Assembly: GCF_003815975.1 (NCBI RefSeq)
Contig: NZ_CP033932.1
Location: 1,054,001 to 1,118,000, forward strand
Length of the DNA: 64,000 bases
Source of the DNA: Chryseobacterium bernardetii
Lineage (GTDB): Bacteria; Bacteroidota; Bacteroidia; Flavobacteriales; Weeksellaceae
Direction: 5' to 3'
Positions 1 to 64,000 of this stretch are shown one piece after another (within the stretch, counting starts at the first letter, position 1; each line of letters opens with the position of its first letter). A model generated the notes under the pieces. That model made no database searches, had not been told where the DNA came from, and worked only from the letters and a program-made list of their open reading frames with translations. The position numbers were made by a program, and so were the translations under genes.

Positions 1-18
1 AATTTCAATTAAAATTAT

Positions 19-180
19 ATGAAAAATCTAAAAAAACTAAGAAAAGACCAATTAAAAGGTATTTCAGGAGGAGCTAATATTCCTGTTATTGAATATTGCA
101 TGTATTATTGTAATGGTACAGTAATTTGTGCTGCATGCAGCGATGATTTTAAATGCCCTGTTACAGCTGAAGAAATGTAA
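19..180 (+). CDS. GG-leader bacteriocin-like small peptide (53 aa)
   Basis: Short ORF too small for routine calling. Residues 1-18 form a basic leader rich in Lys and Leu that ends in the Gly-Gly motif ISGG, the cleavage signature of peptides exported by peptidase-containing ABC transporters. The remaining 35 residues carry five cysteines (27, 31, 37, 40, 46), the first two as CxxxC, suggesting disulfides or a modified peptide. A second gene with the same leader follows at 327. The leader matches the 'bacteriocin-like protein' family that is abundant in Chryseobacterium; activity is not proven for that family. No transporter or modification enzyme is in the window. A hairpin terminator follows at 203. 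Confidence 0.75.
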   Translation: MKNLKKLRKDQLKGISGGANIPVIEYCMYYCNGTVICAACSDDFKCPVTAEEM

Positions 181-202
181 TTTCAACTATTACAAGTTAA
201 TT

Positions 203-232
203 ATACCGTTTCAGCAGAAACGGTATTTTATT
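203..232 (+). terminator. Intrinsic terminator after first GG-leader peptide
   Basis: Perfect 10-bp stem ATACCGTTTC (203-212) and GAAACGGTAT (217-226) with a four-base loop, followed by a T-rich tail. It separates the two peptide genes into independent transcripts. Confidence 0.8.
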
Positions 233-326
233 TTCCGTTACTCAGGAATTAAAACAAAATAATAAACTTATAAACAACCACTTAAGTATTTTTTCATATC
301 TTTATTTAATCTCAAAATCAAATAAT

Positions 327-497
327 ATGAAAAACTTAAAAAAATTAAGCAAAGGTAAACTGAAAGTAATCTCCGGAGGGATAAGTTTTCCTTTTCCAGG
401 CGACTGTTTCTATGTGTGCAGTGATGGAATTCAGTATAAAGCACTATGCAGAATGGAGTTCATTTGTCCTGATGGCGAACAGCCTGTTATTTACTAA
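327..497 (+). CDS. GG-leader bacteriocin-like small peptide (56 aa)
   Basis: Paralogue of the peptide at 19-180. The 18-residue leader has the same layout (MKNLKKL at the start, ISGG at 15-18). The core has four cysteines (27, 31, 41, 47); Cys27 and Cys31 sit at the same positions as in the first peptide while the rest of the core differs. This is the expected pattern for a family with a conserved export leader and a fast-changing cargo. A bidirectional terminator follows directly. Function as an antimicrobial or signalling peptide is inferred from the leader type only. Confidence 0.75.
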   Translation: MKNLKKLSKGKLKVISGGISFPFPGDCFYVCSDGIQYKALCRMEFICPDGEQPVIY

Positions 498-503
498 AAT
501 AAC

Positions 504-530
504 AAAACGTTCCTTTTGGGGCGTTTTTCT
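504..530. terminator. Bidirectional terminator between convergent genes
   Basis: Hairpin AAAACGTTCC (504-513), TTTT loop, then the complementary arm 518-527 with two G-T pairs, followed by T-rich sequence on the plus strand; the minus-strand reading also runs into T-rich sequence. It serves the peptide gene and the convergent radical SAM gene. Confidence 0.75.
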
Positions 531-532
531 AT

Positions 533-1579
533 TTAATCAAACAACCTCAGCTGCTGATCCTTAGTTCCTGTAAAGTTGGCTGTTGATAGTTTAGGAAACT
601 CTTTTCCTTCAAAGAATCTCTTCCTTCCTACTTTAAAAGTGGTGTGTATCATTTCAGCAATATTCCCCTCGCCTCTTTGTCTTTCAAAATATCTTTTATC
701 ACCAAGTTTTCCTCCCCGCATAGAGCGGATCAGATTCAATACTTTCTGCGCCCGGTCTGGAAAATGAGCTTCAATCCAGTTAACAAAAACCGGCTCCACA
801 GTATCGTTTAACCTTACTAATGTATACCCAAAACCAGAGGCTCCTGCATCAGAAATAGACTTTAAAATAGTTAAAGGCTCATCACTGTTCAGCCCCGGAA
901 TAATAGGTGCTACCATGACGTGAACAGGAATTTTATTTTCGGAAAGGATTTCAATTGCCTTCAATTTATTGGGAGCAGAACTTGTTCTCGGCTCCATTTT
1001 CCGTCTTAGTTCTTCATTGATCGTAGGGATACTTAAAGAAACTGAGACAAGGTTTTGCTCAGCCATTGGTTTTAAAATATCCAAATCCCTCAATACCAAT
1101 GCATTTTTTGTCAGAATATTGACAGGATGTCTGTAAGCCATACAAACCTGCAGGAGTTTTCTTGTAATTTCAAATTGTCTTTCCGCAGGCTGGTAACAAT
1201 CTGTGTTCCCTGAAAGTAAAATAGGCGCCGCTTTATAGCCTCTTTTCTGAAAAAATTTCTCCAGCAGTTCAGGGGCGTTTTTCTTTACCATGATCTTTCT
1301 TTCAAAGTCAATTCCGGCACTGTAGCCCCAATATTCATGAGTAGGCCTGGCAAAGCAGTAAGAACAGCCATGCTCACATCCCTGATAAGGATTCATAGAA
1401 TATTCCATTGGCAGATCTTCACTTTTTACCTGATTCACAATAGTTTTCGGAAAAACTTCTGTAAAAGAAGTCTTCACAGCCTCGAAATCTTCATCTTCAG
1501 GCTCATAGGTATACCGGTCGAAACGGTTGATAACGTTTTGCTGAGCTCCCTGACCTTTTATGAAATTTTCGTTTGACAT
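533..1579 (-). CDS. PA0069-type radical SAM protein (SplB-like)
   Basis: 348-residue protein with the radical SAM 4Fe-4S motif CEHGCSYCFAR near residues 68-78, matching the CxxxCxxC pattern, preceded by MNPYQGC. This arrangement is that of the COG1533 / PA0069 family, related in sequence to spore photoproduct lyase. The downstream (b/a)6-barrel features are visible as LLSGNTDCYQPAER and the PRTSSAPNKLKAI segment. The family's reaction is not established, so only the chemistry class (SAM cleavage by an iron-sulfur cluster) can be stated. It stands alone on the minus strand between terminators and is complete. Confidence 0.85.
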   Translation of the reverse strand: MSNENFIKGQGAQQNVINRFDRYTYEPEDEDFEAVKTSFTEVFPKTIVNQVKSEDLPMEYSMNPYQGCEHGCSYCFARPTHEYWGYSAGIDFERKIMVKKNAPELLEKFFQKRGYKAAPILLSGNTDCYQPAERQFEITRKLLQVCMAYRHPVNILTKNALVLRDLDILKPMAEQNLVSVSLSIPTINEELRRKMEPRTSSAPNKLKAIEILSENKIPVHVMVAPIIPGLNSDEPLTILKSISDAGASGFGYTLVRLNDTVEPVFVNWIEAHFPDRAQKVLNLIRSMRGGKLGDKRYFERQRGEGNIAEMIHTTFKVGRKRFFEGKEFPKLSTANFTGTKDQQLRLFD

Positions 1580-1641
1580 TCTGATATAAAATTAGAATGG
1601 ATTTCTTATAAAATAATGAACTTTAACACTTAAGTTTTCCA

Positions 1642-1677
1642 CAAAAAAAATCCAACACTTTCAAAAGCGTTGGATTT
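1642..1677 (-). terminator. Intrinsic terminator for small membrane protein gene
   Basis: Stem AAATCCAAC (1648-1656) with GTTGGATTT (1669-1677), an inner CTTT/AAAG helix, and a run of eight A on the plus strand that reads as the U tract for minus-strand transcripts. Confidence 0.8.
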
Positions 1678-1702
1678 AAACATAATTTAATATTTTTTTT
1701 TA

Positions 1703-1897
1703 CTACTTCAGCGCGTAAAATTCCACTCCGTGTGTTTCGTCGTCGTGGCTTTTTTCATCAAAGTGTCGGTGATAGTCTGAATAACTGTCACTATATTTTT
1801 TATCTTTTTTAGTCAATATTTTTTTGATGCTTATTAAACTTAATACTGCCAAAAGACCAACTCCCCCTGCCAGTAAAACTCCAACTTCTTTTTTCAT
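1703..1897 (-). CDS. Small single-pass membrane protein, unknown function
   Basis: 64 residues. One hydrophobic helix lies at about residues 5-24 and begins with a glycine-rich stretch (LLAGGVGLL); it is followed by a Lys-rich stop-transfer segment and a hydrophilic His/Asp/Glu/Ser-rich tail. I recognise no family. A clean terminator directly downstream and a divergent gene at 2072 support it as a real short transcription unit rather than a chance ORF. Confidence 0.6.
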   Translation of the reverse strand: MKKEVGVLLAGGVGLLAVLSLISIKKILTKKDKKYSDSYSDYHRHFDEKSHDDETHGVEFYALK

Positions 1898-2071
1898 ATT
1901 TTCTTTGATTTATTGAGATGAGTATTGCAAAAAGTGTACCTATTTTACCTTTCCGAATTATAAATTTTGTTAACATTAAACACTGTTTTTAAGAAAATTA
2001 TAATCTGCTATTTTTCTTATCTTTAGAAAAGCAATGGTTTAATTATTGTACTTATCAACAAAAATATTATT

Positions 2072-2422
2072 ATGGAAAATCCAGAAAACATCGATCAAAT
2101 GACTACCCTGAGCCAGGTTATGAAAAAGCTCTCTGAAAGAGGAATACAAAGGGAATTCAGAATGAATGAAAACTGTGAGATGAAATTTGAGAATTCTGAA
2201 AAAATTTATCAGCCTTCCGAATTGACTATTTTAAAAACCTATCGTTTCGAAGGAGACAGCAATCCGGATGACAATGCCGTATTGTATGTAGTAAAAGATG
2301 ATGCCGGAAACCGCGGAATGATCATTGATTCCTATGGGGCAGACAGCAATTACCCAGGTGAAAAGTTTGATGAATTCCTTAGAGACATCCCCGTTCATGA
2401 AAGTGATGAATTCAATTTTTAA
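2072..2422 (+). CDS. Conserved hypothetical protein, 116 aa
   Basis: Soluble, acidic protein without signal peptide. It begins with a helical segment (TLSQVMKKLSERGIQREF), followed by a beta-rich region containing RFEGDSNPDDNAVLYVV and GMIIDSYGADSN. This pattern is widespread in Bacteroidota, where homologues are often labelled 'phosphoribosylpyrophosphate synthetase'; at 116 residues and without a PRPP-binding motif it cannot be a real PRPP synthetase, so that label should not be copied. The function is unknown. It is a single gene divergent from the small membrane protein, with a long inverted repeat downstream. Confidence 0.65.
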   Translation: MENPENIDQMTTLSQVMKKLSERGIQREFRMNENCEMKFENSEKIYQPSELTILKTYRFEGDSNPDDNAVLYVVKDDAGNRGMIIDSYGADSNYPGEKFDEFLRDIPVHESDEFNF

Positions 2423-2442
2423 ATATCAAATAACAATATTGA

Positions 2443-2538
2443 TTTTTTAAACCATTAAGGCTGTTTCAATTAAAATAAAATTGATTTTACTTCTATTAAA
2501 AAAATCAGTTTACGGTTACACTTTAATGGTTTAAAAAA
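2443..2538. repeat. Long inverted repeat between convergent genes (AACCATTAA family)
   Basis: Perfect 16-bp arms: TTTTTTAAACCATTAA at 2443-2458 and its complement at 2523-2538, with a 64-base loop that contains a further imperfect helix (AAATTGATTTT against AAAAATCAGTTT). It ends two bases before the stop codon of the minus-strand AsmA-like gene, so it probably acts as a two-way terminator. A shorter, related AACCA..TAAGA hairpin occurs at 27012-27045. Confidence 0.7.
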
Positions 2539-2539
2539 A

Positions 2540-5194
2540 TTATTTCTCTTCAGAGTTATCTTTCTTTTTAAAAATACCGTTTAAGAATCCTTTTTTCTCC
2601 TTTTTCTCTTCAGATGGAGAGGGATTCTTTTTATTTTTGATTTCCTCTTTAATATCTTTTACAGACTGCTTCATCTCCTTCACTGAAGAAACTGCATTTT
2701 TAACTTTCTGTTCGGTTTTTTCAACATTTTTTCCAATAAGAGTCTTTTTCAATCCCTGCTCAATTCCCTTCCAGAAAAGGTTAAAGAAGGATTTTGTAGG
2801 ATCACGCTCCACATTTTCTACCGTTACTGATTCCGGATACTTCCCAGAGTCTGATTTTAAAAAGACATTTGCAACTGCTGTTAAAAAGCCTTTTTTCTCA
2901 TGGTTATTTTTATTCAGGACAGCTATCTTCAAATCTTTATGTTTCAAATTAAATGTTCCGTGCAATCCGGCAGGATTTCCTTTGAAACTGAATAACATTT
3001 CCTGAATAGTTCCCGCCGTAGCTGTCACATGCAGATAAGGCCTGATGAACGGATTAATTCCATTTGCCGGAAGGTTTGTGGTCTTTCCTGAAATCATAAA
3101 AGCATCATGCTGATCTGCAACATCAAAGCCCCATTTTACAGAAAGCGGTGATAAGTTCATGAACGAACAGTTGATATTGATATCTACCCTGGTAGGTTTT
3201 CCTTTTGCCTTCGCTGAATTCAGGTTCTTAACATTCATATTAAAATTACTGAATGTGAGTTTACCCGGTCCCATACTTTCCGGGGTATCTTCTTCATATA
3301 CCAAAACTGAGTTCTTCAGATCAAGCGTATTGATGTTCATAGGAATTTTAATGGACCGAAGCATTTTAGAATACAGTGCTTTTACTTTCGGATCATCCTT
3401 TGGAATCTTACTTCTGAATATATTGGCATCCGCAGATTGGATCACAACATGGGAGGCATTGATAAACTTATGATTTGAAAATAGCTCCCAGTCTCCTTCA
3501 GCAGTAACCTGTCCTGCTTTCAAATCGTACAGATCCCTTTCCACAGGTATCATTTTGATAAACTGATTTCTCGAAACGAGAGGTTTCATCGCAAAACTAT
3601 TGATCTGAATTCTGTTCTTATTCAGCTTCAAGAGTCCAACACTGATATGATAAAACTGTGTTCTATAAGCAAAATTCCGGGTTGTCAGAAAATAATCTTT
3701 TATTGTAAAAGAGAGACCTTTATCATTAAATTCCGGACCAATTTTAATGCCGTTTACAGTAGCATTCAGGTCATGAAAAGCCAATGGCTCTTTTCCTTTA
3801 TCGTAGATAAGATTCGAGTTCTTAAAAGAAAGTTTCCTTACAATGATAGATTGTATAATACCGGGATTAGTATTTTTCTTTGGCTTATGATCTCCAGCAT
3901 TTATGGTTCCGTTTGCATTTTCAACCAGAATGTCCTTAATGTCTAGATTCAGTTTTTTATTAATGAATTCCAGCTTATTGATATTAAAAGCAATATGACT
4001 GGATTTTAAATCCATTGTTGTTTTTGTGTTGTCTGGAGAACCCGGAGAAAATGAAAGATCTCTGATTTCGCCGTTAGTCGGCTTTAAAGCAGCAATTCCA
4101 ATAGCAATATTCTGATGATCAGCATATACGATATCCCTTCCGGAAAATGTAAAATCCTTATATCCAACCGGAACTATCTGCTCAGAAGTTTCTTTATTAA
4201 ACACTAATTTATTGATATTCAAACTCATGTTTCCTGCAGATAAAAGCCTGCTTCCATCCGCCTTGTTAATTTGGGCTGCAGCATTTTTAAGTTTAACATT
4301 CTCCAAATTAACCTCAAAGTCAGATTTCTTCTTTTCCTTCTTAACATTCTTCACCCCGGTATTATATACTGTAAAAACCGGGTTTTGAAAATCTGCATCT
4401 GCAAGAGACACTTTATTTTTAGTCAGAAGCACATCTTTGAATTCCATTTTGGGGATAGTAAATTCAAAAAGCTGAGTTTTTTTAGGATAAAACCTTTTAA
4501 ACTGAGCAAAAGACAATAATGGAATCAACTTAAAATTCTGAACAACCATCTGCCCATCTGTTGTATTGATGGAACGGATGGTAATGGCATATACATCATC
4601 CGGTCTGAAAAAGAAGTTCTGTCCTTTAATGCTGTATCTGTCAAAAACAACAGGCAGTTTATCTTCTACAGATTCTTCCGTCATCTGCAGGTTCTCCACC
4701 AACAGATCCAGTTTCTCTACGGATAGAAATTTCTGTTTAGTATGCCTGAAAATAGTAACTTTTCCTTCATTGATCCTGATGTTTTCAAATAAGAAAGGAT
4801 TCCTTTTTTTTCCCGTTTTTTGGTCTACAGGTTTTGCCAGAATAATGTTCAGATTGGGTTTTGCCAGTAATAAGTCTGAGGAACTTATTGTTTTATTAAA
4901 AATCGCATCATAGATCCCGAATCGGCTGACCTTTAGTGTATCAATAGTCCCCTGTAACCCAATAACATTAGTATTCTGCGGATCTTTACTGTTTACGGAA
5001 ATCCCCGTTGCCAGTATATTTCCTGTACTTAGATCAACATCCAGACTTTTGTAAGAGACTTTATAGTCCGTATTGTTTTTGATATACGCCGGAAGTTGGG
5101 TTTTAAGCCAGAAATTCAGTCCGAAGTTAGCGGCCAGTAGAAGCCCTGCCAGGATTCCGAAGCTGATTAGTAGTCTTTTAACCCATTTTTTCAT
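2540..5194 (-). CDS. AsmA-like / intermembrane bridge protein (884 aa)
   Basis: Large protein with one N-terminal membrane anchor (about residues 9-29) followed by a long beta-rich region of repeating KLxFxNxxL...I.AxG units, typical of AsmA and DUF748/TamB-like proteins that form a hydrophobic groove spanning the periplasm. Family knowledge suggests a role in lipid movement or outer-membrane assembly. The final ~90 residues are a Lys/Glu-rich, probably coiled-coil segment (KNAVSSVKEMKQSVKDIKEE), unlike the usual AsmA C-terminus. It lies 31 bp downstream of the DUF2797 gene in the same direction and is probably cotranscribed with it. Confidence 0.7.
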   Translation of the reverse strand: MKKWVKRLLISFGILAGLLLAANFGLNFWLKTQLPAYIKNNTDYKVSYKSLDVDLSTGNILATGISVNSKDPQNTNVIGLQGTIDTLKVSRFGIYDAIFNKTISSSDLLLAKPNLNIILAKPVDQKTGKKRNPFLFENIRINEGKVTIFRHTKQKFLSVEKLDLLVENLQMTEESVEDKLPVVFDRYSIKGQNFFFRPDDVYAITIRSINTTDGQMVVQNFKLIPLLSFAQFKRFYPKKTQLFEFTIPKMEFKDVLLTKNKVSLADADFQNPVFTVYNTGVKNVKKEKKKSDFEVNLENVKLKNAAAQINKADGSRLLSAGNMSLNINKLVFNKETSEQIVPVGYKDFTFSGRDIVYADHQNIAIGIAALKPTNGEIRDLSFSPGSPDNTKTTMDLKSSHIAFNINKLEFINKKLNLDIKDILVENANGTINAGDHKPKKNTNPGIIQSIIVRKLSFKNSNLIYDKGKEPLAFHDLNATVNGIKIGPEFNDKGLSFTIKDYFLTTRNFAYRTQFYHISVGLLKLNKNRIQINSFAMKPLVSRNQFIKMIPVERDLYDLKAGQVTAEGDWELFSNHKFINASHVVIQSADANIFRSKIPKDDPKVKALYSKMLRSIKIPMNINTLDLKNSVLVYEEDTPESMGPGKLTFSNFNMNVKNLNSAKAKGKPTRVDININCSFMNLSPLSVKWGFDVADQHDAFMISGKTTNLPANGINPFIRPYLHVTATAGTIQEMLFSFKGNPAGLHGTFNLKHKDLKIAVLNKNNHEKKGFLTAVANVFLKSDSGKYPESVTVENVERDPTKSFFNLFWKGIEQGLKKTLIGKNVEKTEQKVKNAVSSVKEMKQSVKDIKEEIKNKKNPSPSEEKKEKKGFLNGIFKKKDNSEEK

Positions 5195-5225
5195 ATTTGT
5201 GATTTGGTTGAATGTTCGGATAAGA

Positions 5226-6023
5226 TTAATTTTTGATTTCCAATTCTATCACATAGCCTTCATGCCCTCTTACATTGATGAAATTCCCACCTTCAAATCC
5301 AAGATACTGTCCTTTCACTCCGGTAAGTCTTCCGGAAAATTCAGGTTTCTTATCTAATGTAAATGAAGTAACCTTTTCTGGTTTTTCAAAAGGATAATCA
5401 AACCTCCACAGTTCTTCCCCTTCACTGTAGAATTTCTGGAAATCCTCAGGGAAATGTTCCTTGATCTTTTGCCTGAAATCTGCAAGATCTACTTCATCTT
5501 CAAAATCATCCTGAAGCATCTTTCTCCAGTTTGTTTTATCTGCTAAATGTTCTTTTAATGCAACTTCTATCATTCCCGCTTCATAACGGTTTTCAGTTCT
5601 GGCAATAGGCAAGGCAAAAGTAGCCCCCTGATCAATCCATCTTGTAGGAATCTGTGTATTTCTGGTCACTCCTACCTTCACGTCCCCGGTATAGGCCAGG
5701 TAAACCGTGTGAGGCTGAAGCTGAATTTCTTTTTCCACTTCCAGGTCTCGTTCTGCAACTCCTAAATGGGCAGTAGAAAGCTCCGGACGGATAATCGTAT
5801 CACTGGCATAAGGACTTTCAAAAAAACAGTTTTTACAGAAACCCATCCGATAAACAGGCTTATTTTCGCCACAGTTTACACATTGAAACCCAACATGCTT
5901 AATGCTTAATTCCTTCCCTAATAACTCATTAATATGAATCAGATCTCCTGAAAGATTCAGATAATATTGAATGGGTTTAGCATCATAGCTTATCATTTTT
6001 AAAATTTGCCCTTGAAACTGCAT
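5226..6023 (-). CDS. DUF2797 protein with zinc knuckle and GIY-YIG-like core
   Basis: 265 residues matching DUF2797. Around residues 47-66 there are two CxxC pairs (CVNC and CKNC), consistent with one bound zinc. After that comes VYLAYTGDVKVGVTR, RWIDQGA and, further on, EAGMIEVALKEHL. The order of a VY strand, a KVGvTR strand-turn, an Arg and a later Glu resembles the GIY-YIG nuclease layout; this resemblance is my inference from the sequence. No biochemical function is established. First gene of a probable two-gene unit with the AsmA-like protein. Confidence 0.75.
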   Translation of the reverse strand: MQFQGQILKMISYDAKPIQYYLNLSGDLIHINELLGKELSIKHVGFQCVNCGENKPVYRMGFCKNCFFESPYASDTIIRPELSTAHLGVAERDLEVEKEIQLQPHTVYLAYTGDVKVGVTRNTQIPTRWIDQGATFALPIARTENRYEAGMIEVALKEHLADKTNWRKMLQDDFEDEVDLADFRQKIKEHFPEDFQKFYSEGEELWRFDYPFEKPEKVTSFTLDKKPEFSGRLTGVKGQYLGFEGGNFINVRGHEGYVIELEIKN

Positions 6024-6086
6024 ATTATATTTATATTACTTTTTTACGTAAATTTAATGATTATATTTTTCAAAAAGTAAAATTTA

Positions 6087-6094
6087 TATTTTTG
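6087..6094 (+). promoter_or_regulatory. -7 promoter element of the epimerase gene
   Basis: TATTTTTG matches the Bacteroidota -7 element TAnnTTTG. It ends 19 bases before the ATG at 6114, giving a leader of about 15 bases and supporting that start. Confidence 0.55.
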
Positions 6095-6113
6095 TATCCA
6101 TAAAAAACCATTG

Positions 6114-7142
6114 ATGATTTATCTTGTAACAGGCGGTAGCGGGTTCATCGGTTCCCATTTAGTTGAACAATTATTAAAAAATGGACATTCTGTCATAAAC
6201 ATTGACAATTTTGATGATTTCTATAGCTATCAGGTAAAAATTAAAAATACTTTAGAGTCTATTGATAAAATTTCGGATTTTGAATTTTCAGATAAAGAAA
6301 CTGATATTCAGCGTCTGGTTTCCCTCTCTCATTCTGAAAAATATACCCTCTATTATCAGGATATCAGAGATAAAAAAGGCCTTGAAGATATTTTCAGAAA
6401 CCATTCTATCGATATGGTGATCCACCTGGCAGCATTGGCCGGTGTTCGTCCCTCTATTGAAAGGCCTTTGGAGTATGAAGAAGTCAACATCCGTGGCACC
6501 ATGAACCTTTGGGAGTTGTGTAAGGATTTTAATATTAAAAAATTCATTTGTGCATCTTCATCAAGTGTTTACGGAAACAATGAAAAGGTTCCTTTTACAG
6601 AAACCGACAATGTAGACAACCCTATTTCTCCTTATGCCGCAACAAAGAAATGCGGAGAAATTCTTGGCCATGTTTATCATAACCTTTATCATATCGATAT
6701 GATCCAGCTCAGGTTCTTTACCGTATATGGGCCAAGGCAGCGGCCGGACCTTGCTATCCATAAGTTTACAAAACTTATTTCAGAAGGTATAGAAATTCCT
6801 TTTTATGGTGATGGTACAACTGCCAGAGATTATACGTATATTGATGATATTATTGATGGGGTTACCAAATCTATTCTATATCTGGAAAACAATTCCAATA
6901 TATACGAAATCCTTAATTTAGGAGAAAATCAGGTGGTTACCTTAACGGAAATGGTAGCTGCAATAGAAAATGCCTTAAAAATGCCTGCCATCAGAAAAAT
7001 TCTGCCAATGCAGCCGGGAGATGTCACAAAAACCAATGCCGATATTACCCGGGCGAAGACTTTAATAGGGTATAAACCTGACACAGACTTCCAAAATGGC
7101 ATAAAAAAATTTGTGGAATGGTTTTTGAGAAAACGACAATAA
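6114..7142 (+). CDS. NAD-dependent sugar-nucleotide epimerase (UDP-glucuronate 4-epimerase-like)
   Basis: Extended short-chain dehydrogenase of 342 residues. The NAD-binding motif TGGSGFIGSH is at residues 6-15. The catalytic Tyr-Lys pair is in SPYAATKK, with the active-site Ser/Thr in SSSSVYG. RFFTVYGPRQRPD and the later DYTYIDDI are typical of UDP-glucuronate 4-epimerases and related GalE-type enzymes, so a role in making precursors of capsule or surface glycans is likely; exact substrate is not certain. I chose the ATG at 6114 because a TTG three bases upstream is the only earlier start and the promoter spacing fits. No other glycan genes adjoin it. Confidence 0.85.
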   Translation: MIYLVTGGSGFIGSHLVEQLLKNGHSVINIDNFDDFYSYQVKIKNTLESIDKISDFEFSDKETDIQRLVSLSHSEKYTLYYQDIRDKKGLEDIFRNHSIDMVIHLAALAGVRPSIERPLEYEEVNIRGTMNLWELCKDFNIKKFICASSSSVYGNNEKVPFTETDNVDNPISPYAATKKCGEILGHVYHNLYHIDMIQLRFFTVYGPRQRPDLAIHKFTKLISEGIEIPFYGDGTTARDYTYIDDIIDGVTKSILYLENNSNIYEILNLGENQVVTLTEMVAAIENALKMPAIRKILPMQPGDVTKTNADITRAKTLIGYKPDTDFQNGIKKFVEWFLRKRQ

Positions 7143-7253
7143 GTAAATTACTGACATGGCTGTCATGCAGTTGGTGACAGTGATTTATAAGAAAATATTA
7201 TAAAAAGAATTGAAAATCAAGTATAAAAAAGTTTATTATACAACCTATTTTTA

Positions 7254-7261
7254 TACTTTTG
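7254..7261 (+). promoter_or_regulatory. -7 promoter element of the DUF2795 gene
   Basis: TACTTTTG fits TAnnTTTG and lies 17 bases before the ATG at 7279. Confidence 0.55.
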
Positions 7262-7278
7262 CAAAAAATTAGAAAATT

Positions 7279-7500
7279 ATGTACTGGACATTAGAATTAG
7301 CTTCATATCTAAGTGACGCACCTTGGCCAATGACAAAAGCAGAGCTTATTGACTACGCAATCAGAACTGGTGCACCTATGGAAGTAGTAGAAAACCTTCA
7401 GGCAATTGAAGATGAAGGAGAAATTTATGAATCTATTGAGGAGGTTTGGAGCGACTATCCAACCGACGAGGACTTCCTTTGGAACGAGGACGAATATTAA
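7279..7500 (+). CDS. DUF2795 domain-containing small protein
   Basis: 73 residues, strongly acidic. The ASYLSDAPWPMTKAELIDYA segment and the later PMEVVENLQAI helix match the DUF2795 family, which is small, soluble and of unknown function and common upstream of secA in flavobacteria. The C-terminal 20 residues are almost entirely acidic and aromatic (EEVWSDYPTDEDFLWNEDEY). Own promoter upstream; the GC-heptamer repeat separates it from secA. Confidence 0.8.
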   Translation: MYWTLELASYLSDAPWPMTKAELIDYAIRTGAPMEVVENLQAIEDEGEIYESIEEVWSDYPTDEDFLWNEDEY

Positions 7501-7504
7501 TAAA

Positions 7505-7620
7505 GCGATAAGCTTTAGGCTGCAGGCTTAGAGCTTTTTTGCCCTTTTTTATATATTAACTACACGATAAGCGTGTCATTAAAACGCTTAAAGCATCTTG
7601 CATTAAGCATAAAGCAAAAA
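7505..7620 (+). repeat. GC-phased heptamer hairpin array upstream of secA
   Basis: Two runs of five contiguous heptamers, all beginning with GC: first run 7505-7539 (GCGATAA to GCTTTTT), second run 7586-7620 (GCTTAAA to GCAAAAA). Between them is a 5-bp apical stem ACACG/CGTGT (7562-7566, 7572-7576) with loop ATAAG. Because both runs keep GC every seven bases, the two arms can pair at each GC step although the five variable bases match only partly. It begins right after the DUF2795 stop codon and ends four bases before the secA ATG. Confidence 0.7.
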
Positions 7621-7624
7621 ATTT

Positions 7625-10699
<3,075 letters not shown>

Positions 10700-10723
10700 G
10701 AAATAATTAATGATATTATTAAG

Positions 10724-10757
10724 AAACCGCTCTGGCATTGCCCGGAGCGGTTTTTTA
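10724..10757 (+). terminator. secA terminator
   Basis: Stem AAACCGCTC (10724-10732) with GAGCGGTTT (10745-10753), continuing into six T. Confidence 0.85.
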
Positions 10758-10825
10758 TTGTGGAATGTATAATAATTTTATGATAAATATCAACATTGTT
10801 TTTTATTTAGAATAGTTAAAAACAA

Positions 10826-10833
10826 TATATTTG
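10826..10833 (+). promoter_or_regulatory. -7 promoter element of the iron-uptake operon
   Basis: TATATTTG matches TAnnTTTG and lies 17 bases before the first receptor ATG. Just upstream, TTTAGAATAGTTAAA (around 10806-10820) is an imperfect AT-rich dyad that could be a Fur-type operator, but it is too degenerate to call. Confidence 0.5.
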
Positions 10834-10850
10834 CATAAAATTTTGCTTTC

Positions 10851-13040
10851 ATGAAAAATGTACTGATCTGTGCTTCCGCACTGGCGACAATGATGGTTTC
10901 TGCCCAAAAAAAAGATTCATTAACCACAAAAAACATAGATGAAGTAGTTATCAATACATATGTCAAGAAAGACAGTGATTATTCCAACAAAATGCCTCTT
11001 AAGGCCATAGAGGATCCACAGGTGTACTCTTCTATTGACAAAGGAGTTTTAGAAAACCAACTGCTGTTCACCGTAGATGATGCTTTCAGAAATGTAGCAG
11101 GTGCACAGAAGATGTGGAGTGCAACCAACAGATCCGGAGACGGAGGAATTTATCTTAACCTGAGAGGTTTTGTAGCAGGAAACTCTATCAGAAATGGTAT
11201 GGTAGCTCCTATTACCACTTCCATGGATGCTATTAATGTTGAAAGAATTGAAGTTTTAAAAGGGCCTTCTGCAACGTTATTTGGAAGTAATGTAACTTCT
11301 TATGGCGGAGTTGTCAACAGAATTACAAAAAAACCTTATGAAACTTTCGGAGGAGCAATATCTCTTGCAGGAGGAAGTTACAACTACTACAGGGTACAGG
11401 CAGATGTAAATGCTCCGCTGACCAACGATAAGAAGTTATTATTCAGATTAAATACGGCTTATACAAACCAGGGTACCTTCCAGAGAACCAATGCAAAGAA
11501 TTCATTCTATGCATTTACACCTTCCATCACTTACCGTCCTACAGATAATTTAGAAATTAATGCGGAACTGGAAATGTTTGAAACCCATTCATATCCTGAA
11601 ACTGCATTTTTCTTTTATTATCCTAGCTCACAACTTGGAGCAGACAGCATGGACAAAATGGAGAAACTTGGATATAACTATAAACAGTCTTATACCGGGG
11701 AAGGCCTTAAAACTGTAGGTAGAGCAAGAAATTTCTTTGGGCAGGTTAACTATAAGATTAATGAACATATTAAATCTTCCACTAATGTAAGTACTGCCTA
11801 TTCTTATTCAGACGGATTCAGTCCATATTTTTATTTCTCCCCCAATCCTACAAATAGTTCTGAAATTGGAATAGCAAGAGCCGACCAGTCAACCAAAGAC
11901 AGCAAAAGAACTTATTTCCAGCTTCAGCAGAATTTTAATTTTGATTTCAATATTGGAAGTATAAGAAACAGAACAGTAGCCGGTTTTGATTATTTGAGAT
12001 TGAATGACAATCAGTACTTTATGTTTACCAATTTTGACTGGGTTCCTTTTAAAGGTACTGACTATTCTAATATGAATAGCCAGACATTGGGAGCAATGTA
12101 TGACAATCTGAGAAACCAGCCTGATTTTGAAAAAAATAACACCTATATCAGTACAGGAAAAAAAGATGTTTACAGTGGATACATTTCCAATGTAATCACT
12201 CCTGTAGCAGGACTTAATATCCTTACTTCTTTGCGATATGAAAGTGTAGATTTTAAAGGAGGTCAAACGGGACAAAATGTAACTGCAGCATATAGCCAGG
12301 GAGCATGGTCTCCGAAGCTGGGAATTGTGTATCAGATTGTTCAGGATAAAGTCTCTGTATTTGGAAATTATCAAAATAGTTTCACTAGCAACGGATATTA
12401 TGTTTCCGACGCCAATTCTAATGTAACCCTTTCTGACCCTGAACGAGCTAATCAGTTCGAAGGTGGATTTAAAGCCAGTCTTATCAAAGGAAGAATCAGT
12501 ACAACATTAAGCTATTACAATATCAAAGTAAAAAATACACTTCTGAATGCTGGATATACTGATCAAGGGAGAGCAATTCAAAGACAGGCAGGATCACTAA
12601 CAAGTCAGGGGATTGAATTGGAAGCAAATGCTTATCTGATTAAAGGATTCTCTGTAATTGCCGGTGTAAGCTATAATGATATGAAATATACTGAAGCGGA
12701 TGAAACTGTAATTGGAAGAAGGCCTGCTACAGCTTCTTCTCCGTGGTTGGTTAATTTCAATGCGAGCTATCAGTTCCTTGACGGAAGTTTAAAAGGTCTT
12801 GGATTTGGTGTGGGAGGAAATTATGCCAGCGATAACAAGATCGTCAACTCAACTACAATGGGAACTTTTATTCTTCCAAAATATCTGGTGCTGAATGCTA
12901 ATGCCTTTTATGATACAAGAAAATTCAGAATTGGGGTAAAGGTAGACAACTTCACAAACGAAAAATACTGGAGCGGATATACAACAGCCAATGCACAGGC
13001 CCTTGCGAACGTATTAGGAAGCTTCACTTATAAATTTTAA
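10851..13040 (+). CDS. TonB-dependent siderophore receptor
   Basis: 729 residues. Signal peptide about 1-18 (cleavage after VSA). The plug domain follows, with LNLRGF, NVERIEVLKGPSATLFG and GGVVNRITKKP as in FhuA/FoxA-type receptors, then a 22-strand barrel ending in the aromatic outer-membrane signature ...GSFTYKF. It imports ferric siderophores across the outer membrane using TonB-ExbBD energy. The direct neighbour is a PepSY-membrane protein of the type linked to reduction or release of siderophore iron, which supports an iron role. The specific ligand cannot be read from sequence. First gene of a four-gene operon. Confidence 0.9.
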   Translation: MKNVLICASALATMMVSAQKKDSLTTKNIDEVVINTYVKKDSDYSNKMPLKAIEDPQVYSSIDKGVLENQLLFTVDDAFRNVAGAQKMWSATNRSGDGGIYLNLRGFVAGNSIRNGMVAPITTSMDAINVERIEVLKGPSATLFGSNVTSYGGVVNRITKKPYETFGGAISLAGGSYNYYRVQADVNAPLTNDKKLLFRLNTAYTNQGTFQRTNAKNSFYAFTPSITYRPTDNLEINAELEMFETHSYPETAFFFYYPSSQLGADSMDKMEKLGYNYKQSYTGEGLKTVGRARNFFGQVNYKINEHIKSSTNVSTAYSYSDGFSPYFYFSPNPTNSSEIGIARADQSTKDSKRTYFQLQQNFNFDFNIGSIRNRTVAGFDYLRLNDNQYFMFTNFDWVPFKGTDYSNMNSQTLGAMYDNLRNQPDFEKNNTYISTGKKDVYSGYISNVITPVAGLNILTSLRYESVDFKGGQTGQNVTAAYSQGAWSPKLGIVYQIVQDKVSVFGNYQNSFTSNGYYVSDANSNVTLSDPERANQFEGGFKASLIKGRISTTLSYYNIKVKNTLLNAGYTDQGRAIQRQAGSLTSQGIELEANAYLIKGFSVIAGVSYNDMKYTEADETVIGRRPATASSPWLVNFNASYQFLDGSLKGLGFGVGGNYASDNKIVNSTTMGTFILPKYLVLNANAFYDTRKFRIGVKVDNFTNEKYWSGYTTANAQALANVLGSFTYKF

Positions 13041-13050
13041 AAAATTAAAG

Positions 13051-13077
13051 GTTAGCCCTCTTGGGGGTTAACTTTTT
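13051..13077 (+). terminator. Intra-operon hairpin (attenuator) between receptor and PepSY gene
   Basis: GTTAGCCC (13051-13058) pairs with GGGTTAAC (13065-13072, one G-T pair), followed by five T. Four bases later comes the next ATG, so a fraction of transcripts probably stop here and the receptor is made in excess over the membrane partner. Confidence 0.6.
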
Positions 13078-13080
13078 GCT

Positions 13081-14283
13081 ATGAGAAAAAAGCATCATCA
13101 TAAAAAGAAAATTTCTTCAACAAAGAAATGGTCTGCCAAACTGCATTTGTGGTTTGGTTTGTCTGTTGGTATCATTGTATTCATAGTCTCTCTTACGGGG
13201 ACTTTATATGTTTTTAAGGATGAAGTACAGAACATTCTCCGAAAAGATGCCATTTATGTACAGCATGGTACCTCATCACAGAAACCATTACCTATCAGTA
13301 TTCTTCGGGAAAAAGTAAGCCTGGAGCTTAACGAGAAATACCCGATAAGCTCTGTTGAAGTATCCTTAGATAAAAGAAAATCTTACCGCTTCTTATATTA
13401 TGAAAAGAATAAAAAAGGCTGGAATTACTTTCAGGAGGTCCTTATCAACAAACAAGTCTATGTGAACCAGTATTCCGGGGAAATCCTGGCCGTATACAAT
13501 GAAAAATATGATTTTTTCAACATTTTGAAGTACATCCACTGGGGATTGCTTTTAAATTCAGACTGGGGAAAATATGTAGTAGGTATACCTTCTGTTCTCT
13601 TTATTTTTATGCTGATTACAGGCATTATCCTATGGTGGCCAAAGAATAAGAATGCAAGAAAAGGCCGGTTCTGGTTTAGCTGGGAAAATGTGAAGACCTG
13701 GAAGCGTAAAAACTATGACCTCCATAATGTACTGGGCTTTTATGCCTCATTCATTGCCCTGTTAATGAGCATAACGGGAATCTATTTTGCTTATCCATAC
13801 GTTAAAAATGCATTCAATTACACTTTATCCGGATCCATTGATCTTCCTAAGGAAAAACAGATAAAATCTCCGGATTCATTAACGGCTAAAAGGGCCGATC
13901 TTTTTGATATAGCAGCTTTACAAACTGAAAAACTGTACGCAGGGGCTTCCAGCTACAGAATATCACTGAATGGGAAAAATAAAAAAGGAAAAGAGCTTAA
14001 AAACCTTCCGATTACTATTTATGCACAGGAAGGCAGGTTCAGTGAAAGGAGTACTCTGACGTTTGATAAATATTCTGGAAAACTGCTGGCTAACAAACCT
14101 CAGCAACAGCTGAGCAATGCTGAGAAATATGCCAATGCCAATTATGACATCCATACAGGCTCTTACTTTGGATTATTTGGAAAAATTATCTGGTTTATTG
14201 CCGGTCTTATATGTACATCACTTCCCATTACAGGATTTCTTATCTGGTGGGGAAAAAGAAAGAAACAAGGAAAGAAAATATAA
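13081..14283 (+). CDS. PepSY-associated transmembrane protein (siderophore-iron reductase-like)
   Basis: 400 residues, PepSY_TM family (PiuB/FoxB-like). The N-terminus is a striking Lys/His stretch (RKKHHHKKK) followed by KWSAKLHLWFGL and helix 1 at about residues 24-44. Further helices lie at about 165-190, 215-240 and 370-392 (the last ending GFLIWWGKRKK). Conserved histidines HLW, HWG, DLHN and DIH are in or next to helices, as expected for heme ligands in inner-membrane ferric-siderophore reductases; the reductase role is inferred from family members such as FoxB. The stop codon overlaps the next ATG by one base (TAATG). Confidence 0.85.
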   Translation: MRKKHHHKKKISSTKKWSAKLHLWFGLSVGIIVFIVSLTGTLYVFKDEVQNILRKDAIYVQHGTSSQKPLPISILREKVSLELNEKYPISSVEVSLDKRKSYRFLYYEKNKKGWNYFQEVLINKQVYVNQYSGEILAVYNEKYDFFNILKYIHWGLLLNSDWGKYVVGIPSVLFIFMLITGIILWWPKNKNARKGRFWFSWENVKTWKRKNYDLHNVLGFYASFIALLMSITGIYFAYPYVKNAFNYTLSGSIDLPKEKQIKSPDSLTAKRADLFDIAALQTEKLYAGASSYRISLNGKNKKGKELKNLPITIYAQEGRFSERSTLTFDKYSGKLLANKPQQQLSNAEKYANANYDIHTGSYFGLFGKIIWFIAGLICTSLPITGFLIWWGKRKKQGKKI

Positions 14284-16394
14284 TGAAAAAGGCGCTTTTA
14301 TCAGCTGTGTGTCTGGGAACAATAACTGTATTTGCCCAGAAAAAAGATTCTTTAAACACTCAAAAAGTTGAAGAGGTTGTCATGACCGCTTCCAGAAAAA
14401 AAGAGAATATTAAGGAAGTACCAAGTTCTGTTACCATTGTTGGAGAAAAGCAGATTCAGTCTCAATTAACGGTTAATTCAGACATTACAAGCATTTTGCA
14501 GTATACAGTTCCGAGTTTAGGAACCAATTCCGGACAAACCTCCAATACAGGCCAAACTTTAAGGGGACGCCAGGTCTTGGTTTTAATAGATGGGATTCCT
14601 CAATCTACACCTCTTAGAAATGGAGCAAGAGACTTAAGAGTGATTGATCCGTCAGCCATTGAAAGAGTTGAAGTCATTAAAGGTGCTTCATCCATCTATG
14701 GAAACGGAGCAGATGGTGGTATTATCAATTATATTACGAAAAGAAATAAAACCAATAAAAAAATTTCCGGAATTTCACAAATTGGCTTCACAGGACAACG
14801 CTCAGGCGGAACTTTAGGAGTAAGGGCCAGCCAGCTTTTGTCCGGAAAGATCCATAAATTTGACTATACCCTTTCTTTGGCCTATGAAAGAACGGGTTAT
14901 ATGAAAGATGCCAATAAAGTCTATTTAAGCCCTACATACAGTACTGCGAAAATGGATAATTACAACGGAATGCTGAAGTTAGGATATGACATTAATGACA
15001 ACCAGCGGATAGAAGCTTCATACATTGGTTATTCCTCAAAATCAGATCTTAATCTAGGGTTGAATACAGGTATATATGGTGTAAGGGCCACTATTGGTGA
15101 AGGCCAGGGAAAAGGTTTGGAAACAACCCCACAGGGAACTCCAAGAAATCACAACATTAGAATAAGCTATGATAATAAGAATCTGTTTAAAGGAACTTCC
15201 TTAAATGTAAACCTATATTATCAGGATTTTAAAACTGTATACGGATATAGCGATACCTTTTTCAATGGCGGCCAATCTAATGTTATCTCTAAAAAGGCTG
15301 GGGCAAGATTCAATTTTGACACCCAGATTTGGAACACTCAAAATTACCAGGCAGAAATCATCTATGGCGCTGACATTCTGAACGATGAAACAGTACAAAA
15401 ACTGGAAGACGGCCGTTTCTGGACTCCGAATATGAATATGACCAATATTGCGCCTTTCTTACTGGCAAAAATTGATCTCTTCAAAAAATTAACGGTTAAA
15501 GGAGGGCTTCGATATGAAAACATTAAAGTAAATGTAGATGATTTTAACACCCTTTCTGTCATTAAAAATAATGGAACATTTACACCCAGTATTCCTGTAT
15601 CAGGAGGAAAATTAAATTATAATGCATTAGTAGGAAATATCGGATTACGTTACAATGCAGAACCGTATATCAATCTTTTCGGAAGCTTCTCACAAGCTTA
15701 TTCTATCAATGAATTAGGTAGAATCCTGAGGACCTCTACCTCTGAAACCATCAAAAATCTTGAAACAAAACCTATTATCGTAAATAATTACGAACTAGGA
15801 GCTACAGGCCAGATTTCCAGCTGGATGAATTATGAATTAACCTCTTATGTGAGCACCTCTAAACTTGGAGCCACTTTTGTTCAAAATGCTGACAGGGCTT
15901 TAACTATCAAAAGAGCACCGGAAATTATCTATGGTGTGGAAGGTTTTCTACACTTTACTCCTCTAAAATGGCTCCAATTCGGAGGAAGCTACAGCTGGAT
16001 GGAAGGGATTACTTCTCCGGAAGATAACGGAAATTACTCCGCTAAAATCAATAACAGCAGAATCTCTGCTCCTAAAGTTCTTGCCTATGTACAGATAAAG
16101 CCTGTTCCTGAATTTTTCCTTGGGGTGGATATGCTTCATTCTTTTCAGCAGGACAGATTTCAGCCTGGAGCCAATAAGCAATATACCTATGGAGAGGGAT
16201 TTGTTCCTGATTACACAGTTTTTAACCTAAAGTTAGGAAGTGAGATCAATACAAACTGGAAACTGTCAATAGGAGTTGAAAACTTATTCAACAAACTATA
16301 TCAGCCATCTATCGCATGGTGGTCAGCAAGAGACAGTGAATTTGTTAATGCTCCGGGAACAAGAGGAACCCTTATTCTTGAATACAAATTTTAA
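14283..16394 (+). CDS. TonB-dependent receptor (IutA/aerobactin-receptor-like)
   Basis: 703 residues from the ATG at 14283, which overlaps the preceding stop by one base and begins a proper signal peptide (about 1-19, ending VFAQ). The plug has EEVVMTASRKKENIKEVPSS as TonB box and NTD region, then LRGRQVLVLIDGIPQS, and IERVEVIKGASSIYGNGADG. The LIDGIPQS...GASSIYG layout is like that of IutA-type receptors. The protein ends ...RGTLILEYKF, an outer-membrane signature. Its sequence differs clearly from the first receptor, so the operon handles at least two ligands. An upstream in-frame ATG at 14211 lies inside the PepSY gene and is not the likely start. Confidence 0.9.
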   Translation: MKKALLSAVCLGTITVFAQKKDSLNTQKVEEVVMTASRKKENIKEVPSSVTIVGEKQIQSQLTVNSDITSILQYTVPSLGTNSGQTSNTGQTLRGRQVLVLIDGIPQSTPLRNGARDLRVIDPSAIERVEVIKGASSIYGNGADGGIINYITKRNKTNKKISGISQIGFTGQRSGGTLGVRASQLLSGKIHKFDYTLSLAYERTGYMKDANKVYLSPTYSTAKMDNYNGMLKLGYDINDNQRIEASYIGYSSKSDLNLGLNTGIYGVRATIGEGQGKGLETTPQGTPRNHNIRISYDNKNLFKGTSLNVNLYYQDFKTVYGYSDTFFNGGQSNVISKKAGARFNFDTQIWNTQNYQAEIIYGADILNDETVQKLEDGRFWTPNMNMTNIAPFLLAKIDLFKKLTVKGGLRYENIKVNVDDFNTLSVIKNNGTFTPSIPVSGGKLNYNALVGNIGLRYNAEPYINLFGSFSQAYSINELGRILRTSTSETIKNLETKPIIVNNYELGATGQISSWMNYELTSYVSTSKLGATFVQNADRALTIKRAPEIIYGVEGFLHFTPLKWLQFGGSYSWMEGITSPEDNGNYSAKINNSRISAPKVLAYVQIKPVPEFFLGVDMLHSFQQDRFQPGANKQYTYGEGFVPDYTVFNLKLGSEINTNWKLSIGVENLFNKLYQPSIAWWSARDSEFVNAPGTRGTLILEYKF

Positions 16395-16418
16395 TAAAAA
16401 CTAACTTACCATTACGAT

Positions 16419-17630
16419 ATGAAGAAAAAACATCATCACAAAAAGAAGCCAGGATTCTTCAAAAAGTGGTCCTCAAAGCTTCACCTGTGGTTTGGGCTGG
16501 GAATTGGCTTTTTAATCTTTATTATCTCTATTACCGGGGCACTATATGTCTTTAAGGATGAAGTGGAAAACTATACCCGAAAGGATGTAATCTACCACCA
16601 TGAGCAAAACATTGAGCAGAAACAGGTTCTTCCTATCCGTGTGATGGAAAAGGCTGTTGCTGAGCAGGTAAAAGAAAAATATCCCATCCATTGGGTCAAT
16701 ATTCCTATGGACAAGACCATGTCCTATATGTTCTTCTGGTACGAACATAATACAGATGCCTGGAATTACTTTGATGAATTTCCTATCTATAAACAAGCCT
16801 ACGTTAACCCTTACACCGGAAAGGTACTGAGAGTGTATGATGAAAAAAACGGATTCTTCAATATTGTAAAAATGATCCACTGGAGCTACCTTCTGAAGCA
16901 GGACTGGGGAACTTATGTGGTAGGAATACCTGTAATTATCTTTATCATCATGCTGATTACCGGAATTGTTTTATGGTGGCCTAAAAATAAAGCAGCAAGA
17001 AAACAGCGCTTCTCTTTCAGATGGAAGAATATCAAAAGCTGGAAAAGAAAGAACTACGATCTTCACAATGTATTAGGGTTCTACTCTTCAATCTTTGCCT
17101 TAATTTTCTCCATCACAGGTTTGTTTTATGCATTCTTTGTAGTTCAGGCAATGATCTATGTGATATTTTCCGGAGGAGAAACCGTATATCCTGATTTCTC
17201 ACACATTAAAACAAAAGCTCCCATAGAGATGAGAACTGAAACCACTTTGGATAAGATCATCAATACAGTTAAAGAAAAATATCCTGAGTCTTATGGTTTT
17301 GCTATAGATCTTGGACATGAACATATGGATGACCACGAGCATCCTAACTTTGAAGTATATGTAAAGCACCTTACTTACTCTTACCACAAAAGCAGCAGTC
17401 TTATTTTTGATGAAAATTCAGGAGAACTTCTCCACACCCATGATCCAAAAGATAAAAACTTTGGAGAAAAAGTGGTAAGTGCTAATTATGATATCCACGT
17501 GGGAGCTATTCTAGGCCTGCCCACAAAGATTATTGCTTTCATTGTAAGCCTTATCTGCGCTTCACTTCCGATAACAGGATTTATGATCTGGTGGGGCAGA
17601 AGAAAGAAAAAACCGTTAAAAACTGCTTAA
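16419..17630 (+). CDS. PepSY-associated transmembrane protein, second copy
   Basis: 403 residues, paralogous along its length to the protein at 13081: same Lys/His start (KKKHHHKKK), same LHLWFGL helix 1, ALYVFKDEV, VVGIP, WWPKNKAARK, NYDLHNVLGFYSS and C-terminal ITGFMIWWGRRKK. Helices again total four. The loop near residues 285-310 is unusually rich in His/Glu/Asp (LGHEHMDDHEHP), absent from the first copy and possibly metal-binding. Pairing of each receptor with its own PepSY protein points to duplication of a receptor-reductase cassette. Last gene of the operon. Confidence 0.85.
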   Translation: MKKKHHHKKKPGFFKKWSSKLHLWFGLGIGFLIFIISITGALYVFKDEVENYTRKDVIYHHEQNIEQKQVLPIRVMEKAVAEQVKEKYPIHWVNIPMDKTMSYMFFWYEHNTDAWNYFDEFPIYKQAYVNPYTGKVLRVYDEKNGFFNIVKMIHWSYLLKQDWGTYVVGIPVIIFIIMLITGIVLWWPKNKAARKQRFSFRWKNIKSWKRKNYDLHNVLGFYSSIFALIFSITGLFYAFFVVQAMIYVIFSGGETVYPDFSHIKTKAPIEMRTETTLDKIINTVKEKYPESYGFAIDLGHEHMDDHEHPNFEVYVKHLTYSYHKSSSLIFDENSGELLHTHDPKDKNFGEKVVSANYDIHVGAILGLPTKIIAFIVSLICASLPITGFMIWWGRRKKKPLKTA

Positions 17631-17709
17631 TCTTTTAAATAATATGAGGTTAATAAGCTATTAATACAATCTTTTTTATAATTTTAGCCCCTAGAATTTA
17701 ATAATAGAA

Positions 17710-18678
17710 ATGTCATTAATAGATTTATCAAAACAGGTTGCCCTTGGTGTTGACATCGGCGGAACCAATACCAAGTTCGGAATTGTAAACCACCGTGGAG
17801 AAGTTCTGGATAAAGGAAACCTTAAAACCGATGCCTATGATAAAGTTGAAGATTTCATCGATGCTTTATATGAACATGTATCTCCTTTAATGGAAAAACA
17901 TGGCGCAGAAAAGAACTTCGACGGAATTGGTGTAGGTGCCCCCAACGCGAACTATTATAAAGGAACCATAGAATTGGCCCCCAATCTGCCATGGAAAGGT
18001 GTAATTCCATTTGCAGAACTAATGACCGCAAAATTCAATTTGCCCTGTACCGTAACCAATGATGCCAATGCAGCGGCACTGGGAGAAATGCTTTTCGGGG
18101 CGGCACGCGGAATGAAGGATTTTATCATGATTACCCTGGGAACAGGAGTAGGAAGCGGAATTATTGCCAACGGAAGCCTCATTTACGGGCATGATGGCTT
18201 TGCCGGAGAATTAGGGCACACTATTGTAAAACCAGGCGGAAGAAAGCACTGGAGTACAGGATCCGAAGGAAGTCTTGAAGCTTATGCTTCTGCAACAGGA
18301 ATTACCATCACGGCTAAGAAAATGAGAGCAGAATTCCCGGAATCTATGTTGAATCAATATCCTGAAGACGAGATCAATTCTAAAACCGTATATGAATGCG
18401 CTATAAAAGAAGATCCGATCGCTATTGAAGTCTTCAGATATACAGGGCAGAAGCTTGGAGAGGCATTGGCCAATTTTGTAATGTTTTCTTCACCAGAAGC
18501 TATTCTGTTATTCGGAGGAGTTATCAAAGCCGGAGATTTCATCTTAAAGCCTGCCAAGCTTCATATGGAAAGAAACCTACTTCCGATCTTCAGAAATAAG
18601 GTAAAACTGGTATTCAGTGAACTGGATGAAGCCGATGCCGCTATTCTTGGCGCTAGTGCTTTGGTTTGGGAAAAATAA
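17710..18678 (+). CDS. ROK-family sugar kinase (glucokinase-like)
   Basis: 322 residues. ATP-binding signature LGVDIGGTNTKFGIV is at residues 12-26; the catalytic Asp is in TNDANAAALGE near residue 118; the ROK glycine motif GVGSGII and GELGHTIV follow. The family's structural zinc site (CxCGxxGCxE) is replaced here: the segment after GELGHTIVKPGG reads RKHWSTGSEGSLEAYAS, keeping His and Glu but no cysteine. Family members phosphorylate glucose or other hexoses, or act as repressors; there is no HTH here, so a kinase is likely. Monocistronic with a terminator downstream. Confidence 0.85.
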   Translation: MSLIDLSKQVALGVDIGGTNTKFGIVNHRGEVLDKGNLKTDAYDKVEDFIDALYEHVSPLMEKHGAEKNFDGIGVGAPNANYYKGTIELAPNLPWKGVIPFAELMTAKFNLPCTVTNDANAAALGEMLFGAARGMKDFIMITLGTGVGSGIIANGSLIYGHDGFAGELGHTIVKPGGRKHWSTGSEGSLEAYASATGITITAKKMRAEFPESMLNQYPEDEINSKTVYECAIKEDPIAIEVFRYTGQKLGEALANFVMFSSPEAILLFGGVIKAGDFILKPAKLHMERNLLPIFRNKVKLVFSELDEADAAILGASALVWEK

Positions 18679-18703
18679 CTCAACATCATTTAGATAATAT
18701 AAG

Positions 18704-18732
18704 AGCATCCTTTTTAGGGTGCTTTTTCTTTT
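18704..18732 (+). terminator. ROK kinase terminator
   Basis: AGCATCCT (18704-18711) pairs with AGGGTGCT (18716-18723), one G-T pair, then a T-rich tail. Confidence 0.75.
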
Positions 18733-18733
18733 T

Positions 18734-18766
18734 TAACCAGATTACACAGATTGTCACAGATGATTA
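18734..18766. repeat. CACAGAT-type short interspersed repeat
   Basis: Tandem copies of (C)ACAGAT in an AGATTAC-ACAGATT-GTC-ACAGATG pattern directly behind the terminator. Sequences of this CAGATTACACAGAT type are dispersed between genes in many flavobacteria; here one short copy is present. Confidence 0.4.
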
Positions 18767-18872
18767 TGTTGTATTTTTTCATGTTTATTTGTGTTTAAAA
18801 ATCATTTGTCATATCTATCATTACAATTTAAGTTTAAGACTTAAAACCGTGTTCAAATGAAAAAGTTTTTCC

Positions 18873-18880
18873 TATTTTTG
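18873..18880 (+). promoter_or_regulatory. -7 promoter element of msrA
   Basis: TATTTTTG fits TAnnTTTG and predicts a leader of about 50 bases before the msrA ATG at 18934. Confidence 0.5.
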
Positions 18881-18933
18881 ATCAGCTTTTCCGGATAAAG
18901 GGAGAGATAATAAAAACAATATAATTACCAACA

Positions 18934-19488
18934 ATGGACAACAATAATTTAGAACAGATTACTTTCGGGGGCGGATGTTTCTGGTGTGTGGAAAGCTGTT
19001 TCAATATGCTGAAAGGGGTACAATCTGCTATTTCAGGATATTCAGGCGGGCATAAAGACAATCCGACTTATCAGGAAGTTTGTACAGGAGAAACAGGACA
19101 TGCGGAAGTGGTACAAATCACGTACGATCCTGCAGTTATTTCTTACGAACAGTTAATGGATGTATTTTTCTTCCTTCATGATCCCACTCAACTGAACAGA
19201 CAAGGAAATGATATCGGAACCCAATACCGTTCTGTGATTTACTATAAAGATGATGCAGAGAAGGCAAAAGCCGAAGAAGCCATTAAAGTTTCTCAGGAAT
19301 CAGGAAGATGGGCTGGTACTTATGTAACGGAATTAACGAAATTCGATAAATTCTGGCCGGCAGAACAATATCACCAGGGTTATTACAATGAAAACCCTAC
19401 GCAGCCTTATTGCAGCGCTGTAGTAGGTCCTAAAATACAGAAGTTTAAAAAGTATTTTGGGGAACTGGGAATGTTGAATGCAGAATAA
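18934..19488 (+). CDS. msrA: Peptide-methionine (S)-S-oxide reductase MsrA
   Basis: 184 residues, a single MsrA domain. The catalytic motif GGGCFWCVE is at residues 12-20 with the nucleophilic Cys in GCFWC. GYSGGHKDNPTYQEVCTGETGHAE and the later QYHQGYYNENP are hallmark MsrA stretches. It reduces methionine-S-sulfoxide in proteins using thioredoxin as electron donor. No MsrB domain is fused and no signal peptide is present, so it is a cytoplasmic enzyme for the S-isomer only. Monocistronic. Confidence 0.96.
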   Translation: MDNNNLEQITFGGGCFWCVESCFNMLKGVQSAISGYSGGHKDNPTYQEVCTGETGHAEVVQITYDPAVISYEQLMDVFFFLHDPTQLNRQGNDIGTQYRSVIYYKDDAEKAKAEEAIKVSQESGRWAGTYVTELTKFDKFWPAEQYHQGYYNENPTQPYCSAVVGPKIQKFKKYFGELGMLNAE

Positions 19489-19512
19489 GTTCTTAAAGCA
19501 TCAATTTATTAT

Positions 19513-19547
19513 AAAAGCGGATATACTTACTGTATTCCGCTTTTTTT
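19513..19547. terminator. Convergent terminator after msrA
   Basis: Arms AAAAGCGGATATAC (from 19513) and GTATTCCGCTTTT (from 19532) pair with one bulged base, followed by a T run that overlaps the minus-strand stop codon at 19546-19548. Likely used from both sides. Confidence 0.7.
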
Positions 19548-20406
19548 ATTCCTCAAATACTACGGAATCCTTTTGTTTTCCTGCATACTTATAAATAATG
19601 AATGATGACGTCTTTCTTAATTCTCTTCCGTTCTCTGGATCTACTCCATCATCTGTAAAAAATTCGACTTCATTATTATACTTTGAATACCATGTCTTTC
19701 CAAGAGAATTTACGTCAGTTAAGGTATCTTTTCTCATGATCTTTTTGAAATGCAGCAATTTATGGGCATCCATAGCAACAATTTCTATTCCCGGACTGAT
19801 ATAGCTGCTGTCTGTACCAATATATTTTTCACCATTCCAATACATATATTTTTTTTCAGTCATTGGTTTCATGCCTGACATAAAACCCAAAGAATATGAG
19901 GAATTGCTACTTATCTTCTTATTATTAGAAAAAAGTACATTTCCCGTTACAAGGCACAAGATCAAAGTAATTTCTATAATCCCTAATCCGTTTTGCTTTA
20001 TAAAGTCAGGCATTTTAAAATGCTGTTCATTCGTGATATTGATATTTAATTTAGAAAACTTTTCAGAAATAGATTGTTCATCCTCATCAACAGTTATTTT
20101 AACAGTTGTTTTATTAGCTTCATCATCTCTTTTCACGAAAGTATTTGAAAAATCAAGAAAATCCTTATATCCTATATATTGGCTCAACTTGTTAAGAATT
20201 TCAATATCCTTTATATTAACATCTTTATTATCACGTATACAAGCATCATAATACCTACTAAATGTCTTTTCATTAATTATAAATTTCAAATTTTTCTCAA
20301 AATAATCGGACAATTCAGAAGCCCAACCAGTCTTTGTACTTTCTGCAGGGAAATTACTCTGTGCTTGCTTAAACACTTCATGAATTAGTAGTTTTTTCTT
20401 GGACAT
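19546..20406 (-). CDS. Membrane protein with N-terminal helical domain, unknown function
   Basis: 286 residues. Residues 1-90 form an all-helical domain (KKLLIHEVFKQAQSNF ... LNKLSQYIGYKDFLDF) that I recognise as recurring in many otherwise unrelated Bacteroidota proteins; its function is not established. A single transmembrane helix at about 141-159 places the C-terminal ~125 residues outside the cytoplasm. That part has no motif I know. It is divergent from the secreted-peptide gene and the TPR kinase, with a repeated TGTCCA site in the shared upstream region, so a sensory or regulatory role is a reasonable guess only. Confidence 0.65.
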   Translation of the reverse strand: MSKKKLLIHEVFKQAQSNFPAESTKTGWASELSDYFEKNLKFIINEKTFSRYYDACIRDNKDVNIKDIEILNKLSQYIGYKDFLDFSNTFVKRDDEANKTTVKITVDEDEQSISEKFSKLNINITNEQHFKMPDFIKQNGLGIIEITLILCLVTGNVLFSNNKKISSNSSYSLGFMSGMKPMTEKKYMYWNGEKYIGTDSSYISPGIEIVAMDAHKLLHFKKIMRKDTLTDVNSLGKTWYSKYNNEVEFFTDDGVDPENGRELRKTSSFIIYKYAGKQKDSVVFEE

Positions 20407-20481
20407 ATATAGTTTTTTGAGTCTTTACAAAATAGACGATTATCCGTCATACCACATTACGGATTCCCATAAAGCCCACAT

Positions 20482-20508
20482 TGTCCATTTCGTGTCCATC
20501 GATGTCCA
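20482..20508 (+). promoter_or_regulatory. Triple TGTCCA repeat, candidate operator
   Basis: TGTCCA occurs at 20482, 20493 and 20503, that is at 11- and 10-bp steps, which puts all three on one face of the helix. It lies between a divergent gene pair next to a two-component system. Cooperative binding by the adjacent response regulator is the natural hypothesis. Confidence 0.45.
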
Positions 20509-20556
20509 AAACGTGACTAACACATGCGTCATGCTTTGTCGCATCTTTGCTTCAGA

Positions 20557-20749
20557 AAATCAGTGAAAAACAAAACATTAGAAACAAATTTACAAAACTG
20601 ATTTCAAAAATCACCAGATAAAACGGAGGAAAAAATCCGGGTTGGGAAGCAGATGTTTCTCCTCCGTTTTTGAAGGTTCACTTCCCAAAAAATTTAGAAG
20701 CGCTTCAATTTTTTTAACCGTGTAAAACTATCTGCGATCTGTTTCGCAG
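20557..20749 (+). ncRNA. Candidate structured leader or small RNA with pseudoknot potential
   Basis: Four helices can be drawn: AAATCAGT (20557-20564) with ACTGATTT (20597-20604); AAAACGGAGGA (20620-20630) with TCCTCCGTTTT (20660-20670); TTGGGAAG (20642-20649), inside the loop of the second helix, with CTTCCCAA (20681-20688) outside it, giving H-type pseudoknot topology or two alternative hairpins; and CTGCGA (20732-20737) with TCGCAG (20744-20749). The second helix is followed by T residues and could terminate transcription. The whole lies directly upstream of the small secreted peptide gene. Confidence 0.4.
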
Positions 20750-20789
20750 GGAAGAACACGAATGCTTTAACAATAAATTTTTTGAAAAA

Positions 20790-20966
20790 ATGATCCAGTT
20801 TATTTTAATGCTATTGAGCTTAGCATTCCCAAATAATAACGTAAATACAACAAATGATAGTAACCAAACGCCTGATATAGAAATAATCTATTCAGGACCT
20901 GAACAAGGAATGGATGATGGCGGACCAGTTGGAGGAAATACAGGGCAGACTCCTCCTACTCCATAA
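20790..20966 (+). CDS. Small secreted peptide (58 aa), unknown function
   Basis: Too short for routine calling. It starts with a hydrophobic segment (residues 2-13, FILMLLSLAF) that could be a signal peptide, followed by a 45-residue polar tail rich in Asn, Thr, Asp, Gly and Pro with no Cys. Its own strong terminator directly follows, and a structured leader precedes it, so peptide and leader form a separate short transcript upstream of the TPR kinase gene. The position suggests a ligand or regulator of that kinase, but this is inference from neighbourhood. It could also be an untranslated part of a longer RNA. Confidence 0.5.
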   Translation: MIQFILMLLSLAFPNNNVNTTNDSNQTPDIEIIYSGPEQGMDDGGPVGGNTGQTPPTP

Positions 20967-20982
20967 GAAGAGAAAAGAAAAG

Positions 20983-21016
20983 AAGAACAGATTGCATACA
21001 TCTGTTCTTTTTTTTA
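20983..21016 (+). terminator. Terminator between secreted peptide and TPR kinase
   Basis: Perfect 10-bp stem AAGAACAGAT (20983-20992) with ATCTGTTCTT (21000-21009), seven-base loop, then a T run. Confidence 0.85.
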
Positions 21017-21035
21017 TTTTGCATAAAACTAAATA

Positions 21036-22682
21036 ATGAAAAACTCAATATATTTATTACTGGTATTAATTGTTGCTATTGTTTCCTGCAAGAAAGAGAA
21101 TTCAAGTGAAAATAGTAATATTAACTTTAAAAAAGCTACAGGCCACAGAGATTCAAAATCCTCAGATTCAGCTTTTTATTATTTCAATTTAGCCAAAAAC
21201 GATTATTTAACAATTCATGATTCAATAGGTGCAGCACGTTCTTTAGCTAATATGGCAATTATTCAAACAGAAAAAGGGGACTTCTTTGGAGGAATTGAGA
21301 CATCGTTGGAATCCAATAAAGCCATTAAATCCAATAGTGATAGCCTCTCGAAAAAAATACTGGCAGCAAACTATAATAATATGGCAATAGCATCTAATTA
21401 TTTAAAAAATTATGAGAATGCTTTTAATTACTATTTACAAGCCCTTAAGTATATAAATCCAAAAGATACAGCTAGTAAATATATTTATTACAATAATATC
21501 GGAGATGTTTTAATAACATTAGGACAATACAAAAGGGCGGAAAGCTATTTAAATAAAGCTATTAAAACAAAGGATAAAGATACCTATGCTAGAGTGCTGA
21601 ATAATCTTGCAAAAGCCAAATATATTGGGAATAAAGATTATAATCCCCTGCCTGAATTATTTAAAGCATTAGAAATACGTAAAATAAATAATGATAAAAA
21701 AGGACAAAACTCAAGTTTTGAAACTTTATCAAGCTATTATCTAAATAAAGACCCAAATACATCATTACTATTTGCAAAAAAAATGCTGGCTATTGCAGAA
21801 GAAGATAATAGCCCTGATGATCAAATATTAGCCTTAGAAAGAATTATCACTTTAGAACCTAGAAATTATCTGGAAAACTTTAAAAAATTAAAATATATTA
21901 ATGATAGTTTACAAACAGCCAGAAACCAAGCGAAAAATCAATTTGCTATCATTAGATTTGATGTTGAAAAGCTAAAGATGGAAAATACCAAGAAAGAAAT
22001 TGATCTTTTACAGAGAAATATTGGTATTGCTACTTTATCATTATCATTAATCGGAGGTATATTTTGGTATAAAAGAAGAAAAAAGAGACTTCAACAGGAA
22101 AAAGAACTTGAAGTAAAAAACACTCAGCTCAAAATGTCTAAGAAGGTACACGATGTAGTGGCCAACGGTATTTATCAGGTGATGACCAAAATTGAGAATC
22201 AAGAAAACTTTGACAAAGATAAAGCGCTTGACGAACTTGAATTTGTCTATGAAAAATCCAGAGATATTTCCTATGAAAAAGAAGACACTAGCAATACCGC
22301 AGAATTTGCTGAAAAAATATTTACACTCATTGATTCCTTTAAAAGCGACCATGTAAAACCATTTCTTACCGGAAACAGCCAAAATATTTGGGACGGAGTG
22401 AATGAAACTAATCAGAATGAAATTTTTCAGGTCATTCGCGAACTATTGGTTAATATGAAAAAGCACAGCCAGGCCAGCTTCGTTGCCTTTAAGTTTGAAA
22501 AGAATCATAACCTCGTACATATTCAGTATAAAGACAATGGAATTGGGATCCCAGGTGAGATTATCAAAGGGAATGGACTGACAAATACGGTTTCCCGTAT
22601 TGAAAAAATAAAGGGTACAATTATTTTTGACAACACAACTGAAACAGGATTGAAAATAAATATTTCTTTCCCCACATCTTAA
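21036..22682 (+). CDS. TPR-containing sensor histidine kinase
   Basis: 548 residues. The N-terminus is a lipoprotein-like signal with a lipobox ending at Cys19 (VAIVSC). Residues ~40-280 are helical with several tetratricopeptide repeats (for example NYENAFNYYLQALKYI and QYKRAESYLNKAIK). A transmembrane helix at about 331-347 is followed by a coiled coil and the dimerisation/phosphoacceptor segment KKVHDVVANGIYQVM, a His-Asp pattern of the NarX/LytS-like HisKA_3 class. The C-terminus is a HATPase domain (ELLVNMKKHSQ N-box, DNGIGIPGE G-box, GNGLTN). It should phosphorylate the response regulator encoded 12 bp downstream. Confidence 0.85.
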   Translation: MKNSIYLLLVLIVAIVSCKKENSSENSNINFKKATGHRDSKSSDSAFYYFNLAKNDYLTIHDSIGAARSLANMAIIQTEKGDFFGGIETSLESNKAIKSNSDSLSKKILAANYNNMAIASNYLKNYENAFNYYLQALKYINPKDTASKYIYYNNIGDVLITLGQYKRAESYLNKAIKTKDKDTYARVLNNLAKAKYIGNKDYNPLPELFKALEIRKINNDKKGQNSSFETLSSYYLNKDPNTSLLFAKKMLAIAEEDNSPDDQILALERIITLEPRNYLENFKKLKYINDSLQTARNQAKNQFAIIRFDVEKLKMENTKKEIDLLQRNIGIATLSLSLIGGIFWYKRRKKRLQQEKELEVKNTQLKMSKKVHDVVANGIYQVMTKIENQENFDKDKALDELEFVYEKSRDISYEKEDTSNTAEFAEKIFTLIDSFKSDHVKPFLTGNSQNIWDGVNETNQNEIFQVIRELLVNMKKHSQASFVAFKFEKNHNLVHIQYKDNGIGIPGEIIKGNGLTNTVSRIEKIKGTIIFDNTTETGLKINISFPTS

Positions 22683-22694
22683 AATGAAAAAAAA

Positions 22695-23360
22695 ATGTTC
22701 AAAAAAATTTTAATAGCCGAAGACCACGAAAGCAGCAGTATTTCTGTGCAGAGAACACTGGAAGATCTTAATATTACCAATGCGGATTATGTATACTACT
22801 GTGATGATGCAGTCGCTAAAATTCAAAAATCAATCCGGGAAACCAACTTATATGACCTGTTGATCACTGATCTTTCCTTTGAAGAAGATCATCATGAACA
22901 AAAGATTAAAGATGGCAAAACACTTATTAAAGCAGCAAAAGAGCTACAGCCCTCTTTGAAAACCATTGTTTTTTCTGCTGAGCACAAATCCGGTATTATC
23001 AATTCCCTTTTTACAGAATATGGCATCAATGGCTTTGTTCGAAAAGCAAGAAATGATTCCAAAGATTTAAAAAAAGCAATTGCCTCAGTATATGAAGGTA
23101 ATAATTATCTGTCTCTTGATCTTAAACAGGAAATTAAAAAGCTAAACAGCTATGAGTTTTCAGAATACGATATTACCCTCGTTTCCCTTCTTTCACAGGG
23201 AGTCCTTCAAAAAAACATTCCTGTATATCTTCAAAATAATAATATTAAGCCCAACAGTCTGAGCAGTGTAGAAAAAAAACTTAACAGCCTGAAAGAAGAG
23301 CTCGGGATTACCAATAATGAACAGCTTGTTGCTTTTTGTAAAGACCTGGGGATTATTTAG
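22695..23360 (+). CDS. Response regulator with degenerate LuxR-type HTH
   Basis: 221 residues. The receiver domain (1-130) shows the acidic pair in IAEDHESS, the phosphoacceptor Asp in LLITDLSF near residue 57 and the conserved Lys in FVRKAR near 115. The C-terminal ~70 residues align with a LuxR/GerE helix-turn-helix (ITLVSLLSQGVLQKNI ... VEKKLNSLKEELGITNNEQLVA) but the recognition helix is atypical and interrupted by a Asn-rich turn. Transcription factor partner of the TPR kinase just upstream. The TGTCCA repeats at 20482 are a candidate target. Confidence 0.85.
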   Translation: MFKKILIAEDHESSSISVQRTLEDLNITNADYVYYCDDAVAKIQKSIRETNLYDLLITDLSFEEDHHEQKIKDGKTLIKAAKELQPSLKTIVFSAEHKSGIINSLFTEYGINGFVRKARNDSKDLKKAIASVYEGNNYLSLDLKQEIKKLNSYEFSEYDITLVSLLSQGVLQKNIPVYLQNNNIKPNSLSSVEKKLNSLKEELGITNNEQLVAFCKDLGII

Positions 23361-23385
23361 ACTAAAGCAATTCAAATTCCATTAG

Positions 23386-23414
23386 CCTTTCAAAATTTGA
23401 AAGGTTTTTTTGTT
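23386..23414 (+). terminator. Response regulator terminator
   Basis: CCTTTCAA and TTGAAAGG (23386-23404) followed by a T-rich tail. Confidence 0.75.
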
Positions 23415-23452
23415 TTTACGGTTTCCCGTAAGGATTGAATTTTAAAGGGTTA

Positions 23453-23460
23453 TATTTTTG
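23453..23460 (+). promoter_or_regulatory. -7 promoter element of the YidD/YegP operon
   Basis: TATTTTTG fits TAnnTTTG, with a TTG at 23435-23437 as possible -33 element (15-base spacing). It predicts a leader of about 16 bases before 23481. Confidence 0.5.
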
Positions 23461-23480
23461 ACCCATAAACAAAAACAATC

Positions 23481-23744
23481 ATGGAATACAAAGTAGTACC
23501 ATTTGTTGCCACTGCCAATCAACAAAATATGGGTTCAAAAAATATTGCAGAACAATTAGACAACTTAATAAAAGTGCATACTAGTGATGGTTGGGAATAT
23601 TTAAGGTTAGAAAGTGTGTCCACATATATACAACCTGTTGAGGGATGTTTTGGGCTTGGCCATAAACCAGGATATATGACATCTTATCAAATGGTAGTTT
23701 TTACAAAAAAAGAAAATGAAAAATCTATTAATTCTTCTTATTAA
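23481..23744 (+). CDS. DUF4177-like small protein
   Basis: 87 residues, soluble. The start MEYKVVPF and the central DGWEYLRLESV segment are typical of DUF4177 proteins, a small beta-rich family of unknown role. The middle carries an extra glycine-rich loop (EGCFGLGHKPGYMTSYQ). Its 3' end overlaps the next gene by 29 bases in another frame, which indicates translational coupling in a compact operon with yidD, yegP-like and an HsdR-N-like gene. Confidence 0.65.
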   Translation: MEYKVVPFVATANQQNMGSKNIAEQLDNLIKVHTSDGWEYLRLESVSTYIQPVEGCFGLGHKPGYMTSYQMVVFTKKENEKSINSSY

Positions 23745-24027
23745 AATCTATTGGCTGGTAATTCCGCCTGAAAAAAGAAGAAAATGCATTTTCAGAACAA
23801 GTTGTTCCAAACACGTGTACGAAACAATAACAAATGAGGGATTCATTTCCGGGCTAAATGCTCTCATATATAGGTTTAAAAACTGTAGATCTGGTGCATA
23901 TATTATAGAGAATTCCTCAGGAGAAACTCAAATCATTTTACCTAATCAACAAATACTTAATGAAATGGAAATTTCAGAAAGGTTCACTAAAAATAAATAC
24001 AATTATGGGAAAATTTGTGATCACTAG
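23716..24027 (+). CDS. YidD-like membrane-insertion factor, divergent paralogue
   Basis: 103 residues. The pattern LIKIYWLVIPPEKRRKCIF, then RTSCSKHVYETITNEGFISG and YRFKNCRSG follows the YidD family (an amphipathic N-terminal helix, a CxxxxSCS-type cysteine motif, and a final Cys). YidD assists YidC in inserting membrane proteins and is normally encoded next to rnpA and yidC; here it is in an unrelated operon, and PSCS is changed to TSCS. A 40-residue hydrophilic tail extends beyond the usual end. It overlaps both flanking genes. Confidence 0.7.
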   Translation: MKNLLILLIKIYWLVIPPEKRRKCIFRTSCSKHVYETITNEGFISGLNALIYRFKNCRSGAYIIENSSGETQIILPNQQILNEMEISERFTKNKYNYGKICDH

Positions 24028-24337
24028 AAGAGTAAATAAAGAATATCAATTCAACTTAAAAGCTAAAAATGGAGAAATTATTCTAACCAGTGAAGGTTAT
24101 GTTCAAAAAGCATCTTGTCATAAAGGTATAGAATCTGTCAAACTTAATTCTCTGGAAGATTCAAGATATGAAAGGAAAGTTTCAGTAAATGATAAAGACT
24201 ACTTTGTATTGAAAGCCCGAAATGGAGAGATCATTGGCAAAAGTCAGTTATACAGTTCTAAAACAATAATGGAAAATGGAATAGCTTCAGTAAAAAGCAA
24301 TGCTCCTGATGCAGAAATAGTAGATGAAACCCTTTAA
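24005..24337 (+). CDS. YegP-family (DUF1508) protein
   Basis: 110 residues from the ATG at 24005 (MGKFVITRR); an earlier in-frame ATG at 23960 would add 15 residues inside yidD and lacks the family start. Two tandem DUF1508 repeats are clear: NGEIILTSEGYVQKA...GIESVKLNS and NGEIIGKSQLYSSK...GIASVKSNA. The family is small and beta-rich with no established function. Overlaps yidD by 23 bases; the next gene starts 11 bases after its stop. Confidence 0.8.
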   Translation: MGKFVITRRVNKEYQFNLKAKNGEIILTSEGYVQKASCHKGIESVKLNSLEDSRYERKVSVNDKDYFVLKARNGEIIGKSQLYSSKTIMENGIASVKSNAPDAEIVDETL

Positions 24338-24347
24338 AAATAATATC

Positions 24348-25415
24348 ATGGATCTAAAAATTAAACTTGAGCAATTACAACAAAAAGTACTAGCCTTAAA
24401 AGATCAAATTGCTACCGAAGAGGCTACTAAAAATGCTTTTGTAATGCCTTTTATACAAATTTTAGGGTATGATATATTCAACCCTACTGAAGTTGTTCCC
24501 GAACATGTCTGTGATATAGGAACCAAGAAAGGAGAAAAGGTAGATTATGTGATTAAAAACAATGACGAGCCAATTTTCATCATTGAGTGTAAACACTGGA
24601 AAGAAAATGCTGATGCCCATAATTCGCAGCTTCACAGATATTATCATGTTTCCAAAACACGTTTTGGCGTTCTTACCAATGGTATTATCTATAACTTTTA
24701 TACTGATCTTGAAAAACCTAATATTATGGATGAAAAACCCTTTTTCACTATTAATATTGAAGATTTGAAAGACAGTTCTATTAAAATCCTCGAAAGTTTT
24801 ACTAAAAAAGATTACAACCTTGAAAACATTCTGGACTCTGCAGAAGCCTTAAAATATATCAAAGCGATAAGAAAAGAGTTTGAAAAAGAAATAGAAACTC
24901 CATCTGATGAGCTTGTTAAACTTTTGGTGAACAGATTTTTTGATAAACCTATTACAGCCAGTAGATTGGTTTCTTTTAAAGAGTATACAAAAAAAGCATT
25001 AACAACCTCCATCAATGAATCTATAAGTTTTAGGCTAAAATCTGCATTAAGCATTAATGAACAAATTGAAAAACAAGATGATGATGTAAAAGCTTCTCAA
25101 TCAATTGATGACAATAACGACTCTAAAATTGTTACTACGGAAGAAGAGCTTGAAGGCTTTCAAATTGTAAAAGCAATTATGAGAGAGAAAATTCCGTCAA
25201 CACGTATAGCATACAGAGATACACTATCTTATTTTGGGATTTTGCTTGATGATAATAACAGAAAACCGCTTTGCAGGCTCCATTTCAATACAGCAAATAA
25301 ATATATTGAAACTTTTCATAATGGAAAGGACTCCGGTGAAAAAATACTTCTCAATAATCTTGACGAAATATATAACTTCAGAGAAGAACTTCATAAAACT
25401 TTAGAAAATTATTAA
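24348..25415 (+). CDS. Stand-alone HsdR N-terminal (PD-(D/E)xK nuclease-like) protein
   Basis: 355 residues from the ATG at 24348 (MDLKIKLEQLQQKV), chosen over an ATG 24 bases upstream that lies in the previous gene. A coiled coil at 1-30 leads into a nuclease-like core: EEATKNAFVMPFIQILGYD, then VDYVI and IIECKHW, giving the D...ExK residues of the type I restriction HsdR N-terminal domain (about residues 60-85). There is no helicase domain and no hsdM or hsdS nearby, so it is not an ordinary type I system. The C-terminal ~120 residues contain a second domain (FQIVKAIMREK...RIAYRDTLSYFGILLDD) that occurs in other proteins of this stand-alone family. It may act in DNA repair or defence. Confidence 0.7.
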   Translation: MDLKIKLEQLQQKVLALKDQIATEEATKNAFVMPFIQILGYDIFNPTEVVPEHVCDIGTKKGEKVDYVIKNNDEPIFIIECKHWKENADAHNSQLHRYYHVSKTRFGVLTNGIIYNFYTDLEKPNIMDEKPFFTINIEDLKDSSIKILESFTKKDYNLENILDSAEALKYIKAIRKEFEKEIETPSDELVKLLVNRFFDKPITASRLVSFKEYTKKALTTSINESISFRLKSALSINEQIEKQDDDVKASQSIDDNNDSKIVTTEEELEGFQIVKAIMREKIPSTRIAYRDTLSYFGILLDDNNRKPLCRLHFNTANKYIETFHNGKDSGEKILLNNLDEIYNFREELHKTLENY

Positions 25416-25490
25416 ATGTTCATGCAAAGTATTAAATAGAAAACTATTCACTAACCATGAAAACTGTCATATAACAAAAAAACAAATACT

Positions 25491-25805
25491 ATGAAAAAAC
25501 TACTTTTTACAGGGCTTTTAGGACTGGGTCTTTTATTACCCGCAAATATTTCTGCATCTGCCAACAGTACTGTTTCGGCTAAAGAACTTTTTAAAAAACC
25601 AGGAAAAGGGAAAACTAAGACCAGCAGAAAAAGCAAATCAAAAAGATCAAGCTATTCTTCTCCGTCGTATTATTCAAGCTCAGGAAGCAAGGGGTGCACC
25701 TACAACGGAAATCAGCTGTATGTTGGCTCAAGAGGCGGCTGCTATTATTACTCAGGGAATAGTAAACAATATGTAGACAGGTCTTATTGCGCAGGATGCA
25801 ACTAA
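25491..25805 (+). CDS. Small secreted protein with basic linker and GGxYY adaptor-like domain
   Basis: 104 residues. Signal peptide about 1-24 (LLPANISASA). A very basic Lys/Ser linker (38-60) is followed by a Ser/Tyr-rich tract. The last 35 residues, with CTYNGNQLYVGSRGGCYYYS and YVDRSYC, resemble the PBCV-type basic adaptor module (GxRGGxYYxxxGKKxYV) with four cysteines added, probably two disulfides in the periplasm. Function unknown; the resemblance is based on the pattern only. Single gene with a terminator. Confidence 0.65.
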   Translation: MKKLLFTGLLGLGLLLPANISASANSTVSAKELFKKPGKGKTKTSRKSKSKRSSYSSPSYYSSSGSKGCTYNGNQLYVGSRGGCYYYSGNSKQYVDRSYCAGCN

Positions 25806-25853
25806 TCTCTAAGAAAAAAACTAAAAACACTCAATATATTATCCACTATTAAG

Positions 25854-25876
25854 GCGAAGACAATCTTCGCTTTTTT
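25854..25876 (+). terminator. Terminator of the secreted protein gene
   Basis: GCGAAGA (25854-25860), three-base loop, TCTTCGC (25864-25870), then six T. Confidence 0.85.
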
Positions 25877-25893
25877 AATTATTTTAGGAAACG

Positions 25894-25924
25894 AAAAAGC
25901 ATCCCAGTTCTGAGATGCTTTTTT
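25894..25924. terminator. Terminator of elaA (minus strand), bidirectional
   Basis: AAAAAGCATC (25894-25903) pairs with GATGCTTTTT (25914-25923). Poly-A and poly-T flanks give a U tract in either direction. Confidence 0.8.
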
Positions 25925-25925
25925 G

Positions 25926-26375
25926 TTATTTTCTAATCATTTCCGTATGCGGAATATCATCCTCCAGATATTTCTTCCCGGTATCTTCAAAACCAAAATC
26001 ACCATAAAACTTCAACAGATAATCCTGTGCTGAAATCCTGATTTCAGAAGTACCAAAACGATTTTCTATAGTTTCAACAGCATATTTAATCAATAATTTC
26101 CCTAAGCTCTTTCCTCTTGCCAATTCCGTGGTAAGAACCCTTCCTATTGAGGCTTCATCATATTTTATTCCCTTATCAAAAATACGGCAGTATGCCAATA
26201 CTTCTCCGTCTTCCTCTCCCCAGATATGGACTGCTTTCTGGTCATAATTATCCAGATCGGGGTACGGACAGTTCTGCTCAATAACAAAAACATCAATACG
26301 AGCCTTTAGAACAGCATATAATTCCGGAACTGTAAACTCATCAAAGGTTTTGATCTTCCATACAATATTACTCAT
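25926..26375 (-). CDS. ElaA-type GNAT acetyltransferase
   Basis: 149 residues. The opening segment with TVPELYAVLKARIDVFVIEQ and CPYPDLDNYDQKAVH is diagnostic for the ElaA branch of GNAT acetyltransferases; IGRVLTTELARGKSLGKLL is the acetyl-CoA binding region, and DFGFEDTGKKYLEDDIPH the C-terminal motif. The natural substrate of ElaA is unknown. The start overlaps the end of engB by eight bases, so the two are cotranscribed. Confidence 0.88.
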   Translation of the reverse strand: MSNIVWKIKTFDEFTVPELYAVLKARIDVFVIEQNCPYPDLDNYDQKAVHIWGEEDGEVLAYCRIFDKGIKYDEASIGRVLTTELARGKSLGKLLIKYAVETIENRFGTSEIRISAQDYLLKFYGDFGFEDTGKKYLEDDIPHTEMIRK

Positions 26376-26991
26376 CGAAGCTTACATTATTTTGAATTAA
26401 AAAATCATTCGTTTTTTCAATAAAATCTAAAATTAAATCTCCTCCTTCTTTCTTCTCGGCCGAAGTAATATATAATTCAGGAAGATCTTCCCAGGTCTTG
26501 TGTAACTCCAGCTTATAATCTTCAACATTTTTGATAACAGCATTAGGCTTTAGCTTGTCTGCTTTTGTAAATACAATTGAAAACGGAACACCACTTTCTC
26601 CACACCATTGCATAAAATCAAGGTCTATAGCCTGAGGTTTATGCCTTACATCTACCAGTACAAACAAATTCACAAGATTTCTTCTGTTCAGGATATAATT
26701 GGTGATCAGTTTCTCAAAGTCCTTTCTCTGGACTTTTGAAACCTTTGCATATCCATATCCCGGTAAATCAGTTAAATACCAGCTCTCATTTACCATAAAA
26801 TGATTGATCAGCTGAGTTTTTCCCGGAGTCTGTGACGTTTTCGCCAGGTCCTTATGATTCATCATCGCATTGATTAATGACGATTTCCCTACATTGGATC
26901 TTCCGATAAAAGCATACTCAGGAATATTGGGATCAGGGCATTCCTGCCATTTTCCACTACTTTTTACAAACGTTGCTGTCTTAATAATCAT
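26368..26991 (-). CDS. engB: Ribosome-biogenesis GTPase EngB/YihA
   Basis: 207 residues from the ATG giving MIIKTATFVKSS; an upstream in-frame ATG at 27021 adds ten residues not found in the family. G1 GRSNVGKS, G2 TPGKTQ, G3 DLPGYG, G4 TKAD and G5 TSAEKK are all present and in order. EngB is an essential GTPase for assembly of the large ribosomal subunit. It is followed by elaA with overlap. Confidence 0.95.
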   Translation of the reverse strand: MIIKTATFVKSSGKWQECPDPNIPEYAFIGRSNVGKSSLINAMMNHKDLAKTSQTPGKTQLINHFMVNESWYLTDLPGYGYAKVSKVQRKDFEKLITNYILNRRNLVNLFVLVDVRHKPQAIDLDFMQWCGESGVPFSIVFTKADKLKPNAVIKNVEDYKLELHKTWEDLPELYITSAEKKEGGDLILDFIEKTNDFLIQNNVSFDE

Positions 26992-27011
26992 TTTTGAATA
27001 TATTTTAGAAA

Positions 27012-27045
27012 AATAAACCACTAAGAAAAGCTCTTAATGGTTATT
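27012..27045 (-). repeat. AACCA-TAAGA hairpin between hydrolase and engB
   Basis: AACCACTAAGA (27016-27026 region) pairs with TCTTAATGGTT (27032-27042) with one mismatch. It lies between the minus-strand hydrolase stop and the engB start, where it could attenuate read-through. Related in sequence to the arms of the repeat at 2443-2538. Confidence 0.5.
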
Positions 27046-27055
27046 TGTTATGTAT

Positions 27056-27817
27056 TTAAACTTTATCTTTTATCCAGTTATAAAGAATTTCATTGAATTC
27101 ATCCGGTTTTTCCATCATGGCGGCATGACCGCAATGATCTATCCAGAATAAATCTGAGTTGGGAATAAACTTATGCATATCCTCAGCTACTTCCGGAGGT
27201 GTTACATTATCCTGTTTACCCCAGATCAGGCATGTGGGTGTCTGGATCTTCGGAAGATCGTTCAGCATATTGTGTTTAATGGCACTTCTTGCCAGCATCA
27301 CCGTCTTTATTCCTTTCATTCTGTCATTCACCACTGCGAAAACTTCATCTACCAGATCTTCAGTAGCAACTTTCGGATCGTAAAAAACCTCTTCTGTTTT
27401 CTTTCTGATATAAGATCTGTCATTCTTTCTTGGAAAACTGTCCCCGAAAGTTCTTTCATACAAACCCGAGCTCCCTGTCAGAACCAAATTCTTTACCAGA
27501 TCAGGTCTTGCCAAAGTTAAAATAAGCCCTATATGTCCTCCCATTGAGTTTCCTACAATGGTAACAGGTCCCGAAATATGACTTTCTATAAACTTGATGA
27601 TATATTTTGCTAAAGTGGTGAGATTTGTATTGAGTACCGGCAAATCATAGATGGGCAACTGAGGAACATATACTTTGAATCCTCTGTCCGAAAAAAAATC
27701 TACCATTTTATCGAAATTACTCAAACCACCCATTAACCCGTGCAACAGCACTAATGGATGTCCTTCCCCAGCCTCTACATAGGAATATTTCTTTTCTTTT
27801 TTTGTACTAAATATCAT
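27056..27817 (-). CDS. Alpha/beta hydrolase
   Basis: 253 residues starting at the ATG at 27817 (MIFSTKKEKKYSYVEAG); a -7 element lies directly upstream, excluding the ATG at 27862. Oxyanion region LLHGLMGG, nucleophile elbow GNSMGG, acid in WGKQDNVTP and catalytic His in DHCGHAAMM make a complete Ser-Asp-His triad. No signal peptide, so cytoplasmic. The substrate cannot be inferred. It is commonly seen next to engB upstream of the mraZ cluster in flavobacteria. Confidence 0.85.
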   Translation of the reverse strand: MIFSTKKEKKYSYVEAGEGHPLVLLHGLMGGLSNFDKMVDFFSDRGFKVYVPQLPIYDLPVLNTNLTTLAKYIIKFIESHISGPVTIVGNSMGGHIGLILTLARPDLVKNLVLTGSSGLYERTFGDSFPRKNDRSYIRKKTEEVFYDPKVATEDLVDEVFAVVNDRMKGIKTVMLARSAIKHNMLNDLPKIQTPTCLIWGKQDNVTPPEVAEDMHKFIPNSDLFWIDHCGHAAMMEKPDEFNEILYNWIKDKV

Positions 27818-27839
27818 ATAATGCCTTAATAAAGCCCTG

Positions 27840-27847
27840 CAAAAATA
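27840..27847 (-). promoter_or_regulatory. -7 promoter element of the hydrolase-engB-elaA unit
   Basis: Minus-strand TATTTTTG (TAnnTTTG); the predicted transcript start, near 27835, falls between the two candidate ATGs and supports 27817. Confidence 0.55.
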
Positions 27848-28041
27848 CAAATTAAACCTCAAAAATATTTTGATTATCCTAATTTAAGATAAAAATAATA
27901 CAATATTCCCCTTTTTAACTTTTTTTTTCAAAACCGCTTTATTATGGCCTAAATAACAGTTTCAACAACCCGCTACATATCAATTAATTACATTCTTAGA
28001 ACTCAATCTTTGATAAAACTTATTAACATTGAGTCAAAAAG

Positions 28042-28066
28042 TGGGAAAAAGTGGGAAATTTTGGAA
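28042..28066 (+). promoter_or_regulatory. MraZ operator (three boxes)
   Basis: TGGGA at 28042 and 28052 and TGGAA at 28062 are spaced exactly ten bases apart. MraZ is known to repress its own operon by binding direct TGGGN repeats separated by five bases upstream of mraZ, so this is an autoregulatory site for the whole dcw cluster. Confidence 0.85.
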
Positions 28067-28075
28067 ATTATTATA

Positions 28076-28083
28076 TAAATTTG
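28076..28083 (+). promoter_or_regulatory. -7 element of the dcw promoter
   Basis: TAAATTTG fits TAnnTTTG and ends only six bases before the mraZ ATG at 28090, so the transcript should start within a few bases of the codon. It lies ten bases behind the last MraZ box, where a bound MraZ ring would block polymerase. Confidence 0.55.
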
Positions 28084-28089
28084 TCCCAA

Positions 28090-28548
28090 ATGAAAAATTT
28101 CATTGGGACATATGAGTGTAAAATTGACGACAAAGGCCGCTTAAAAGTTCCTTCATCTTTAATCAAACAGATGGAAAACTTCGACGATAAGGCGTTTGTA
28201 GTCAAAAGATCTGTGTTCCAACCCTGTCTGGAAGTCTATCCAATGAATGCATGGGATAAGCTGATGGGCAAAATTAATAAACTGAACAGATTCATAAAAA
28301 AGAATGCTGATTTCATACGAATGTTTACGGCAGGAGTAAAAACAGTAGAACTGGATAATGCGGGGAGATTACAGATTTCTAAAGACCTGATAACTTTTTC
28401 AAATCTTCAGAAAGATGTAGTAATCACCAGCGCAGGAGAACTTTTCGAAATTTGGGATAAAGAAGCCTATGAAGAGGTAATTTCTACCAACGAAACTGAT
28501 TTTGCCAGCCTTGCCGAAGATGTAATGGGCTCTTTTGACGAAGAATAA
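28090..28548 (+). CDS. mraZ: Transcriptional regulator MraZ
   Basis: 152 residues from the ATG at 28090 (MKNFIGTYECKIDDKGRLKVP). An upstream in-frame GTG at 28051 lies in the operator and is excluded. Two SpoVT/AbrB-type half domains are visible, each with the DxKGRlxxP / DNAGRLQIS motif (residues 12-20 and ~94-102). MraZ forms a ring that binds the TGGGN boxes just upstream and represses the division and cell-wall operon. First gene of the cluster. Confidence 0.95.
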   Translation: MKNFIGTYECKIDDKGRLKVPSSLIKQMENFDDKAFVVKRSVFQPCLEVYPMNAWDKLMGKINKLNRFIKKNADFIRMFTAGVKTVELDNAGRLQISKDLITFSNLQKDVVITSAGELFEIWDKEAYEEVISTNETDFASLAEDVMGSFDEE

Positions 28549-28593
28549 CTGTAAAGGCTATTAAAATTTATTGAATAAAAAACACAATTAAGC

Positions 28594-29487
28594 ATGTATC
28601 ATAACCCCGTTTTGTTGAAGCAGAGTGTAGATGATTTGGTGACGAATCCTGACGGAATCTATGTGGACTGCACCTTTGGAGGTGGCGGCCACTCAAGGGA
28701 GATTTTGAGCAGACTTTCTGACAAAGGAAAACTGTTCAGCTTCGATCAGGATCTGGATGCGCTTAAAAATACAATTGATGATCCCAGATTTACATTGGTG
28801 AATCAGAATTTCAGATTTCTGGAAAATTCTTTACTGATGTATGGGATTTCACAGATTGATGGTGTTTTGGCAGATTTAGGTGTTTCATCCCACCAGTTTG
28901 ATGAAGCAGACCGAGGCTTTTCTACCAGAAGCAACGCCCCTCTCGATATGAGGATGAACGTGATGCAGAACCTGGATGCTAAAAGAGTGATTAATGAATA
29001 TGGAGAAGAAGAGCTTGCAGACATCTTTTATCACTACGGAGAATTAAGAGAAGCAAGAAAACTGGCAAGAGAAATTGTTCATCACAGGAAAACAAAAAGC
29101 ATAGAAACCACTGAGGACTTGAAAAAGCTGTTCAGCTACATTCCGCCTCATAAGGTGAATAAATTCTACGCGCAGCTTTTCCAGGCAGTAAGAATAGAAG
29201 TAAACCAGGAATTGGAGGTATTAAAAGAAATGCTGGTTCAGGCTTACAACGTTTTAAAACCGGGAGGAAGATTAGTAGTTATTTCTTACCACTCTCTGGA
29301 AGACCGTTTGGTAAAAAGATTCCTGAAAAACGGAATGTTTGAAGGAGAACCGGAAAGAGATATCTACGGAAATTATAAAAAGGCATTCGAGTTAGTGAAA
29401 AGTAAAGCAATCATCCCGGATGACAAGGAGATTGAAGAAAACTCAAGAGCGAGAAGTGCAAAAATGAGAACAGGAATAAAGGTATAA
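28594..29487 (+). CDS. rsmH: 16S rRNA C1402 N4-methyltransferase RsmH
   Basis: 297 residues. Begins MYHNPVLLKQSVDDL; the SAM-binding site is DCTFGGGGHS near residue 25 followed by FDQDLDA; further family motifs are LADLGVSSHQFD, DRGFSTRSNAPLDMRM and VISYHSLEDRLVKRF. It methylates C1402 of 16S rRNA. Standard second gene of the dcw cluster, 45 bp after mraZ; that spacer holds no repeat. Confidence 0.97.
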   Translation: MYHNPVLLKQSVDDLVTNPDGIYVDCTFGGGGHSREILSRLSDKGKLFSFDQDLDALKNTIDDPRFTLVNQNFRFLENSLLMYGISQIDGVLADLGVSSHQFDEADRGFSTRSNAPLDMRMNVMQNLDAKRVINEYGEEELADIFYHYGELREARKLAREIVHHRKTKSIETTEDLKKLFSYIPPHKVNKFYAQLFQAVRIEVNQELEVLKEMLVQAYNVLKPGGRLVVISYHSLEDRLVKRFLKNGMFEGEPERDIYGNYKKAFELVKSKAIIPDDKEIEENSRARSAKMRTGIKV

Positions 29488-29548
29488 AATGATAAAATAT
29501 AAGGGATAAGCAATATCAATTATCTTTTATCATAGATCAATTATAAAC
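29488..29548 (+). repeat. Mirrored heptamer spacer, rsmH-ftsL
   Basis: Starts at the base after the rsmH stop. Left arm: four heptamers ending in ATA (AATGATA at 29488 onward, to 29515). Right arm: five heptamers of the complementary form beginning TATC/GATC (29514-29548, for example TATCAAT at 29514). The right arm read in reverse complement gives ANNGATA units in the same register as the left arm, so the RNA can fold into a hairpin with matched seven-base steps. Confidence 0.65.
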
Positions 29549-29554
29549 AAAGCT

Positions 29555-29920
29555 TTGGCAAAAAGAACAACAAATCGCCCCCAGAAAAGACTCACTTTTA
29601 TAGACATTATAAAAGGAAACTTTCTGAATCGTGATGAGATCAAAATACATTACAAGTATTTTCTCCTGTTATTTGTTCTGATGATGGCGATGATCTACAG
29701 TAACCATCTCGTCAATAAAAAAATTAAAATTGTAAACGCCTTAAAGGAAGAAACAGAAGAATACAAATCTAGAAACGCTTACGCCCAGAGTAAGCTGATC
29801 AAGGTAAAAATGGAATCAGAGCTGGGGAAAGAGGTTGCGCGGGACTCTTTGATGACCCTCGAAAACCACCCTCATAAATTGCTAATAAAACTGGACAGTA
29901 CAGATGCAAAAGCAAAATGA
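29555..29920 (+). CDS. ftsL: FtsL-like cell-division protein
   Basis: 121 residues with a basic cytoplasmic N-terminus, one transmembrane helix at about 36-51 (FLLLFVLMMAMIYSNH), and a periplasmic coiled coil. This is the layout of the divergent FtsL of Bacteroidota, which bridges FtsB, FtsQ and the FtsWI synthase. The start codon is TTG at 29555; the next ATG would remove the cytoplasmic segment and half the helix. Overlaps ftsI by 17 bases. Identity rests on topology and position since FtsL proteins conserve little sequence. Confidence 0.8.
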   Translation: MAKRTTNRPQKRLTFIDIIKGNFLNRDEIKIHYKYFLLLFVLMMAMIYSNHLVNKKIKIVNALKEETEEYKSRNAYAQSKLIKVKMESELGKEVARDSLMTLENHPHKLLIKLDSTDAKAK

Positions 29921-31895
29921 ATACGACAATAAACGTAAAAAAACGTTACGATGGGGCTACCTCTTTGCAGTGGTAGCTTTGTGCGTGTTTGTAATGTTCT
30001 TGGCAAGGATCGTAATCCTTCAGAATACCAATGTTCAGGAAATTAAAGACGATTACATTAATAAAAATTACCGTGAAGCTACCCTAAAGGCCGCCCGTGG
30101 TAATTTATTTGCTTCCGATGGATCTATTTTGGCTACAACCGTAATGCGCTATGACATCTATCTGGATTTCAAAACGATGAAAGATACGATATACAGCAAC
30201 AATATCGGAGCATTAACGGATTCTCTGAGCAAAATGTTCGGAAAATCCAGAGGAGAGTTCAGACAGAAATTCGACGAGCAGAAGAAAAAGAAAAACCAAT
30301 ATTACACTCTGGTAAAAGGACTTGATTTTGACCAGTATGACAGAATCAGAAAGTTCCCGATCTTCAAGAGAGGTAAAAATAAAGGTGGATTCATTGTAGA
30401 CAGAAACTACAAAAGAGAGCTGGCTACTTCAGAAATAGGAGCCGGAACCATCGGAATTGATAACGGAGAGCTTAAATCCGGACTGGAGGGAGCTTTCTCA
30501 AAATATTTAACAGGTACTGACGGAAAAAGGTTAGAACAGAGAATTAACTCTTCTCAATGGAAACCAATCGATTTCTGGAAAGTTCAGGAACCTATTGACG
30601 GAGAAGATGTATATACAACCTTAGACCTTAGAATTCAGGACATTGCACACTCCGCGTTAGAGAAACAGCTAACCCACTACGAAGCCAAACACGGAACCGT
30701 AATTGTAATGGAAGTGGAAACCGGAAAAGTACGTGCTTTGGTTAACTTAAGAAGAACTGAATCAGGAGAATACGAGGATTCCTACAACTATGCGTTAAAA
30801 GACAATATTGAACCGGGATCCACCTTTAAAACCATTTCCCTTTTAGCGGCAATGGATGATGGATTCATTGATGAAAATACAACCGTAAACGTTGGAAACG
30901 GAGTTTGGACCTATGCAAAACAGAGAATTTCAGACGGCCACGGTGGAGGAACTTATGATATTAGTGATGTTTTAGCCAAATCCAGTAACGTAGGAACAGC
31001 AAAACTTATCACAAAATTTTATGCTGAAAAGCCGCAGATATTCCTTGACCATTTAAAACGTTGGAAATTATTCGATAAAATGGATATTGAGCTTCCCGGG
31101 ATTACAAAACCGAAGATCGTAACCCCTGAAAATAAAAGATGGAACGCAGCAACACTTGCCTCTATCTCTTATGGATACTCTTCCAATATTAACCTGCTGC
31201 AGCTGGCAACCTTCTATAATGGCGTAGCTAATGGTGGGAAAATGCTTAAACCATTATTCATTGATAAGATCATGAAAGACGGAAAAGTAATGTACAGTGC
31301 AAAACCTGAAGTAATGGTAAACAAAATGGCCTCCGAAAAGGCCATCAAAATGATGACCAGCGCATTAACCAAAGCCGTAGAAAAAGGAACAGGACGAAGC
31401 ATCTTCACACCTAACCTTAAAATGGCAGGAAAAACAGGAACCGCAAGATTTGAATACTGGCTTCCTGGCCCAATGAAATACCGAGCGTCATTTGCAGGTT
31501 TTTATCCGGCTGATGCTCCAAAATATACATGCTACGTGATGGTGAGCGAGCCCAATACATCAATTGGATTTTATGGAGGTCCCGTAGCAGCACCGGTGTT
31601 TAAGGAAATTGCAGGAAAAACATTCCTGAAAACCCCACAAAACATCGAAAAAGAAATGCTTGTAGACAAAAAGGTAAACCTTAGCAAAATGGTTGAACCC
31701 AATGTAAAAATAGCAGTCACTGATAAGCAAATGCCCAATGTAGTAGGATTGATCGGTAAAAACGTCATCCCACAATTGGAAAACTTAGGATACCGTGTCG
31801 ATTTTAAGGGTGTTGGACGAATCAAAGAACAATTCCCGCTGGAAGGCACTACTATCAGTAAGAACCAGAGAATATATTTATCTCTGCAGAATTAA
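29904..31895 (+). CDS. ftsI: Penicillin-binding protein FtsI (PBP3-type) with PASTA domain
   Basis: 663 residues. Transmembrane anchor about 17-37, a pedestal domain, then the transpeptidase domain with SxxK in EPGSTFKTIS (~301), SxN in AKSSNVGTAK and KTG in MAGKTGTARF. The C-terminus (~607-661) is one PASTA module (MPNVVGLIGKNVIPQLENLG). It cross-links septal peptidoglycan with its partner FtsW, also in this cluster. Overlap with ftsL indicates translational coupling. Confidence 0.95.
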   Translation: MQKQNEYDNKRKKTLRWGYLFAVVALCVFVMFLARIVILQNTNVQEIKDDYINKNYREATLKAARGNLFASDGSILATTVMRYDIYLDFKTMKDTIYSNNIGALTDSLSKMFGKSRGEFRQKFDEQKKKKNQYYTLVKGLDFDQYDRIRKFPIFKRGKNKGGFIVDRNYKRELATSEIGAGTIGIDNGELKSGLEGAFSKYLTGTDGKRLEQRINSSQWKPIDFWKVQEPIDGEDVYTTLDLRIQDIAHSALEKQLTHYEAKHGTVIVMEVETGKVRALVNLRRTESGEYEDSYNYALKDNIEPGSTFKTISLLAAMDDGFIDENTTVNVGNGVWTYAKQRISDGHGGGTYDISDVLAKSSNVGTAKLITKFYAEKPQIFLDHLKRWKLFDKMDIELPGITKPKIVTPENKRWNAATLASISYGYSSNINLLQLATFYNGVANGGKMLKPLFIDKIMKDGKVMYSAKPEVMVNKMASEKAIKMMTSALTKAVEKGTGRSIFTPNLKMAGKTGTARFEYWLPGPMKYRASFAGFYPADAPKYTCYVMVSEPNTSIGFYGGPVAAPVFKEIAGKTFLKTPQNIEKEMLVDKKVNLSKMVEPNVKIAVTDKQMPNVVGLIGKNVIPQLENLGYRVDFKGVGRIKEQFPLEGTTISKNQRIYLSLQN

Positions 31896-31903
31896 AGAAA
31901 ACA

Positions 31904-31949
31904 AAGTCCCGAAGGGACGATTTAAGCTAAAATAGGATAAAGTCCTATT
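31904..31949 (+). repeat. Two-hairpin repeat, ftsI-murE spacer (copy 1 of 3)
   Basis: Hairpin 1 is GTCCC-GAA-GGGAC (31906-31918); linker GATTTAA; hairpin 2 is AATAGGA (31931-31937) with TCCTATT (31943-31949). The element lies between the ftsI stop and the murE ATG. Copies 2 and 3 are at 37860 and 41434. Confidence 0.75.
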
Positions 31950-31957
31950 GATATAAA

Positions 31958-33418
31958 ATGACAATAACAGAATTAGTAAACAGAATCCCAGTAATAGAGA
32001 TCCACGGAGACAACAACCGTGAGGTATCAGAATTGGTGTTTGACAGCAGAAAGGTTACAGAAAACTCTCTTTACATTGCAATGAGAGGAACAGTAGCGGA
32101 TGGACACTCATTCATTGTATCTTCTATTGAGAAAGGAGCTACAACAGTTGTTTGTGAAGAATTTCCTGAAACACTGGCAGAAAATGTAACTTATATCAAA
32201 GTAAAAGACTCTGCAAAAGCTTTAGGCCACCTTGCGTCAAACTTCTATGGAAACCCTTCTCAGAAAATTAAACTGATAGGTGTTACCGGTACCAATGGAA
32301 AAACCTCTGTTTCAACCCTCCTTTTTGATGTTTTCAAGAATTTAGGATATGATTCTGCATTATTATCAACTGTTGAGATAAGAATTGGGGAAGAAATTAT
32401 CCCAGCCACCCATACCACTCCGGATGTAATTACCATCAACAAAATTTTGGCTGAAGCAGTTGAGAAAGGGTGTGAATTTGCATTCATGGAGGTAAGCTCC
32501 CACGGAATTGCCCAAAACAGAATAGAAGGGTTACACTTCAAAGTTGCAGGATTTACCAATCTTACCCACGATCATTTGGATTACCATAAAACATTCGAAG
32601 AATACTTAAAAACGAAAAAAAGATTCTTTGATGAACTGGAAGATACAGCTATTGCCATCACCAATGTGGATGACAAAAACGGCAATGTCATGCTTCAGAA
32701 TACAAAGGCTAAAAAGAAGTCTTATGCTCTGAAAACCATGGCAGATTACCACGGGAAACTGTTAGAAGTTGATTTCAACGGAATGCTGCTGAACTTCAAC
32801 GGAAAGGAGTTCTGGACTACATTGACAGGAAAATTCAATGTATACAATCTATTATTGGTTTTCGGAATTGCTGCTGAACTTGGATTTGAGCAGGATGAAA
32901 TTCTTCAGGCCATCAGCAAATTAAAAAGAGTTTCCGGAAGATTTGAAACCATGAAATCCGATGGTGGAATTTTCTTTATTGTAGACTATGCACACACTCC
33001 GGATGCCTTAGAAAACGTTCTGGACAGCATCAACGATATCAGAACCAAAAACGAAAGATTAATCACAGTTTTCGGATGCGGAGGAGACAGAGATCACTCA
33101 AAAAGACCTGAAATGGGAAATATTGCTACTAAGAAATCAACTCTGGCAATCATCACTTCAGACAATCCGAGAACAGAAGATCCGGGACAGATCATCAAAG
33201 AAATTGAAGCAGGTGTTGAACCTCAGAACTTCAGCAAATACACCTCAATTCCCGATAGAAAAGAAGCCATAAAAATGGCGATAAAATTTGCCGAACCTAA
33301 AGATATCATTCTCGTAGCCGGAAAAGGTCACGAAAATTATCAGGAGATTAATGGTGTAAAACATCATTTTGATGACAAAGAAGTAATTAATGAGCTTTGG
33401 AAATTAATGTCTAAATAG
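31958..33418 (+). CDS. murE: UDP-MurNAc-L-Ala-D-Glu:meso-DAP ligase MurE
   Basis: 486 residues. ATP-binding GVTGTNGKTS at ~107-116, central Mur-ligase motifs TTPD, EVSSHGIAQNR and the C-terminal DYAHTPDALENVL. The signature DNPRTEDP (about residues 408-415) selects meso-diaminopimelate rather than lysine, so this organism has DAP-type peptidoglycan, as known for Bacteroidota. Cytoplasmic step of lipid II precursor synthesis. Confidence 0.97.
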   Translation: MTITELVNRIPVIEIHGDNNREVSELVFDSRKVTENSLYIAMRGTVADGHSFIVSSIEKGATTVVCEEFPETLAENVTYIKVKDSAKALGHLASNFYGNPSQKIKLIGVTGTNGKTSVSTLLFDVFKNLGYDSALLSTVEIRIGEEIIPATHTTPDVITINKILAEAVEKGCEFAFMEVSSHGIAQNRIEGLHFKVAGFTNLTHDHLDYHKTFEEYLKTKKRFFDELEDTAIAITNVDDKNGNVMLQNTKAKKKSYALKTMADYHGKLLEVDFNGMLLNFNGKEFWTTLTGKFNVYNLLLVFGIAAELGFEQDEILQAISKLKRVSGRFETMKSDGGIFFIVDYAHTPDALENVLDSINDIRTKNERLITVFGCGGDRDHSKRPEMGNIATKKSTLAIITSDNPRTEDPGQIIKEIEAGVEPQNFSKYTSIPDRKEAIKMAIKFAEPKDIILVAGKGHENYQEINGVKHHFDDKEVINELWKLMSK

Positions 33419-33866
33419 ATTGAAAGATTAAACTCATTTAACGATTTAAAAATTTGATGATGACGAAGAATTTTGAAAATTTCCCGGTATATCAAAAAGT
33501 TTAGATCTTGTTCAAAAAGTTTATGAGTTTCTTCAAAATCCAAGCTTTGAAAAAGAATTTGAATTTAATAACCAGATAAAAAGAGCGAGCTTTTCAATTA
33601 GCAACAATATTGCAGAAGGCTCAGAATATAATAACAACAGACAATTTATTAGATATTTAAAAATTGCAAAAGGCAGCTGTAGTGAAGTAAGAAGTATGCT
33701 AATTGTAAGTAGAAGATTAAAATTAGGAGATCAAAATAAAGCAGAAGAAATGATTACACTTTCGAGAGAGATTTCTTCAAACATATCAAACTTTATTAAG
33801 TATTTAAGTGAAAATATTGAGAGACCCAATCTTTAAATCTTTAAATAAATTAAATTTTTAAATAAT
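33419..33866 (+). repeat. Mirrored octamer element carrying a four-helix-bundle gene, murE-mraY
   Basis: Left arm starts on the base after the murE stop: five units all beginning ATT (33419, 33427, 33436, 33444, 33452), lengths 8-9-8-8-8. Right arm: units all ending AAT (to 33838, 33846, 33855, 33863), lengths 8-8-9-8. Read as reverse complement from outside inward, the right arm has its nine-base unit in the second position, exactly as the left arm does. The start codon (33457) and stop codon (33834) of the broken gene lie inside the innermost units, so the whole gene is the loop of the hairpin. Confidence 0.7.
33457..33836 (+). pseudogene. Frameshifted four-helix-bundle (S23/IVP family) protein
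   Basis: Starts ATG ATG ACG at 33457 and stops after 15 codons (TAG at 33502). Losing one A from the run at 33494-33498 would explain this: with six A the reading continues as YQKSLDLVQKVYEFLQ, and from 33498 the second frame runs open for 112 codons to TAA at 33834. Features such as NQIKRASFSISNNIAEGSE and FIRYLKIAKGSCSEVRSML are the diagnostic core of the four-helix-bundle family (TIGR02436) known from 23S rRNA intervening sequences and, more distantly, Avd of diversity-generating retroelements. Reconstructed length about 126 residues, which is complete for the family. The frameshift could also be programmed slippage or a sequencing error. Confidence 0.8.
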
Positions 33867-33880
33867 AAAAAAATAGAAAC

Positions 33881-35122
33881 ATGCTATACTATCTATACGA
33901 ATATCTAACCGATCATGGAATTCACGTTCCCGGATTAGGAATGTTGAAATACATCTCCTTCCGTGCCGGAATGGCAGTTTTGTTCTCATTAATTATTGCT
34001 CTTGTCTATGGGAAAAGAGTAATCAACTATCTGAGAACGAAACAAATGGGTGAATTAGTCCGTGATCTTGGATTAGATGGCCAGAAACAAAAAGAAGGAA
34101 CTCCTACCATGGGAGGGCTTATCATTATTTTGGCCACCATTATCCCTGTATTGCTGTTTACAAGAATTACGAATGTATATATTGTCTTACTGCTGGTTTC
34201 AATGTTCTGGATGGGAGCCATCGGATTCCTGGATGATTATCTGAAGAAGATCAAAAAAAATAAGGACGGGCTAAGCGGTAAATTCAAAATTGTAGGACAG
34301 GTTGGCTTAGGATTAATTGTCGGAATCACCATGTATTTCCATCCCGACATTACTGTGAAAAGAAAATATGCTGATGCAAAAGTGGTGAACAGAAACAACG
34401 TAGAGCAAAACTTCATGCCTACAGAGAAAATCACAGTGTCTACAGTACCATTTGCAAAGAACAATGAGTTTGATTACAGCGGAATCCTGTTTTGGATGAG
34501 TGAAAAAGATGCCCACGAATGGGCATGGATTGTCTTTATCCCTATCGTGATCTTCATTGTAACAGCCGTTTCCAATGGAGCCAATATCACGGACGGAATA
34601 GACGGTCTCGCAGCAGGAACCAGTGCCATAATATTGCTTACCCTTGCTCTTTTCGCCTATCTTTCAGGGAATATCATCTTTGCAGATTATCTGAATATTA
34701 TGTTCCTTCCGAATATGGGAGAAACTACCATTTTTGCTGTTGCAATGGTAGGAGCCGTAATCGGTTTCTTCTGGTACAACACCTATCCTGCCCAGGTTTT
34801 CATGGGCGATACAGGAAGTCTGATGCTGGGTGGAGTAATTGCTGTTTTAGCCATTATTTTAAGAAAAGAATTGCTGATTCCTGTTTTATGCGGAATCTTC
34901 CTGATTGAAAACCTATCTGTTATGCTTCAGGTTATTGTTTTCAAATACAGAAAGAAAAAATATGGGTTAGAATATGCCCAAAACAATAGACTGTTCAAAA
35001 TGTCACCATTACACCACCATTATCAGAAAGACGGATTTCACGAAAGTAAAATCGTAAACAGAATGATTATCATCGGCGTAATACTGGCAATTGTATGTCT
35101 GATCACCTTAAAAATGAGATAA
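33881..35122 (+). CDS. mraY: Phospho-MurNAc-pentapeptide translocase MraY
   Basis: 413 residues, about ten transmembrane helices. Motifs [31 protein letters not shown] (with the catalytic aspartates), [12 protein letters not shown] and [11 protein letters not shown] are all present. It transfers phospho-MurNAc-pentapeptide to undecaprenyl phosphate, forming lipid I at the inner membrane. A periplasmic insertion of about 60 residues near 155-215 ([16 protein letters not shown]...) is longer than in E. coli and typical of the phylum. Confidence 0.97.
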
Positions 35123-35123
35123 A

Positions 35124-35200
35124 TTTTGTAAAAAGTAAAAAGTATTAATGTAAAAAGACACCAGATACATTGTACGTTTTACATTTTACATTTTACAAAA
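35124..35200 (+). repeat. Mirrored heptamer spacer, mraY-murD
   Basis: Left arm from 35124: TTTTGTA then AAAAGTA twice and an eight-base TTAATGTA. Right arm 35173-35200: TACGTTT, TACATTT twice, TACAAAA. The outermost units are perfect complements (TTTTGTA with TACAAAA) and the others differ by one or two bases in register. Begins two bases after the mraY stop codon. Confidence 0.65.
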
Positions 35201-35208
35201 AAATAAAT

Positions 35209-36540
35209 ATGAAAATAGTTGTTTTAGGAGGAGGAGAAAGCGGATGTGGAGCTGCTTATTTGGCCAAAAAGAAAGGTCTGGAAGTATTTCTTTCAGACAA
35301 AGGAGCCATTAAAGATAACTATAAGCAGTTTCTTACTGAAAATGGAATTGAATTTGAAGAAGGAAACCACAATGAAGAAAGGATTTTAAATGCCGATTGG
35401 ATCGTAAAAAGCCCGGGAATCCCGAAAAAGGCAGAGATCATCTACAAAATTCATGAAAAAGGAATCAGGCTTTCCTCCGAAATTGAATTTGCTTCTGAAT
35501 TTACAGATGCCAAGATCATTGCCATTACAGGAAGCAACGGAAAAACAACCACCACTTCCCTGATCTACTATATCCTGAAAAATGACGGATTAAATGTAGG
35601 ACTGGGAGGAAATATAGGATATAGTTTTGCAAAACAGGTTGCAGATGAAAATCATGAATATTATGTACTGGAAGTAAGCTCTTTCCAGTTAGATGATATC
35701 CAGAACTTCAGACCTTATATTTCTTTATTGTTGAACCTTTCTCAGGATCACCTGGATCAGTACAACTATAACTATGAAGAATATGCATTGGCTAAATTCA
35801 GAATCACAGAAAATCAGGAAAATGATAATTTCTTCATCTACAATAAAGATGATGAAATGAGTAAAAACCTGCTTGAAAAACTGGAAATAAAAGCGAAGAT
35901 GATTCCTTTCTCCACAAAGGAACAGCTTTCTGAAGGAGGTTTTGTAAGCAACGGTAATATTGTGGTAAAAATGAAGGATGAATTCTCAATGAAAGTTGAA
36001 GAATTATCCCTACTTGGGAATCACAATGTAGCCAATAGTTTGGCAGCATCTATTGCCGGTAAAATATTGGAGATCAATAATGAAAGCATAAGACATTCAT
36101 TAATGACATTCCAGGCCGTAGAACACAGATTGGAATTCGTAACTGAAACAGATGGAGTAAAATACATCAATGACAGTAAGGCAACCAATGTGAATGCCAC
36201 CTACTATGCTTTGGAAAGTATGAAAACCCCAACCGTATGGATCGTTGGCGGATTAGATAAAGGAAATGACTATACCGAAATTGAGGATTTAGTCAAAAGA
36301 AAAGTAAAGGCAATTGTTTGTCTTGGTATTGACAATAAAAAGATCATAGATTTCTTCAAAGATAAAAAGGAGTTTATTTATGACACTTCAAGCATGGAAG
36401 AAGCCGTGAAAATTTCAAAATCACTGGCTAAAAAAGGAGACACTGTTCTGCTTTCCCCATGCTGCGCAAGCTTTGATTTATTCAAAAGCTATGAAGACAG
36501 AGGACGTCAGTTTAAAGAGCAGGTATTAAAATCAGTATAA
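35209..36540 (+). CDS. murD: UDP-MurNAc-L-alanine:D-glutamate ligase MurD
   Basis: 443 residues from the ATG at 35209 (MKIVVLGGGESG); an upstream in-frame ATG lies in the repeat spacer. N-terminal UDP-binding Rossmann motif GGGESGCGAAYLA, ATP motif ITGSNGKTTT at ~106-115, EVSSFQLDDI, and C-terminal NDSKATNVNATYYAL. Adds D-glutamate to UDP-MurNAc-Ala in the cytoplasm. Standard dcw position after mraY. Confidence 0.96.
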   Translation: MKIVVLGGGESGCGAAYLAKKKGLEVFLSDKGAIKDNYKQFLTENGIEFEEGNHNEERILNADWIVKSPGIPKKAEIIYKIHEKGIRLSSEIEFASEFTDAKIIAITGSNGKTTTTSLIYYILKNDGLNVGLGGNIGYSFAKQVADENHEYYVLEVSSFQLDDIQNFRPYISLLLNLSQDHLDQYNYNYEEYALAKFRITENQENDNFFIYNKDDEMSKNLLEKLEIKAKMIPFSTKEQLSEGGFVSNGNIVVKMKDEFSMKVEELSLLGNHNVANSLAASIAGKILEINNESIRHSLMTFQAVEHRLEFVTETDGVKYINDSKATNVNATYYALESMKTPTVWIVGGLDKGNDYTEIEDLVKRKVKAIVCLGIDNKKIIDFFKDKKEFIYDTSSMEEAVKISKSLAKKGDTVLLSPCCASFDLFKSYEDRGRQFKEQVLKSV

Positions 36541-36612
36541 AGAGTATATATGTACTACTGTATCATTGAGATCAATCTCATGAAATACATTTTACATCAA
36601 TACATGATACAA
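36541..36612 (+). repeat. Mirrored octamer spacer, murD-ftsW
   Basis: Left arm units begin GTA at eight-base steps (GTATATAT at 36544, then GTACTACT, GTATCATT); the apex is GAGAT-CA-ATCTC (36568-36579); the right arm has units of the complementary form ending TAC or ATAC at seven- or eight-base steps to about 36612. Begins directly after the murD stop. Confidence 0.6.
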
Positions 36613-36617
36613 TAATT

Positions 36618-37856
36618 ATGGACGAGCAGAATACAGAAACCAGATTTGAATTTCTAAAGGGCGATAAAGTACTTTGGATGGTCATTCTTGTGATCTCCAT
36701 TTTTTCTATTTTCCCCGTTTACTCTGCAAGTTCAAACCTGGAATATATTGTTAATAACGGAACCACAACCGGCCACGTTATCAAACACATGTTCTTCGTA
36801 CTCCTTGGTTTGGCAATTATGAGGCTTGTAGGAACAATAAAATATGAATACATCGGAAAACTAAGCAGTATCCTGCTTGGGCTGATGATCGTTTTATTGA
36901 TTGTAACCATGTTTACAGGACAAACCATTGACGGAGCCAGTGCTTCCCGATGGCTGAAAATTCCCGGAACCCCCATCTCGTTCCAGCCATCATCATTCGC
37001 CTTCCTGATGTTGATTATCTATTTATGCAGATATTTAACCAAGAAGATTACAAGGGAAAGACTGCCAATAGAGAATATCATGTATATTTTTGGGCCCATT
37101 TTGCTTGTTTTTGTACTGGTGGCAAAAGATAATGGTTCTACCGCATTAATGATCCTGATGGTGTCAGTAATAGTTCTGATTATCGGACAGCTTCACTGGA
37201 AATATATTGCAGGCTTTATTTCTGCCTCATTTGTAGCCATCGTATTCTTTCTGTTGATTGCATTGAATACCAATATGATTGGCGGAAACCGTGTTCACAC
37301 ATGGATGAGCCGTATTGAAACATTTACATCAAGTAAAGCTAAAACAGCAGACACCGACGATGAAAGCGTAAAAGCCAAGAACTATCAGGTAATGCAGGCC
37401 AAAGCAGCTATTGTACATGGTGGAATTACAGGAATGGGACCTGGAAAAAGTGCCTTGAAACAAATGCTTCCGCAATCTGCTTCAGACTTTATTTTTGCGG
37501 TAATCGTAGAAGAATACGGAGTTATTGGAGCCGCATTTTTAATCAGTCTCTATCTGATTATGATGATAAGGATTGTAATGATCGCCAGTAAAATGCCGGC
37601 CTTCTTCGGATCATTGCTCGTGCTCAGTCTCGGGGTGATGATTTTTATACAGTTATCGGTAAATATTGCCGTTGCCGTTAACCTGATCCCGGTAACAGGA
37701 CAGCCGCTTCCATTGATAAGTTACGGAGGAACCTCAATGCTAGTGACTTATTTACAGTTAGGAATCATCTTAAATATAAGCTCCAGAATTCAGATTTATG
37801 ATGAAGAAGGAATGGGCAAAAAACAAAGCATAGCGGAAATAAACGATATAGCATAA
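36618..37856 (+). CDS. ftsW: Lipid II polymerase FtsW
   Basis: 412 residues, ten predicted transmembrane helices of the SEDS family. Visible marks are the long loop with NGSTALMIL and the periplasmic GGITGMGPGKSALKQMLPQSASDFIFAVIVEE segment shortened here to its key GMGPGKSALKQMLPQSASDF, and PVTGQPLPLISYGGTS near the end. It polymerises septal glycan strands with FtsI. It lacks the cytoplasmic extension of some FtsW proteins; the C-terminal ~20 residues are charged. Confidence 0.95.
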   Translation: MDEQNTETRFEFLKGDKVLWMVILVISIFSIFPVYSASSNLEYIVNNGTTTGHVIKHMFFVLLGLAIMRLVGTIKYEYIGKLSSILLGLMIVLLIVTMFTGQTIDGASASRWLKIPGTPISFQPSSFAFLMLIIYLCRYLTKKITRERLPIENIMYIFGPILLVFVLVAKDNGSTALMILMVSVIVLIIGQLHWKYIAGFISASFVAIVFFLLIALNTNMIGGNRVHTWMSRIETFTSSKAKTADTDDESVKAKNYQVMQAKAAIVHGGITGMGPGKSALKQMLPQSASDFIFAVIVEEYGVIGAAFLISLYLIMMIRIVMIASKMPAFFGSLLVLSLGVMIFIQLSVNIAVAVNLIPVTGQPLPLISYGGTSMLVTYLQLGIILNISSRIQIYDEEGMGKKQSIAEINDIA

Positions 37857-37859
37857 ACC

Positions 37860-37906
37860 AAGTCCCAAAGGGACGATTTAACAAAACATCGGACACAGTC
37901 CTATTA
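37860..37906 (+). repeat. Two-hairpin repeat, ftsW-murG spacer (copy 2 of 3)
   Basis: GTCCC-AAA-GGGAC (37862-37874), linker GATTTAAC, second hairpin GGAC-ACA-GTCC (37891-37901). Ends ten bases before the murG ATG. Confidence 0.75.
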
Positions 37907-37915
37907 TATTAGACA

Positions 37916-39019
37916 ATGAGCAAAAAACTAAAAGTACTACTATCAGGCGGAGGAACAGGGGGACACATCTTCCCGGCAATCGCCATCGCAGACGAAATCA
38001 AAAAAAGATTTCCTGATGCAGAATTTTTGTTCATTGGAGCCAACGGAAAAATGGAAATGGAAAAAGTTCCACAAGCCGGTTATAAAATTGAAGGAATTGA
38101 TATCGCAGGAATTGACAGAGGTAATTTATTATCCAACCTGGGACTTCCTTTCAAGATTATAAAAAGTTTGAGCAGATCGAAAGCGATCATTAAAGAATTC
38201 AAACCTGATGTTGCTATCGGAACAGGAGGCTTTGCAAGCGGCCCTGCTTTATATGAAGCAACCAAATTGGGCGTACCGGTTTTTATTCAGGAACAGAACT
38301 CTCATGCAGGAGTAACCAATAAGATATTAAGTAAAGCAGCCAAAGCTATATTTACTGCCTATCCAAAAGTAGCAGGATTCCCCGTAGAAAAGATAAAATT
38401 TCTTGGAAACCCTATTCGGTCCACGATTATTTCGGGAATGCGGGAAACAGCTCAGGCAAAGCAAAAAATGGGATTAAACAAAGACAAACTTACCATTTTA
38501 TCGGTAGGCGGATCTTTAGGCTCCAGAACATTAAACAATGCATGGAAATCTCATCTAAAACAAATTGCAGACAAAGACTATCAGCTGATCTGGCAGACAG
38601 GTAAGCTTGATTATAAGGATATTATTGAAGAAACGAAAAATAGTGATACCAGAAATATTCAGATCCGTGAATTTATCAAAGACATGGAGCTGGCTTATTC
38701 CGCAGCAGATATCATCGTTTCAAGAGCCGGAGCCATTGCCATTTCAGAGCTGGCAGTAGCCCAGAAACCAGTATTGTTGGTCCCTTTCCCTTTTGCAGCA
38801 GAAGACCATCAAACCAAAAACGCCATGAATCTGGTTGAAAAAAATGCAGCCAGAATGGTAAAAGACTCTGAAATGCAGGAAAAATTCTGGAATACATTAT
38901 CAGAAATCTGCGAAAATGAAAATGTGAGAAAAGAAATGTCCTACAATCTGAAATACTTTGCAAAGCCAGATGCCGCAAAAGAGATTGTAGATGAGATATT
39001 TAAAGTGATTAATAGATAA
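37916..39019 (+). CDS. murG: UDP-GlcNAc:lipid I GlcNAc transferase MurG
   Basis: 367 residues of the GT28 family. The glycine loop SGGGTGGHIFPAIAIADE is at ~10-27, IGTGGFASGPALYEA and the second glycine-rich SVGGSLGSR mark the two Rossmann domains, and SRAGAIAISELAVAQKPVLLVP forms the UDP-GlcNAc binding region. Makes lipid II on the inner face of the membrane. Followed by murC after only 7 bp, one of the few dcw junctions without a repeat. Confidence 0.96.
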   Translation: MSKKLKVLLSGGGTGGHIFPAIAIADEIKKRFPDAEFLFIGANGKMEMEKVPQAGYKIEGIDIAGIDRGNLLSNLGLPFKIIKSLSRSKAIIKEFKPDVAIGTGGFASGPALYEATKLGVPVFIQEQNSHAGVTNKILSKAAKAIFTAYPKVAGFPVEKIKFLGNPIRSTIISGMRETAQAKQKMGLNKDKLTILSVGGSLGSRTLNNAWKSHLKQIADKDYQLIWQTGKLDYKDIIEETKNSDTRNIQIREFIKDMELAYSAADIIVSRAGAIAISELAVAQKPVLLVPFPFAAEDHQTKNAMNLVEKNAARMVKDSEMQEKFWNTLSEICENENVRKEMSYNLKYFAKPDAAKEIVDEIFKVINR

Positions 39020-39026
39020 AGAAATA

Positions 39027-40385
39027 ATGAAGAATTTAGAAACATATCAAAACTTTTACTTCGTTGGAATCGGAGGTATAGGAATGAGTGCCCTGGCACG
39101 CTACTTCCATGCGTCCGGAAAAAAAGTATTGGGCTACGATAAAACCAACACCAAACTTACCCAGAATCTGATGAAAGAAGGAATCGATATTGTTTTTGAA
39201 GACCTCATTGACGAAAGAATTACCGCTCTCCAAAAAGAAGATACATTGGTAATCTACACTCCAGCTATCAAAACACTGGGTATTTTAGATTACTTCAACC
39301 AGAGTCAGTTTGAAGTTTTGAAACGTGCTAAAGTTTTAGGATTAATCACAGAAAATACAGACTGTATTGCAGTAGCGGGAACTCATGGTAAAACAACCAC
39401 GTCTACTTTGATCTCTCATTTGTGCAAAGAAGCAGATTTACCTTTCTCATGCTTTTTAGGAGGGATCTCAGAGAACTTTAAATCAAACTTCCTGTATAAC
39501 GGGTCTAGATATTCCGTGGTAGAAGCAGATGAATATGACAGAAGCTTCCTGAACCTTTCACCAGATTGGGCAGTAGTTACTTCAACTGATGCGGACCACC
39601 TGGATATTTATGGAGACAAAAGCCATATTGAAGAAGGTTTCAGACAGTTTGCAGCCTTAGTTCCTGAAGACCAACAGCTATTTGTAAGAAAAGGTGTTGA
39701 AATAGGAAGAGGACACCAAACCTATGCAGTGAATGAAAAAGCCGACTATTACTCAGATAATCTGAGAATGGACCACGATAAGATCTATTTTGATTTCCAT
39801 ACTCCAACAGAAACCATCAAGGATTTTGTTTGGGAGATCCCGGGAATCCATAATGTGGAAAATGCTACCGTAGCATTGGCAATTCTACACAATTTAGGCG
39901 CAGATTTTGATACGCTGAAAAAAGCAATTACCAATTTTAAAGGAATTAAGAGAAGATATACCAAACATATTTACGAAAACGGTAAAATTTATATTGACGA
40001 TTACGCTCACCATCCAACAGAAATTAATGCGGTAATGGACTCTATCAAAACATTTTATCCCGATAAAAAATTACTGGTAGTTTTCCAGCCTCACCTGTTT
40101 AGCAGAACAAGAGATTTTGCAGACGGATTTGCAGAAAGCCTGAGCAATGCAGATGAATTGATCCTGTTGGATATTTATCCGGCAAGAGAACTTCAGGAGA
40201 ACTTTGAAGGAATTACTTCAGGCTGGTTACTGGAAAAAGTAACATTAGATAAAAAAGAAGTATCCACGTTATCCGATGCTTTTGAAAAAATAAAAGAAAA
40301 AGACTTTGATATCCTTCTCACCGTGGGAGCCGGAAATATAGATACCCTATACGACCCTATCTGTGAATGGATGAATAAATTGTAA
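39027..40385 (+). CDS. murC: UDP-MurNAc:L-alanine ligase MurC
   Basis: 452 residues. FVGIGGIGMSALARYF near the N-terminus, ATP motif VAGTHGKTTTSTLI at ~116-129, SVVEADEYDRSFL, and C-terminal YIDDYAHHPTEINAVM and VFQPHLFSRT. Attaches L-alanine to UDP-MurNAc, first of the peptide-building steps. Length and motifs are normal. Confidence 0.97.
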   Translation: MKNLETYQNFYFVGIGGIGMSALARYFHASGKKVLGYDKTNTKLTQNLMKEGIDIVFEDLIDERITALQKEDTLVIYTPAIKTLGILDYFNQSQFEVLKRAKVLGLITENTDCIAVAGTHGKTTTSTLISHLCKEADLPFSCFLGGISENFKSNFLYNGSRYSVVEADEYDRSFLNLSPDWAVVTSTDADHLDIYGDKSHIEEGFRQFAALVPEDQQLFVRKGVEIGRGHQTYAVNEKADYYSDNLRMDHDKIYFDFHTPTETIKDFVWEIPGIHNVENATVALAILHNLGADFDTLKKAITNFKGIKRRYTKHIYENGKIYIDDYAHHPTEINAVMDSIKTFYPDKKLLVVFQPHLFSRTRDFADGFAESLSNADELILLDIYPARELQENFEGITSGWLLEKVTLDKKEVSTLSDAFEKIKEKDFDILLTVGAGNIDTLYDPICEWMNKL

Positions 40386-40445
40386 AAAGTAATAATGTAT
40401 TTACGTATTCATGAATACATTTTACATAAATACATGAATACAAAA
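40386..40445 (+). repeat. Mirrored octamer spacer, murC-ftsQ
   Basis: Built of GTATTCAT-type units. The apex is the perfect palindrome GTATTCATGAATAC (40405-40418); the right arm continues with complementary units ending ATAC at seven- or eight-base steps up to about 40442; left units begin GTAATAAT and GTATTTAC. Starts right after the murC stop. Confidence 0.65.
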
Positions 40446-40450
40446 AATGT

Positions 40451-41428
40451 ATGAAAAATAAATACAGAATATTAAAAATTGTTATCACGGTAATCATCCT
40501 TGGGTTGTTACTGAGTTTCTCCTTGAAGAGATTCAGCGGCCAGAAGATTACAGATAATAAGATTTCTGTAAAAATGAATGAGAAAACTCCTGTTTACTTT
40601 GTAGATGAAAAAGACATCAGAGAGATTGTAAAAAAGGAGAATCCATCAGGAAAAGTAGGCGATCTGAACATTCCGGCGTTGGAAAAAAAGATCAATTCTC
40701 TTCCGGCTGTTGACAGTGCCAATGTCTATCTGAACCTAAATGGAAAACTCAACCTGGACATTAAACAGAGAGTCCCGGTTTTCAGGCTTAATAAAGAAGG
40801 GAAAGACTTTTATGTGGATGAAAAAGGAGTTGAATTCCCTATTTCAAGAACCTATTCACATCCATGTATGTTGGTTACAGGAAATGTACAGCCTGATGAA
40901 TATGAAAAGCTGGCAGAGCTTGTTGGAAAAATTGATAAAGACGACTTCAGTAAGAAATTCTTCATTGGTATTTCAAAAAGCAAAGACAGCTACAATCTTC
41001 TGACCAGCGAAGGAAACTACAGAGTAGAGATCGGGGACCTGGAGAATATTGATTTTAAAGTAAAAGGATTTAAAACCTTTGTGGAAAAATACCTGGTGTA
41101 TCAGGATCCCCAAAAATACAGCATGGTTTCTGTAAAATACCAAAATCAGATTGTAACCACTCTAAATCCACACTTTAAGGAAAACGACAGTATCCTGAAG
41201 GCTGGTAAATTAGAAATGGCAAAAGCACCAGCACTTACGGCTGCTGCTAAAAAGGCGGATGCCAAACCAAAGATTGCAGAAGTAAAAAAAACAAGCTCAA
41301 CCCCGGCAAAACCGAAAGAGAGTACCAAACCTAAAACACAGGCAAAAGAAACAAAGAAAACAGAGAAAAAAACAACGGCCCCGGTACAGTCCAAACCAAA
41401 GCCGAAATCAAAGGTGAAAATAGAATAA
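40451..41428 (+). CDS. ftsQ: Cell-division protein FtsQ
   Basis: 325 residues: short cytoplasmic tail, transmembrane helix at about 8-24, POTRA-like domain (GDLNIPALEKKINSLPAVDSANV...) and beta domain with YFVDEKGVEFPIS-type sequence (DFYVDEKGVEFPISRTY). After residue ~250 follows a 70-residue low-complexity tail of Ala, Lys, Pro and Thr, strongly basic and probably disordered in the periplasm, unlike the short E. coli FtsQ tail. Anchors FtsL/FtsB at the septum. Confidence 0.9.
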   Translation: MKNKYRILKIVITVIILGLLLSFSLKRFSGQKITDNKISVKMNEKTPVYFVDEKDIREIVKKENPSGKVGDLNIPALEKKINSLPAVDSANVYLNLNGKLNLDIKQRVPVFRLNKEGKDFYVDEKGVEFPISRTYSHPCMLVTGNVQPDEYEKLAELVGKIDKDDFSKKFFIGISKSKDSYNLLTSEGNYRVEIGDLENIDFKVKGFKTFVEKYLVYQDPQKYSMVSVKYQNQIVTTLNPHFKENDSILKAGKLEMAKAPALTAAAKKADAKPKIAEVKKTSSTPAKPKESTKPKTQAKETKKTEKKTTAPVQSKPKPKSKVKIE

Positions 41429-41433
41429 AAAGA

Positions 41434-41477
41434 GAGTCCTGAAAGGACAATTTAACACAAAGCAGACTTGGTTCTGC
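41434..41477 (+). repeat. Two-hairpin repeat, ftsQ-ftsA spacer (copy 3 of 3)
   Basis: GTCCT-GAA-AGGAC (41436-41448), linker AATTTAAC, second hairpin GCAGA (41462-41466) with TCTGC (41473-41477). Relative to copies 1 and 2 the stem changes C-G to T-A on both sides, a compensatory pair. The element ends on the base before an ATG at 41478. Confidence 0.75.
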
Positions 41478-41513
41478 ATGGAAAAAGTAGAAAAAAATCA
41501 AATCGATATAAAA

Positions 41514-42899
41514 ATGGAAAATCAAGAGTATTCAGTAGGTCTGGACATCGGGACAACAAAGATAGTCGCGATTGTCGGAAGAAGGAATGCACACGGGAAA
41601 ATAGAAGTTCTCGGTGTAGGAAAAGCTAAAAGTCTTGGTGTTCATAAAGGGATTGTGAATAATATTTCACAAACTATTAATTCAATCAAGGCTGCAGTAT
41701 CCGAAGCACAATCCAGTGCCGGGGTTCCTATCCGCAAAGTTACGGTAGGTATTGCAGGAAAACACATCCGTTCTCTGCAGCACTCTGATTATATTATGCG
41801 TGAACATCCGGATAAATTCATCACAGATGATGACATTGAAGCATTAAAAGATCAGGTCAAGAAACTGGTAATGCTTCCTGGAGAAGAAATTATCCATGTA
41901 CTTCCACAAGAATATAAAGTGGATTCCGAAGGGGAAATTCAGGAACCTGTAGGAATGCACGGAAAACGTTTAGAAGCCAACTTCCATGTTGTAGTAGGGC
42001 AAATGGGAAGCATCCGAAATATTGCAAGATGCGTTCGCGAAGCCGGATTAGAAATGGAGGCCCTTACTTTAGAGCCACTAGCCTCTTCAGAAGCTGTTCT
42101 TACCAAAGAAGAGAAAGAAGCCGGAGTAGCTATTGTAGACATTGGCGGCGGTACCACAGATATTGCGATCTTCAAAGATAATATCATCCGTCATACCTGC
42201 GTGATCCCTTACGGAGGCGGTATTATTACGGAAGATATCAAAGAAGGATGCTCCATTATTGAAAAACATGCCGAACAATTAAAAGTAAAATTCGGTTCAG
42301 CTGTTCCAGAATTGGAAAAAGACAGTACTTTTGTAACAATTCCCGGACTTCATGGGCGGCCAGATAAGGAAATCTCTTTAAAAACCCTTGCTCAGATCAT
42401 CAATGCAAGAGTAGAAGAAGTCCTGGAAATGGTTAATACCGAGCTTAAAGCTTACGGAGCCTTTGAACAGAAGAAAAAACTGATTGCCGGAATCGTTCTT
42501 ACGGGTGGTGGATCAAATCTTAAGCACCTTAGACAGCTGGCGAACTATACCACAGGTTTTGACAGCAGAATCGGTTTTGCAAATGAATATATCGCCAACG
42601 ATAAAAATCAGTACCTGAAAGGCCCTGAATTTGCTACGTCTATTGGATTACTGATGGAGAGTTTGAAGATCAGGGATAAGAAACAGACTGTTGAAGATAT
42701 AGAAGAAGCTGTAAAAGAGCAAACTAAGCCTGAAGCAGCTCCTGTAAAGTCAGAAACTGTACAACCTATTCAGCAGACTTCAGCTCCGGTTCAGGAACAG
42801 CCGGCTGCAGATGAAAGACAGGAAAACAGAAAAGCTAAACTGACTTTCGGGCAGTCGCTTATGGAAAAAGTAAAAAAATTCTTTGAAGAAGTAGAGTAA
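41514..42899 (+). CDS. ftsA: Cell-division ATPase FtsA
   Basis: 461 residues from ATG 41514 (MENQEYSVGLDIGTTK). An in-frame ATG at 41478 would add 12 residues but abuts the second hairpin of the upstream repeat, leaving no ribosome-access room. Actin-fold motifs: VGLDIGTTKIVAIVG, the 1C region, IVDIGGGTTDIAIF and VLTGGGSNLKHL. The C-terminus has a Pro/Gln/Ala-rich linker and ends in an amphipathic helix (LMEKVKKFFEEVE) that tethers FtsA to the membrane. It links FtsZ filaments to the membrane. Confidence 0.95.
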   Translation: MENQEYSVGLDIGTTKIVAIVGRRNAHGKIEVLGVGKAKSLGVHKGIVNNISQTINSIKAAVSEAQSSAGVPIRKVTVGIAGKHIRSLQHSDYIMREHPDKFITDDDIEALKDQVKKLVMLPGEEIIHVLPQEYKVDSEGEIQEPVGMHGKRLEANFHVVVGQMGSIRNIARCVREAGLEMEALTLEPLASSEAVLTKEEKEAGVAIVDIGGGTTDIAIFKDNIIRHTCVIPYGGGIITEDIKEGCSIIEKHAEQLKVKFGSAVPELEKDSTFVTIPGLHGRPDKEISLKTLAQIINARVEEVLEMVNTELKAYGAFEQKKKLIAGIVLTGGGSNLKHLRQLANYTTGFDSRIGFANEYIANDKNQYLKGPEFATSIGLLMESLKIRDKKQTVEDIEEAVKEQTKPEAAPVKSETVQPIQQTSAPVQEQPAADERQENRKAKLTFGQSLMEKVKKFFEEVE

Positions 42900-42976
42900 A
42901 TTATAAATGATGAATGATAAGCGATAAACGATCTTTTCCTTATCAATTATCATCAGTCAATGATCAATTATAATTA
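42898..42976 (+). repeat. Mirrored heptamer spacer, ftsA-ftsZ
   Basis: Left arm: five heptamers ending in AT (AAATTAT at 42898, then units ending GAT, to 42932), the first overlapping the ftsA stop codon. Right arm: five heptamers starting ATC or GTC, the outermost ATA (42942-42976). Reverse-complemented from the outside inward, the right arm gives TAATTAT, AATTGAT and so on, in step with the left arm. Confidence 0.7.
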
Positions 42977-42990
42977 TTAAAAGTATAGTT

Positions 42991-44892
42991 ATGGAAAATA
43001 TAGGTTCACAAGGATTTTCATTTGACCTACCAAAGGGAAATTCATCCATCATAAAAGTAATCGGTGTAGGAGGCGGAGGAAACAACGCATTAAAACACAT
43101 GTACGAAAAAGGGATCCACGGGGTTGATTTCGTGATCTGTAATACAGACGCTCAAACCCTGGATAATAACCCTGTTGCCAATAAAGTTCAACTGGGAACT
43201 TCTATCACGGAAGGTCTTGGTGCAGGTGCTGATCCTGAAGTAGGAGAAAAATCTGCTATTGAAAGTATTGAAGATATCAAAGCCGCTATGGGCCAGAACA
43301 CGAAAATGGTGTTTATCACTGCCGGAATGGGTGGTGGTACAGGTACCGGAGCCGCTCCTGTAATTGCTAAAGTAGCAAAAGACATGGGAATCTTAACCGT
43401 AGGTATTGTTACCGTGCCTTTCAGCTTTGAAGGAAAAAGAAGACTGGAACAGGCCGAAAACGGACTTGATAAATTAAAAAATAACGTTGACTCACTTATC
43501 GTAATCAACAATGATAAGCTGAGACAGCAATTCGGAAACCTTGGGTTTAAACAGGGATTCTCCAAAGCTGATGAAGTATTAGCCAATGCCGCTAAAGGAA
43601 TGGCAGAAGTTATTACAGGTTACTTTGATGTAAACATTGACTTTAGAGATGCTAAATCTGTACTTCAGAACTCAGGAACAGCTCTAATGTCTACAGGTAC
43701 TGCTTCAGGTGAAAATAAAGCTGAAGAAGCGGTAAGGAAAGCATTAGACTCACCACTATTGAATGACAACAAAATTACAGGTGCTAAAAACGTACTATTG
43801 TTGATCAGAAGCGGTGCGGAAGAAGTTACCATGGACGAAATCGGTATCATCATGGATCACATCCAGAAAGAAGCAGGAAATACAGCAGATATCATTTTCG
43901 GGGTGGGTGCTGATGAGGAATTAGGAGATGCCGTAAGCGTACTTGTTATTGCTACAGGATTCTCTAATGAGAATAAGAAATTTGCAGGTCCTACTGAAAA
44001 GATCAGAATCAGCCTTAATGATAATTTAGAAACCCCAAAATCCTCTCCTTTTAAAACAAGAGAAGAAAGAGAGTCTGCACCTGAAGTAACACATGATTTC
44101 GGTGGAAAAAACCTTTTCAGATTGGATGATGAAGACCACGATACTCCATTCAATGTGACTTCTACCGAAAAAAAAATGATTATTGAAGAAGAGGAAATCA
44201 GAACAGAAATAAAATTCTTTGATAAAGAAGAAAGTGCTGCAAACACTCCTGAACAGGGATGGAGAAACGAAGACGGACAGGAAGAATACAGCTTGCTTTC
44301 TATTGATGAAGAAGAAGATCCTAATGACTTGGAAATTCAGTCTTTTTCGTTTGATTTTGACAATAAAAAAGAAGAGCCTCAATCTGGAAACGTATTCAGC
44401 AACACCTCCTCACAGGAGAAACCGGTTGAATTCAATTTCTTTGTGAATGAACCTGTCAGAAATGAGCCTAAGACAGATTTCGGACAGCCAAAAGCAGAAT
44501 TTAATGCTCCGGCAAGCGCCGTAGCAGAACCAGCGCAGAAGATCGAAACCTTCTATCAGAAAGAAGAGCCAAAAACAGAAACAAGACCTGCTTTTGAAAC
44601 AAAAAAAGAAATTGAAACTCCAAAAACTGAAGAATCAGAATTCACTTTCGTAAACAAAACAATTGATCAGGAAAGAATATTGGAAAGAAGAAATAAATTA
44701 AAAGAATTCAATTCCCGTTATCAAAGCTTTGACAGCACGAGTGAATTCGAATCTATTCCTGCTTTCAAGAGAAAAAATATCTCTATTGACGGAACCAATG
44801 CATCAGAACAGAACATTAACACGTATATGTCTGACAACAACGGTTCTATGCAGATCAGAGAAAACAGATTTTTAAATAAAGATGTAGACTAA
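42991..44892 (+). CDS. ftsZ: Cell-division GTPase FtsZ with long C-terminal extension
   Basis: 633 residues, against about 350-400 in most bacteria. The tubulin-like GTPase domain (~10-330) has VGGGGNNAL, the signature GMGGGTGTGAAPV and the T7 loop with NVDFRD-like NIDFRDAKSV. Residues ~340-585 are an acidic, disordered extension rich in Glu, Pro, Phe and Lys. The conserved C-terminal peptide that binds FtsA, IPAFKRK, is at ~589-595 and is followed by 37 further residues ending NRFLNKDVD, so the peptide is internal. Tubulin-like polymer that forms the Z ring. Confidence 0.97.
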   Translation: MENIGSQGFSFDLPKGNSSIIKVIGVGGGGNNALKHMYEKGIHGVDFVICNTDAQTLDNNPVANKVQLGTSITEGLGAGADPEVGEKSAIESIEDIKAAMGQNTKMVFITAGMGGGTGTGAAPVIAKVAKDMGILTVGIVTVPFSFEGKRRLEQAENGLDKLKNNVDSLIVINNDKLRQQFGNLGFKQGFSKADEVLANAAKGMAEVITGYFDVNIDFRDAKSVLQNSGTALMSTGTASGENKAEEAVRKALDSPLLNDNKITGAKNVLLLIRSGAEEVTMDEIGIIMDHIQKEAGNTADIIFGVGADEELGDAVSVLVIATGFSNENKKFAGPTEKIRISLNDNLETPKSSPFKTREERESAPEVTHDFGGKNLFRLDDEDHDTPFNVTSTEKKMIIEEEEIRTEIKFFDKEESAANTPEQGWRNEDGQEEYSLLSIDEEEDPNDLEIQSFSFDFDNKKEEPQSGNVFSNTSSQEKPVEFNFFVNEPVRNEPKTDFGQPKAEFNAPASAVAEPAQKIETFYQKEEPKTETRPAFETKKEIETPKTEESEFTFVNKTIDQERILERRNKLKEFNSRYQSFDSTSEFESIPAFKRKNISIDGTNASEQNINTYMSDNNGSMQIRENRFLNKDVD

Positions 44893-44982
44893 TTAATATA
44901 ACAATGTAGAAATGTACCAATGTAACAATATATACTAATCAATCATTGGTAAACTGTTACATTGATACATTGTTAAATTTGA
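44892..44982 (+). repeat. Mirrored octamer spacer, ftsZ-yqeY
   Basis: Left arm: octamers of the form AANAATGT at 44900, 44908, 44916 and 44924. Right arm: TCATTGGT (44943), AAACTGTT, ACATTGAT and ACATTGTT (44967-44974). Reverse-complemented, the right arm gives AACAATGT first, identical to the outer left unit, and the rest match within two or three bases. A fifth, weaker unit on each side reaches the ftsZ stop codon and the region before the next ATG. Confidence 0.7.
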
Positions 44983-44986
44983 AACC

Positions 44987-45433
44987 ATGAGTTTAGAAAA
45001 TACAATAAGTGAAGCCATAAAAACAGCGATGAGAGAGAAAGACAGGATTGCCCTGGATTCCCTTCGTGCTGTAAAATCTCAGATCCTTCTTTTGCAGACA
45101 GAAGCCAGAGGTGCCGAAGTTTCTGCAGAGCAGGAAATTGCCATTCTTCAGAGAATGATTAAGCAGCGTAAAGATTCTGCTGAGCAGTTTACAGCTCAGG
45201 GAAGACAGGATCTTGCCGAAGTAGAAGAAGCACAAATGAAGGTAATTGAAAAGTTTTTACCCAAACAGCTTTCTGCAGAAGAACTGGAAACAGAAATTAA
45301 AAAGATAATTTCAGAAACCGGAGCTGAATCTATTAAAGATTTAGGTAAGGTAATGGGAGCTGCTTCAAAAGCATTAGCCGGTAAATCAGATGGAAAAAGC
45401 ATTTCTGAGATGGCTAAAAAGCTTCTTTCATAA
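44987..45433 (+). CDS. GatB/YqeY domain protein
   Basis: 148 residues, all helical. It starts SLENTISEAIKTAMREKDRIALDSLRAVKSQI and contains EIAILQRMIKQRKDSAEQF and DLGKVMGAASKALAGKSDGK, all typical of the YqeY family. The C-terminal half resembles the tRNA-binding tail domain of GatB. The cellular role is unknown; a tRNA-related role is inferred from that domain. Last gene of the dcw transcription unit. Confidence 0.9.
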   Translation: MSLENTISEAIKTAMREKDRIALDSLRAVKSQILLLQTEARGAEVSAEQEIAILQRMIKQRKDSAEQFTAQGRQDLAEVEEAQMKVIEKFLPKQLSAEELETEIKKIISETGAESIKDLGKVMGAASKALAGKSDGKSISEMAKKLLS

Positions 45434-45533
45434 TGTGATCGGAGTTGCGGAATCAGAATTTATTTTCAATTCCATAAACACCATCCCATTCCATAACTAA
45501 GGATATACAACCTTTGCATATCGATTTGATTAA

Positions 45534-45570
45534 GAAGCCCGGAACTGTTGAGTTCCGGGCTTCATTTTTT
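45534..45570 (+). terminator. Terminator of the dcw cluster
   Basis: Perfect 12-bp GC-rich stem GAAGCCCGGAAC (45534-45545) with GTTCCGGGCTTC (45552-45563), six-base loop, then ATTTTTT. It is the strongest terminator in the window. Confidence 0.95.
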
Positions 45571-45837
45571 GTGGATACTAAAGTCAATTGGTCCGTTTTG
45601 ATTCAAAAAACTTTAAAAGAGTTTAGATACGATCATATTTCAGAAAGTATTAAGTGGTTGATTGCTTGAGGGAAAGCCTTAAATGTTTTTTTCATGGTCG
45701 CTTGTTTTTCAGAATCATTTCAAATTTAATAATTATATTTCATTATTCCTAATTTTAATTCACATTTTTATGAATATTATTGTAATATTAATATTCAGTT
45801 AATTTTATATGCCTAAACCATTCATAGTTATTATATA

Positions 45838-45868
45838 TTGAACAAACGTAAAGAATTGCTTAACTTTG
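45838..45868 (+). promoter_or_regulatory. Promoter of the bacilliredoxin gene
   Basis: TTG at 45838-45840 and TAACTTTG at 45861-45868, separated by 20 bases, match the Bacteroidota -33/-7 promoter; leader of about 17 bases. Confidence 0.7.
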
Positions 45869-45889
45869 TACTGATAAAAAACAAAATAT

Positions 45890-46300
45890 ATGTATCCAAC
45901 AGATTTAGTAATGCCTATGAAGGCTGAACTTACAGATAAAGGTTTCCAGGATTTAACAACCCCTGCTCAGGTAGAAGATGCTTTGAAACAGTCTGGAACC
46001 ACATTATTGGTTATCAACTCAGTATGTGGCTGTGCTGCAGGTGCTGCAAGACCGGGAGTAGTATACTCTTTAACAGGAGATAAAAAACCAGATCATTTAA
46101 CAACTGTATTTGCAGGCTATGATACTGAGGCTGTAGTGGAAGCAAGAAAACACCTTGCTCCGTTCCCGCCAAGCTCTCCTTGTGTAGCACTTTTCAAGGA
46201 TGGAGAATTGGTTCACATGCTGGAAAGACACCACATTGAAGGAAATCCTGCAGGTGCAATTGCTGCCAACCTTCAGGCTGCTTATGATGAGTATTGCTAG
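45890..46300 (+). CDS. BrxA/BrxB-family bacilliredoxin
   Basis: 136 residues with a thioredoxin-like fold. The family motif is NSVCGCAAGAARPG, a CGC active site at about residues 44-46, and PPSSPCVALFKDGELVHMLERHHIEG near the end. In Firmicutes, BrxA/BrxB remove bacillithiol from oxidised proteins; some Bacteroidota also make bacillithiol, but no bshA/B/C is in this window, so the partner thiol is not shown. Monocistronic with its own promoter and terminator. Confidence 0.92.
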   Translation: MYPTDLVMPMKAELTDKGFQDLTTPAQVEDALKQSGTTLLVINSVCGCAAGAARPGVVYSLTGDKKPDHLTTVFAGYDTEAVVEARKHLAPFPPSSPCVALFKDGELVHMLERHHIEGNPAGAIAANLQAAYDEYC

Positions 46301-46320
46301 GAAACAATAAACTAGATATT

Positions 46321-46352
46321 AAACCGTTACAGATTTTGTAACGGTTTTTTTA
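46321..46352 (+). terminator. Bacilliredoxin terminator
   Basis: ACCGTTACA (46323-46331) with TGTAACGGT (46337-46345), then seven T. Confidence 0.85.
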
Positions 46353-46392
46353 TTTATCCCCACAAAAAATTCTCTAAACATTCAAATATCAT

Positions 46393-46400
46393 TATATTTG
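46393..46400 (+). promoter_or_regulatory. -7 promoter element of the GH3 gene
   Basis: TATATTTG fits TAnnTTTG. It ends five bases before the ATG at 46406, so the mRNA is probably leaderless or nearly so. Confidence 0.55.
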
Positions 46401-46405
46401 TTGGA

Positions 46406-47920
46406 ATGGCAACCAAAGCACTTTTTAATACTGTAGTCAACTGGTTCATCCGCCAAAGGATAGACCAGATTCAGAATTTTATGGATCATCCTATTGAGAC
46501 TCAGAAGGGTATACTATTTTCCCAGCTGTTTCATGCGGAAGATACAGAATATGGTAAACTGCACGGATTCAACTCCATTTCAAGCTATCAGGACTTTAAG
46601 AATAAAGTTCCTATTGTTACCTACGAAGAAATGGAGCCTTATATTGAAAAAGCAAGACAGGGACAAAAAGATATAAGCTGGCCGGGACTCATTAAGCATT
46701 TTGCTAAATCTTCCGGAACAACGAATGCTAAAAGCAAATTCATCCCTATTTCTGCAGAAAGCCTTGAATACTGCCACATGAAGGCAGGAAAGGACATGGT
46801 TTCCATCTACGCAAACAATCATCCTGAAAATCAGCTTTTTAATTACAAAAACTTACGTTTAGGCGGAAGTTCTGAGCTATATGCAGATTTTAACACGAAG
46901 TTTGGAGACTTATCCGCTATCTTAATTGATAATCTTCCGTTTTGGGTAGAAATTACCACCACCCCCAGCAAGAAGGTTTCTTTAATGGGCGAATGGGAGA
47001 GCAAGCTTAAAGCTATTACTTCAGAAGTAAAAAATGAAGATGTAGGAAGCATCCTTGGAGTTCCAAGCTGGATGATGGTTCTTCTGCAGAAAGTATTGAA
47101 TGAGACCAATGTTGAGAATATTTCAGAACTATGGCCTAATCTGGAGGTGTTTTTTCACGGTGGAATCAGTTTTAAGCCCTACAGAGAACAATACCGTAAG
47201 ATCATCGGAAAAAGCATCAATTACTACGAAATTTACAATGCTTCGGAAGGCTTCTTCGGAATACAGGACAGATCCAACAGTGATGAAATGCTTCTGATGC
47301 TTGATTATGGTATATTCTATGAGTTTATTCCAATGGATCAGTTCCATTTTTCAAATCCTAAAGTGGTAAGCCTTGAAGACGTGGAGATCGGGAAAAACTA
47401 TGCTATGGTTATCACTACCAATGGTGGGCTATGGAGATACCTTATTGGCGATACGGTAATATTTACATCTATCAATCCTTTCAGGATAAAGATAACGGGA
47501 AGAACAAAGCATTATATCAATGCTTTTGGAGAAGAATTAATGATTACCAATGTAGAATCTGCTTTATCTAAGGCCTGTGAGCTCACCGGCGCTCAGATTA
47601 CAGATTTTACCGGCGCTCCGGTATTTATGAAAGAGAATGAAAGCGGTGCCCATGAGTGGATCTTTGAATTCAGCCAGCATCCTGATAATCTGGAGAATTT
47701 TATTGATGCTTTTGATCAGCATTTAAAGAAAATCAATTCGGATTATGAAGCAAAAAGATACAATAATATCACACTTAGAAGACCAATCGTTCATATTGCT
47801 AAAGAAAACCTTTTTTATCATTGGCTGGAGTCTAAAGGAAAGCTTGGCGGCCAGAATAAGGTACCTAGATTAAGCAATGACCGGGAATATTTAGATCCGC
47901 TGTTAGAACTTAATAAATAG
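46406..47920 (+). CDS. GH3-family acyl-adenylating enzyme
   Basis: 504 residues. ATP/AMP motifs of the GH3 fold are visible: SSGTTNAKSKFIP (~105-118), YNASEGFFGIQ (~276-286) and YLIGDTVIF (~351-359). Plant GH3 proteins conjugate amino acids to auxin or jasmonate through an acyl-adenylate. Homologues are common in Bacteroidota, where the substrate is unknown. The annotation 'auxin-responsive promoter protein' sometimes attached to them reflects the plant gene name only. Complete and monocistronic. Confidence 0.88.
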   Translation: MATKALFNTVVNWFIRQRIDQIQNFMDHPIETQKGILFSQLFHAEDTEYGKLHGFNSISSYQDFKNKVPIVTYEEMEPYIEKARQGQKDISWPGLIKHFAKSSGTTNAKSKFIPISAESLEYCHMKAGKDMVSIYANNHPENQLFNYKNLRLGGSSELYADFNTKFGDLSAILIDNLPFWVEITTTPSKKVSLMGEWESKLKAITSEVKNEDVGSILGVPSWMMVLLQKVLNETNVENISELWPNLEVFFHGGISFKPYREQYRKIIGKSINYYEIYNASEGFFGIQDRSNSDEMLLMLDYGIFYEFIPMDQFHFSNPKVVSLEDVEIGKNYAMVITTNGGLWRYLIGDTVIFTSINPFRIKITGRTKHYINAFGEELMITNVESALSKACELTGAQITDFTGAPVFMKENESGAHEWIFEFSQHPDNLENFIDAFDQHLKKINSDYEAKRYNNITLRRPIVHIAKENLFYHWLESKGKLGGQNKVPRLSNDREYLDPLLELNK

Positions 47921-47927
47921 AAAAAAT

Positions 47928-47960
47928 AAAACCCGCATTGAAAATCAGTTGCGGGTTTTT
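47928..47960. terminator. Bidirectional terminator between GH3 and lipoprotein operon
   Basis: AAAACCCGCA (47928-47937) with TGCGGGTTTT (47950-47959), flanked by A and T tracts on the two sides. Confidence 0.85.
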
Positions 47961-47963
47961 AGT

Positions 47964-48374
47964 TTATTTGCTCAAATCTTCTTTTAATTTTTTAGCGGCA
48001 TCTTCTACTTTCTCAGCCCCTTTTCTTGCGGCTTCCTTGGCATCTTTTCCGGCTTCCTGGGCTCCAGATTTTATATCCTGTCCCGCTTTATTAAGATCTT
48101 GCTTTGTCTTATCTGCAGTAGCATCTATTTTATCTTTAGCCTTTTGAGCAGCATCATCTATTTTATTTCCGGCCTGGTCTAATTTTGCATCAACTTTTTC
48201 CTTAGCCTCATTAACTTTTGCAGAGTCAACCATAGGAGATGTTTCAGAAACCGTTGTAGTTGTAGTAGTAACGGTTCCATCTGCATTTTCTACCTGTTCT
48301 GTCTTTGTTGTTGATTTTGTGCAGGCAACAGTGAATAGGGAGATCGCAATTGCTGCAAGAATTTGTTTTTTCAT
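47964..48374 (-). CDS. LEA-like lipoprotein
   Basis: 136 residues. Signal peptide with lipobox ending at Cys18 (FTVAC). A Thr-rich linker (TVTTTTTTVSE) is followed by ~80 residues of Ala, Lys, Asp and Glu in an 11-residue rhythm (AAQKAKDKIDATADKTKQD, GAQEAGKDAKEAARKGAEK), the pattern of late-embryogenesis-abundant group 3 proteins and of YtxH-like stress proteins. Such segments form amphipathic helices on drying or at membranes. No catalytic residues. Last gene of the mutL operon. Confidence 0.75.
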   Translation of the reverse strand: MKKQILAAIAISLFTVACTKSTTKTEQVENADGTVTTTTTTVSETSPMVDSAKVNEAKEKVDAKLDQAGNKIDDAAQKAKDKIDATADKTKQDLNKAGQDIKSGAQEAGKDAKEAARKGAEKVEDAAKKLKEDLSK

Positions 48375-48401
48375 ATTGTATATTTTTAAAGATTTTTTAG
48401 T

Positions 48402-48764
48402 TTATTGGGCTTGGGCTTCAGTGGAAGGTGATGCTTCTACGGCTTTCTTCTTCTTTTCAGCATCTGTCTTTTTCTTTTCTTCCTCTTCTTTCTTTTTATT
48501 TTCCTTATCCAGTTCTGCTTTAATTTTCTGTTCTTCTTCAAGAGCTTTTTTAGCCTGTTTTACAGAATCCAGATACTGAGGCGAAGACATTCTGATCTTA
48601 CGGGCAATATCTACGGTTACAGCGCCATTTGAGAAAGAATCAACAGCCGTTGTGTCATAATGGATTTTCAAATCCTGTTCAGCGGCAAATCCGGAAGATT
48701 CCTTCTTGGAACAAGCCGTTAAAAGAAGTACAACAATGAAAATGGCAGACAATAAATTTTTCAT
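48402..48764 (-). CDS. Lipoprotein with charged coiled-coil tail
   Basis: 120 residues. Lipobox LLTAC (Cys18). A short conserved-looking domain (DLKIHYDTTAVDSFSNGAV...ARKIRMSSPQYLDSV) is followed by a continuous Glu/Lys coiled coil (~75-110) and an Ala/Ser/Pro tail. No family recognised. It sits four bases downstream of the first exonuclease/endonuclease/phosphatase gene and is cotranscribed. Confidence 0.7.
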   Translation of the reverse strand: MKNLLSAIFIVVLLLTACSKKESSGFAAEQDLKIHYDTTAVDSFSNGAVTVDIARKIRMSSPQYLDSVKQAKKALEEEQKIKAELDKENKKKEEEEKKKTDAEKKKKAVEASPSTEAQAQ

Positions 48765-48768
48765 GGAA

Positions 48769-49740
48769 CTAATTTAGCAGAAATTCTGCAATTACAGGAT
48801 AGTGATCCGATAATTTCACAGACTGATCTACTTTATAACTTAGCGGAATGATTGATTTTGAGCTGAAGATATAATCAATTCTCAAAGGAATTTTATAATC
48901 ATGAAAACTGGAAGCACTTCCCTTTCCTGCCGTTAAAAAAGCATCCTGGAGGTCTTTTCCCAAGCTATAATATTCATATGAATTGGGAACAGAATTAAAA
49001 TCTCCGGCTACAATAACAGGATAAGGAGAAAAATCAATGGCTTTCCTGATTTTTTTAATCTGATCCTCATGAGCCTGGAAAGTAGGAATCATGTGGGAAA
49101 GAAGCGTAGATAAGTTGCCTATTCCCATGGCATCCAGCTTGGTAAACATTGTTTTCTGAAGCCGGAAAGGTTCCAGGTAAACATTTACAATTCTGATGAT
49201 TTTTCCATTAATGTCCACATCCGCATAGAAAGAATTCCCTCTTGACTTGTCTTCTATAATTTCTGCCTGTCTTAAGATTTTATGCTTTGTTTTTAAAATG
49301 ACTGAAGGATATTTTACCAGATCCTGTCTTAAAGCACGGTTAGTATCTTTTTCCTGTACGAGAATAATATCGGGATCCTGTTCTTTGATATAGTTTTTGA
49401 CCTTATCCCATCCGTAATCACCATATTTTACATTGAAAGTAAGCACTTTGATATCCCGTATTGTTTTTACTTTATCTGTTTTAGGAGAAAAATTAACCCA
49501 TCTCCTGATCGGGTTATAAAAAAGCAATGTTCCGAGTGCAAAAGCAATAGCAATTTTGTTTTTTTTGAAAATCCATACCAAAGTAAGAAGAATGTGCGCA
49601 GATATCAGATAGGGGAAACCAAGAGAAAGTAAATTAAGATTCCCCAAAATATTAGGCGGAACCCATGCATTCCCCAATGTGCACAGCAGTAAAACAGCAA
49701 CAGTGATATGTATAAATAGTAATATCTGATTCGACTTCAT
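48769..49740 (-). CDS. Membrane-anchored endonuclease/exonuclease/phosphatase protein
   Basis: 323 residues. Two to three N-terminal transmembrane helices (about 5-25, 34-52 and 60-76) precede an EEP-fold catalytic domain with VLTFNVKYG, ILVQE, VIVAGDFNSVPNS and the C-terminal catalytic SDHYPVIAEF. The Asp-Asn and Asp-His pairs required for metal-dependent phosphoester cleavage are intact. Substrate (nucleic acid or phospholipid) is not evident. Tandem paralogue of the gene at 49815; the two share VIVAGDFNSVPNSYEYY and SSFHDYK. Confidence 0.85.
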   Translation of the reverse strand: MKSNQILLFIHITVAVLLLCTLGNAWVPPNILGNLNLLSLGFPYLISAHILLTLVWIFKKNKIAIAFALGTLLFYNPIRRWVNFSPKTDKVKTIRDIKVLTFNVKYGDYGWDKVKNYIKEQDPDIILVQEKDTNRALRQDLVKYPSVILKTKHKILRQAEIIEDKSRGNSFYADVDINGKIIRIVNVYLEPFRLQKTMFTKLDAMGIGNLSTLLSHMIPTFQAHEDQIKKIRKAIDFSPYPVIVAGDFNSVPNSYEYYSLGKDLQDAFLTAGKGSASSFHDYKIPLRIDYIFSSKSIIPLSYKVDQSVKLSDHYPVIAEFLLN

Positions 49741-49814
49741 GAAAAAACATTCTTGGTACCCGTTTTTTTAAGCAAAAACTCTACCAAGCGATCAAATTTT
49801 AACTATTTTTATGA

Positions 49815-50810
49815 TTATTTACCGTTCAAAGAAATTTCAGCAATAATGGGATAATGATCTGAAATACTGACAGAACGGTCAACAACATACGAAGTTGCCC
49901 TTAATGATTTTGAGGAAAAAACATAATCTATTCTGATTGGAAATTTATAGTCATGAAAACTGGTTGCGCTTCCTCTTCCGGCCGTCATAAATGCATCTTC
50001 AAGATCTTCGGCTAAATGATAATATTCATAAGAATTCGGAACGGAATTAAAATCTCCAGCTATAATAACAGGGTATGGTGAATTTTCGATACCCGTACGA
50101 ATTTTCTTTACCTGATCCTGATGTATTTTGAAAGTAGGGATTAATTTTTTTACAACACCTTTTACTTTTTGTTCATTTTCTTCAGTATTCCCATTTAGTT
50201 TAACCATCTTTTTTTCAAACTGAAACGGATAAAGATAAACATCAATAAATCTATAGGACCTGCCATTTATTTCTATATCTGCCTGAAGACCACTTGGTAA
50301 TCCCCCATCTTCAGAAAAAATCAGCTTTTCATTGGATAGTTTATGCTTCGTCAAAATGGTTAAAAATCCGTTTGATTGAGTTCTATGATAATTTTTTAGT
50401 GTTGGATATTCCAGACCTCCGTCTTCCTGCAAAAGAATAACATCAGCATCCTGGGCCTTGAGGTAATTCTGAATCTCTTCTTTCCCCATAAGCCCTGCTT
50501 TTATATTGAAAGATACAATCTTTATATCACCGGAACTCTCTTTTTTCTCAGTGGAAAAATTAACCCATCTTTTTACGGGATTAATAAATGCCAACCCAAT
50601 AAGCATGAATACGAATGCTCTTTTCTTCCAGCTGAATACCCAAAACACGGTTAAGATAATATACAGGATAATGAGAACCGGGAACCCTAAAGAAAGCAGA
50701 TCAAACCAAGGAAATATCTTAGGCGGGACATAGGCATTCAACAGTGAACCCAGCAAGAGGAAAAGAATTCCTACATGCAGGATCAATATAATAAGTCTGA
50801 AAATCTTCAC
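49815..50810 (-). CDS. Membrane-anchored endonuclease/exonuclease/phosphatase protein, paralogue
   Basis: 331 residues with the same layout as its neighbour: three N-terminal helices, then IVSFNIKAG, VILLQEDGG, VIIAGDFNSVPNSYEYY, SATSFHDYKFPIRIDYVF and the final SDHYPIIAE. Active-site residues are complete. A Lys-rich insertion near residue 215 (GNTEENEQKVKGVVKK) is the main difference. The 74-bp gap to the second copy contains no terminator. A local gene duplication is the simplest explanation. Confidence 0.85.
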   Translation of the reverse strand: MKIFRLIILILHVGILFLLLGSLLNAYVPPKIFPWFDLLSLGFPVLIILYIILTVFWVFSWKKRAFVFMLIGLAFINPVKRWVNFSTEKKESSGDIKIVSFNIKAGLMGKEEIQNYLKAQDADVILLQEDGGLEYPTLKNYHRTQSNGFLTILTKHKLSNEKLIFSEDGGLPSGLQADIEINGRSYRFIDVYLYPFQFEKKMVKLNGNTEENEQKVKGVVKKLIPTFKIHQDQVKKIRTGIENSPYPVIIAGDFNSVPNSYEYYHLAEDLEDAFMTAGRGSATSFHDYKFPIRIDYVFSSKSLRATSYVVDRSVSISDHYPIIAEISLNGK

Positions 50811-50819
50811 AGAAAATGA

Positions 50820-51548
50820 TTAATTGAATCTATATAAATGTTTTTTCCAGTTTCTTGCCAAAAGCCAGCCAACCAAAGCTCCGCCAACATGGGCAAGGTG
50901 GGCAATACCTCCTCCGTTTCCGGAAATTCCAAGATAAACAGAAATCACGATAACGATTGGCAAAAGGTATTTCACTTTTATCGGAACCGGAATAAACATA
51001 ATTCCGATTTTTGAGTCAGGATATAATGTTGCAAATGCAGCTACTACTCCAAAAATAGCACCAGAAGCACCTACCATTGGTGTGGCTACAATTGCTTTTA
51101 AACTCTCCAATAATTCTTTCTGTTTCAGAATAGCATCAGCATTTCCTGCAAACTGAACACTTGCTCCGGACAAGTAGGCGTTTACATTAAACCCAAGCTG
51201 TTGTAATTCGCTGGAAAGCTGCTGAGCTTCAACAAAATTCCATAAATTAAACAGGAAGAAAGCGCCCAGACCGCTTAAGAAATACAGGATCAGATATTTT
51301 TTTTCTCCCAGAGTTTGTTCCAATATAGGACCAAAGCTAAAAAGCGTCATCATATTGAATAAAATATGCATAATGCTTCCATGCATAAACATGTGGGTAA
51401 TCACCTGCCATGAATGGAAGAAAGGAGAAAAGGGATAAAACCCGGCAAGATAGCCAATTACCTGATTTCCCATTAAAGAAGTAACAATGAATACGATCAC
51501 ATTGATAATGATAATATTTCTTGTAATTGGCGGTATATTGTTAAACAT
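50820..51548 (-). CDS. Rhomboid-family intramembrane serine protease
   Basis: 242 residues, six transmembrane helices. Catalytic Ser in GASGAIFG (~155-162) and catalytic His in HLAHVGGALVGW near the C-terminus; HMFMHGSIMHILFNM is the conserved helix-2 motif. It cleaves membrane proteins within the bilayer. A 45-residue loop after helix 3 (AQQLSSELQQLGFNVNAYLS) is longer than in GlpG. It follows mutL by five bases and is followed by the phosphatase gene after nine. Confidence 0.9.
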   Translation of the reverse strand: MFNNIPPITRNIIIINVIVFIVTSLMGNQVIGYLAGFYPFSPFFHSWQVITHMFMHGSIMHILFNMMTLFSFGPILEQTLGEKKYLILYFLSGLGAFFLFNLWNFVEAQQLSSELQQLGFNVNAYLSGASVQFAGNADAILKQKELLESLKAIVATPMVGASGAIFGVVAAFATLYPDSKIGIMFIPVPIKVKYLLPIVIVISVYLGISGNGGGIAHLAHVGGALVGWLLARNWKKHLYRFN

Positions 51549-51553
51549 ACTTT

Positions 51554-53350
51554 TTAAAATTTGTTTTTAAAATCATTAAACGGAACTTCATAAAAGCATC
51601 TTTTCCCATCCGGTAAAAACTCAGGAAACCCTAGTGCTGTAAAGTCTTTAATTACCTGTTCCGCATCTTTTTTATAAATAAAGTCAAATCTTGACTTCGA
51701 CTGCATTTTACTCCATTGGTTATGATAGTACTGCATAAATTCGTCTTCCGTTTTATAATCCAGGATCTCAAAAAGGTTTTCCAGGAATTTCATCGCCTGT
51801 GTTTCTTTCAGTCCTTCTGGAAGTGAATCTATCCTTAACACACTTTCATGAGCAATTTTCATGTCAAACCCAAGTTCAGGAAGGTATTTTTTGATGGCTT
51901 CATATTTACTTTTCTCAATTTCGTTCATATGGTACTCAAGAGAAAAAAGCAAGGCGTGGCTGTTTGTACTTGTATTTGATTTTCTGGTGGTTTTATTATT
52001 TTCTGCAACCAGTAATCTGTGCATTCTTCCAAGGTCTAACATCAAAGTGACATCCCCTTTATTGAACAGCCAATATCCGTTGGGTAACCTCATCAGATCT
52101 TCATCAAAATCTTCATCTTCAAACAGATTAATCTTTGAAGGTTCTGCTGTAATATTCTGATGGTACATTTCTGTAAGATTCTGGATTTCTTCAGGATGCA
52201 CCACATTTTTTTCTTCTAAAAAAGGGTTATAATCCCTGTCTACAATAATCTCAGGCATTTTTAGAACACCGCCTCCACCTCCGTTGCTTTTGCTTGGGAT
52301 GGGTTTGTTCATCATTTCATCCAATTCCGGATCTCTGTCGAAATCAAGGCTTGGAGACACATTATAGATTCCCAGTGATCTTTTGATAGTGGAGCGAAGT
52401 AAAGCGAAAATAAGGTGTTCATCTTCAAACTTCACTTCTGTTTTCTGCGGATGAATATTGACATCAATTTTCTCCGGATCAAGCTCCAGATAAAGAAAAA
52501 ATGACGGAACATATCCAGGCTGAAGCAGTCCTTCAAAGGCTTCCTGCACCGCTTTATTGAAATATGGACTCCTGAAATATCTTCCGTTAACAAAAAGGAA
52601 CTGTTCGCCTCTTGCTTTTTTGGCACCTTCAGGTTTGGCTACAAATCCGTGAAGTTTACACCAGATAATATCTTCTTTAATGGGAATTAAAAGCGGTTGT
52701 AATTTTCTTCCGAAAACATCTACAATACGCTGCATCTGACTTCCTTTTCTTAACCTGAAAACGGCTTCGTCATCATGAAAAAGAGAAAATTCCAAACCTT
52801 CATGAGCTAATGCAACACGCTGAAATTCATCAATGACGTGTCTGAATTCAATATTGTTGTTCTTCAGGAACTTTCTTCTGGCAGGAACGTTATAAAAAAG
52901 ATTCTTTACCAGGAAGTTTGATCCTTCAGCAGTCTGAACCGGATCCTGAAACTGGAAAACTCCTCCTTCAATATATATGTTGGTTCCAATGGAAGCCTCC
53001 TTTTGCTTGGTTCTCAGCTCAACTTGTGAAACGGCTGCAATAGAAGCCAACGCTTCCCCACGGAAACCTTTTGTTGCGATCTTAAAGATATCTTCTGTTC
53101 CTCTGATCTTGGAAGTAGCATGTCTTTCAAAGGCAAGCCTGGCATCTGTCTCGGACATTCCTTTTCCGTCATCTACGACCTGGATAAGGTTTTTGCCGGC
53201 ATCCCTGATGATCAGTTCAATCTTCGTTGCATCTGCATCTATAGCGTTTTCCAAAAGTTCCTTCACGATGGATGCAGGTCTCTGCACCACCTCTCCTGCC
53301 GCAATTTGGTTGGCTACATGATCCGGTAAAAGCTGAATAATATCTGACAT
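51554..53350 (-). CDS. mutL: DNA mismatch repair protein MutL
   Basis: 598 residues from the ATG at 53350 (MSDIIQLLPDHVANQIAAGEVV); a promoter element just upstream rules against the ATG at 53365. GHKL ATPase motifs: ELLENAIDADAT, DDGKGM, TKGFRGEALASI and GTNIYIEGG-like lid; then the transducer domain with FVNGRYFRSP and DVNIHPQKTEVKF. The C-terminal dimerisation domain is present, but the nuclease motif DQHAxxE is not seen; that position reads DLGRMHRLLV. MutL couples MutS recognition to strand removal. Confidence 0.95.
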   Translation of the reverse strand: MSDIIQLLPDHVANQIAAGEVVQRPASIVKELLENAIDADATKIELIIRDAGKNLIQVVDDGKGMSETDARLAFERHATSKIRGTEDIFKIATKGFRGEALASIAAVSQVELRTKQKEASIGTNIYIEGGVFQFQDPVQTAEGSNFLVKNLFYNVPARRKFLKNNNIEFRHVIDEFQRVALAHEGLEFSLFHDDEAVFRLRKGSQMQRIVDVFGRKLQPLLIPIKEDIIWCKLHGFVAKPEGAKKARGEQFLFVNGRYFRSPYFNKAVQEAFEGLLQPGYVPSFFLYLELDPEKIDVNIHPQKTEVKFEDEHLIFALLRSTIKRSLGIYNVSPSLDFDRDPELDEMMNKPIPSKSNGGGGGVLKMPEIIVDRDYNPFLEEKNVVHPEEIQNLTEMYHQNITAEPSKINLFEDEDFDEDLMRLPNGYWLFNKGDVTLMLDLGRMHRLLVAENNKTTRKSNTSTNSHALLFSLEYHMNEIEKSKYEAIKKYLPELGFDMKIAHESVLRIDSLPEGLKETQAMKFLENLFEILDYKTEDEFMQYYHNQWSKMQSKSRFDFIYKKDAEQVIKDFTALGFPEFLPDGKRCFYEVPFNDFKNKF

Positions 53351-53369
53351 AAAAACGTAAATCAACTTA

Positions 53370-53377
53370 CAAAAATA
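53370..53377 (-). promoter_or_regulatory. -7 promoter element of the mutL operon
   Basis: Minus-strand TATTTTTG (TAnnTTTG). Predicted start near 53365 gives a 15-base leader to the ATG at 53350. Confidence 0.5.
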
Positions 53378-53597
53378 GTCAATGAAAATGGGAATTAAAA
53401 CATTAAAAACGGGAATTAATATTTAATTATCAACATTTCAACATTACAGCTTTCTGCAAATTCTGCTCCAAACTGTTTGCGATATTGGCATTCAATAAAG
53501 AACAATCCCCCATTGTTTTTCTACCAATAGAGGATTGAACCAGCTAGTTTATACAAAAAATTAATAGTGATATTTACCCTGCACCAGGTATTTAATC

Positions 53598-54425
53598 CTA
53601 GTCTTCAAAGACCAGTTTTCTATTCTTTTTACTTTTAGGGACCCCATGGATCTTTTCATACAGATAAGCAAGAAGATTCGGTTTTTTATAAATCCTGTTG
53701 TATCTGTATTTTGTATTGAAATGCCTTACATGAATTTTATAGGCATCATATCCGATTACGATCATAAGACACACGCTGATGACGTAGAATACTCTGAATT
53801 CCAGATAATAATAAGTTAACCCTGAGAATACTGCTCCTAATACATAAGCCACCATAATACTCATGAGCAATTTTGCCCTTCCTATTAGTTCACCGTTTTT
53901 CCTGTATTTCTTTTGGGTAAACATGGAAACCAGAATTCCCAAATCGGTGGTTGTTCCTGTAAGGTGGGTTGTTTTCACGGAGAAGTTGGAAATACTTGCC
54001 GTTAAACCATTCTGCAGCCCAGTCGCAAAAAGCATTATTGCTACCAGAACTTCCGTTTCCTCCAGCGTTTTCTGATAATATAATTGCCCATATACACCTA
54101 CCCCGAACAAACATAGTATTTCCAGTACAAGAGGCATTGCGTGGGCAAAGTACTTGCTTTTCTTATTGAAATTGATCACGATGAAGTTGGACAGGAAGCT
54201 TCCGAAGAAGAACAAGAAGATCCAGCTTGCCATTACAGCTACCTGAGACCAGTTCCCTTTACTGATTTCAGCTGCCAGAATGGCGTAGTGACCTGTTACA
54301 TTTGATGTAAAAGAGAGAAATATAAGGAGGGATGCAATATTTATAGTACCTGCGGTAAAGGCAGTCAGCGTCCCCAACCTGATATTGTCTCCCAATGTTC
54401 TGCTGTTACTATAATTTCTTAACAT
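53598..54425 (-). CDS. DUF1275 (YoaK-like) membrane protein
   Basis: 275 residues with six predicted transmembrane helices. The opening GTLTAFTAGTINIASLLIF...SNVTGHYA and the ATGLQNGLTASISNFSVKTTHLTGTTTDLG motif (only its core, LQNGLTASIS and THLTGTTTD, need be quoted) are typical of DUF1275/YoaK. The C-terminus has a basic cytoplasmic tail (KSKKNRKLVFED). Function of the family is not established. Probably cotranscribed with the small gene upstream (30-bp gap). Confidence 0.82.
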   Translation of the reverse strand: MLRNYSNSRTLGDNIRLGTLTAFTAGTINIASLLIFLSFTSNVTGHYAILAAEISKGNWSQVAVMASWIFLFFFGSFLSNFIVINFNKKSKYFAHAMPLVLEILCLFGVGVYGQLYYQKTLEETEVLVAIMLFATGLQNGLTASISNFSVKTTHLTGTTTDLGILVSMFTQKKYRKNGELIGRAKLLMSIMVAYVLGAVFSGLTYYYLEFRVFYVISVCLMIVIGYDAYKIHVRHFNTKYRYNRIYKKPNLLAYLYEKIHGVPKSKKNRKLVFED

Positions 54426-54455
54426 TTTTAATCTTTTTAATGATAATGATAATAA

Positions 54456-54950
54456 TTAGACCTCTACAAAGATCTCTGCCAGCCTTCCTCTTTCCGGAAA
54501 CTTTTCTTTAATTTCAAGAGTAATTTCATCAGAGTGAAGCGCTTTACATTTTTTGATATAAGGAACAAGGTCAAATTTTCCTTTCCCTTTGCTTTTAATA
54601 GTTGTAGAATAGTAAGCTTCTTCAATATTATTGGCCTCTACATATTGATTGAAGGTTCTCTGGAAGCTTCCTGTAAAGATGTCACAGATAATTTTATTAA
54701 CTAAATGGGGATACTTGTTTTTGATGATTTCATAGCCATCACAGAACTCTGCGGGCCTGATCTTATTGAAAACCGTTGTCTTTGTATTAAATAAAAGATC
54801 TCTTATAGAATCTCCTGAATCATATCCCGAAACCAGCAGGATATTATATTGGTTCTGATCTTCAGAAGCATCTTTTTCTCTCAGTACTTTTTTCAATATA
54901 TTCAATGACTCAAGAGAGTAATCTGTTGCAATTAAAATTGTTTTAGCCAT
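54456..54950 (-). CDS. Universal-stress-protein-like small protein
   Basis: 164 residues, no signal. The start AKTILIATDYSLESLNIL followed by a helix and the strand YNILLVSGYDSGDS resembles the first two beta-alpha units of UspA proteins. The glycine-rich ATP loop (GxxGx9GS) is absent, so ATP binding is unlikely. The rest matches no family known to me. It has its own promoter element at 54992 and sits upstream of the DUF1275 gene. Confidence 0.55.
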   Translation of the reverse strand: MAKTILIATDYSLESLNILKKVLREKDASEDQNQYNILLVSGYDSGDSIRDLLFNTKTTVFNKIRPAEFCDGYEIIKNKYPHLVNKIICDIFTGSFQRTFNQYVEANNIEEAYYSTTIKSKGKGKFDLVPYIKKCKALHSDEITLEIKEKFPERGRLAEIFVEV

Positions 54951-54991
54951 GTTCTTATTATTTTGTATTGTGTTTATCTTTTTTGATGATA

Positions 54992-54999
54992 CAAAACTA
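54992..54999 (-). promoter_or_regulatory. -7 promoter element of the UspA-like gene
   Basis: Minus-strand TAGTTTTG fits TAnnTTTG; leader about 37 bases. Confidence 0.45.
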
Positions 55000-55164
55000 G
55001 AACGACCAGATTAGAAGTTCTTTGGAACGGAATTAAAATGTCATTAAAGAGATTAAAATGAGATTAGAAAATTGTTAAGAGACCTTAATACGAAGTAAAC
55101 AAAAACATTTAACACACTCATTAACAATTAAATAAAATGAAATTATTAAATTTTATCGCAGATA

Positions 55165-55315
55165 AAATCTTTGCGCCTTAAAAACACATACCATATAAAA
55201 TTCTTTTGCGCCTTTGCGTTTCTCCAACATAATGAATATTTTTTGAGAAACGCAAAGGCGCAAAGATTATAAATAATAAACTCCTTTTAAGGCGCAAGAA
55301 ATCAAAGATTTTCAG
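55165..55315. repeat. Nested CTTTGCG palindromic repeat
   Basis: Inner stem: a perfect 20-bp arm 55206-55225 (containing TTTGCGCC and TTTGCGTT) with its complement 55246-55265 around a 20-base loop. Outer stem: TTGCGCCTTAAAA (55172-55184) with TTTTAAGGCGCAA (55286-55298), 13 bp perfect. The repeating word CTTTGCGn has an eight-base period. CTTTGCGCCTTTGCG-type repeats are dispersed between genes of many flavobacteria. Confidence 0.8.
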
Positions 55316-55466
55316 CAAGCAAATATTTAAAGCAACACTCTATTTACCAATGTAGTTTAATTTTTTACCGCATAACCAAATAAACTTATAGGCTAATATA
55401 AAAATGATTAAAAACAGAGGAATTTAGATTTTTAGCAATAAAGATTCTTTCAAAGCATTTTCAGCT

Positions 55467-56870
55467 TTATAATGTTTCTTTCTGTGTGCTGTAAAAGTTA
55501 GGAAAACGCATCTGCACTGTAGTTCCCTGGTTTTCATTGGATGTAACAATCAGTTCTCCATGATGCATTCTTACGATATTCCTTGCCAATGGAAGCCCTA
55601 TTCCGTACCCTTCATAGTTATTGGTATTGGAAGCTCTGAAAAAAGGATCATAGATCTTGTTCATTTCCTGCTGCGGAATTCCGATCCCGTTGTCCTTTAC
55701 AATGATATAAACATCGGTATCCGTAGCCCCCAATGATACTCTTACCTGCTGGAAGTTGGAATATTTGCAGCCATTACTGATGATATTGGCAACAGCCAGA
55801 TGCAGAAGCTGCTCGTTACCCTGAACTTTTAATTTTTTAGGGTTATCCGGAAGCATACTGATATCCAGATAGATATTATTTCTGGAATCAATTTTCCTCA
55901 GGGTTTCAATAACATCCCAGAGTAGCTGGTCCATTCTTACTTTATCCATTTTCTGGATCTTACCATCAAATCCGGTTTGGGCAATCATGAGAAGTGCCTT
56001 GATCTTTTTATCCAGTTTTTCAGCCTCATCCAGGATAATTTCCAGCGTTTCTTTATACTCTTCCGGTGTTCTGCTGATGGAAAGGGCAACATCTGCCTCT
56101 CCCATAATGGAAGTTAAAGGAGTCCTCAACTCATGGGAAACATTTCCTATCAGATGATTCTGGGTCTCAAAAGAGGTTTCAATACGGTTGAGCATATCGT
56201 TGAAGGTATCTACCAATTCATTAAGCTCTTTATTATCCGGTTGAGGCTCCAATCTAAGATGAAGATTTTCAGAACTGATCTCTTTTACTTTCCCGGTAAT
56301 TTTAAGAATTGGCTTAAAGAGTGTTTTCGATAAATAAAACGAGAAGATCATACTGAAGAACAAAGAAAGCACAATACAGGTAAGCAGTGTTCTTTTCAGG
56401 AAACCAAGATAGTAGATCACATAATGATTTTTGGCTGAAGCAATGGCGATATAGTCTTTATCATCATACTTAAAGCTCTGCCCGATATAGTAGAATTCTT
56501 TATCATTATAATTGTCCTCTCCTTTTTTAAGGATATTTTTAAAGAAATAATCCGGAATATGAACTTCCTGAGAGATCTTTCTGAAATTAGAGTCTGTTGG
56601 AACGGCAAAAACATAGTCTTTTTCCATAGGAAGCTCTTCATCATTCAGGCTGCTGAGAATATAATTTTCCGGAAGATCCAGATGGTCCTTACTTTTTTCT
56701 ATCTGAACAATGGTAGCCGTACGGATCTTTAGAAGTTCATAGAACCTCTGGTGAGAAAAGTTAACAATTGAAAAATAAACCAAACCACTGAACAACAATA
56801 TAATGGCGGTAAAAACCAACATTAAGAGTACCATCGTTTTGGTCTGATTTGTAATCACTCTGTTAAACAT
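55467..56870 (-). CDS. Sensor histidine kinase (HAMP, HisKA, HATPase)
   Basis: 467 residues. Transmembrane helices at about 12-33 and 160-183 enclose a periplasmic domain of ~125 residues. HAMP follows (ISSENLHLRLEPQPDNKELNELV in part), then the phosphoacceptor box NVSHELRTPLTSIMGE (~247-262), N box NIISNGCKYS, G boxes DNGIGIPQQEM and GYGIGLPLA. It is a classic OmpR-partner kinase. The gene starts three bases after the response regulator stop, so the two form an operon with the regulator first. The signal is unknown. Confidence 0.92.
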   Translation of the reverse strand: MFNRVITNQTKTMVLLMLVFTAIILLFSGLVYFSIVNFSHQRFYELLKIRTATIVQIEKSKDHLDLPENYILSSLNDEELPMEKDYVFAVPTDSNFRKISQEVHIPDYFFKNILKKGEDNYNDKEFYYIGQSFKYDDKDYIAIASAKNHYVIYYLGFLKRTLLTCIVLSLFFSMIFSFYLSKTLFKPILKITGKVKEISSENLHLRLEPQPDNKELNELVDTFNDMLNRIETSFETQNHLIGNVSHELRTPLTSIMGEADVALSISRTPEEYKETLEIILDEAEKLDKKIKALLMIAQTGFDGKIQKMDKVRMDQLLWDVIETLRKIDSRNNIYLDISMLPDNPKKLKVQGNEQLLHLAVANIISNGCKYSNFQQVRVSLGATDTDVYIIVKDNGIGIPQQEMNKIYDPFFRASNTNNYEGYGIGLPLARNIVRMHHGELIVTSNENQGTTVQMRFPNFYSTQKETL

Positions 56871-56873
56871 TCA

Positions 56874-57581
56874 TTATGCTTTTTTAAGAACGTAACCCAT
56901 TCCTATTACGGTATGAATCAATTTATTATCATCCCTGTCATCCAGTTTCTTTCTTAGATAATTCACATAAACATCTACTACATTGGTTCCCAATTCATAG
57001 TTTACTCCCCACACAGCATCAAGAATCTCAGCTCTGGAAATCACTTTTTCAGGATTATTAAGAAAGTAAAGCAATAATTTATACTCTGTAGAAGTAAGAG
57101 TAATTTCTTCTCCTGCACGGGTTACTTTTTTAGTATAATCATTTACTGTTAAATCGGAAAATTGAAATACATGTTTATTATCGGGTTCTGGTTCAATAAT
57201 TTCCTGTGGGATGTTATTATGACTTCTTCTCAGTAGAGATTTTACACGCGCTACCAATTCAATAAATTTGAAAGGTTTCACTAAATAATCATCACCACCG
57301 CTTTCCAATCCCAAAACAATATTTTCAGAAGTTCCCAGAGCTGTTAAGAATAGAATCGGAACACTGTTATTGGTTTTTCTGATCTCCTTACAGACATCCA
57401 ATCCGTTCATTTCCGGAAGCATAATATCCAAAATCACCAAATCGAAATCATTGCCCTGTACCAGCTGTACACCAGTGCGCCCGTCAAAAGCAACGGAAAT
57501 TTCATAGCCGTTTTCCTGAAGTCCTTTTTTAATAAAAGATACTACACTTGTTTCGTCTTCGATGAGGATTATTTTTTTCAT
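56874..57581 (-). CDS. OmpR-family response regulator
   Basis: 235 residues. Receiver domain with IEDETSV acidic pair, phosphoacceptor in LVILDIMLPEMNG (~Asp52), Thr in FLTALG and Lys in YLVKPFK. The C-terminal winged helix shows LTSTEYKLLLYFLNNPEKVISR and VDVYVNYLRKKLDD. Sequence style is that of the Bacteroidota RprY/CusR-like group, but no target can be named. Transcribed from its own promoter ahead of the kinase. Confidence 0.93.
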   Translation of the reverse strand: MKKIILIEDETSVVSFIKKGLQENGYEISVAFDGRTGVQLVQGNDFDLVILDIMLPEMNGLDVCKEIRKTNNSVPILFLTALGTSENIVLGLESGGDDYLVKPFKFIELVARVKSLLRRSHNNIPQEIIEPEPDNKHVFQFSDLTVNDYTKKVTRAGEEITLTSTEYKLLLYFLNNPEKVISRAEILDAVWGVNYELGTNVVDVYVNYLRKKLDDRDDNKLIHTVIGMGYVLKKA

Positions 57582-57601
57582 AAATGAAATAAGGAGTTTT
57601 A

Positions 57602-57634
57602 CAAAAATAGGGAAATTTTATTGGGATGGGCAAA
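57602..57634 (-). promoter_or_regulatory. Promoter of the OmpR-type two-component operon
   Basis: On the minus strand TTTG (57634-57631) is followed after 21 bases by TATTTTTG (57609-57602), a full -33/-7 Bacteroidota promoter with a leader of about 16 bases. Confidence 0.7.
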
Positions 57635-57855
57635 CTCATCATATTTGAGGGAATAGCTTTTTAAAAGGAAAAAGTGGTTTAGCGCAACAGCAGCAAAGAA
57701 TTTCAGGATGGTGGTTATAAAAAGTACGCAAGGGGTTTACTCATCAGTAATCGCATTATTACCTAAACAAAGTGCTTCTGAAAACAAAAAAACAAATCTG
57801 TAGCGAAGGCTTTTATCAGGAAGTAAAACAGTGAAGCAATTAAATTAAACTTTGG

Positions 57856-57892
57856 ATATTAGAACAAGATATTCCTATCCTTGCTCTAATAT
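57856..57892 (-). terminator. Possible terminator after the GNAT gene
   Basis: ATATTAGAACAAG (57856-57868) pairs with CTTGCTCTAATAT (57880-57892) with one mismatch; the minus-strand tail is only moderately T-rich. Confidence 0.45.
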
Positions 57893-57897
57893 TTTTC

Positions 57898-58383
57898 TCA
57901 TTTATTGAGGATCATCTCCATCTGAACATCTGCACGGTCATACTCGGCATTGCTAACGGAAGTATGCATAAAGCCAAGCTTTTCGTAAAGCTTAATAGCC
58001 GGAACCAGGATAGAATTTGTTACGAGGTAGAGTTTTTCAGCGTTTAATTCTTTCGCTTTTTCAATTAAAGTATTTCCCAGCAGGTATCCTAATTTCTTTC
58101 CCTGGGCTTTAGGACTTACTGCCATCTTTGAAAGTTCAAAAGTAAGAGGGTTATCATCTGTTTTTACCAATGCACAAGTTCCTGCTACCTCACCATTCAG
58201 CAAAGCAAAGATAATGTGCCCTCCTTTATTCAAAATATATTCTTCAGGATTATCCAGCAGTTTATAGTCGCTTGCTTCCATTATGAAAAACGCTTTGATC
58301 CACTCTTCATTTAATGCCTTAAAGGCTTCTTTATATTGAGGTTTATAGGCTACAATTTGTACTTCATTTTTGTTATCATTCAT
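57898..58383 (-). CDS. GNAT-family N-acetyltransferase
   Basis: 161 residues. The acetyl-CoA binding motif A is AVSPKAQGKKLGYLLGNTLI (~89-108), preceded by FELSKM and followed by LYLVTNSILVPAIKLYEKLGF, typical of single-domain GNATs. Substrate unknown. It starts 12 bases after the MocR gene stop and so is probably cotranscribed with that regulator. Confidence 0.88.
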   Translation of the reverse strand: MNDNKNEVQIVAYKPQYKEAFKALNEEWIKAFFIMEASDYKLLDNPEEYILNKGGHIIFALLNGEVAGTCALVKTDDNPLTFELSKMAVSPKAQGKKLGYLLGNTLIEKAKELNAEKLYLVTNSILVPAIKLYEKLGFMHTSVSNAEYDRADVQMEMILNK

Positions 58384-58395
58384 CGCTTTAATTTA

Positions 58396-59811
58396 TTAAA
58401 TTCTGTTTTTTATCATTTTCCCCAACTTTTCAAGGTCACTTTCTACACGGTCTGTCCATTCCAGGGCGTAGTTTAGCCTCATACAGTTTTGGTACTGATT
58501 ATATTGCGAAAACATTCTTCCCGGAGCAAAATTTACCTTTTGGCTTACCGCTTCATCGTATAAATCTTCAGTGCATATTCTTTTATCAAGTTCCAGCCAC
58601 AGCATAAATCCGCCTTTCGGTTCAGAAACTTTAGTATTATCCGGAAAATATTCAGCCACTGATTTCTGAATCTGAAGATAATTGGCATAGAGCTTTTTCC
58701 TGAACATTCTCAGGTGATGATCATACCTTCCATGCGCAAGGAAATCAGAGATCACATCTGAAAATAATGATGGGCTTGAAACCGTTTGGACCAATTTCTG
58801 GCGGATAATTTTTTCTTTAAATTTTCCGGGAGCCACCCATCCTGTCCTAAAGCCGGGAGCCAGTGTTTTGGAAACTGATCCCACCCACATCACCATTCCT
58901 GCTTCATCATAAAATTTGCAGGGCTTTGGTCTTCCTGCTCCGAAATAGATATTTCCATAAACATCATCTTCAATAAGGGGTACATTATGCTCGGTAAGCA
59001 TTTTTACCAGTTGCTTTTTATTCTCATCTGGCATCTGAAACCCTAACGGATTATTGTAATTCACTACAAAACAGCATGCAGAAAGCTTTGGAAGCACTTT
59101 TTTCAAAGCATCCAGATCCACACCGGAAAGAGGATGGGTAGGAATTTCTACTGCTTTCAGTCCCAATAAATGAATGGCCTGCAGAATGCCGAAATATACA
59201 GGGCTTTCTACTGCCACACAATCTCCGGGTTTCGTAACTGCCATCAGGCAGTGATAAACACCATTCATCGCACCGGAAGTAATCACCAGGTCATCTTCTG
59301 TAATTTTCCCTTCCATTACAATTGACCATTTCGCAATTTCCCGCCGAAGCTGCTCACTTCCCTGCACCGACTCGTAATTGACGCCACTGTCACTTTTCTT
59401 TTTTACAACATCAATCATACATTTCTTCATCTTGGCTACCGGAAGAAGGCTTTTCCCCGGAATTCCCAAAGCAAACTGCGTTACATCCGTACCGGCTATT
59501 GTACCGAATACTTTATCAAAAAGGTCCTGAGGAGTGTTTTCTTCTTCCGAATGTTTCATCTGTGCTACAGAAGGCAGTGCCAGTTTTCGTTGGGAAGACT
59601 GGCTTACATAGTAACCATATTTAGGCCGTGATTCTACCAGAGAACGGCTTTCAAGCTCCATATAGGCCTGTTTTATGGTATTCAGGCTTACATTATACAG
59701 CTTTTGGGCGCTTCTCAGAGAAGGCAGCCTGTCTCCAAACTGAAGGGTTTCACTTTTGATCTGCTCCGTGACAGAATTGGCTATTTTAAGGTACAAAACA
59801 TCTTTAGACAT
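58396..59811 (-). CDS. MocR-family transcriptional regulator (GntR HTH fused to aminotransferase)
   Basis: 471 residues. The GntR winged helix occupies ~1-70 (LPSLRSAQKLYNVSLNTIKQAYMELE). The rest is a fold-type I aminotransferase domain: GAMNGVYHCL, NYNNPLGFQMP, and the PLP lysine in SVSKTLAPGFRTGW (~315). MocR proteins use PLP to sense an amino acid or vitamin B6 and regulate nearby genes. The GNAT acetyltransferase downstream is the likely partner or target. No pdx or gab genes adjoin. Confidence 0.9.
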   Translation of the reverse strand: MSKDVLYLKIANSVTEQIKSETLQFGDRLPSLRSAQKLYNVSLNTIKQAYMELESRSLVESRPKYGYYVSQSSQRKLALPSVAQMKHSEEENTPQDLFDKVFGTIAGTDVTQFALGIPGKSLLPVAKMKKCMIDVVKKKSDSGVNYESVQGSEQLRREIAKWSIVMEGKITEDDLVITSGAMNGVYHCLMAVTKPGDCVAVESPVYFGILQAIHLLGLKAVEIPTHPLSGVDLDALKKVLPKLSACCFVVNYNNPLGFQMPDENKKQLVKMLTEHNVPLIEDDVYGNIYFGAGRPKPCKFYDEAGMVMWVGSVSKTLAPGFRTGWVAPGKFKEKIIRQKLVQTVSSPSLFSDVISDFLAHGRYDHHLRMFRKKLYANYLQIQKSVAEYFPDNTKVSEPKGGFMLWLELDKRICTEDLYDEAVSQKVNFAPGRMFSQYNQYQNCMRLNYALEWTDRVESDLEKLGKMIKNRI

Positions 59812-59853
59812 AGAACCAGTGTTTTAAGTAAATGTACAATTTTCCCGTCTTTA

Positions 59854-60219
59854 TTACGGATTTAGCCATCTGATCATACTATTGATACTGCTCTTCAATT
59901 GAGCCGGATCATTGAAGTTAGGGGTATTATTATTTTTAAAATATCTTTCGGCATGGGAGAAGAAATTTCTCTTTTCGGATTCTGTCATCCTGCTTTTATC
60001 ATAGATTTTAAAAGAGATCTCATCCTTTTCATTTACGATAAGACTGGCAAAAGCAATGACCTTATCCACATTTTTAGCCAAAAGAAAAGGAAGCCCGAAA
60101 CTTTGATCTGCAAACTTCAGATGCTGTGTTTCCAGAAAAATATTTTTAAGCACCAACATGTCTGATATATAAGCTTCAGCATATTGAAACTGTTTCTGAT
60201 GTTGAACAATTGTTTCCAT
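59854..60219 (-). CDS. Hypothetical protein, 121 aa
   Basis: Soluble, mixed alpha/beta. A hydrophobic strand-turn FGLPFLLAKNVDKVIAFASLI is the most structured part; the C-terminal half is polar (SEKRNFFSHAERYFKNNNTPNF). No signal peptide, no family recognised. It has its own promoter (60239) and runs in the same direction as the MocR gene, 42 bases upstream of it. Confidence 0.6.
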   Translation of the reverse strand: METIVQHQKQFQYAEAYISDMLVLKNIFLETQHLKFADQSFGLPFLLAKNVDKVIAFASLIVNEKDEISFKIYDKSRMTESEKRNFFSHAERYFKNNNTPNFNDPAQLKSSINSMIRWLNP

Positions 60220-60238
60220 ATTTTATTCTTTAGCTAAA

Positions 60239-60246
60239 CAAAATTA
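60239..60246 (-). promoter_or_regulatory. -7 promoter element of the 121-aa hypothetical gene
   Basis: Minus-strand TAATTTTG fits TAnnTTTG; leader about 15 bases to the ATG at 60219. Confidence 0.5.
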
Positions 60247-60388
60247 TGGAGTATTTAATTTTGGATACAGATACAGAACTATACATTATTATGGGTACAG
60301 ATTTTGTCTGTGGAATTTTATCTTTCACAGGTTTAAAGAATTGAAACCATGTTTGCAAATGTTTTTAGCAACCATGCTTCATACGCCC

Positions 60389-60396
60389 TATCTTTG
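60389..60396 (+). promoter_or_regulatory. -7 promoter element of the XRE regulator gene
   Basis: TATCTTTG fits TAnnTTTG. It lies between the two in-frame ATGs and selects the one at 60415. Confidence 0.55.
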
Positions 60397-60414
60397 CAAA
60401 AAATATTGGACAGT

Positions 60415-61014
60415 ATGAGCTTATTTGGGGCTAACATCAAGAAAATAAGACAGGTAAAAGGATTGAGCCAAAAGACATTTGCAGATTTACTTGATTTAAA
60501 CAGAGGAGTAATAAGTTCTTATGAAGAAGGGCGGGCAGAACCAAAGATTGAGACCATTCTCAAAGTGGCCAATCATTTTAGTCTGGATCTGGATAAACTC
60601 CTGACGGAAACTCTTCACGAAAGCCAGTTAGCCAGTGTTTCAGAAACTAATCAACTGATGCTTTTTCCAGAAATGGATACTCATCAAGAAAAAGAACCAC
60701 AAAATTTACGGGGCAATAATCCGGAGAACAGCGCTATTATTCAAAAGATATTAGCATCTGTAGATCTGGTATTTGAATTTACAACGGAAAAGCAATTGCT
60801 TTCTCCTTATCATTATGGAGATATCCTGTTCTTGAATAAAGCTGATCTTAAAAGAGATCCAAGTTATCATTTATTGGCATACACTAATGGAAATTTAGAA
60901 TATGCCAATACTGAAAGCCCGGATCTTTATAAAATTGTAGGACATGTTTCCACTGCCGAAAAAAATATTTTCACAAGCATTTTCGAAAGACTGGAGAAAC
61001 TGGAAAATAAGTAA
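60415..61014 (+). CDS. XRE-family HTH regulator with LexA/S24-like tail
   Basis: 199 residues from ATG 60415 (MSLFGANIKKIRQVKGLSQ); the ATG at 60349 lies upstream of the promoter. The HTH (~5-60) reads IKKIRQVKGLSQKTFADLLD with SYEEGRAEPKIETI. A linker of ~60 residues is followed by a domain with LSPYHYGDILFLNKADL and YKIVGHV, reminiscent of the beta-rich C-terminal part of S24/CI-type repressors, but I see no autocleavage Ser-Lys dyad. Role unknown; it may control its own or the divergent gene. Confidence 0.75.
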   Translation: MSLFGANIKKIRQVKGLSQKTFADLLDLNRGVISSYEEGRAEPKIETILKVANHFSLDLDKLLTETLHESQLASVSETNQLMLFPEMDTHQEKEPQNLRGNNPENSAIIQKILASVDLVFEFTTEKQLLSPYHYGDILFLNKADLKRDPSYHLLAYTNGNLEYANTESPDLYKIVGHVSTAEKNIFTSIFERLEKLENK

Positions 61015-61035
61015 TGACGAAATTCAGTCAAAGAT

Positions 61036-61740
61036 TTATTTAAAATCTTTTTCCTCAATATTTTTATTATAGTACAAATCTACAAGACGAACTTCCTGAT
61101 TTCCACTTTCAGAAATAAAAGTCGATTTAGTAGCATACCAAAGCTCACCAAATTTTTTATAATCACTTTGTAAAACCGTTGAAAAAGAATTCTTTTCACC
61201 ATTTTCCACCGTTTCCTCTTTATTCAGAAAAAATGATTTTACATCATAGTACAGGTAAGTCACTTTTCCGGTTACATAGGTGGCCTTTATTTTATAATAC
61301 ATCTTATCAGGATTTTCTTCAATAAGTTCAATCTTATATAGCTTGGGATCTGTATAAACAAGTCCATTCATGATATACTTTCTGTCAGCTTTATCCTTAA
61401 ATTCAGCCTGGTCAGCAACCTTCCTTTCTCCGTTTACCAATTCATAGCCTGTTTTTCCATCAAACCACGATCTGTAAACAATTCTTCCCTGATATTCAAT
61501 TTCAAAACTTCCTCTATTGGGTACCATTTCCTTTGTGATCCAATTCACATTTCGCCCGTCCATCACCGTTTCAGATTTGGTATAAAGCGTTTTTATACTG
61601 CTCAGAAGCTTTTTCCCACCTTCTGCCTGAATGGCTTTTTCAATAATTTCTTTGGCTTTGTTTTCGCTGGATGTTTGTGAGAATAATAGGTTAGAAGCAG
61701 CTATCATGCTTACGACTACAATAGTATTGGATAATTTCAT
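61036..61740 (-). CDS. Periplasmic LolA-like lipoprotein-sorting fold protein
   Basis: 234 residues. Signal peptide about 1-21 (ending LLFSQ). Following AKEIIEKAIQAEGGKKLLSSIKTL, the protein alternates long beta strands (YKIELIEENPDKMYYKIKATY and others) as in the LolA/LolB/DUF4292-type half-barrels of Bacteroidota. The family binds lipid or lipoprotein acyl chains, but this member cannot be assigned a cargo. Single gene with own -7 element. Confidence 0.65.
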   Translation of the reverse strand: MKLSNTIVVVSMIAASNLLFSQTSSENKAKEIIEKAIQAEGGKKLLSSIKTLYTKSETVMDGRNVNWITKEMVPNRGSFEIEYQGRIVYRSWFDGKTGYELVNGERKVADQAEFKDKADRKYIMNGLVYTDPKLYKIELIEENPDKMYYKIKATYVTGKVTYLYYDVKSFFLNKEETVENGEKNSFSTVLQSDYKKFGELWYATKSTFISESGNQEVRLVDLYYNKNIEEKDFK

Positions 61741-61759
61741 GGTTTTATTTTTTCTGAAG

Positions 61760-61767
61760 CAAATGTA
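61760..61767 (-). promoter_or_regulatory. -7 promoter element of the LolA-like gene
   Basis: Minus-strand TACATTTG fits TAnnTTTG; leader about 15 bases. Confidence 0.5.
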
Positions 61768-61863
61768 CCAAAAGACATTCTATTGTTTCTCTTTTGGGTA
61801 GAATATTTTAAAATTATAATGAATTCAATATAAAGGCAACAAAAAATATTTCCATTGAAAAAC

Positions 61864-61899
61864 AAAAAACCCTCCGTATTTTGAATACAGAGGGTTTTT
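61864..61899 (-). terminator. Terminator after tRNA-Leu(TAA) copy 2
   Basis: AAAAACCCTC (61865-61874) with GAGGGTTTTT (61890-61899) and an inner CGTATT/AATAC helix. It starts at the base after the tRNA and is near-identical to the hairpin at 62207. Confidence 0.8.
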
Positions 61900-61900
61900 G

Positions 61901-61984
61901 TACCCCAGACGGGACTTGAACCCGTACGTCCTTGCGGACACAGGATTTTAAGTCCTGCGTGTCTACCAGTTCCACCACCAGGGC
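61901..61984 (-). tRNA. tRNA-Leu (anticodon TAA), copy 2
   Basis: 84 nt, class II tRNA with a long variable arm. Acceptor GCCCTGG with CTGGGGT, anticodon loop CTTAAAA giving TAA, T loop TTCAAGT. The 3' CCA is not encoded. T-stem outer pair is A-T where copy 1 (62242) has G-C, and the variable arm differs. Confidence 0.95.
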
Positions 61985-61997
61985 CGGTGTGTGGTAC

Positions 61998-62023
61998 AAA
62001 AAAAGGATTTGAAAGCAAATCCT
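61998..62023 (-). terminator. Terminator between tRNA-Leu(TAG) and tRNA-Leu(TAA)
   Basis: AGGATTTG (62004-62011) with CAAATCCT (62016-62023), four-base loop, and an A run (T on the minus strand). Confidence 0.75.
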
Positions 62024-62035
62024 ACTTTTTGTTGG

Positions 62036-62117
62036 TGCGGATGAAGGGACTCGAACCCCCACGCCTCACGGCACCAGATCCTAAGTCTGGCGTGGCTACC
62101 AATTACACCACATCCGC
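62036..62117 (-). tRNA. tRNA-Leu (anticodon TAG), copy 2
   Basis: 82 nt with long variable arm. Acceptor GCGGATG/CATCCGC, anticodon loop CTTAGGA giving TAG, CCA not encoded. Identical over its length to the copy at 62412. Confidence 0.95.
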
Positions 62118-62206
62118 CGGTTATATTGATCTGTTTTCCACAGATTCAAAATCTATTCTCTTACAAATATAAGAAATTCTAATTAAAGAACACTCTCTAT
62201 AAAAAC

Positions 62207-62240
62207 AAAAAACCCTCCGTAACGAAATACAGAGGGCTTT
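62207..62240 (-). terminator. Terminator after tRNA-Leu(TAA) copy 1
   Basis: AAACCCTC with GAGGG (62213-62217 and 62232-62236); a diverged copy of the terminator at 61864, showing that tRNA and terminator were duplicated together. Confidence 0.75.
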
Positions 62241-62241
62241 G

Positions 62242-62325
62242 TACCCCAGGCGGGACTTGAACCCGCACGCCAAAAGAGGCACAGGATTTTAAGTCCTGCG
62301 TGTCTACCAGTTCCACCACCAGGGC
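62242..62325 (-). tRNA. tRNA-Leu (anticodon TAA), copy 1
   Basis: 84 nt, same acceptor, D and anticodon arms as the copy at 61901; T stem GCGGG/CCCGC and a different variable arm. CCA not encoded. Confidence 0.95.
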
Positions 62326-62334
62326 ATGGTGTGG

Positions 62335-62407
62335 AGCGAAAAACGGGATTCGAACCCGCGACCCCAACCTTGGCAAGGTTGTGCTCTACCAGCTGAGCTA
62401 TTTTCGC
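62335..62407 (-). tRNA. tRNA-Gly (anticodon GCC)
   Basis: 73 nt. Acceptor GCGAAAA with TTTTCGC, anticodon loop TTGCCAA giving GCC, T loop TTCGAAT. CCA not encoded. It lies between the first pair of Leu tRNAs. Confidence 0.95.
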
Positions 62408-62411
62408 ATAG

Positions 62412-62493
62412 TGCGGATGAAGGGACTCGAACCCCCACGCCTCACGGCACCAGATCCTAAGTCTGGCGTGGCTACCAATTACACCACATCCGC
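62412..62493 (-). tRNA. tRNA-Leu (anticodon TAG), copy 1
   Basis: 82 nt, identical to the copy at 62036. First tRNA of the minus-strand cluster Leu-Gly-Leu / Leu / Leu. Confidence 0.95.
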
Positions 62494-62671
62494 TGGTTTT
62501 TTGTATTGTAAGTTTTAAAGAGCTTGCTTCGTTTTTGTGAGTGCAAATATAGGACAATTTCCTTTACCTCCAAACTTTTTCGAGAAAAAAATTAAAATTT
62601 CCAGTTTTTTTTTCAGTGGCACCTATTATTACATTTCATTTTCTTACTTTTACAACGTTAATAATTACGAT

Positions 62672-63049
62672 ATGGAATTACAAGGAACGGTAAAGAAACT
62701 TTTTGAAACTCAAACTTTTGCAAGTGGATTTCAAAAAAGAGAATTGGTTATTTTAACCCAGGAACAGTATCCACAGCCGATAAACATAGAATTTTTATCT
62801 GATAAAATTAGTTTGTTAGATAACCTTAAAGAAGGTGAAAATGTAAAGATAGGAATCAATATCAGAGGTAGAGAATGGATTTCTCCACAAGGTGAAACGA
62901 AATACTTCAACTCTATTACAGGATGGAGAGTAGAAAAAGTTTTTGATAACGGATCAGAACCTACTCAGGCTATGCCTCAGCAATCAGCATCTCCTGTTTC
63001 TAATGAGAATCCGTTTGCCGGAGATGATGATGATGATTTACCTTTCTAA
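62672..63049 (+). CDS. DUF3127 OB-fold-like protein with SSB-type acidic tail
   Basis: 125 residues from ATG 62672 (MELQGTVKKLFETQTF); earlier in-frame ATGs run through AT-rich non-coding sequence. The N-terminal ~90 residues match DUF3127 (FQKRELVILTQEQYPQPINIEF, NVKIGINIRGREWISPQGETKYFNS core), a predicted single-strand nucleic-acid binding OB fold. A Gln/Ser/Pro linker leads to the tip NPFAGDDDDDLPF, closely like the SSB C-terminal tip (DDDIPF) that recruits repair and replication proteins. Confidence 0.85.
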   Translation: MELQGTVKKLFETQTFASGFQKRELVILTQEQYPQPINIEFLSDKISLLDNLKEGENVKIGINIRGREWISPQGETKYFNSITGWRVEKVFDNGSEPTQAMPQQSASPVSNENPFAGDDDDDLPF

Positions 63050-63070
63050 TTAAAGAATTAAATCAAATAT

Positions 63071-63105
63071 AAATCCTGCTTTCTTATAAAGTAGGATTTT
63101 TTTTC
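63071..63105 (+). terminator. DUF3127 terminator
   Basis: AAATCCTGCTTT (63071-63082) pairs imperfectly with AAAGTAGGATTT, followed by a T run; it ends eight bases before the aat start. Confidence 0.75.
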
Positions 63106-63112
63106 TAAAAAA

Positions 63113-63766
63113 ATGGTCCGACTAGACGAAAACGAGATTTCATTCCCTGATCCTGAGGTATATGATGGACATGACGGGCTTATTGCCTACGGTGGAGACC
63201 TGTCTATAGAACGCATTTGGTTCGCTTATCAATTGGGGATTTTCCCCTGGTATAATCCGGGAGAGGAAATTCTGTGGTGGTGCCCTGATCCGAGATTTGT
63301 TTTAGTACCCGCTGAAATAAAGGTTTCAAAATCAATGAGAAAGCTATTAAACAGAAATGTTTTTACTTTTTCCGAGAACAAAAATTTCAGAGAGGTCATT
63401 AGAAACTGTCAGCAGGCTGTACGTAAAGGACAATCCGGAACATGGCTTTCTGATGAACTGATGCATTCTTTCATCAAACTTCATGAATATGGCCTGGCCA
63501 GAAGTATTGAGGTGTGGCAGGATGAAGAATTGGTAGGTGGCTTTTACGGCTTACAGATCGGAAATGTATTCTGTGGCGAAAGCATGTTCGCAAAAGTCAG
63601 CAATGCTTCAAAAGCCGGCTTTATTCACTTTGTGGAAAGCAATAAAGATCAGATTGAATTAATTGACTGTCAGTCTCATACTGAACACCTGGAGAGTCTT
63701 GGCGCCAAGATGATTCCGAAGAAAGAATTTTTAAAAATCCTACACGAGAACAATGAACGCAGATAA
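63113..63766 (+). CDS. aat: Leucyl/phenylalanyl-tRNA-protein transferase Aat
   Basis: 217 residues. The motifs GLIAYGGDLSIERI, AYQLGIFPWYN, ILWWCPDPRFVL, GTWLSDELMHSFIKLH and GGFYGLQIGNVFCGESMF are all hallmarks of Aat. It adds Leu or Phe to N-terminal Lys or Arg of proteins, marking them for ClpAP/ClpS in the N-degron pathway. Its end overlaps the next gene by 14 bases. Confidence 0.95.
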   Translation: MVRLDENEISFPDPEVYDGHDGLIAYGGDLSIERIWFAYQLGIFPWYNPGEEILWWCPDPRFVLVPAEIKVSKSMRKLLNRNVFTFSENKNFREVIRNCQQAVRKGQSGTWLSDELMHSFIKLHEYGLARSIEVWQDEELVGGFYGLQIGNVFCGESMFAKVSNASKAGFIHFVESNKDQIELIDCQSHTEHLESLGAKMIPKKEFLKILHENNERR

Positions 63767-64000
63767 AGAAAAATGGCTTCTTCTGGCCACCTTAAGCATT
63801 ATTTGGGGATCTTCTTTTATTTTAATCAAAAAATCACTGGATCATTTCAATCCGTATCAGGTAGGATCATTGAGGGTTCTTATTGCTGGTATTATTTTGC
63901 TTCCTATTGCTATTTCCAATTATAAACTTTTCCCGAAAAAACATATAAAGTGGCTTATTCTGGCTGCCTTAACCGGAAACTTTATTCCCATGTTCCTTTT
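63753..64000 (+). CDS. EamA/DMT-family transporter (partial, runs off window)
   Basis: Begins ATG at 63753 inside aat (MNADKEKWLLLATLSIIWG). The visible 82 residues include helix 1 with WGSSFILIKKSLDHF and helix 2 LRVLIAGIILLPIAI, the start of an EamA (drug/metabolite transporter) protein of ten helices. The rest lies beyond the window. Substrate unknown. Confidence 0.85.
   Translation, partial: MNADKEKWLLLATLSIIWGSSFILIKKSLDHFNPYQVGSLRVLIAGIILLPIAISNYKLFPKKHIKWLILAALTGNFIPMFL

What the first reader, a model, noticed from the sequence alone, without database searches (positions are those of the whole stretch)
33419..33866. IVS-like element outside rRNA: four-helix-bundle gene in the loop of a mirrored octamer hairpin
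The frameshifted gene in murE-mraY belongs to the S23/IVP four-helix-bundle family. In 23S rRNA intervening sequences this family's ORF lies in the loop of a stem flanked by inverted repeats. Here the same design occurs in the dcw operon: start and stop codon sit within the innermost repeat units and the odd nine-base unit is second from the outside in both arms. The other mirrored spacers would be short copies that have lost, or never had, the gene. This suggests one element family with a protein-coding and a gene-less form, analogous to autonomous and non-autonomous transposable elements.
Basis: partly seen in the sequence, partly recalled or inferred. Interest (0 to 1): 0.78.

Follow-up and report, generated by a model that had tools for sequence, protein, structure and literature searches.

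The report
Four-helix-bundle gene between mirrored repeat arrays
A small gene of unknown function sits between two mirror-image arrays of 8-letter repeats in a bacterial cell-wall operon, and most genes of its family examined here, from many bacterial phyla, are framed by mirrored 7- or 8-letter repeats, which points to an undescribed class of mobile element that may tie together several old puzzles about short bacterial repeats.

Summary
Confirmed: the murE-mraY spacer holds a frameshifted PF05635 (23S_rRNA_IVP, four-helix-bundle, 4HB) gene between inverted arrays of 8-9-8-8-8 nt units. The design is general. Of 236 4HB loci from this genome, genus, phylum and other phyla, both flanks share best period 7 in 159, 8 in 26, 9 in 2, against 10, 4 and 9 of 340 control genes. 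The unit differs between loci; related proteins carry related units, even across phyla (r=0.17, 0/500 permutations), and unit order is mirrored beyond composition. Gene-less mirrored copies sharing one element's unit lie between co-directional genes. Two different 4HB elements occupy the carA-carB spacer in relatives. GGGAATC repeats, some cyanobacterial heptamers and, as published, the Coxiella 23S rRNA IVS share parts of this anatomy. Best reading: an undescribed mobile-element class whose 4HB protein recognises the unit and keeps or spreads gene-bearing and gene-less copies, as proposed for RAYTs and REPINs. Spread by the protein itself is inferred; 49 of 236 loci lack the matching period, and RNA folding gives no hairpin for the window copy.

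The parts
33419..33459 (+). left arm: five phased units of 8, 9, 8, 8, 8 nt, directly after the murE stop codon
33457..33836 (+). 4HB gene (PF05635), frameshifted early in the gene; open in 7 of 11 gene-bearing genomes at the same site, dN/dS 0.08 among those 7
33823..33863 (+). right arm: mirrored units, 8, 8, 8, 9, 8 nt in + strand order, ending 17 nt before the mraY start
44893..44986 (.). gene-less mirrored spacer, 8-mer AATGTAAC, same unit as the 4HB-bearing loci L003 and L005
   Evidence: (z 5.5); RNA fold z -3.5
35123..35208 (.). gene-less mirrored spacer, 7-mer GTAAAAA/T, mraY-murD
   Evidence: z 4.7; RNA fold z -3.8
42900..42990 (.). weaker gene-less mirrored spacer, ATTGATCA-like; similar unit to the gene-less spacers at murE-mraY in relatives
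   Evidence: (z 2.0); RNA fold z -1.6
40386..40450 (.). weaker gene-less mirrored spacer, ATGTATTY units
   Evidence: z 2.5; RNA fold z -2.4
36541..36617 (.). possible gene-less mirrored spacer, ATGTATTR units, not above chance on its own
   Evidence: (z 0.6); RNA fold z -1.3

Best explanation
This is one member of a very widespread, undescribed class of small mobile element: a roughly 120-codon 4HB gene enclosed by mirrored arrays of 7-8-nt units, with gene-less copies that keep only the arrays. SHOWN: the anatomy, its breadth across phyla, purifying selection on the gene at two sites, presence, absence and replacement at one site, co-inheritance of protein type and unit type, and a strong sense-strand bias between co-directional genes. 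INFERRED: the 4HB protein (its two solved relatives have five chains per entry) binds the array in the register of the unit. By acting on arrays in trans it lets gene-bearing and gene-less copies be kept and copied to new intergenic sites, much as is proposed for a RAYT and its REPINs. The gene is assumed to have no promoter of its own (not tested) and to depend on read-through, so sense insertions between co-transcribed genes survive. When such an element lands in a 23S rRNA gene it is what has been called an IVS.
For: Period and mirror: both arms best at 7, 8 or 9 in 187 of 236 4HB loci against 23 of 340 and 5 of 58 control genes; arm pairing at <=1/100 shuffles in 170 of 236 against 11 of 340 and 7 of 58. 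Unit order mirrored beyond unit composition: z>0 in 151 of the 186 loci tested, each alone at p<=0.05 in 37. Protein-unit co-inheritance over 100 loci: Mantel r 0.201 (0/1000), cross-phylum 0.170 (0/500); unit length clusters on the protein tree (1/200). Mobility: two different 4HB elements (8-mer and 7-mer) in the carA-carB spacer, 7 and 7 of 30 genomes; murE-mraY holds the gene, gene-less hairpins, a scar or 18-19 bp in 30 genomes. Gene-less copies with the unit of a 4HB locus. In 117 genomes of one family, two-unit GGGAATC matches occur in 23 of 42 genomes with PF05635 and 16 of 75 without (p 4e-4). dN/dS 0.07-0.08. Sense between co-directional genes 153, antisense 3, of 183 loci.
Against: No catalytic motif is known to me in the protein, and by eye no target-site duplication was seen at the one Bacteroidota site examined for it. 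In G535 4HB copies move inside a different element with its own terminal repeats and 7-bp duplications. 7 of 75 family genomes without a detected 4HB gene hold >=5 two-unit GGGAATC matches, and the unit match between gene and gene-less arrays there is weak (p 0.038 and 0.19). 49 of 236 loci lack a matching period of 7, 8 or 9, and 66 of 236 do not pair at <=1/100. Of six cyanobacterial plasmid loci, three (L136, L139, L141) show no clear pairing, and in L137 the two arrays next to the gene run in the same direction. Counts are not corrected for relatedness. RNA folding of the window copy gives no hairpin.
Confidence: 0.55

Rival explanations
1. RNA-level selfish element of IVS type: the arms pair in the transcript, RNase III cuts the insert out of the mRNA, and new insertions arise through RNA, which would explain the sense-strand bias.
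For: Sense bias 153 to 3; the Coxiella IVS, with heptameric repeats beside the S23p gene, is cut by RNase III (passages of PMC4990558); two gene-less copies in the window fold clearly better than shuffles (z -3.5, -3.8); 2 of 3 proteins scanned resemble bAvd below cut-off.
Against: Window copy does not fold as a hairpin; the sense bias is also expected if the gene relies on read-through; no reverse transcriptase was looked for.
Confidence: 0.22
2. Passenger: arrays and 4HB gene are moved only by other transposons or by ordinary recombination between strains; the 4HB protein has no part in it.
For: G535: of 12 related 4HB copies read, 12 have the left and 10 the right end of an element with TIR TAACTGACGTTACGCA, and 7 of these 10 have identical 7-bp flanks, TTANTAA in 6 (read by eye); site states at murE-mraY switch between close relatives, as recombination would give.
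Against: No such terminal repeats were noticed in the Bacteroidota elements; protein type and unit type travel together across phyla; gene-less copies share the unit of gene-bearing ones.
Confidence: 0.15
3. Resident regulatory or mRNA-processing module between operon genes, bound by the 4HB protein, spread by vertical descent and drift of the unit.
For: Purifying selection; position between co-directional genes.
Against: Different elements replace each other at one site; varied neighbour genes among the loci examined; patchy presence at both sites.
Confidence: 0.07
4. Chance or slippage in low-complexity spacers.
For: Arrays are low in complexity and vary by whole units between related copies.
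Against: Controls; same pattern with G-rich units.
Confidence: 0.01

Closest known systems
23S rRNA intervening sequence (IVS) with S23p ORF, e.g. Coxiella (PMC4990558, passages)
   Same: Same protein family, inverted repeats around the gene, heptameric repeats (GACAGAT) directly upstream of the ORF
   Different: Lies in rRNA helix 45 and is cut out by RNase III; the elements here lie between protein genes and have gene-less copies. Whether the downstream arm of an IVS mirrors the heptamers was not tested
REPIN / RAYT (PMC3116915, passages)
   Same: Many short inverted repeat pairs linked to a gene that lies among the same repeats, with proposed co-evolution of repeat and protein
   Different: RAYT is a tyrosine transposase and a REP is a single short palindromic unit (about 20 nt, recalled); here a 4HB protein and tandem 7-8-mers. 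A RAYT-like ORF (motif recalled) occupies the carA-carB spacer of 4 other relatives
TAACTGA heptamer repeats (PMC4679880, abstract and passages) and cyanobacterial STRRs (recalled)
   Same: Intergenic tandem heptamers, TAACTGA in Beggiatoaceae, Cyanobacteria and five Bacteroidetes
   Different: Described as direct repeats; no 4HB gene mentioned (term search of the paper) and no mechanism of spread
GGGAATC heptamers of Xanthomonas (PMC4692102, passages)
   Same: Heptamer arrays, 70 and 75 convergent pairs in two genomes; the same unit frames some 4HB genes in the family searched
   Different: Studied there as G-quadruplex formers; no association with mobile elements reported, no 4HB or S23 mention (term search)
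MITE
   Same: Short, gene-less, inverted ends
   Different: Ends are tandem arrays whose unit differs between loci; no target duplication seen by eye at murE-mraY
Avd of diversity-generating retroelements
   Same: bAvd family matches 2 of 3 proteins scanned, below cut-off
   Different: No reverse transcriptase or template repeat was examined here

Membership tests
23S rRNA IVS | inserted in an rRNA gene | tested here: not met
   Window element lies between murE and mraY; in 20 of the 38 named loci outside Bacteroidota that were searched, Rfam shows no rRNA at gathering threshold
23S rRNA IVS | S23p/IVP (PF05635) ORF between inverted repeats | tested here: met
23S rRNA IVS | excised by RNase III | not testable with these tools
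   RNA fold of the window copy shows no arm pairing
REPIN/RAYT | tyrosine transposase gene among the repeats | tested here: not met
   The gene inside is PF05635
REPIN/RAYT | many gene-less inverted pairs with the same repeat as the gene's flanks | tested here: met
   Met for the ATTGTTAC unit; for the window element's own unit one gene-less copy was seen in 464 kb; weak as a genome-level type match elsewhere
MITE | fixed terminal inverted repeat | tested here: not met
   Arm units differ between loci
MITE | target-site duplication | tested here: inconclusive
   None seen by eye in empty against filled murE-mraY spacers; present for the enclosing element in G535 only
Diversity-generating retroelement (Avd) | reverse transcriptase and variable/template repeats next to the gene | not tested
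   Only the protein resemblance was seen
Cyanobacterial heptamer repeats (STRR, name recalled) | tandem heptamers in cyanobacterial spacers | tested here: inconclusive
   4HB loci in the phylum of a Sphaerospermopsis genome: joint period 7 in 14 and 8 in 10 of 25; 3 of 6 plasmid loci clearly mirrored. The window element itself has 8-mers and is not cyanobacterial

The most novel reading that the evidence does not exclude
The 4HB protein is the mobility or maintenance factor of a new element class, recognising a 7-8-nt unit that co-evolves with it, with no known transposase or recombinase involved. 23S rRNA IVSs, cyanobacterial heptamer repeats, Xanthomonas GGGAATC repeats and the mirrored spacers of Bacteroidota would then be gene-bearing and gene-less forms of one class.
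Probability: 0.4. Interest if true: 0.95.

Novelty: categorically new. Interest (0 to 1): 0.86.

Why it matters
Heptamer repeats in cyanobacteria, Beggiatoaceae and Xanthomonas, and the S23/IVP protein of rRNA intervening sequences, have each been described without a settled function or mechanism of spread. If one protein family and its matched unit account for them, a long-open question becomes directly testable with a binding assay and a gene deletion, and a mobile-element class whose protein family occurs in 232 of 296 genomes sampled from the window's phylum gains a name.

Tried and rejected
Chance: rejected by shuffles and by flanks of other genes (that control set was not cleared of gene-less elements). 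A first mismatched-pair control was spoiled by orthologues in the set and is not used; in it 0 of 76 loci exceeded the 99th and 22 the 95th percentile. The built-in backwards-pattern control is uninformative, because that pattern reads nearly the same backwards.

RNA hairpin for the window copy: not supported. Compensatory change in the arms of orthologues: none noticed by eye, the right arm hardly varies; the pair-counting tool was not run. G535 copies as proof of autonomous transposition: rejected once the enclosing terminal repeats were found.

Rows dropped: L299, L300, L314, L315 and L285 and L343, L349, all truncated stretches; L031 kept with a shortened end; proteins with stops left out (tree); one search used only the 186 of 236 loci with the same period in both arms, a match of at least 0.5 and at least three different units; one search left out pairs of unequal length or dS up to 0.02 (21, 7 and 10 pairs used). 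Of the 16 G535 stretches fetched, 12 were read for ends.

Full report
WHAT IS THERE. The window is G000:C1:1054001-1118000 of a 5.32 Mb one-contig genome without a name. Between murE (31958-33418) and mraY (33881-35122) lies a PF05635 gene framed by inverted arrays of phased units, 8-9-8-8-8 read inwards on both sides. The gene is frameshifted here.

COPIES IN THIS GENOME. The PF05635 search gives eight matches, three of them in one broken copy, so six loci; two of the six lie below the curated cut-off. All six have mirrored arms: units ACTCTTT, ATTTAAAR, ATTGTTAC (two loci), ACCTNNA, and one 21-nt perfect pair. Pairing beats all 200 shuffles in 6 of 6.

GENERALITY. PF05635 occurs in 116 of 118 genomes of the genus, 232 of 296 of the phylum sample, 74 of 146 of the phylum of a Sphaerospermopsis genome and 42 of 117 of an unnamed family that I take to be Xanthomonadaceae because of its GGGAATC arrays. 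One search gave 80 named loci, 38 of them outside Bacteroidota or of unstated phylum by their record titles (Acidobacteria, Chloroflexi, Planctomycetota, Nitrospinota, CPR groups, Elusimicrobia, WOR-3 and others). The one archaeal locus, cut by a contig end, is not framed on the left. With one statistic for all, the matching best period in both arms is 7/8/9 in: own and genus 62/3/0 of 76; phylum sample 18/2/0 of 27; named 48/11/1 of 80; cyanobacterial phylum 13/10/1 of 25; the unnamed family 18/0/0 of 28. Control genes: 10/4/9 of 340 in 464 kb of the window's genome and 3/1/1 of 58 in the named loci. Arm pairing at <=1/100 shuffles: 49/76, 16/27, 55/80, 23/25, 27/28, against 11/340 and 7/58. 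Many genus loci are orthologues, so those 76 are not independent. Over 183 loci the joint period is 7 in 156, 8 in 21, 9 in 1 and other in 5.

UNIT AND PROTEIN TRAVEL TOGETHER. Over 100 loci under 80% protein identity, arm similarity rises with protein identity: r=0.201, 0 of 1000 permutations; across phyla r=0.170, 0 of 500; a locus's own right arm is in the top 5% of all right arms for its left arm in 65 of 100. Proteins from several phyla share AGCTATC-like units. Period clusters on the protein tree: 12 changes against 16.9 shuffled, as low in 1 of 200; close copies help this. Consensus 7-mers hold AG in 101 of 120, 29 of 35, 37 of 50, 39 of 53, 20 of 24 and, in the unnamed family, 16 of 42 arms; no chance control was run for this.

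MIRRORED ORDER. Shuffling the units of one arm lowers the match to the other: z>0 in 151 of 186 loci tested, mean 1.04, p<=0.05 singly in 37. So the arms tend to be mirror partners and not merely two arrays of one unit. In the carA-carB 7-mer elements most mismatches fall at the variable middle positions of the unit (read).

SITES CHANGE STATE. murE-mraY in 30 genomes, own included: gene-bearing element in 11 (ORF open in 7), 18-19 bp spacer in 6, gene-less hairpin of another unit in 10, a third hairpin type in 2, and one 44-bp scar made of the left arm and the end of the right. carA-carB in 30 genomes: an 8-mer 4HB element in 7, a different 7-mer 4HB element in 7 plus one truncated (ORF of at least 110 codons found in 6 and 6), RAYT-like ORFs in 4 (motif recalled), apparent single-arm remnants in 5, and other sequence in 6. 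In the 8-mer case the left arm supplies the last codons of carA. The murE/mraY tree needs 11 changes of spacer state (shuffled mean 15.7), with weak support.

GENE-LESS COPIES. In 464 kb of the genome, mirrored 7/8-mer spacers without a gene are seen at seven places by my reading of 27 hits with z>3, all between co-directional genes; 14 of the other 20 hits lie between convergent genes and look like terminators. A search for three ATTGTTAC units (up to 3 mismatches) gave 16 hits; by my reading these include nine gene-less mirrored spacers between co-directional genes, and L005. In the unnamed family, units GGGAATC, GGGATTC and GGGACTC frame 4HB genes, and L320 shows a gene-less GGGAATC pair.

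GENOME-LEVEL LINK. Of 117 genomes, two-unit GGGAATC matches occur in 23 of 42 with PF05635 and 16 of 75 without (p 4e-4; at >=20 matches 5 and 3, p 0.13); GGGACTC at >=20 in 9 of 42 against 4 of 75 (p 0.013; at >=5 p 0.092). Matching the unit beside the gene to the arrays of its genome gives p 0.038 and 0.19, cross-matches 0.86 and 0.91 (28 loci). Not corrected for relatedness.

SELECTION AND ORIENTATION. dN/dS is 0.08, 0.07 and 0.07 in sets of 7, 6 and 6 orthologues; 0.04 for the murE end in the first set. The 4HB gene lies in sense between co-directional neighbours in 153 of 183 loci and antisense in 3; the other 27 are mixed or unresolved. Antisense cases also occur in cyanobacterial plasmids, L136 and L138.

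EVIDENCE AGAINST. RNA folding of the window element: z +0.36, arms unpaired; gene-less spacers fold better (z -3.5, -3.8, -2.4, -1.6, -1.3). Three of six cyanobacterial plasmid loci lack clear pairing, and in L137 the arrays beside the gene run the same way. In G535, 4HB copies (mostly 95-99% alike) lie inside a larger element with terminal repeats; 7 of the 10 copies with both ends have identical 7-bp flanks, and the start of a second insertion breaks the gene in 10 of 12 copies (partly by eye). So movement by other machinery does happen.

LITERATURE (all ten searches). No title or abstract start in these listings joins the 4HB family to mirrored heptamer arrays outside rRNA; most subscription papers are not held. 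PMC4679880: abstract, outline and passages. PMC4692102, PMC4990558, PMC11270868 and PMC3116915: passages only. PMC4990558 reports tandem GACAGAT heptamers upstream of the S23p start with RNase III cutting at the first repeat, and cites a 1993 idea that the ORF serves mobility. PMC11270868 reports IVP ORFs in 16S and 23S insertions of CPR bacteria.

STRUCTURE. Profile search finds two solved relatives, 2gsc (XCC0516) and 2rld, each with five chains in the entry. bAvd matches lie below cut-off.

CONCLUSION. Element class, anatomy and breadth: shown. Mobility: strongly indicated. Unit recognition by the protein: likely. Spread by the protein: inferred.

Noticed in passing
window 31896-31957 and 37857-37915: Two similar short hairpin spacers (AAGTCCC..GGGACGATTTAA) in the dcw operon; sub-threshold Rfam matches to Acido-Lenti-1 on the minus strand (E 0.21 and 0.43).
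   Followed up: partly
window 54951-55466: Inverted TTTGCGCC/TTTGCGTT arrays (z 6-7) in a 516-bp spacer between minus-strand genes; no PF05635 match there.
   Followed up: partly
window 2423-2539: Perfect 16-nt inverted pair TTTTTTAAACCATTAA 64 nt apart between convergent genes.
   Followed up: no
L354, L359, L364, L380: carA-carB spacer of relatives holds a RAYT-like ORF (motif recalled) with short hairpins instead of a 4HB element.
   Followed up: no
L381-L392 (G535): 4HB element inside a repeated element with TIR TAACTGACGTTACGCA and 7-bp flanking duplications, with a second inserted element in 10 of 12 copies; array length differs by whole units.
   Followed up: partly
L360, L363, L371, L374, L375 and L247: Another dispersed repeat, GTCATTCTGAA..AAGAATCTCA, lies beside array remnants at carA-carB; a similar stretch lies in the loop of a gene-less element in the window's genome.
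   Followed up: no
L242-L243, G000:C1:848657-849077: Two gene-less ATTGTTAC spacers flank a small gene that reads like an acyl carrier protein.
   Followed up: no
L171:2444-2620: 6S RNA just downstream of a 4HB gene (2001-2315) in an Anaerolineaceae genome.
   Followed up: no
L137: 4HB gene with long AAAAGCT and AAAAGCC arrays, running in the same direction, between cas6 and cas4 on a Pseudanabaena plasmid.
   Followed up: no
L209, L307: Rare 9-nt units in both arms.
   Followed up: no
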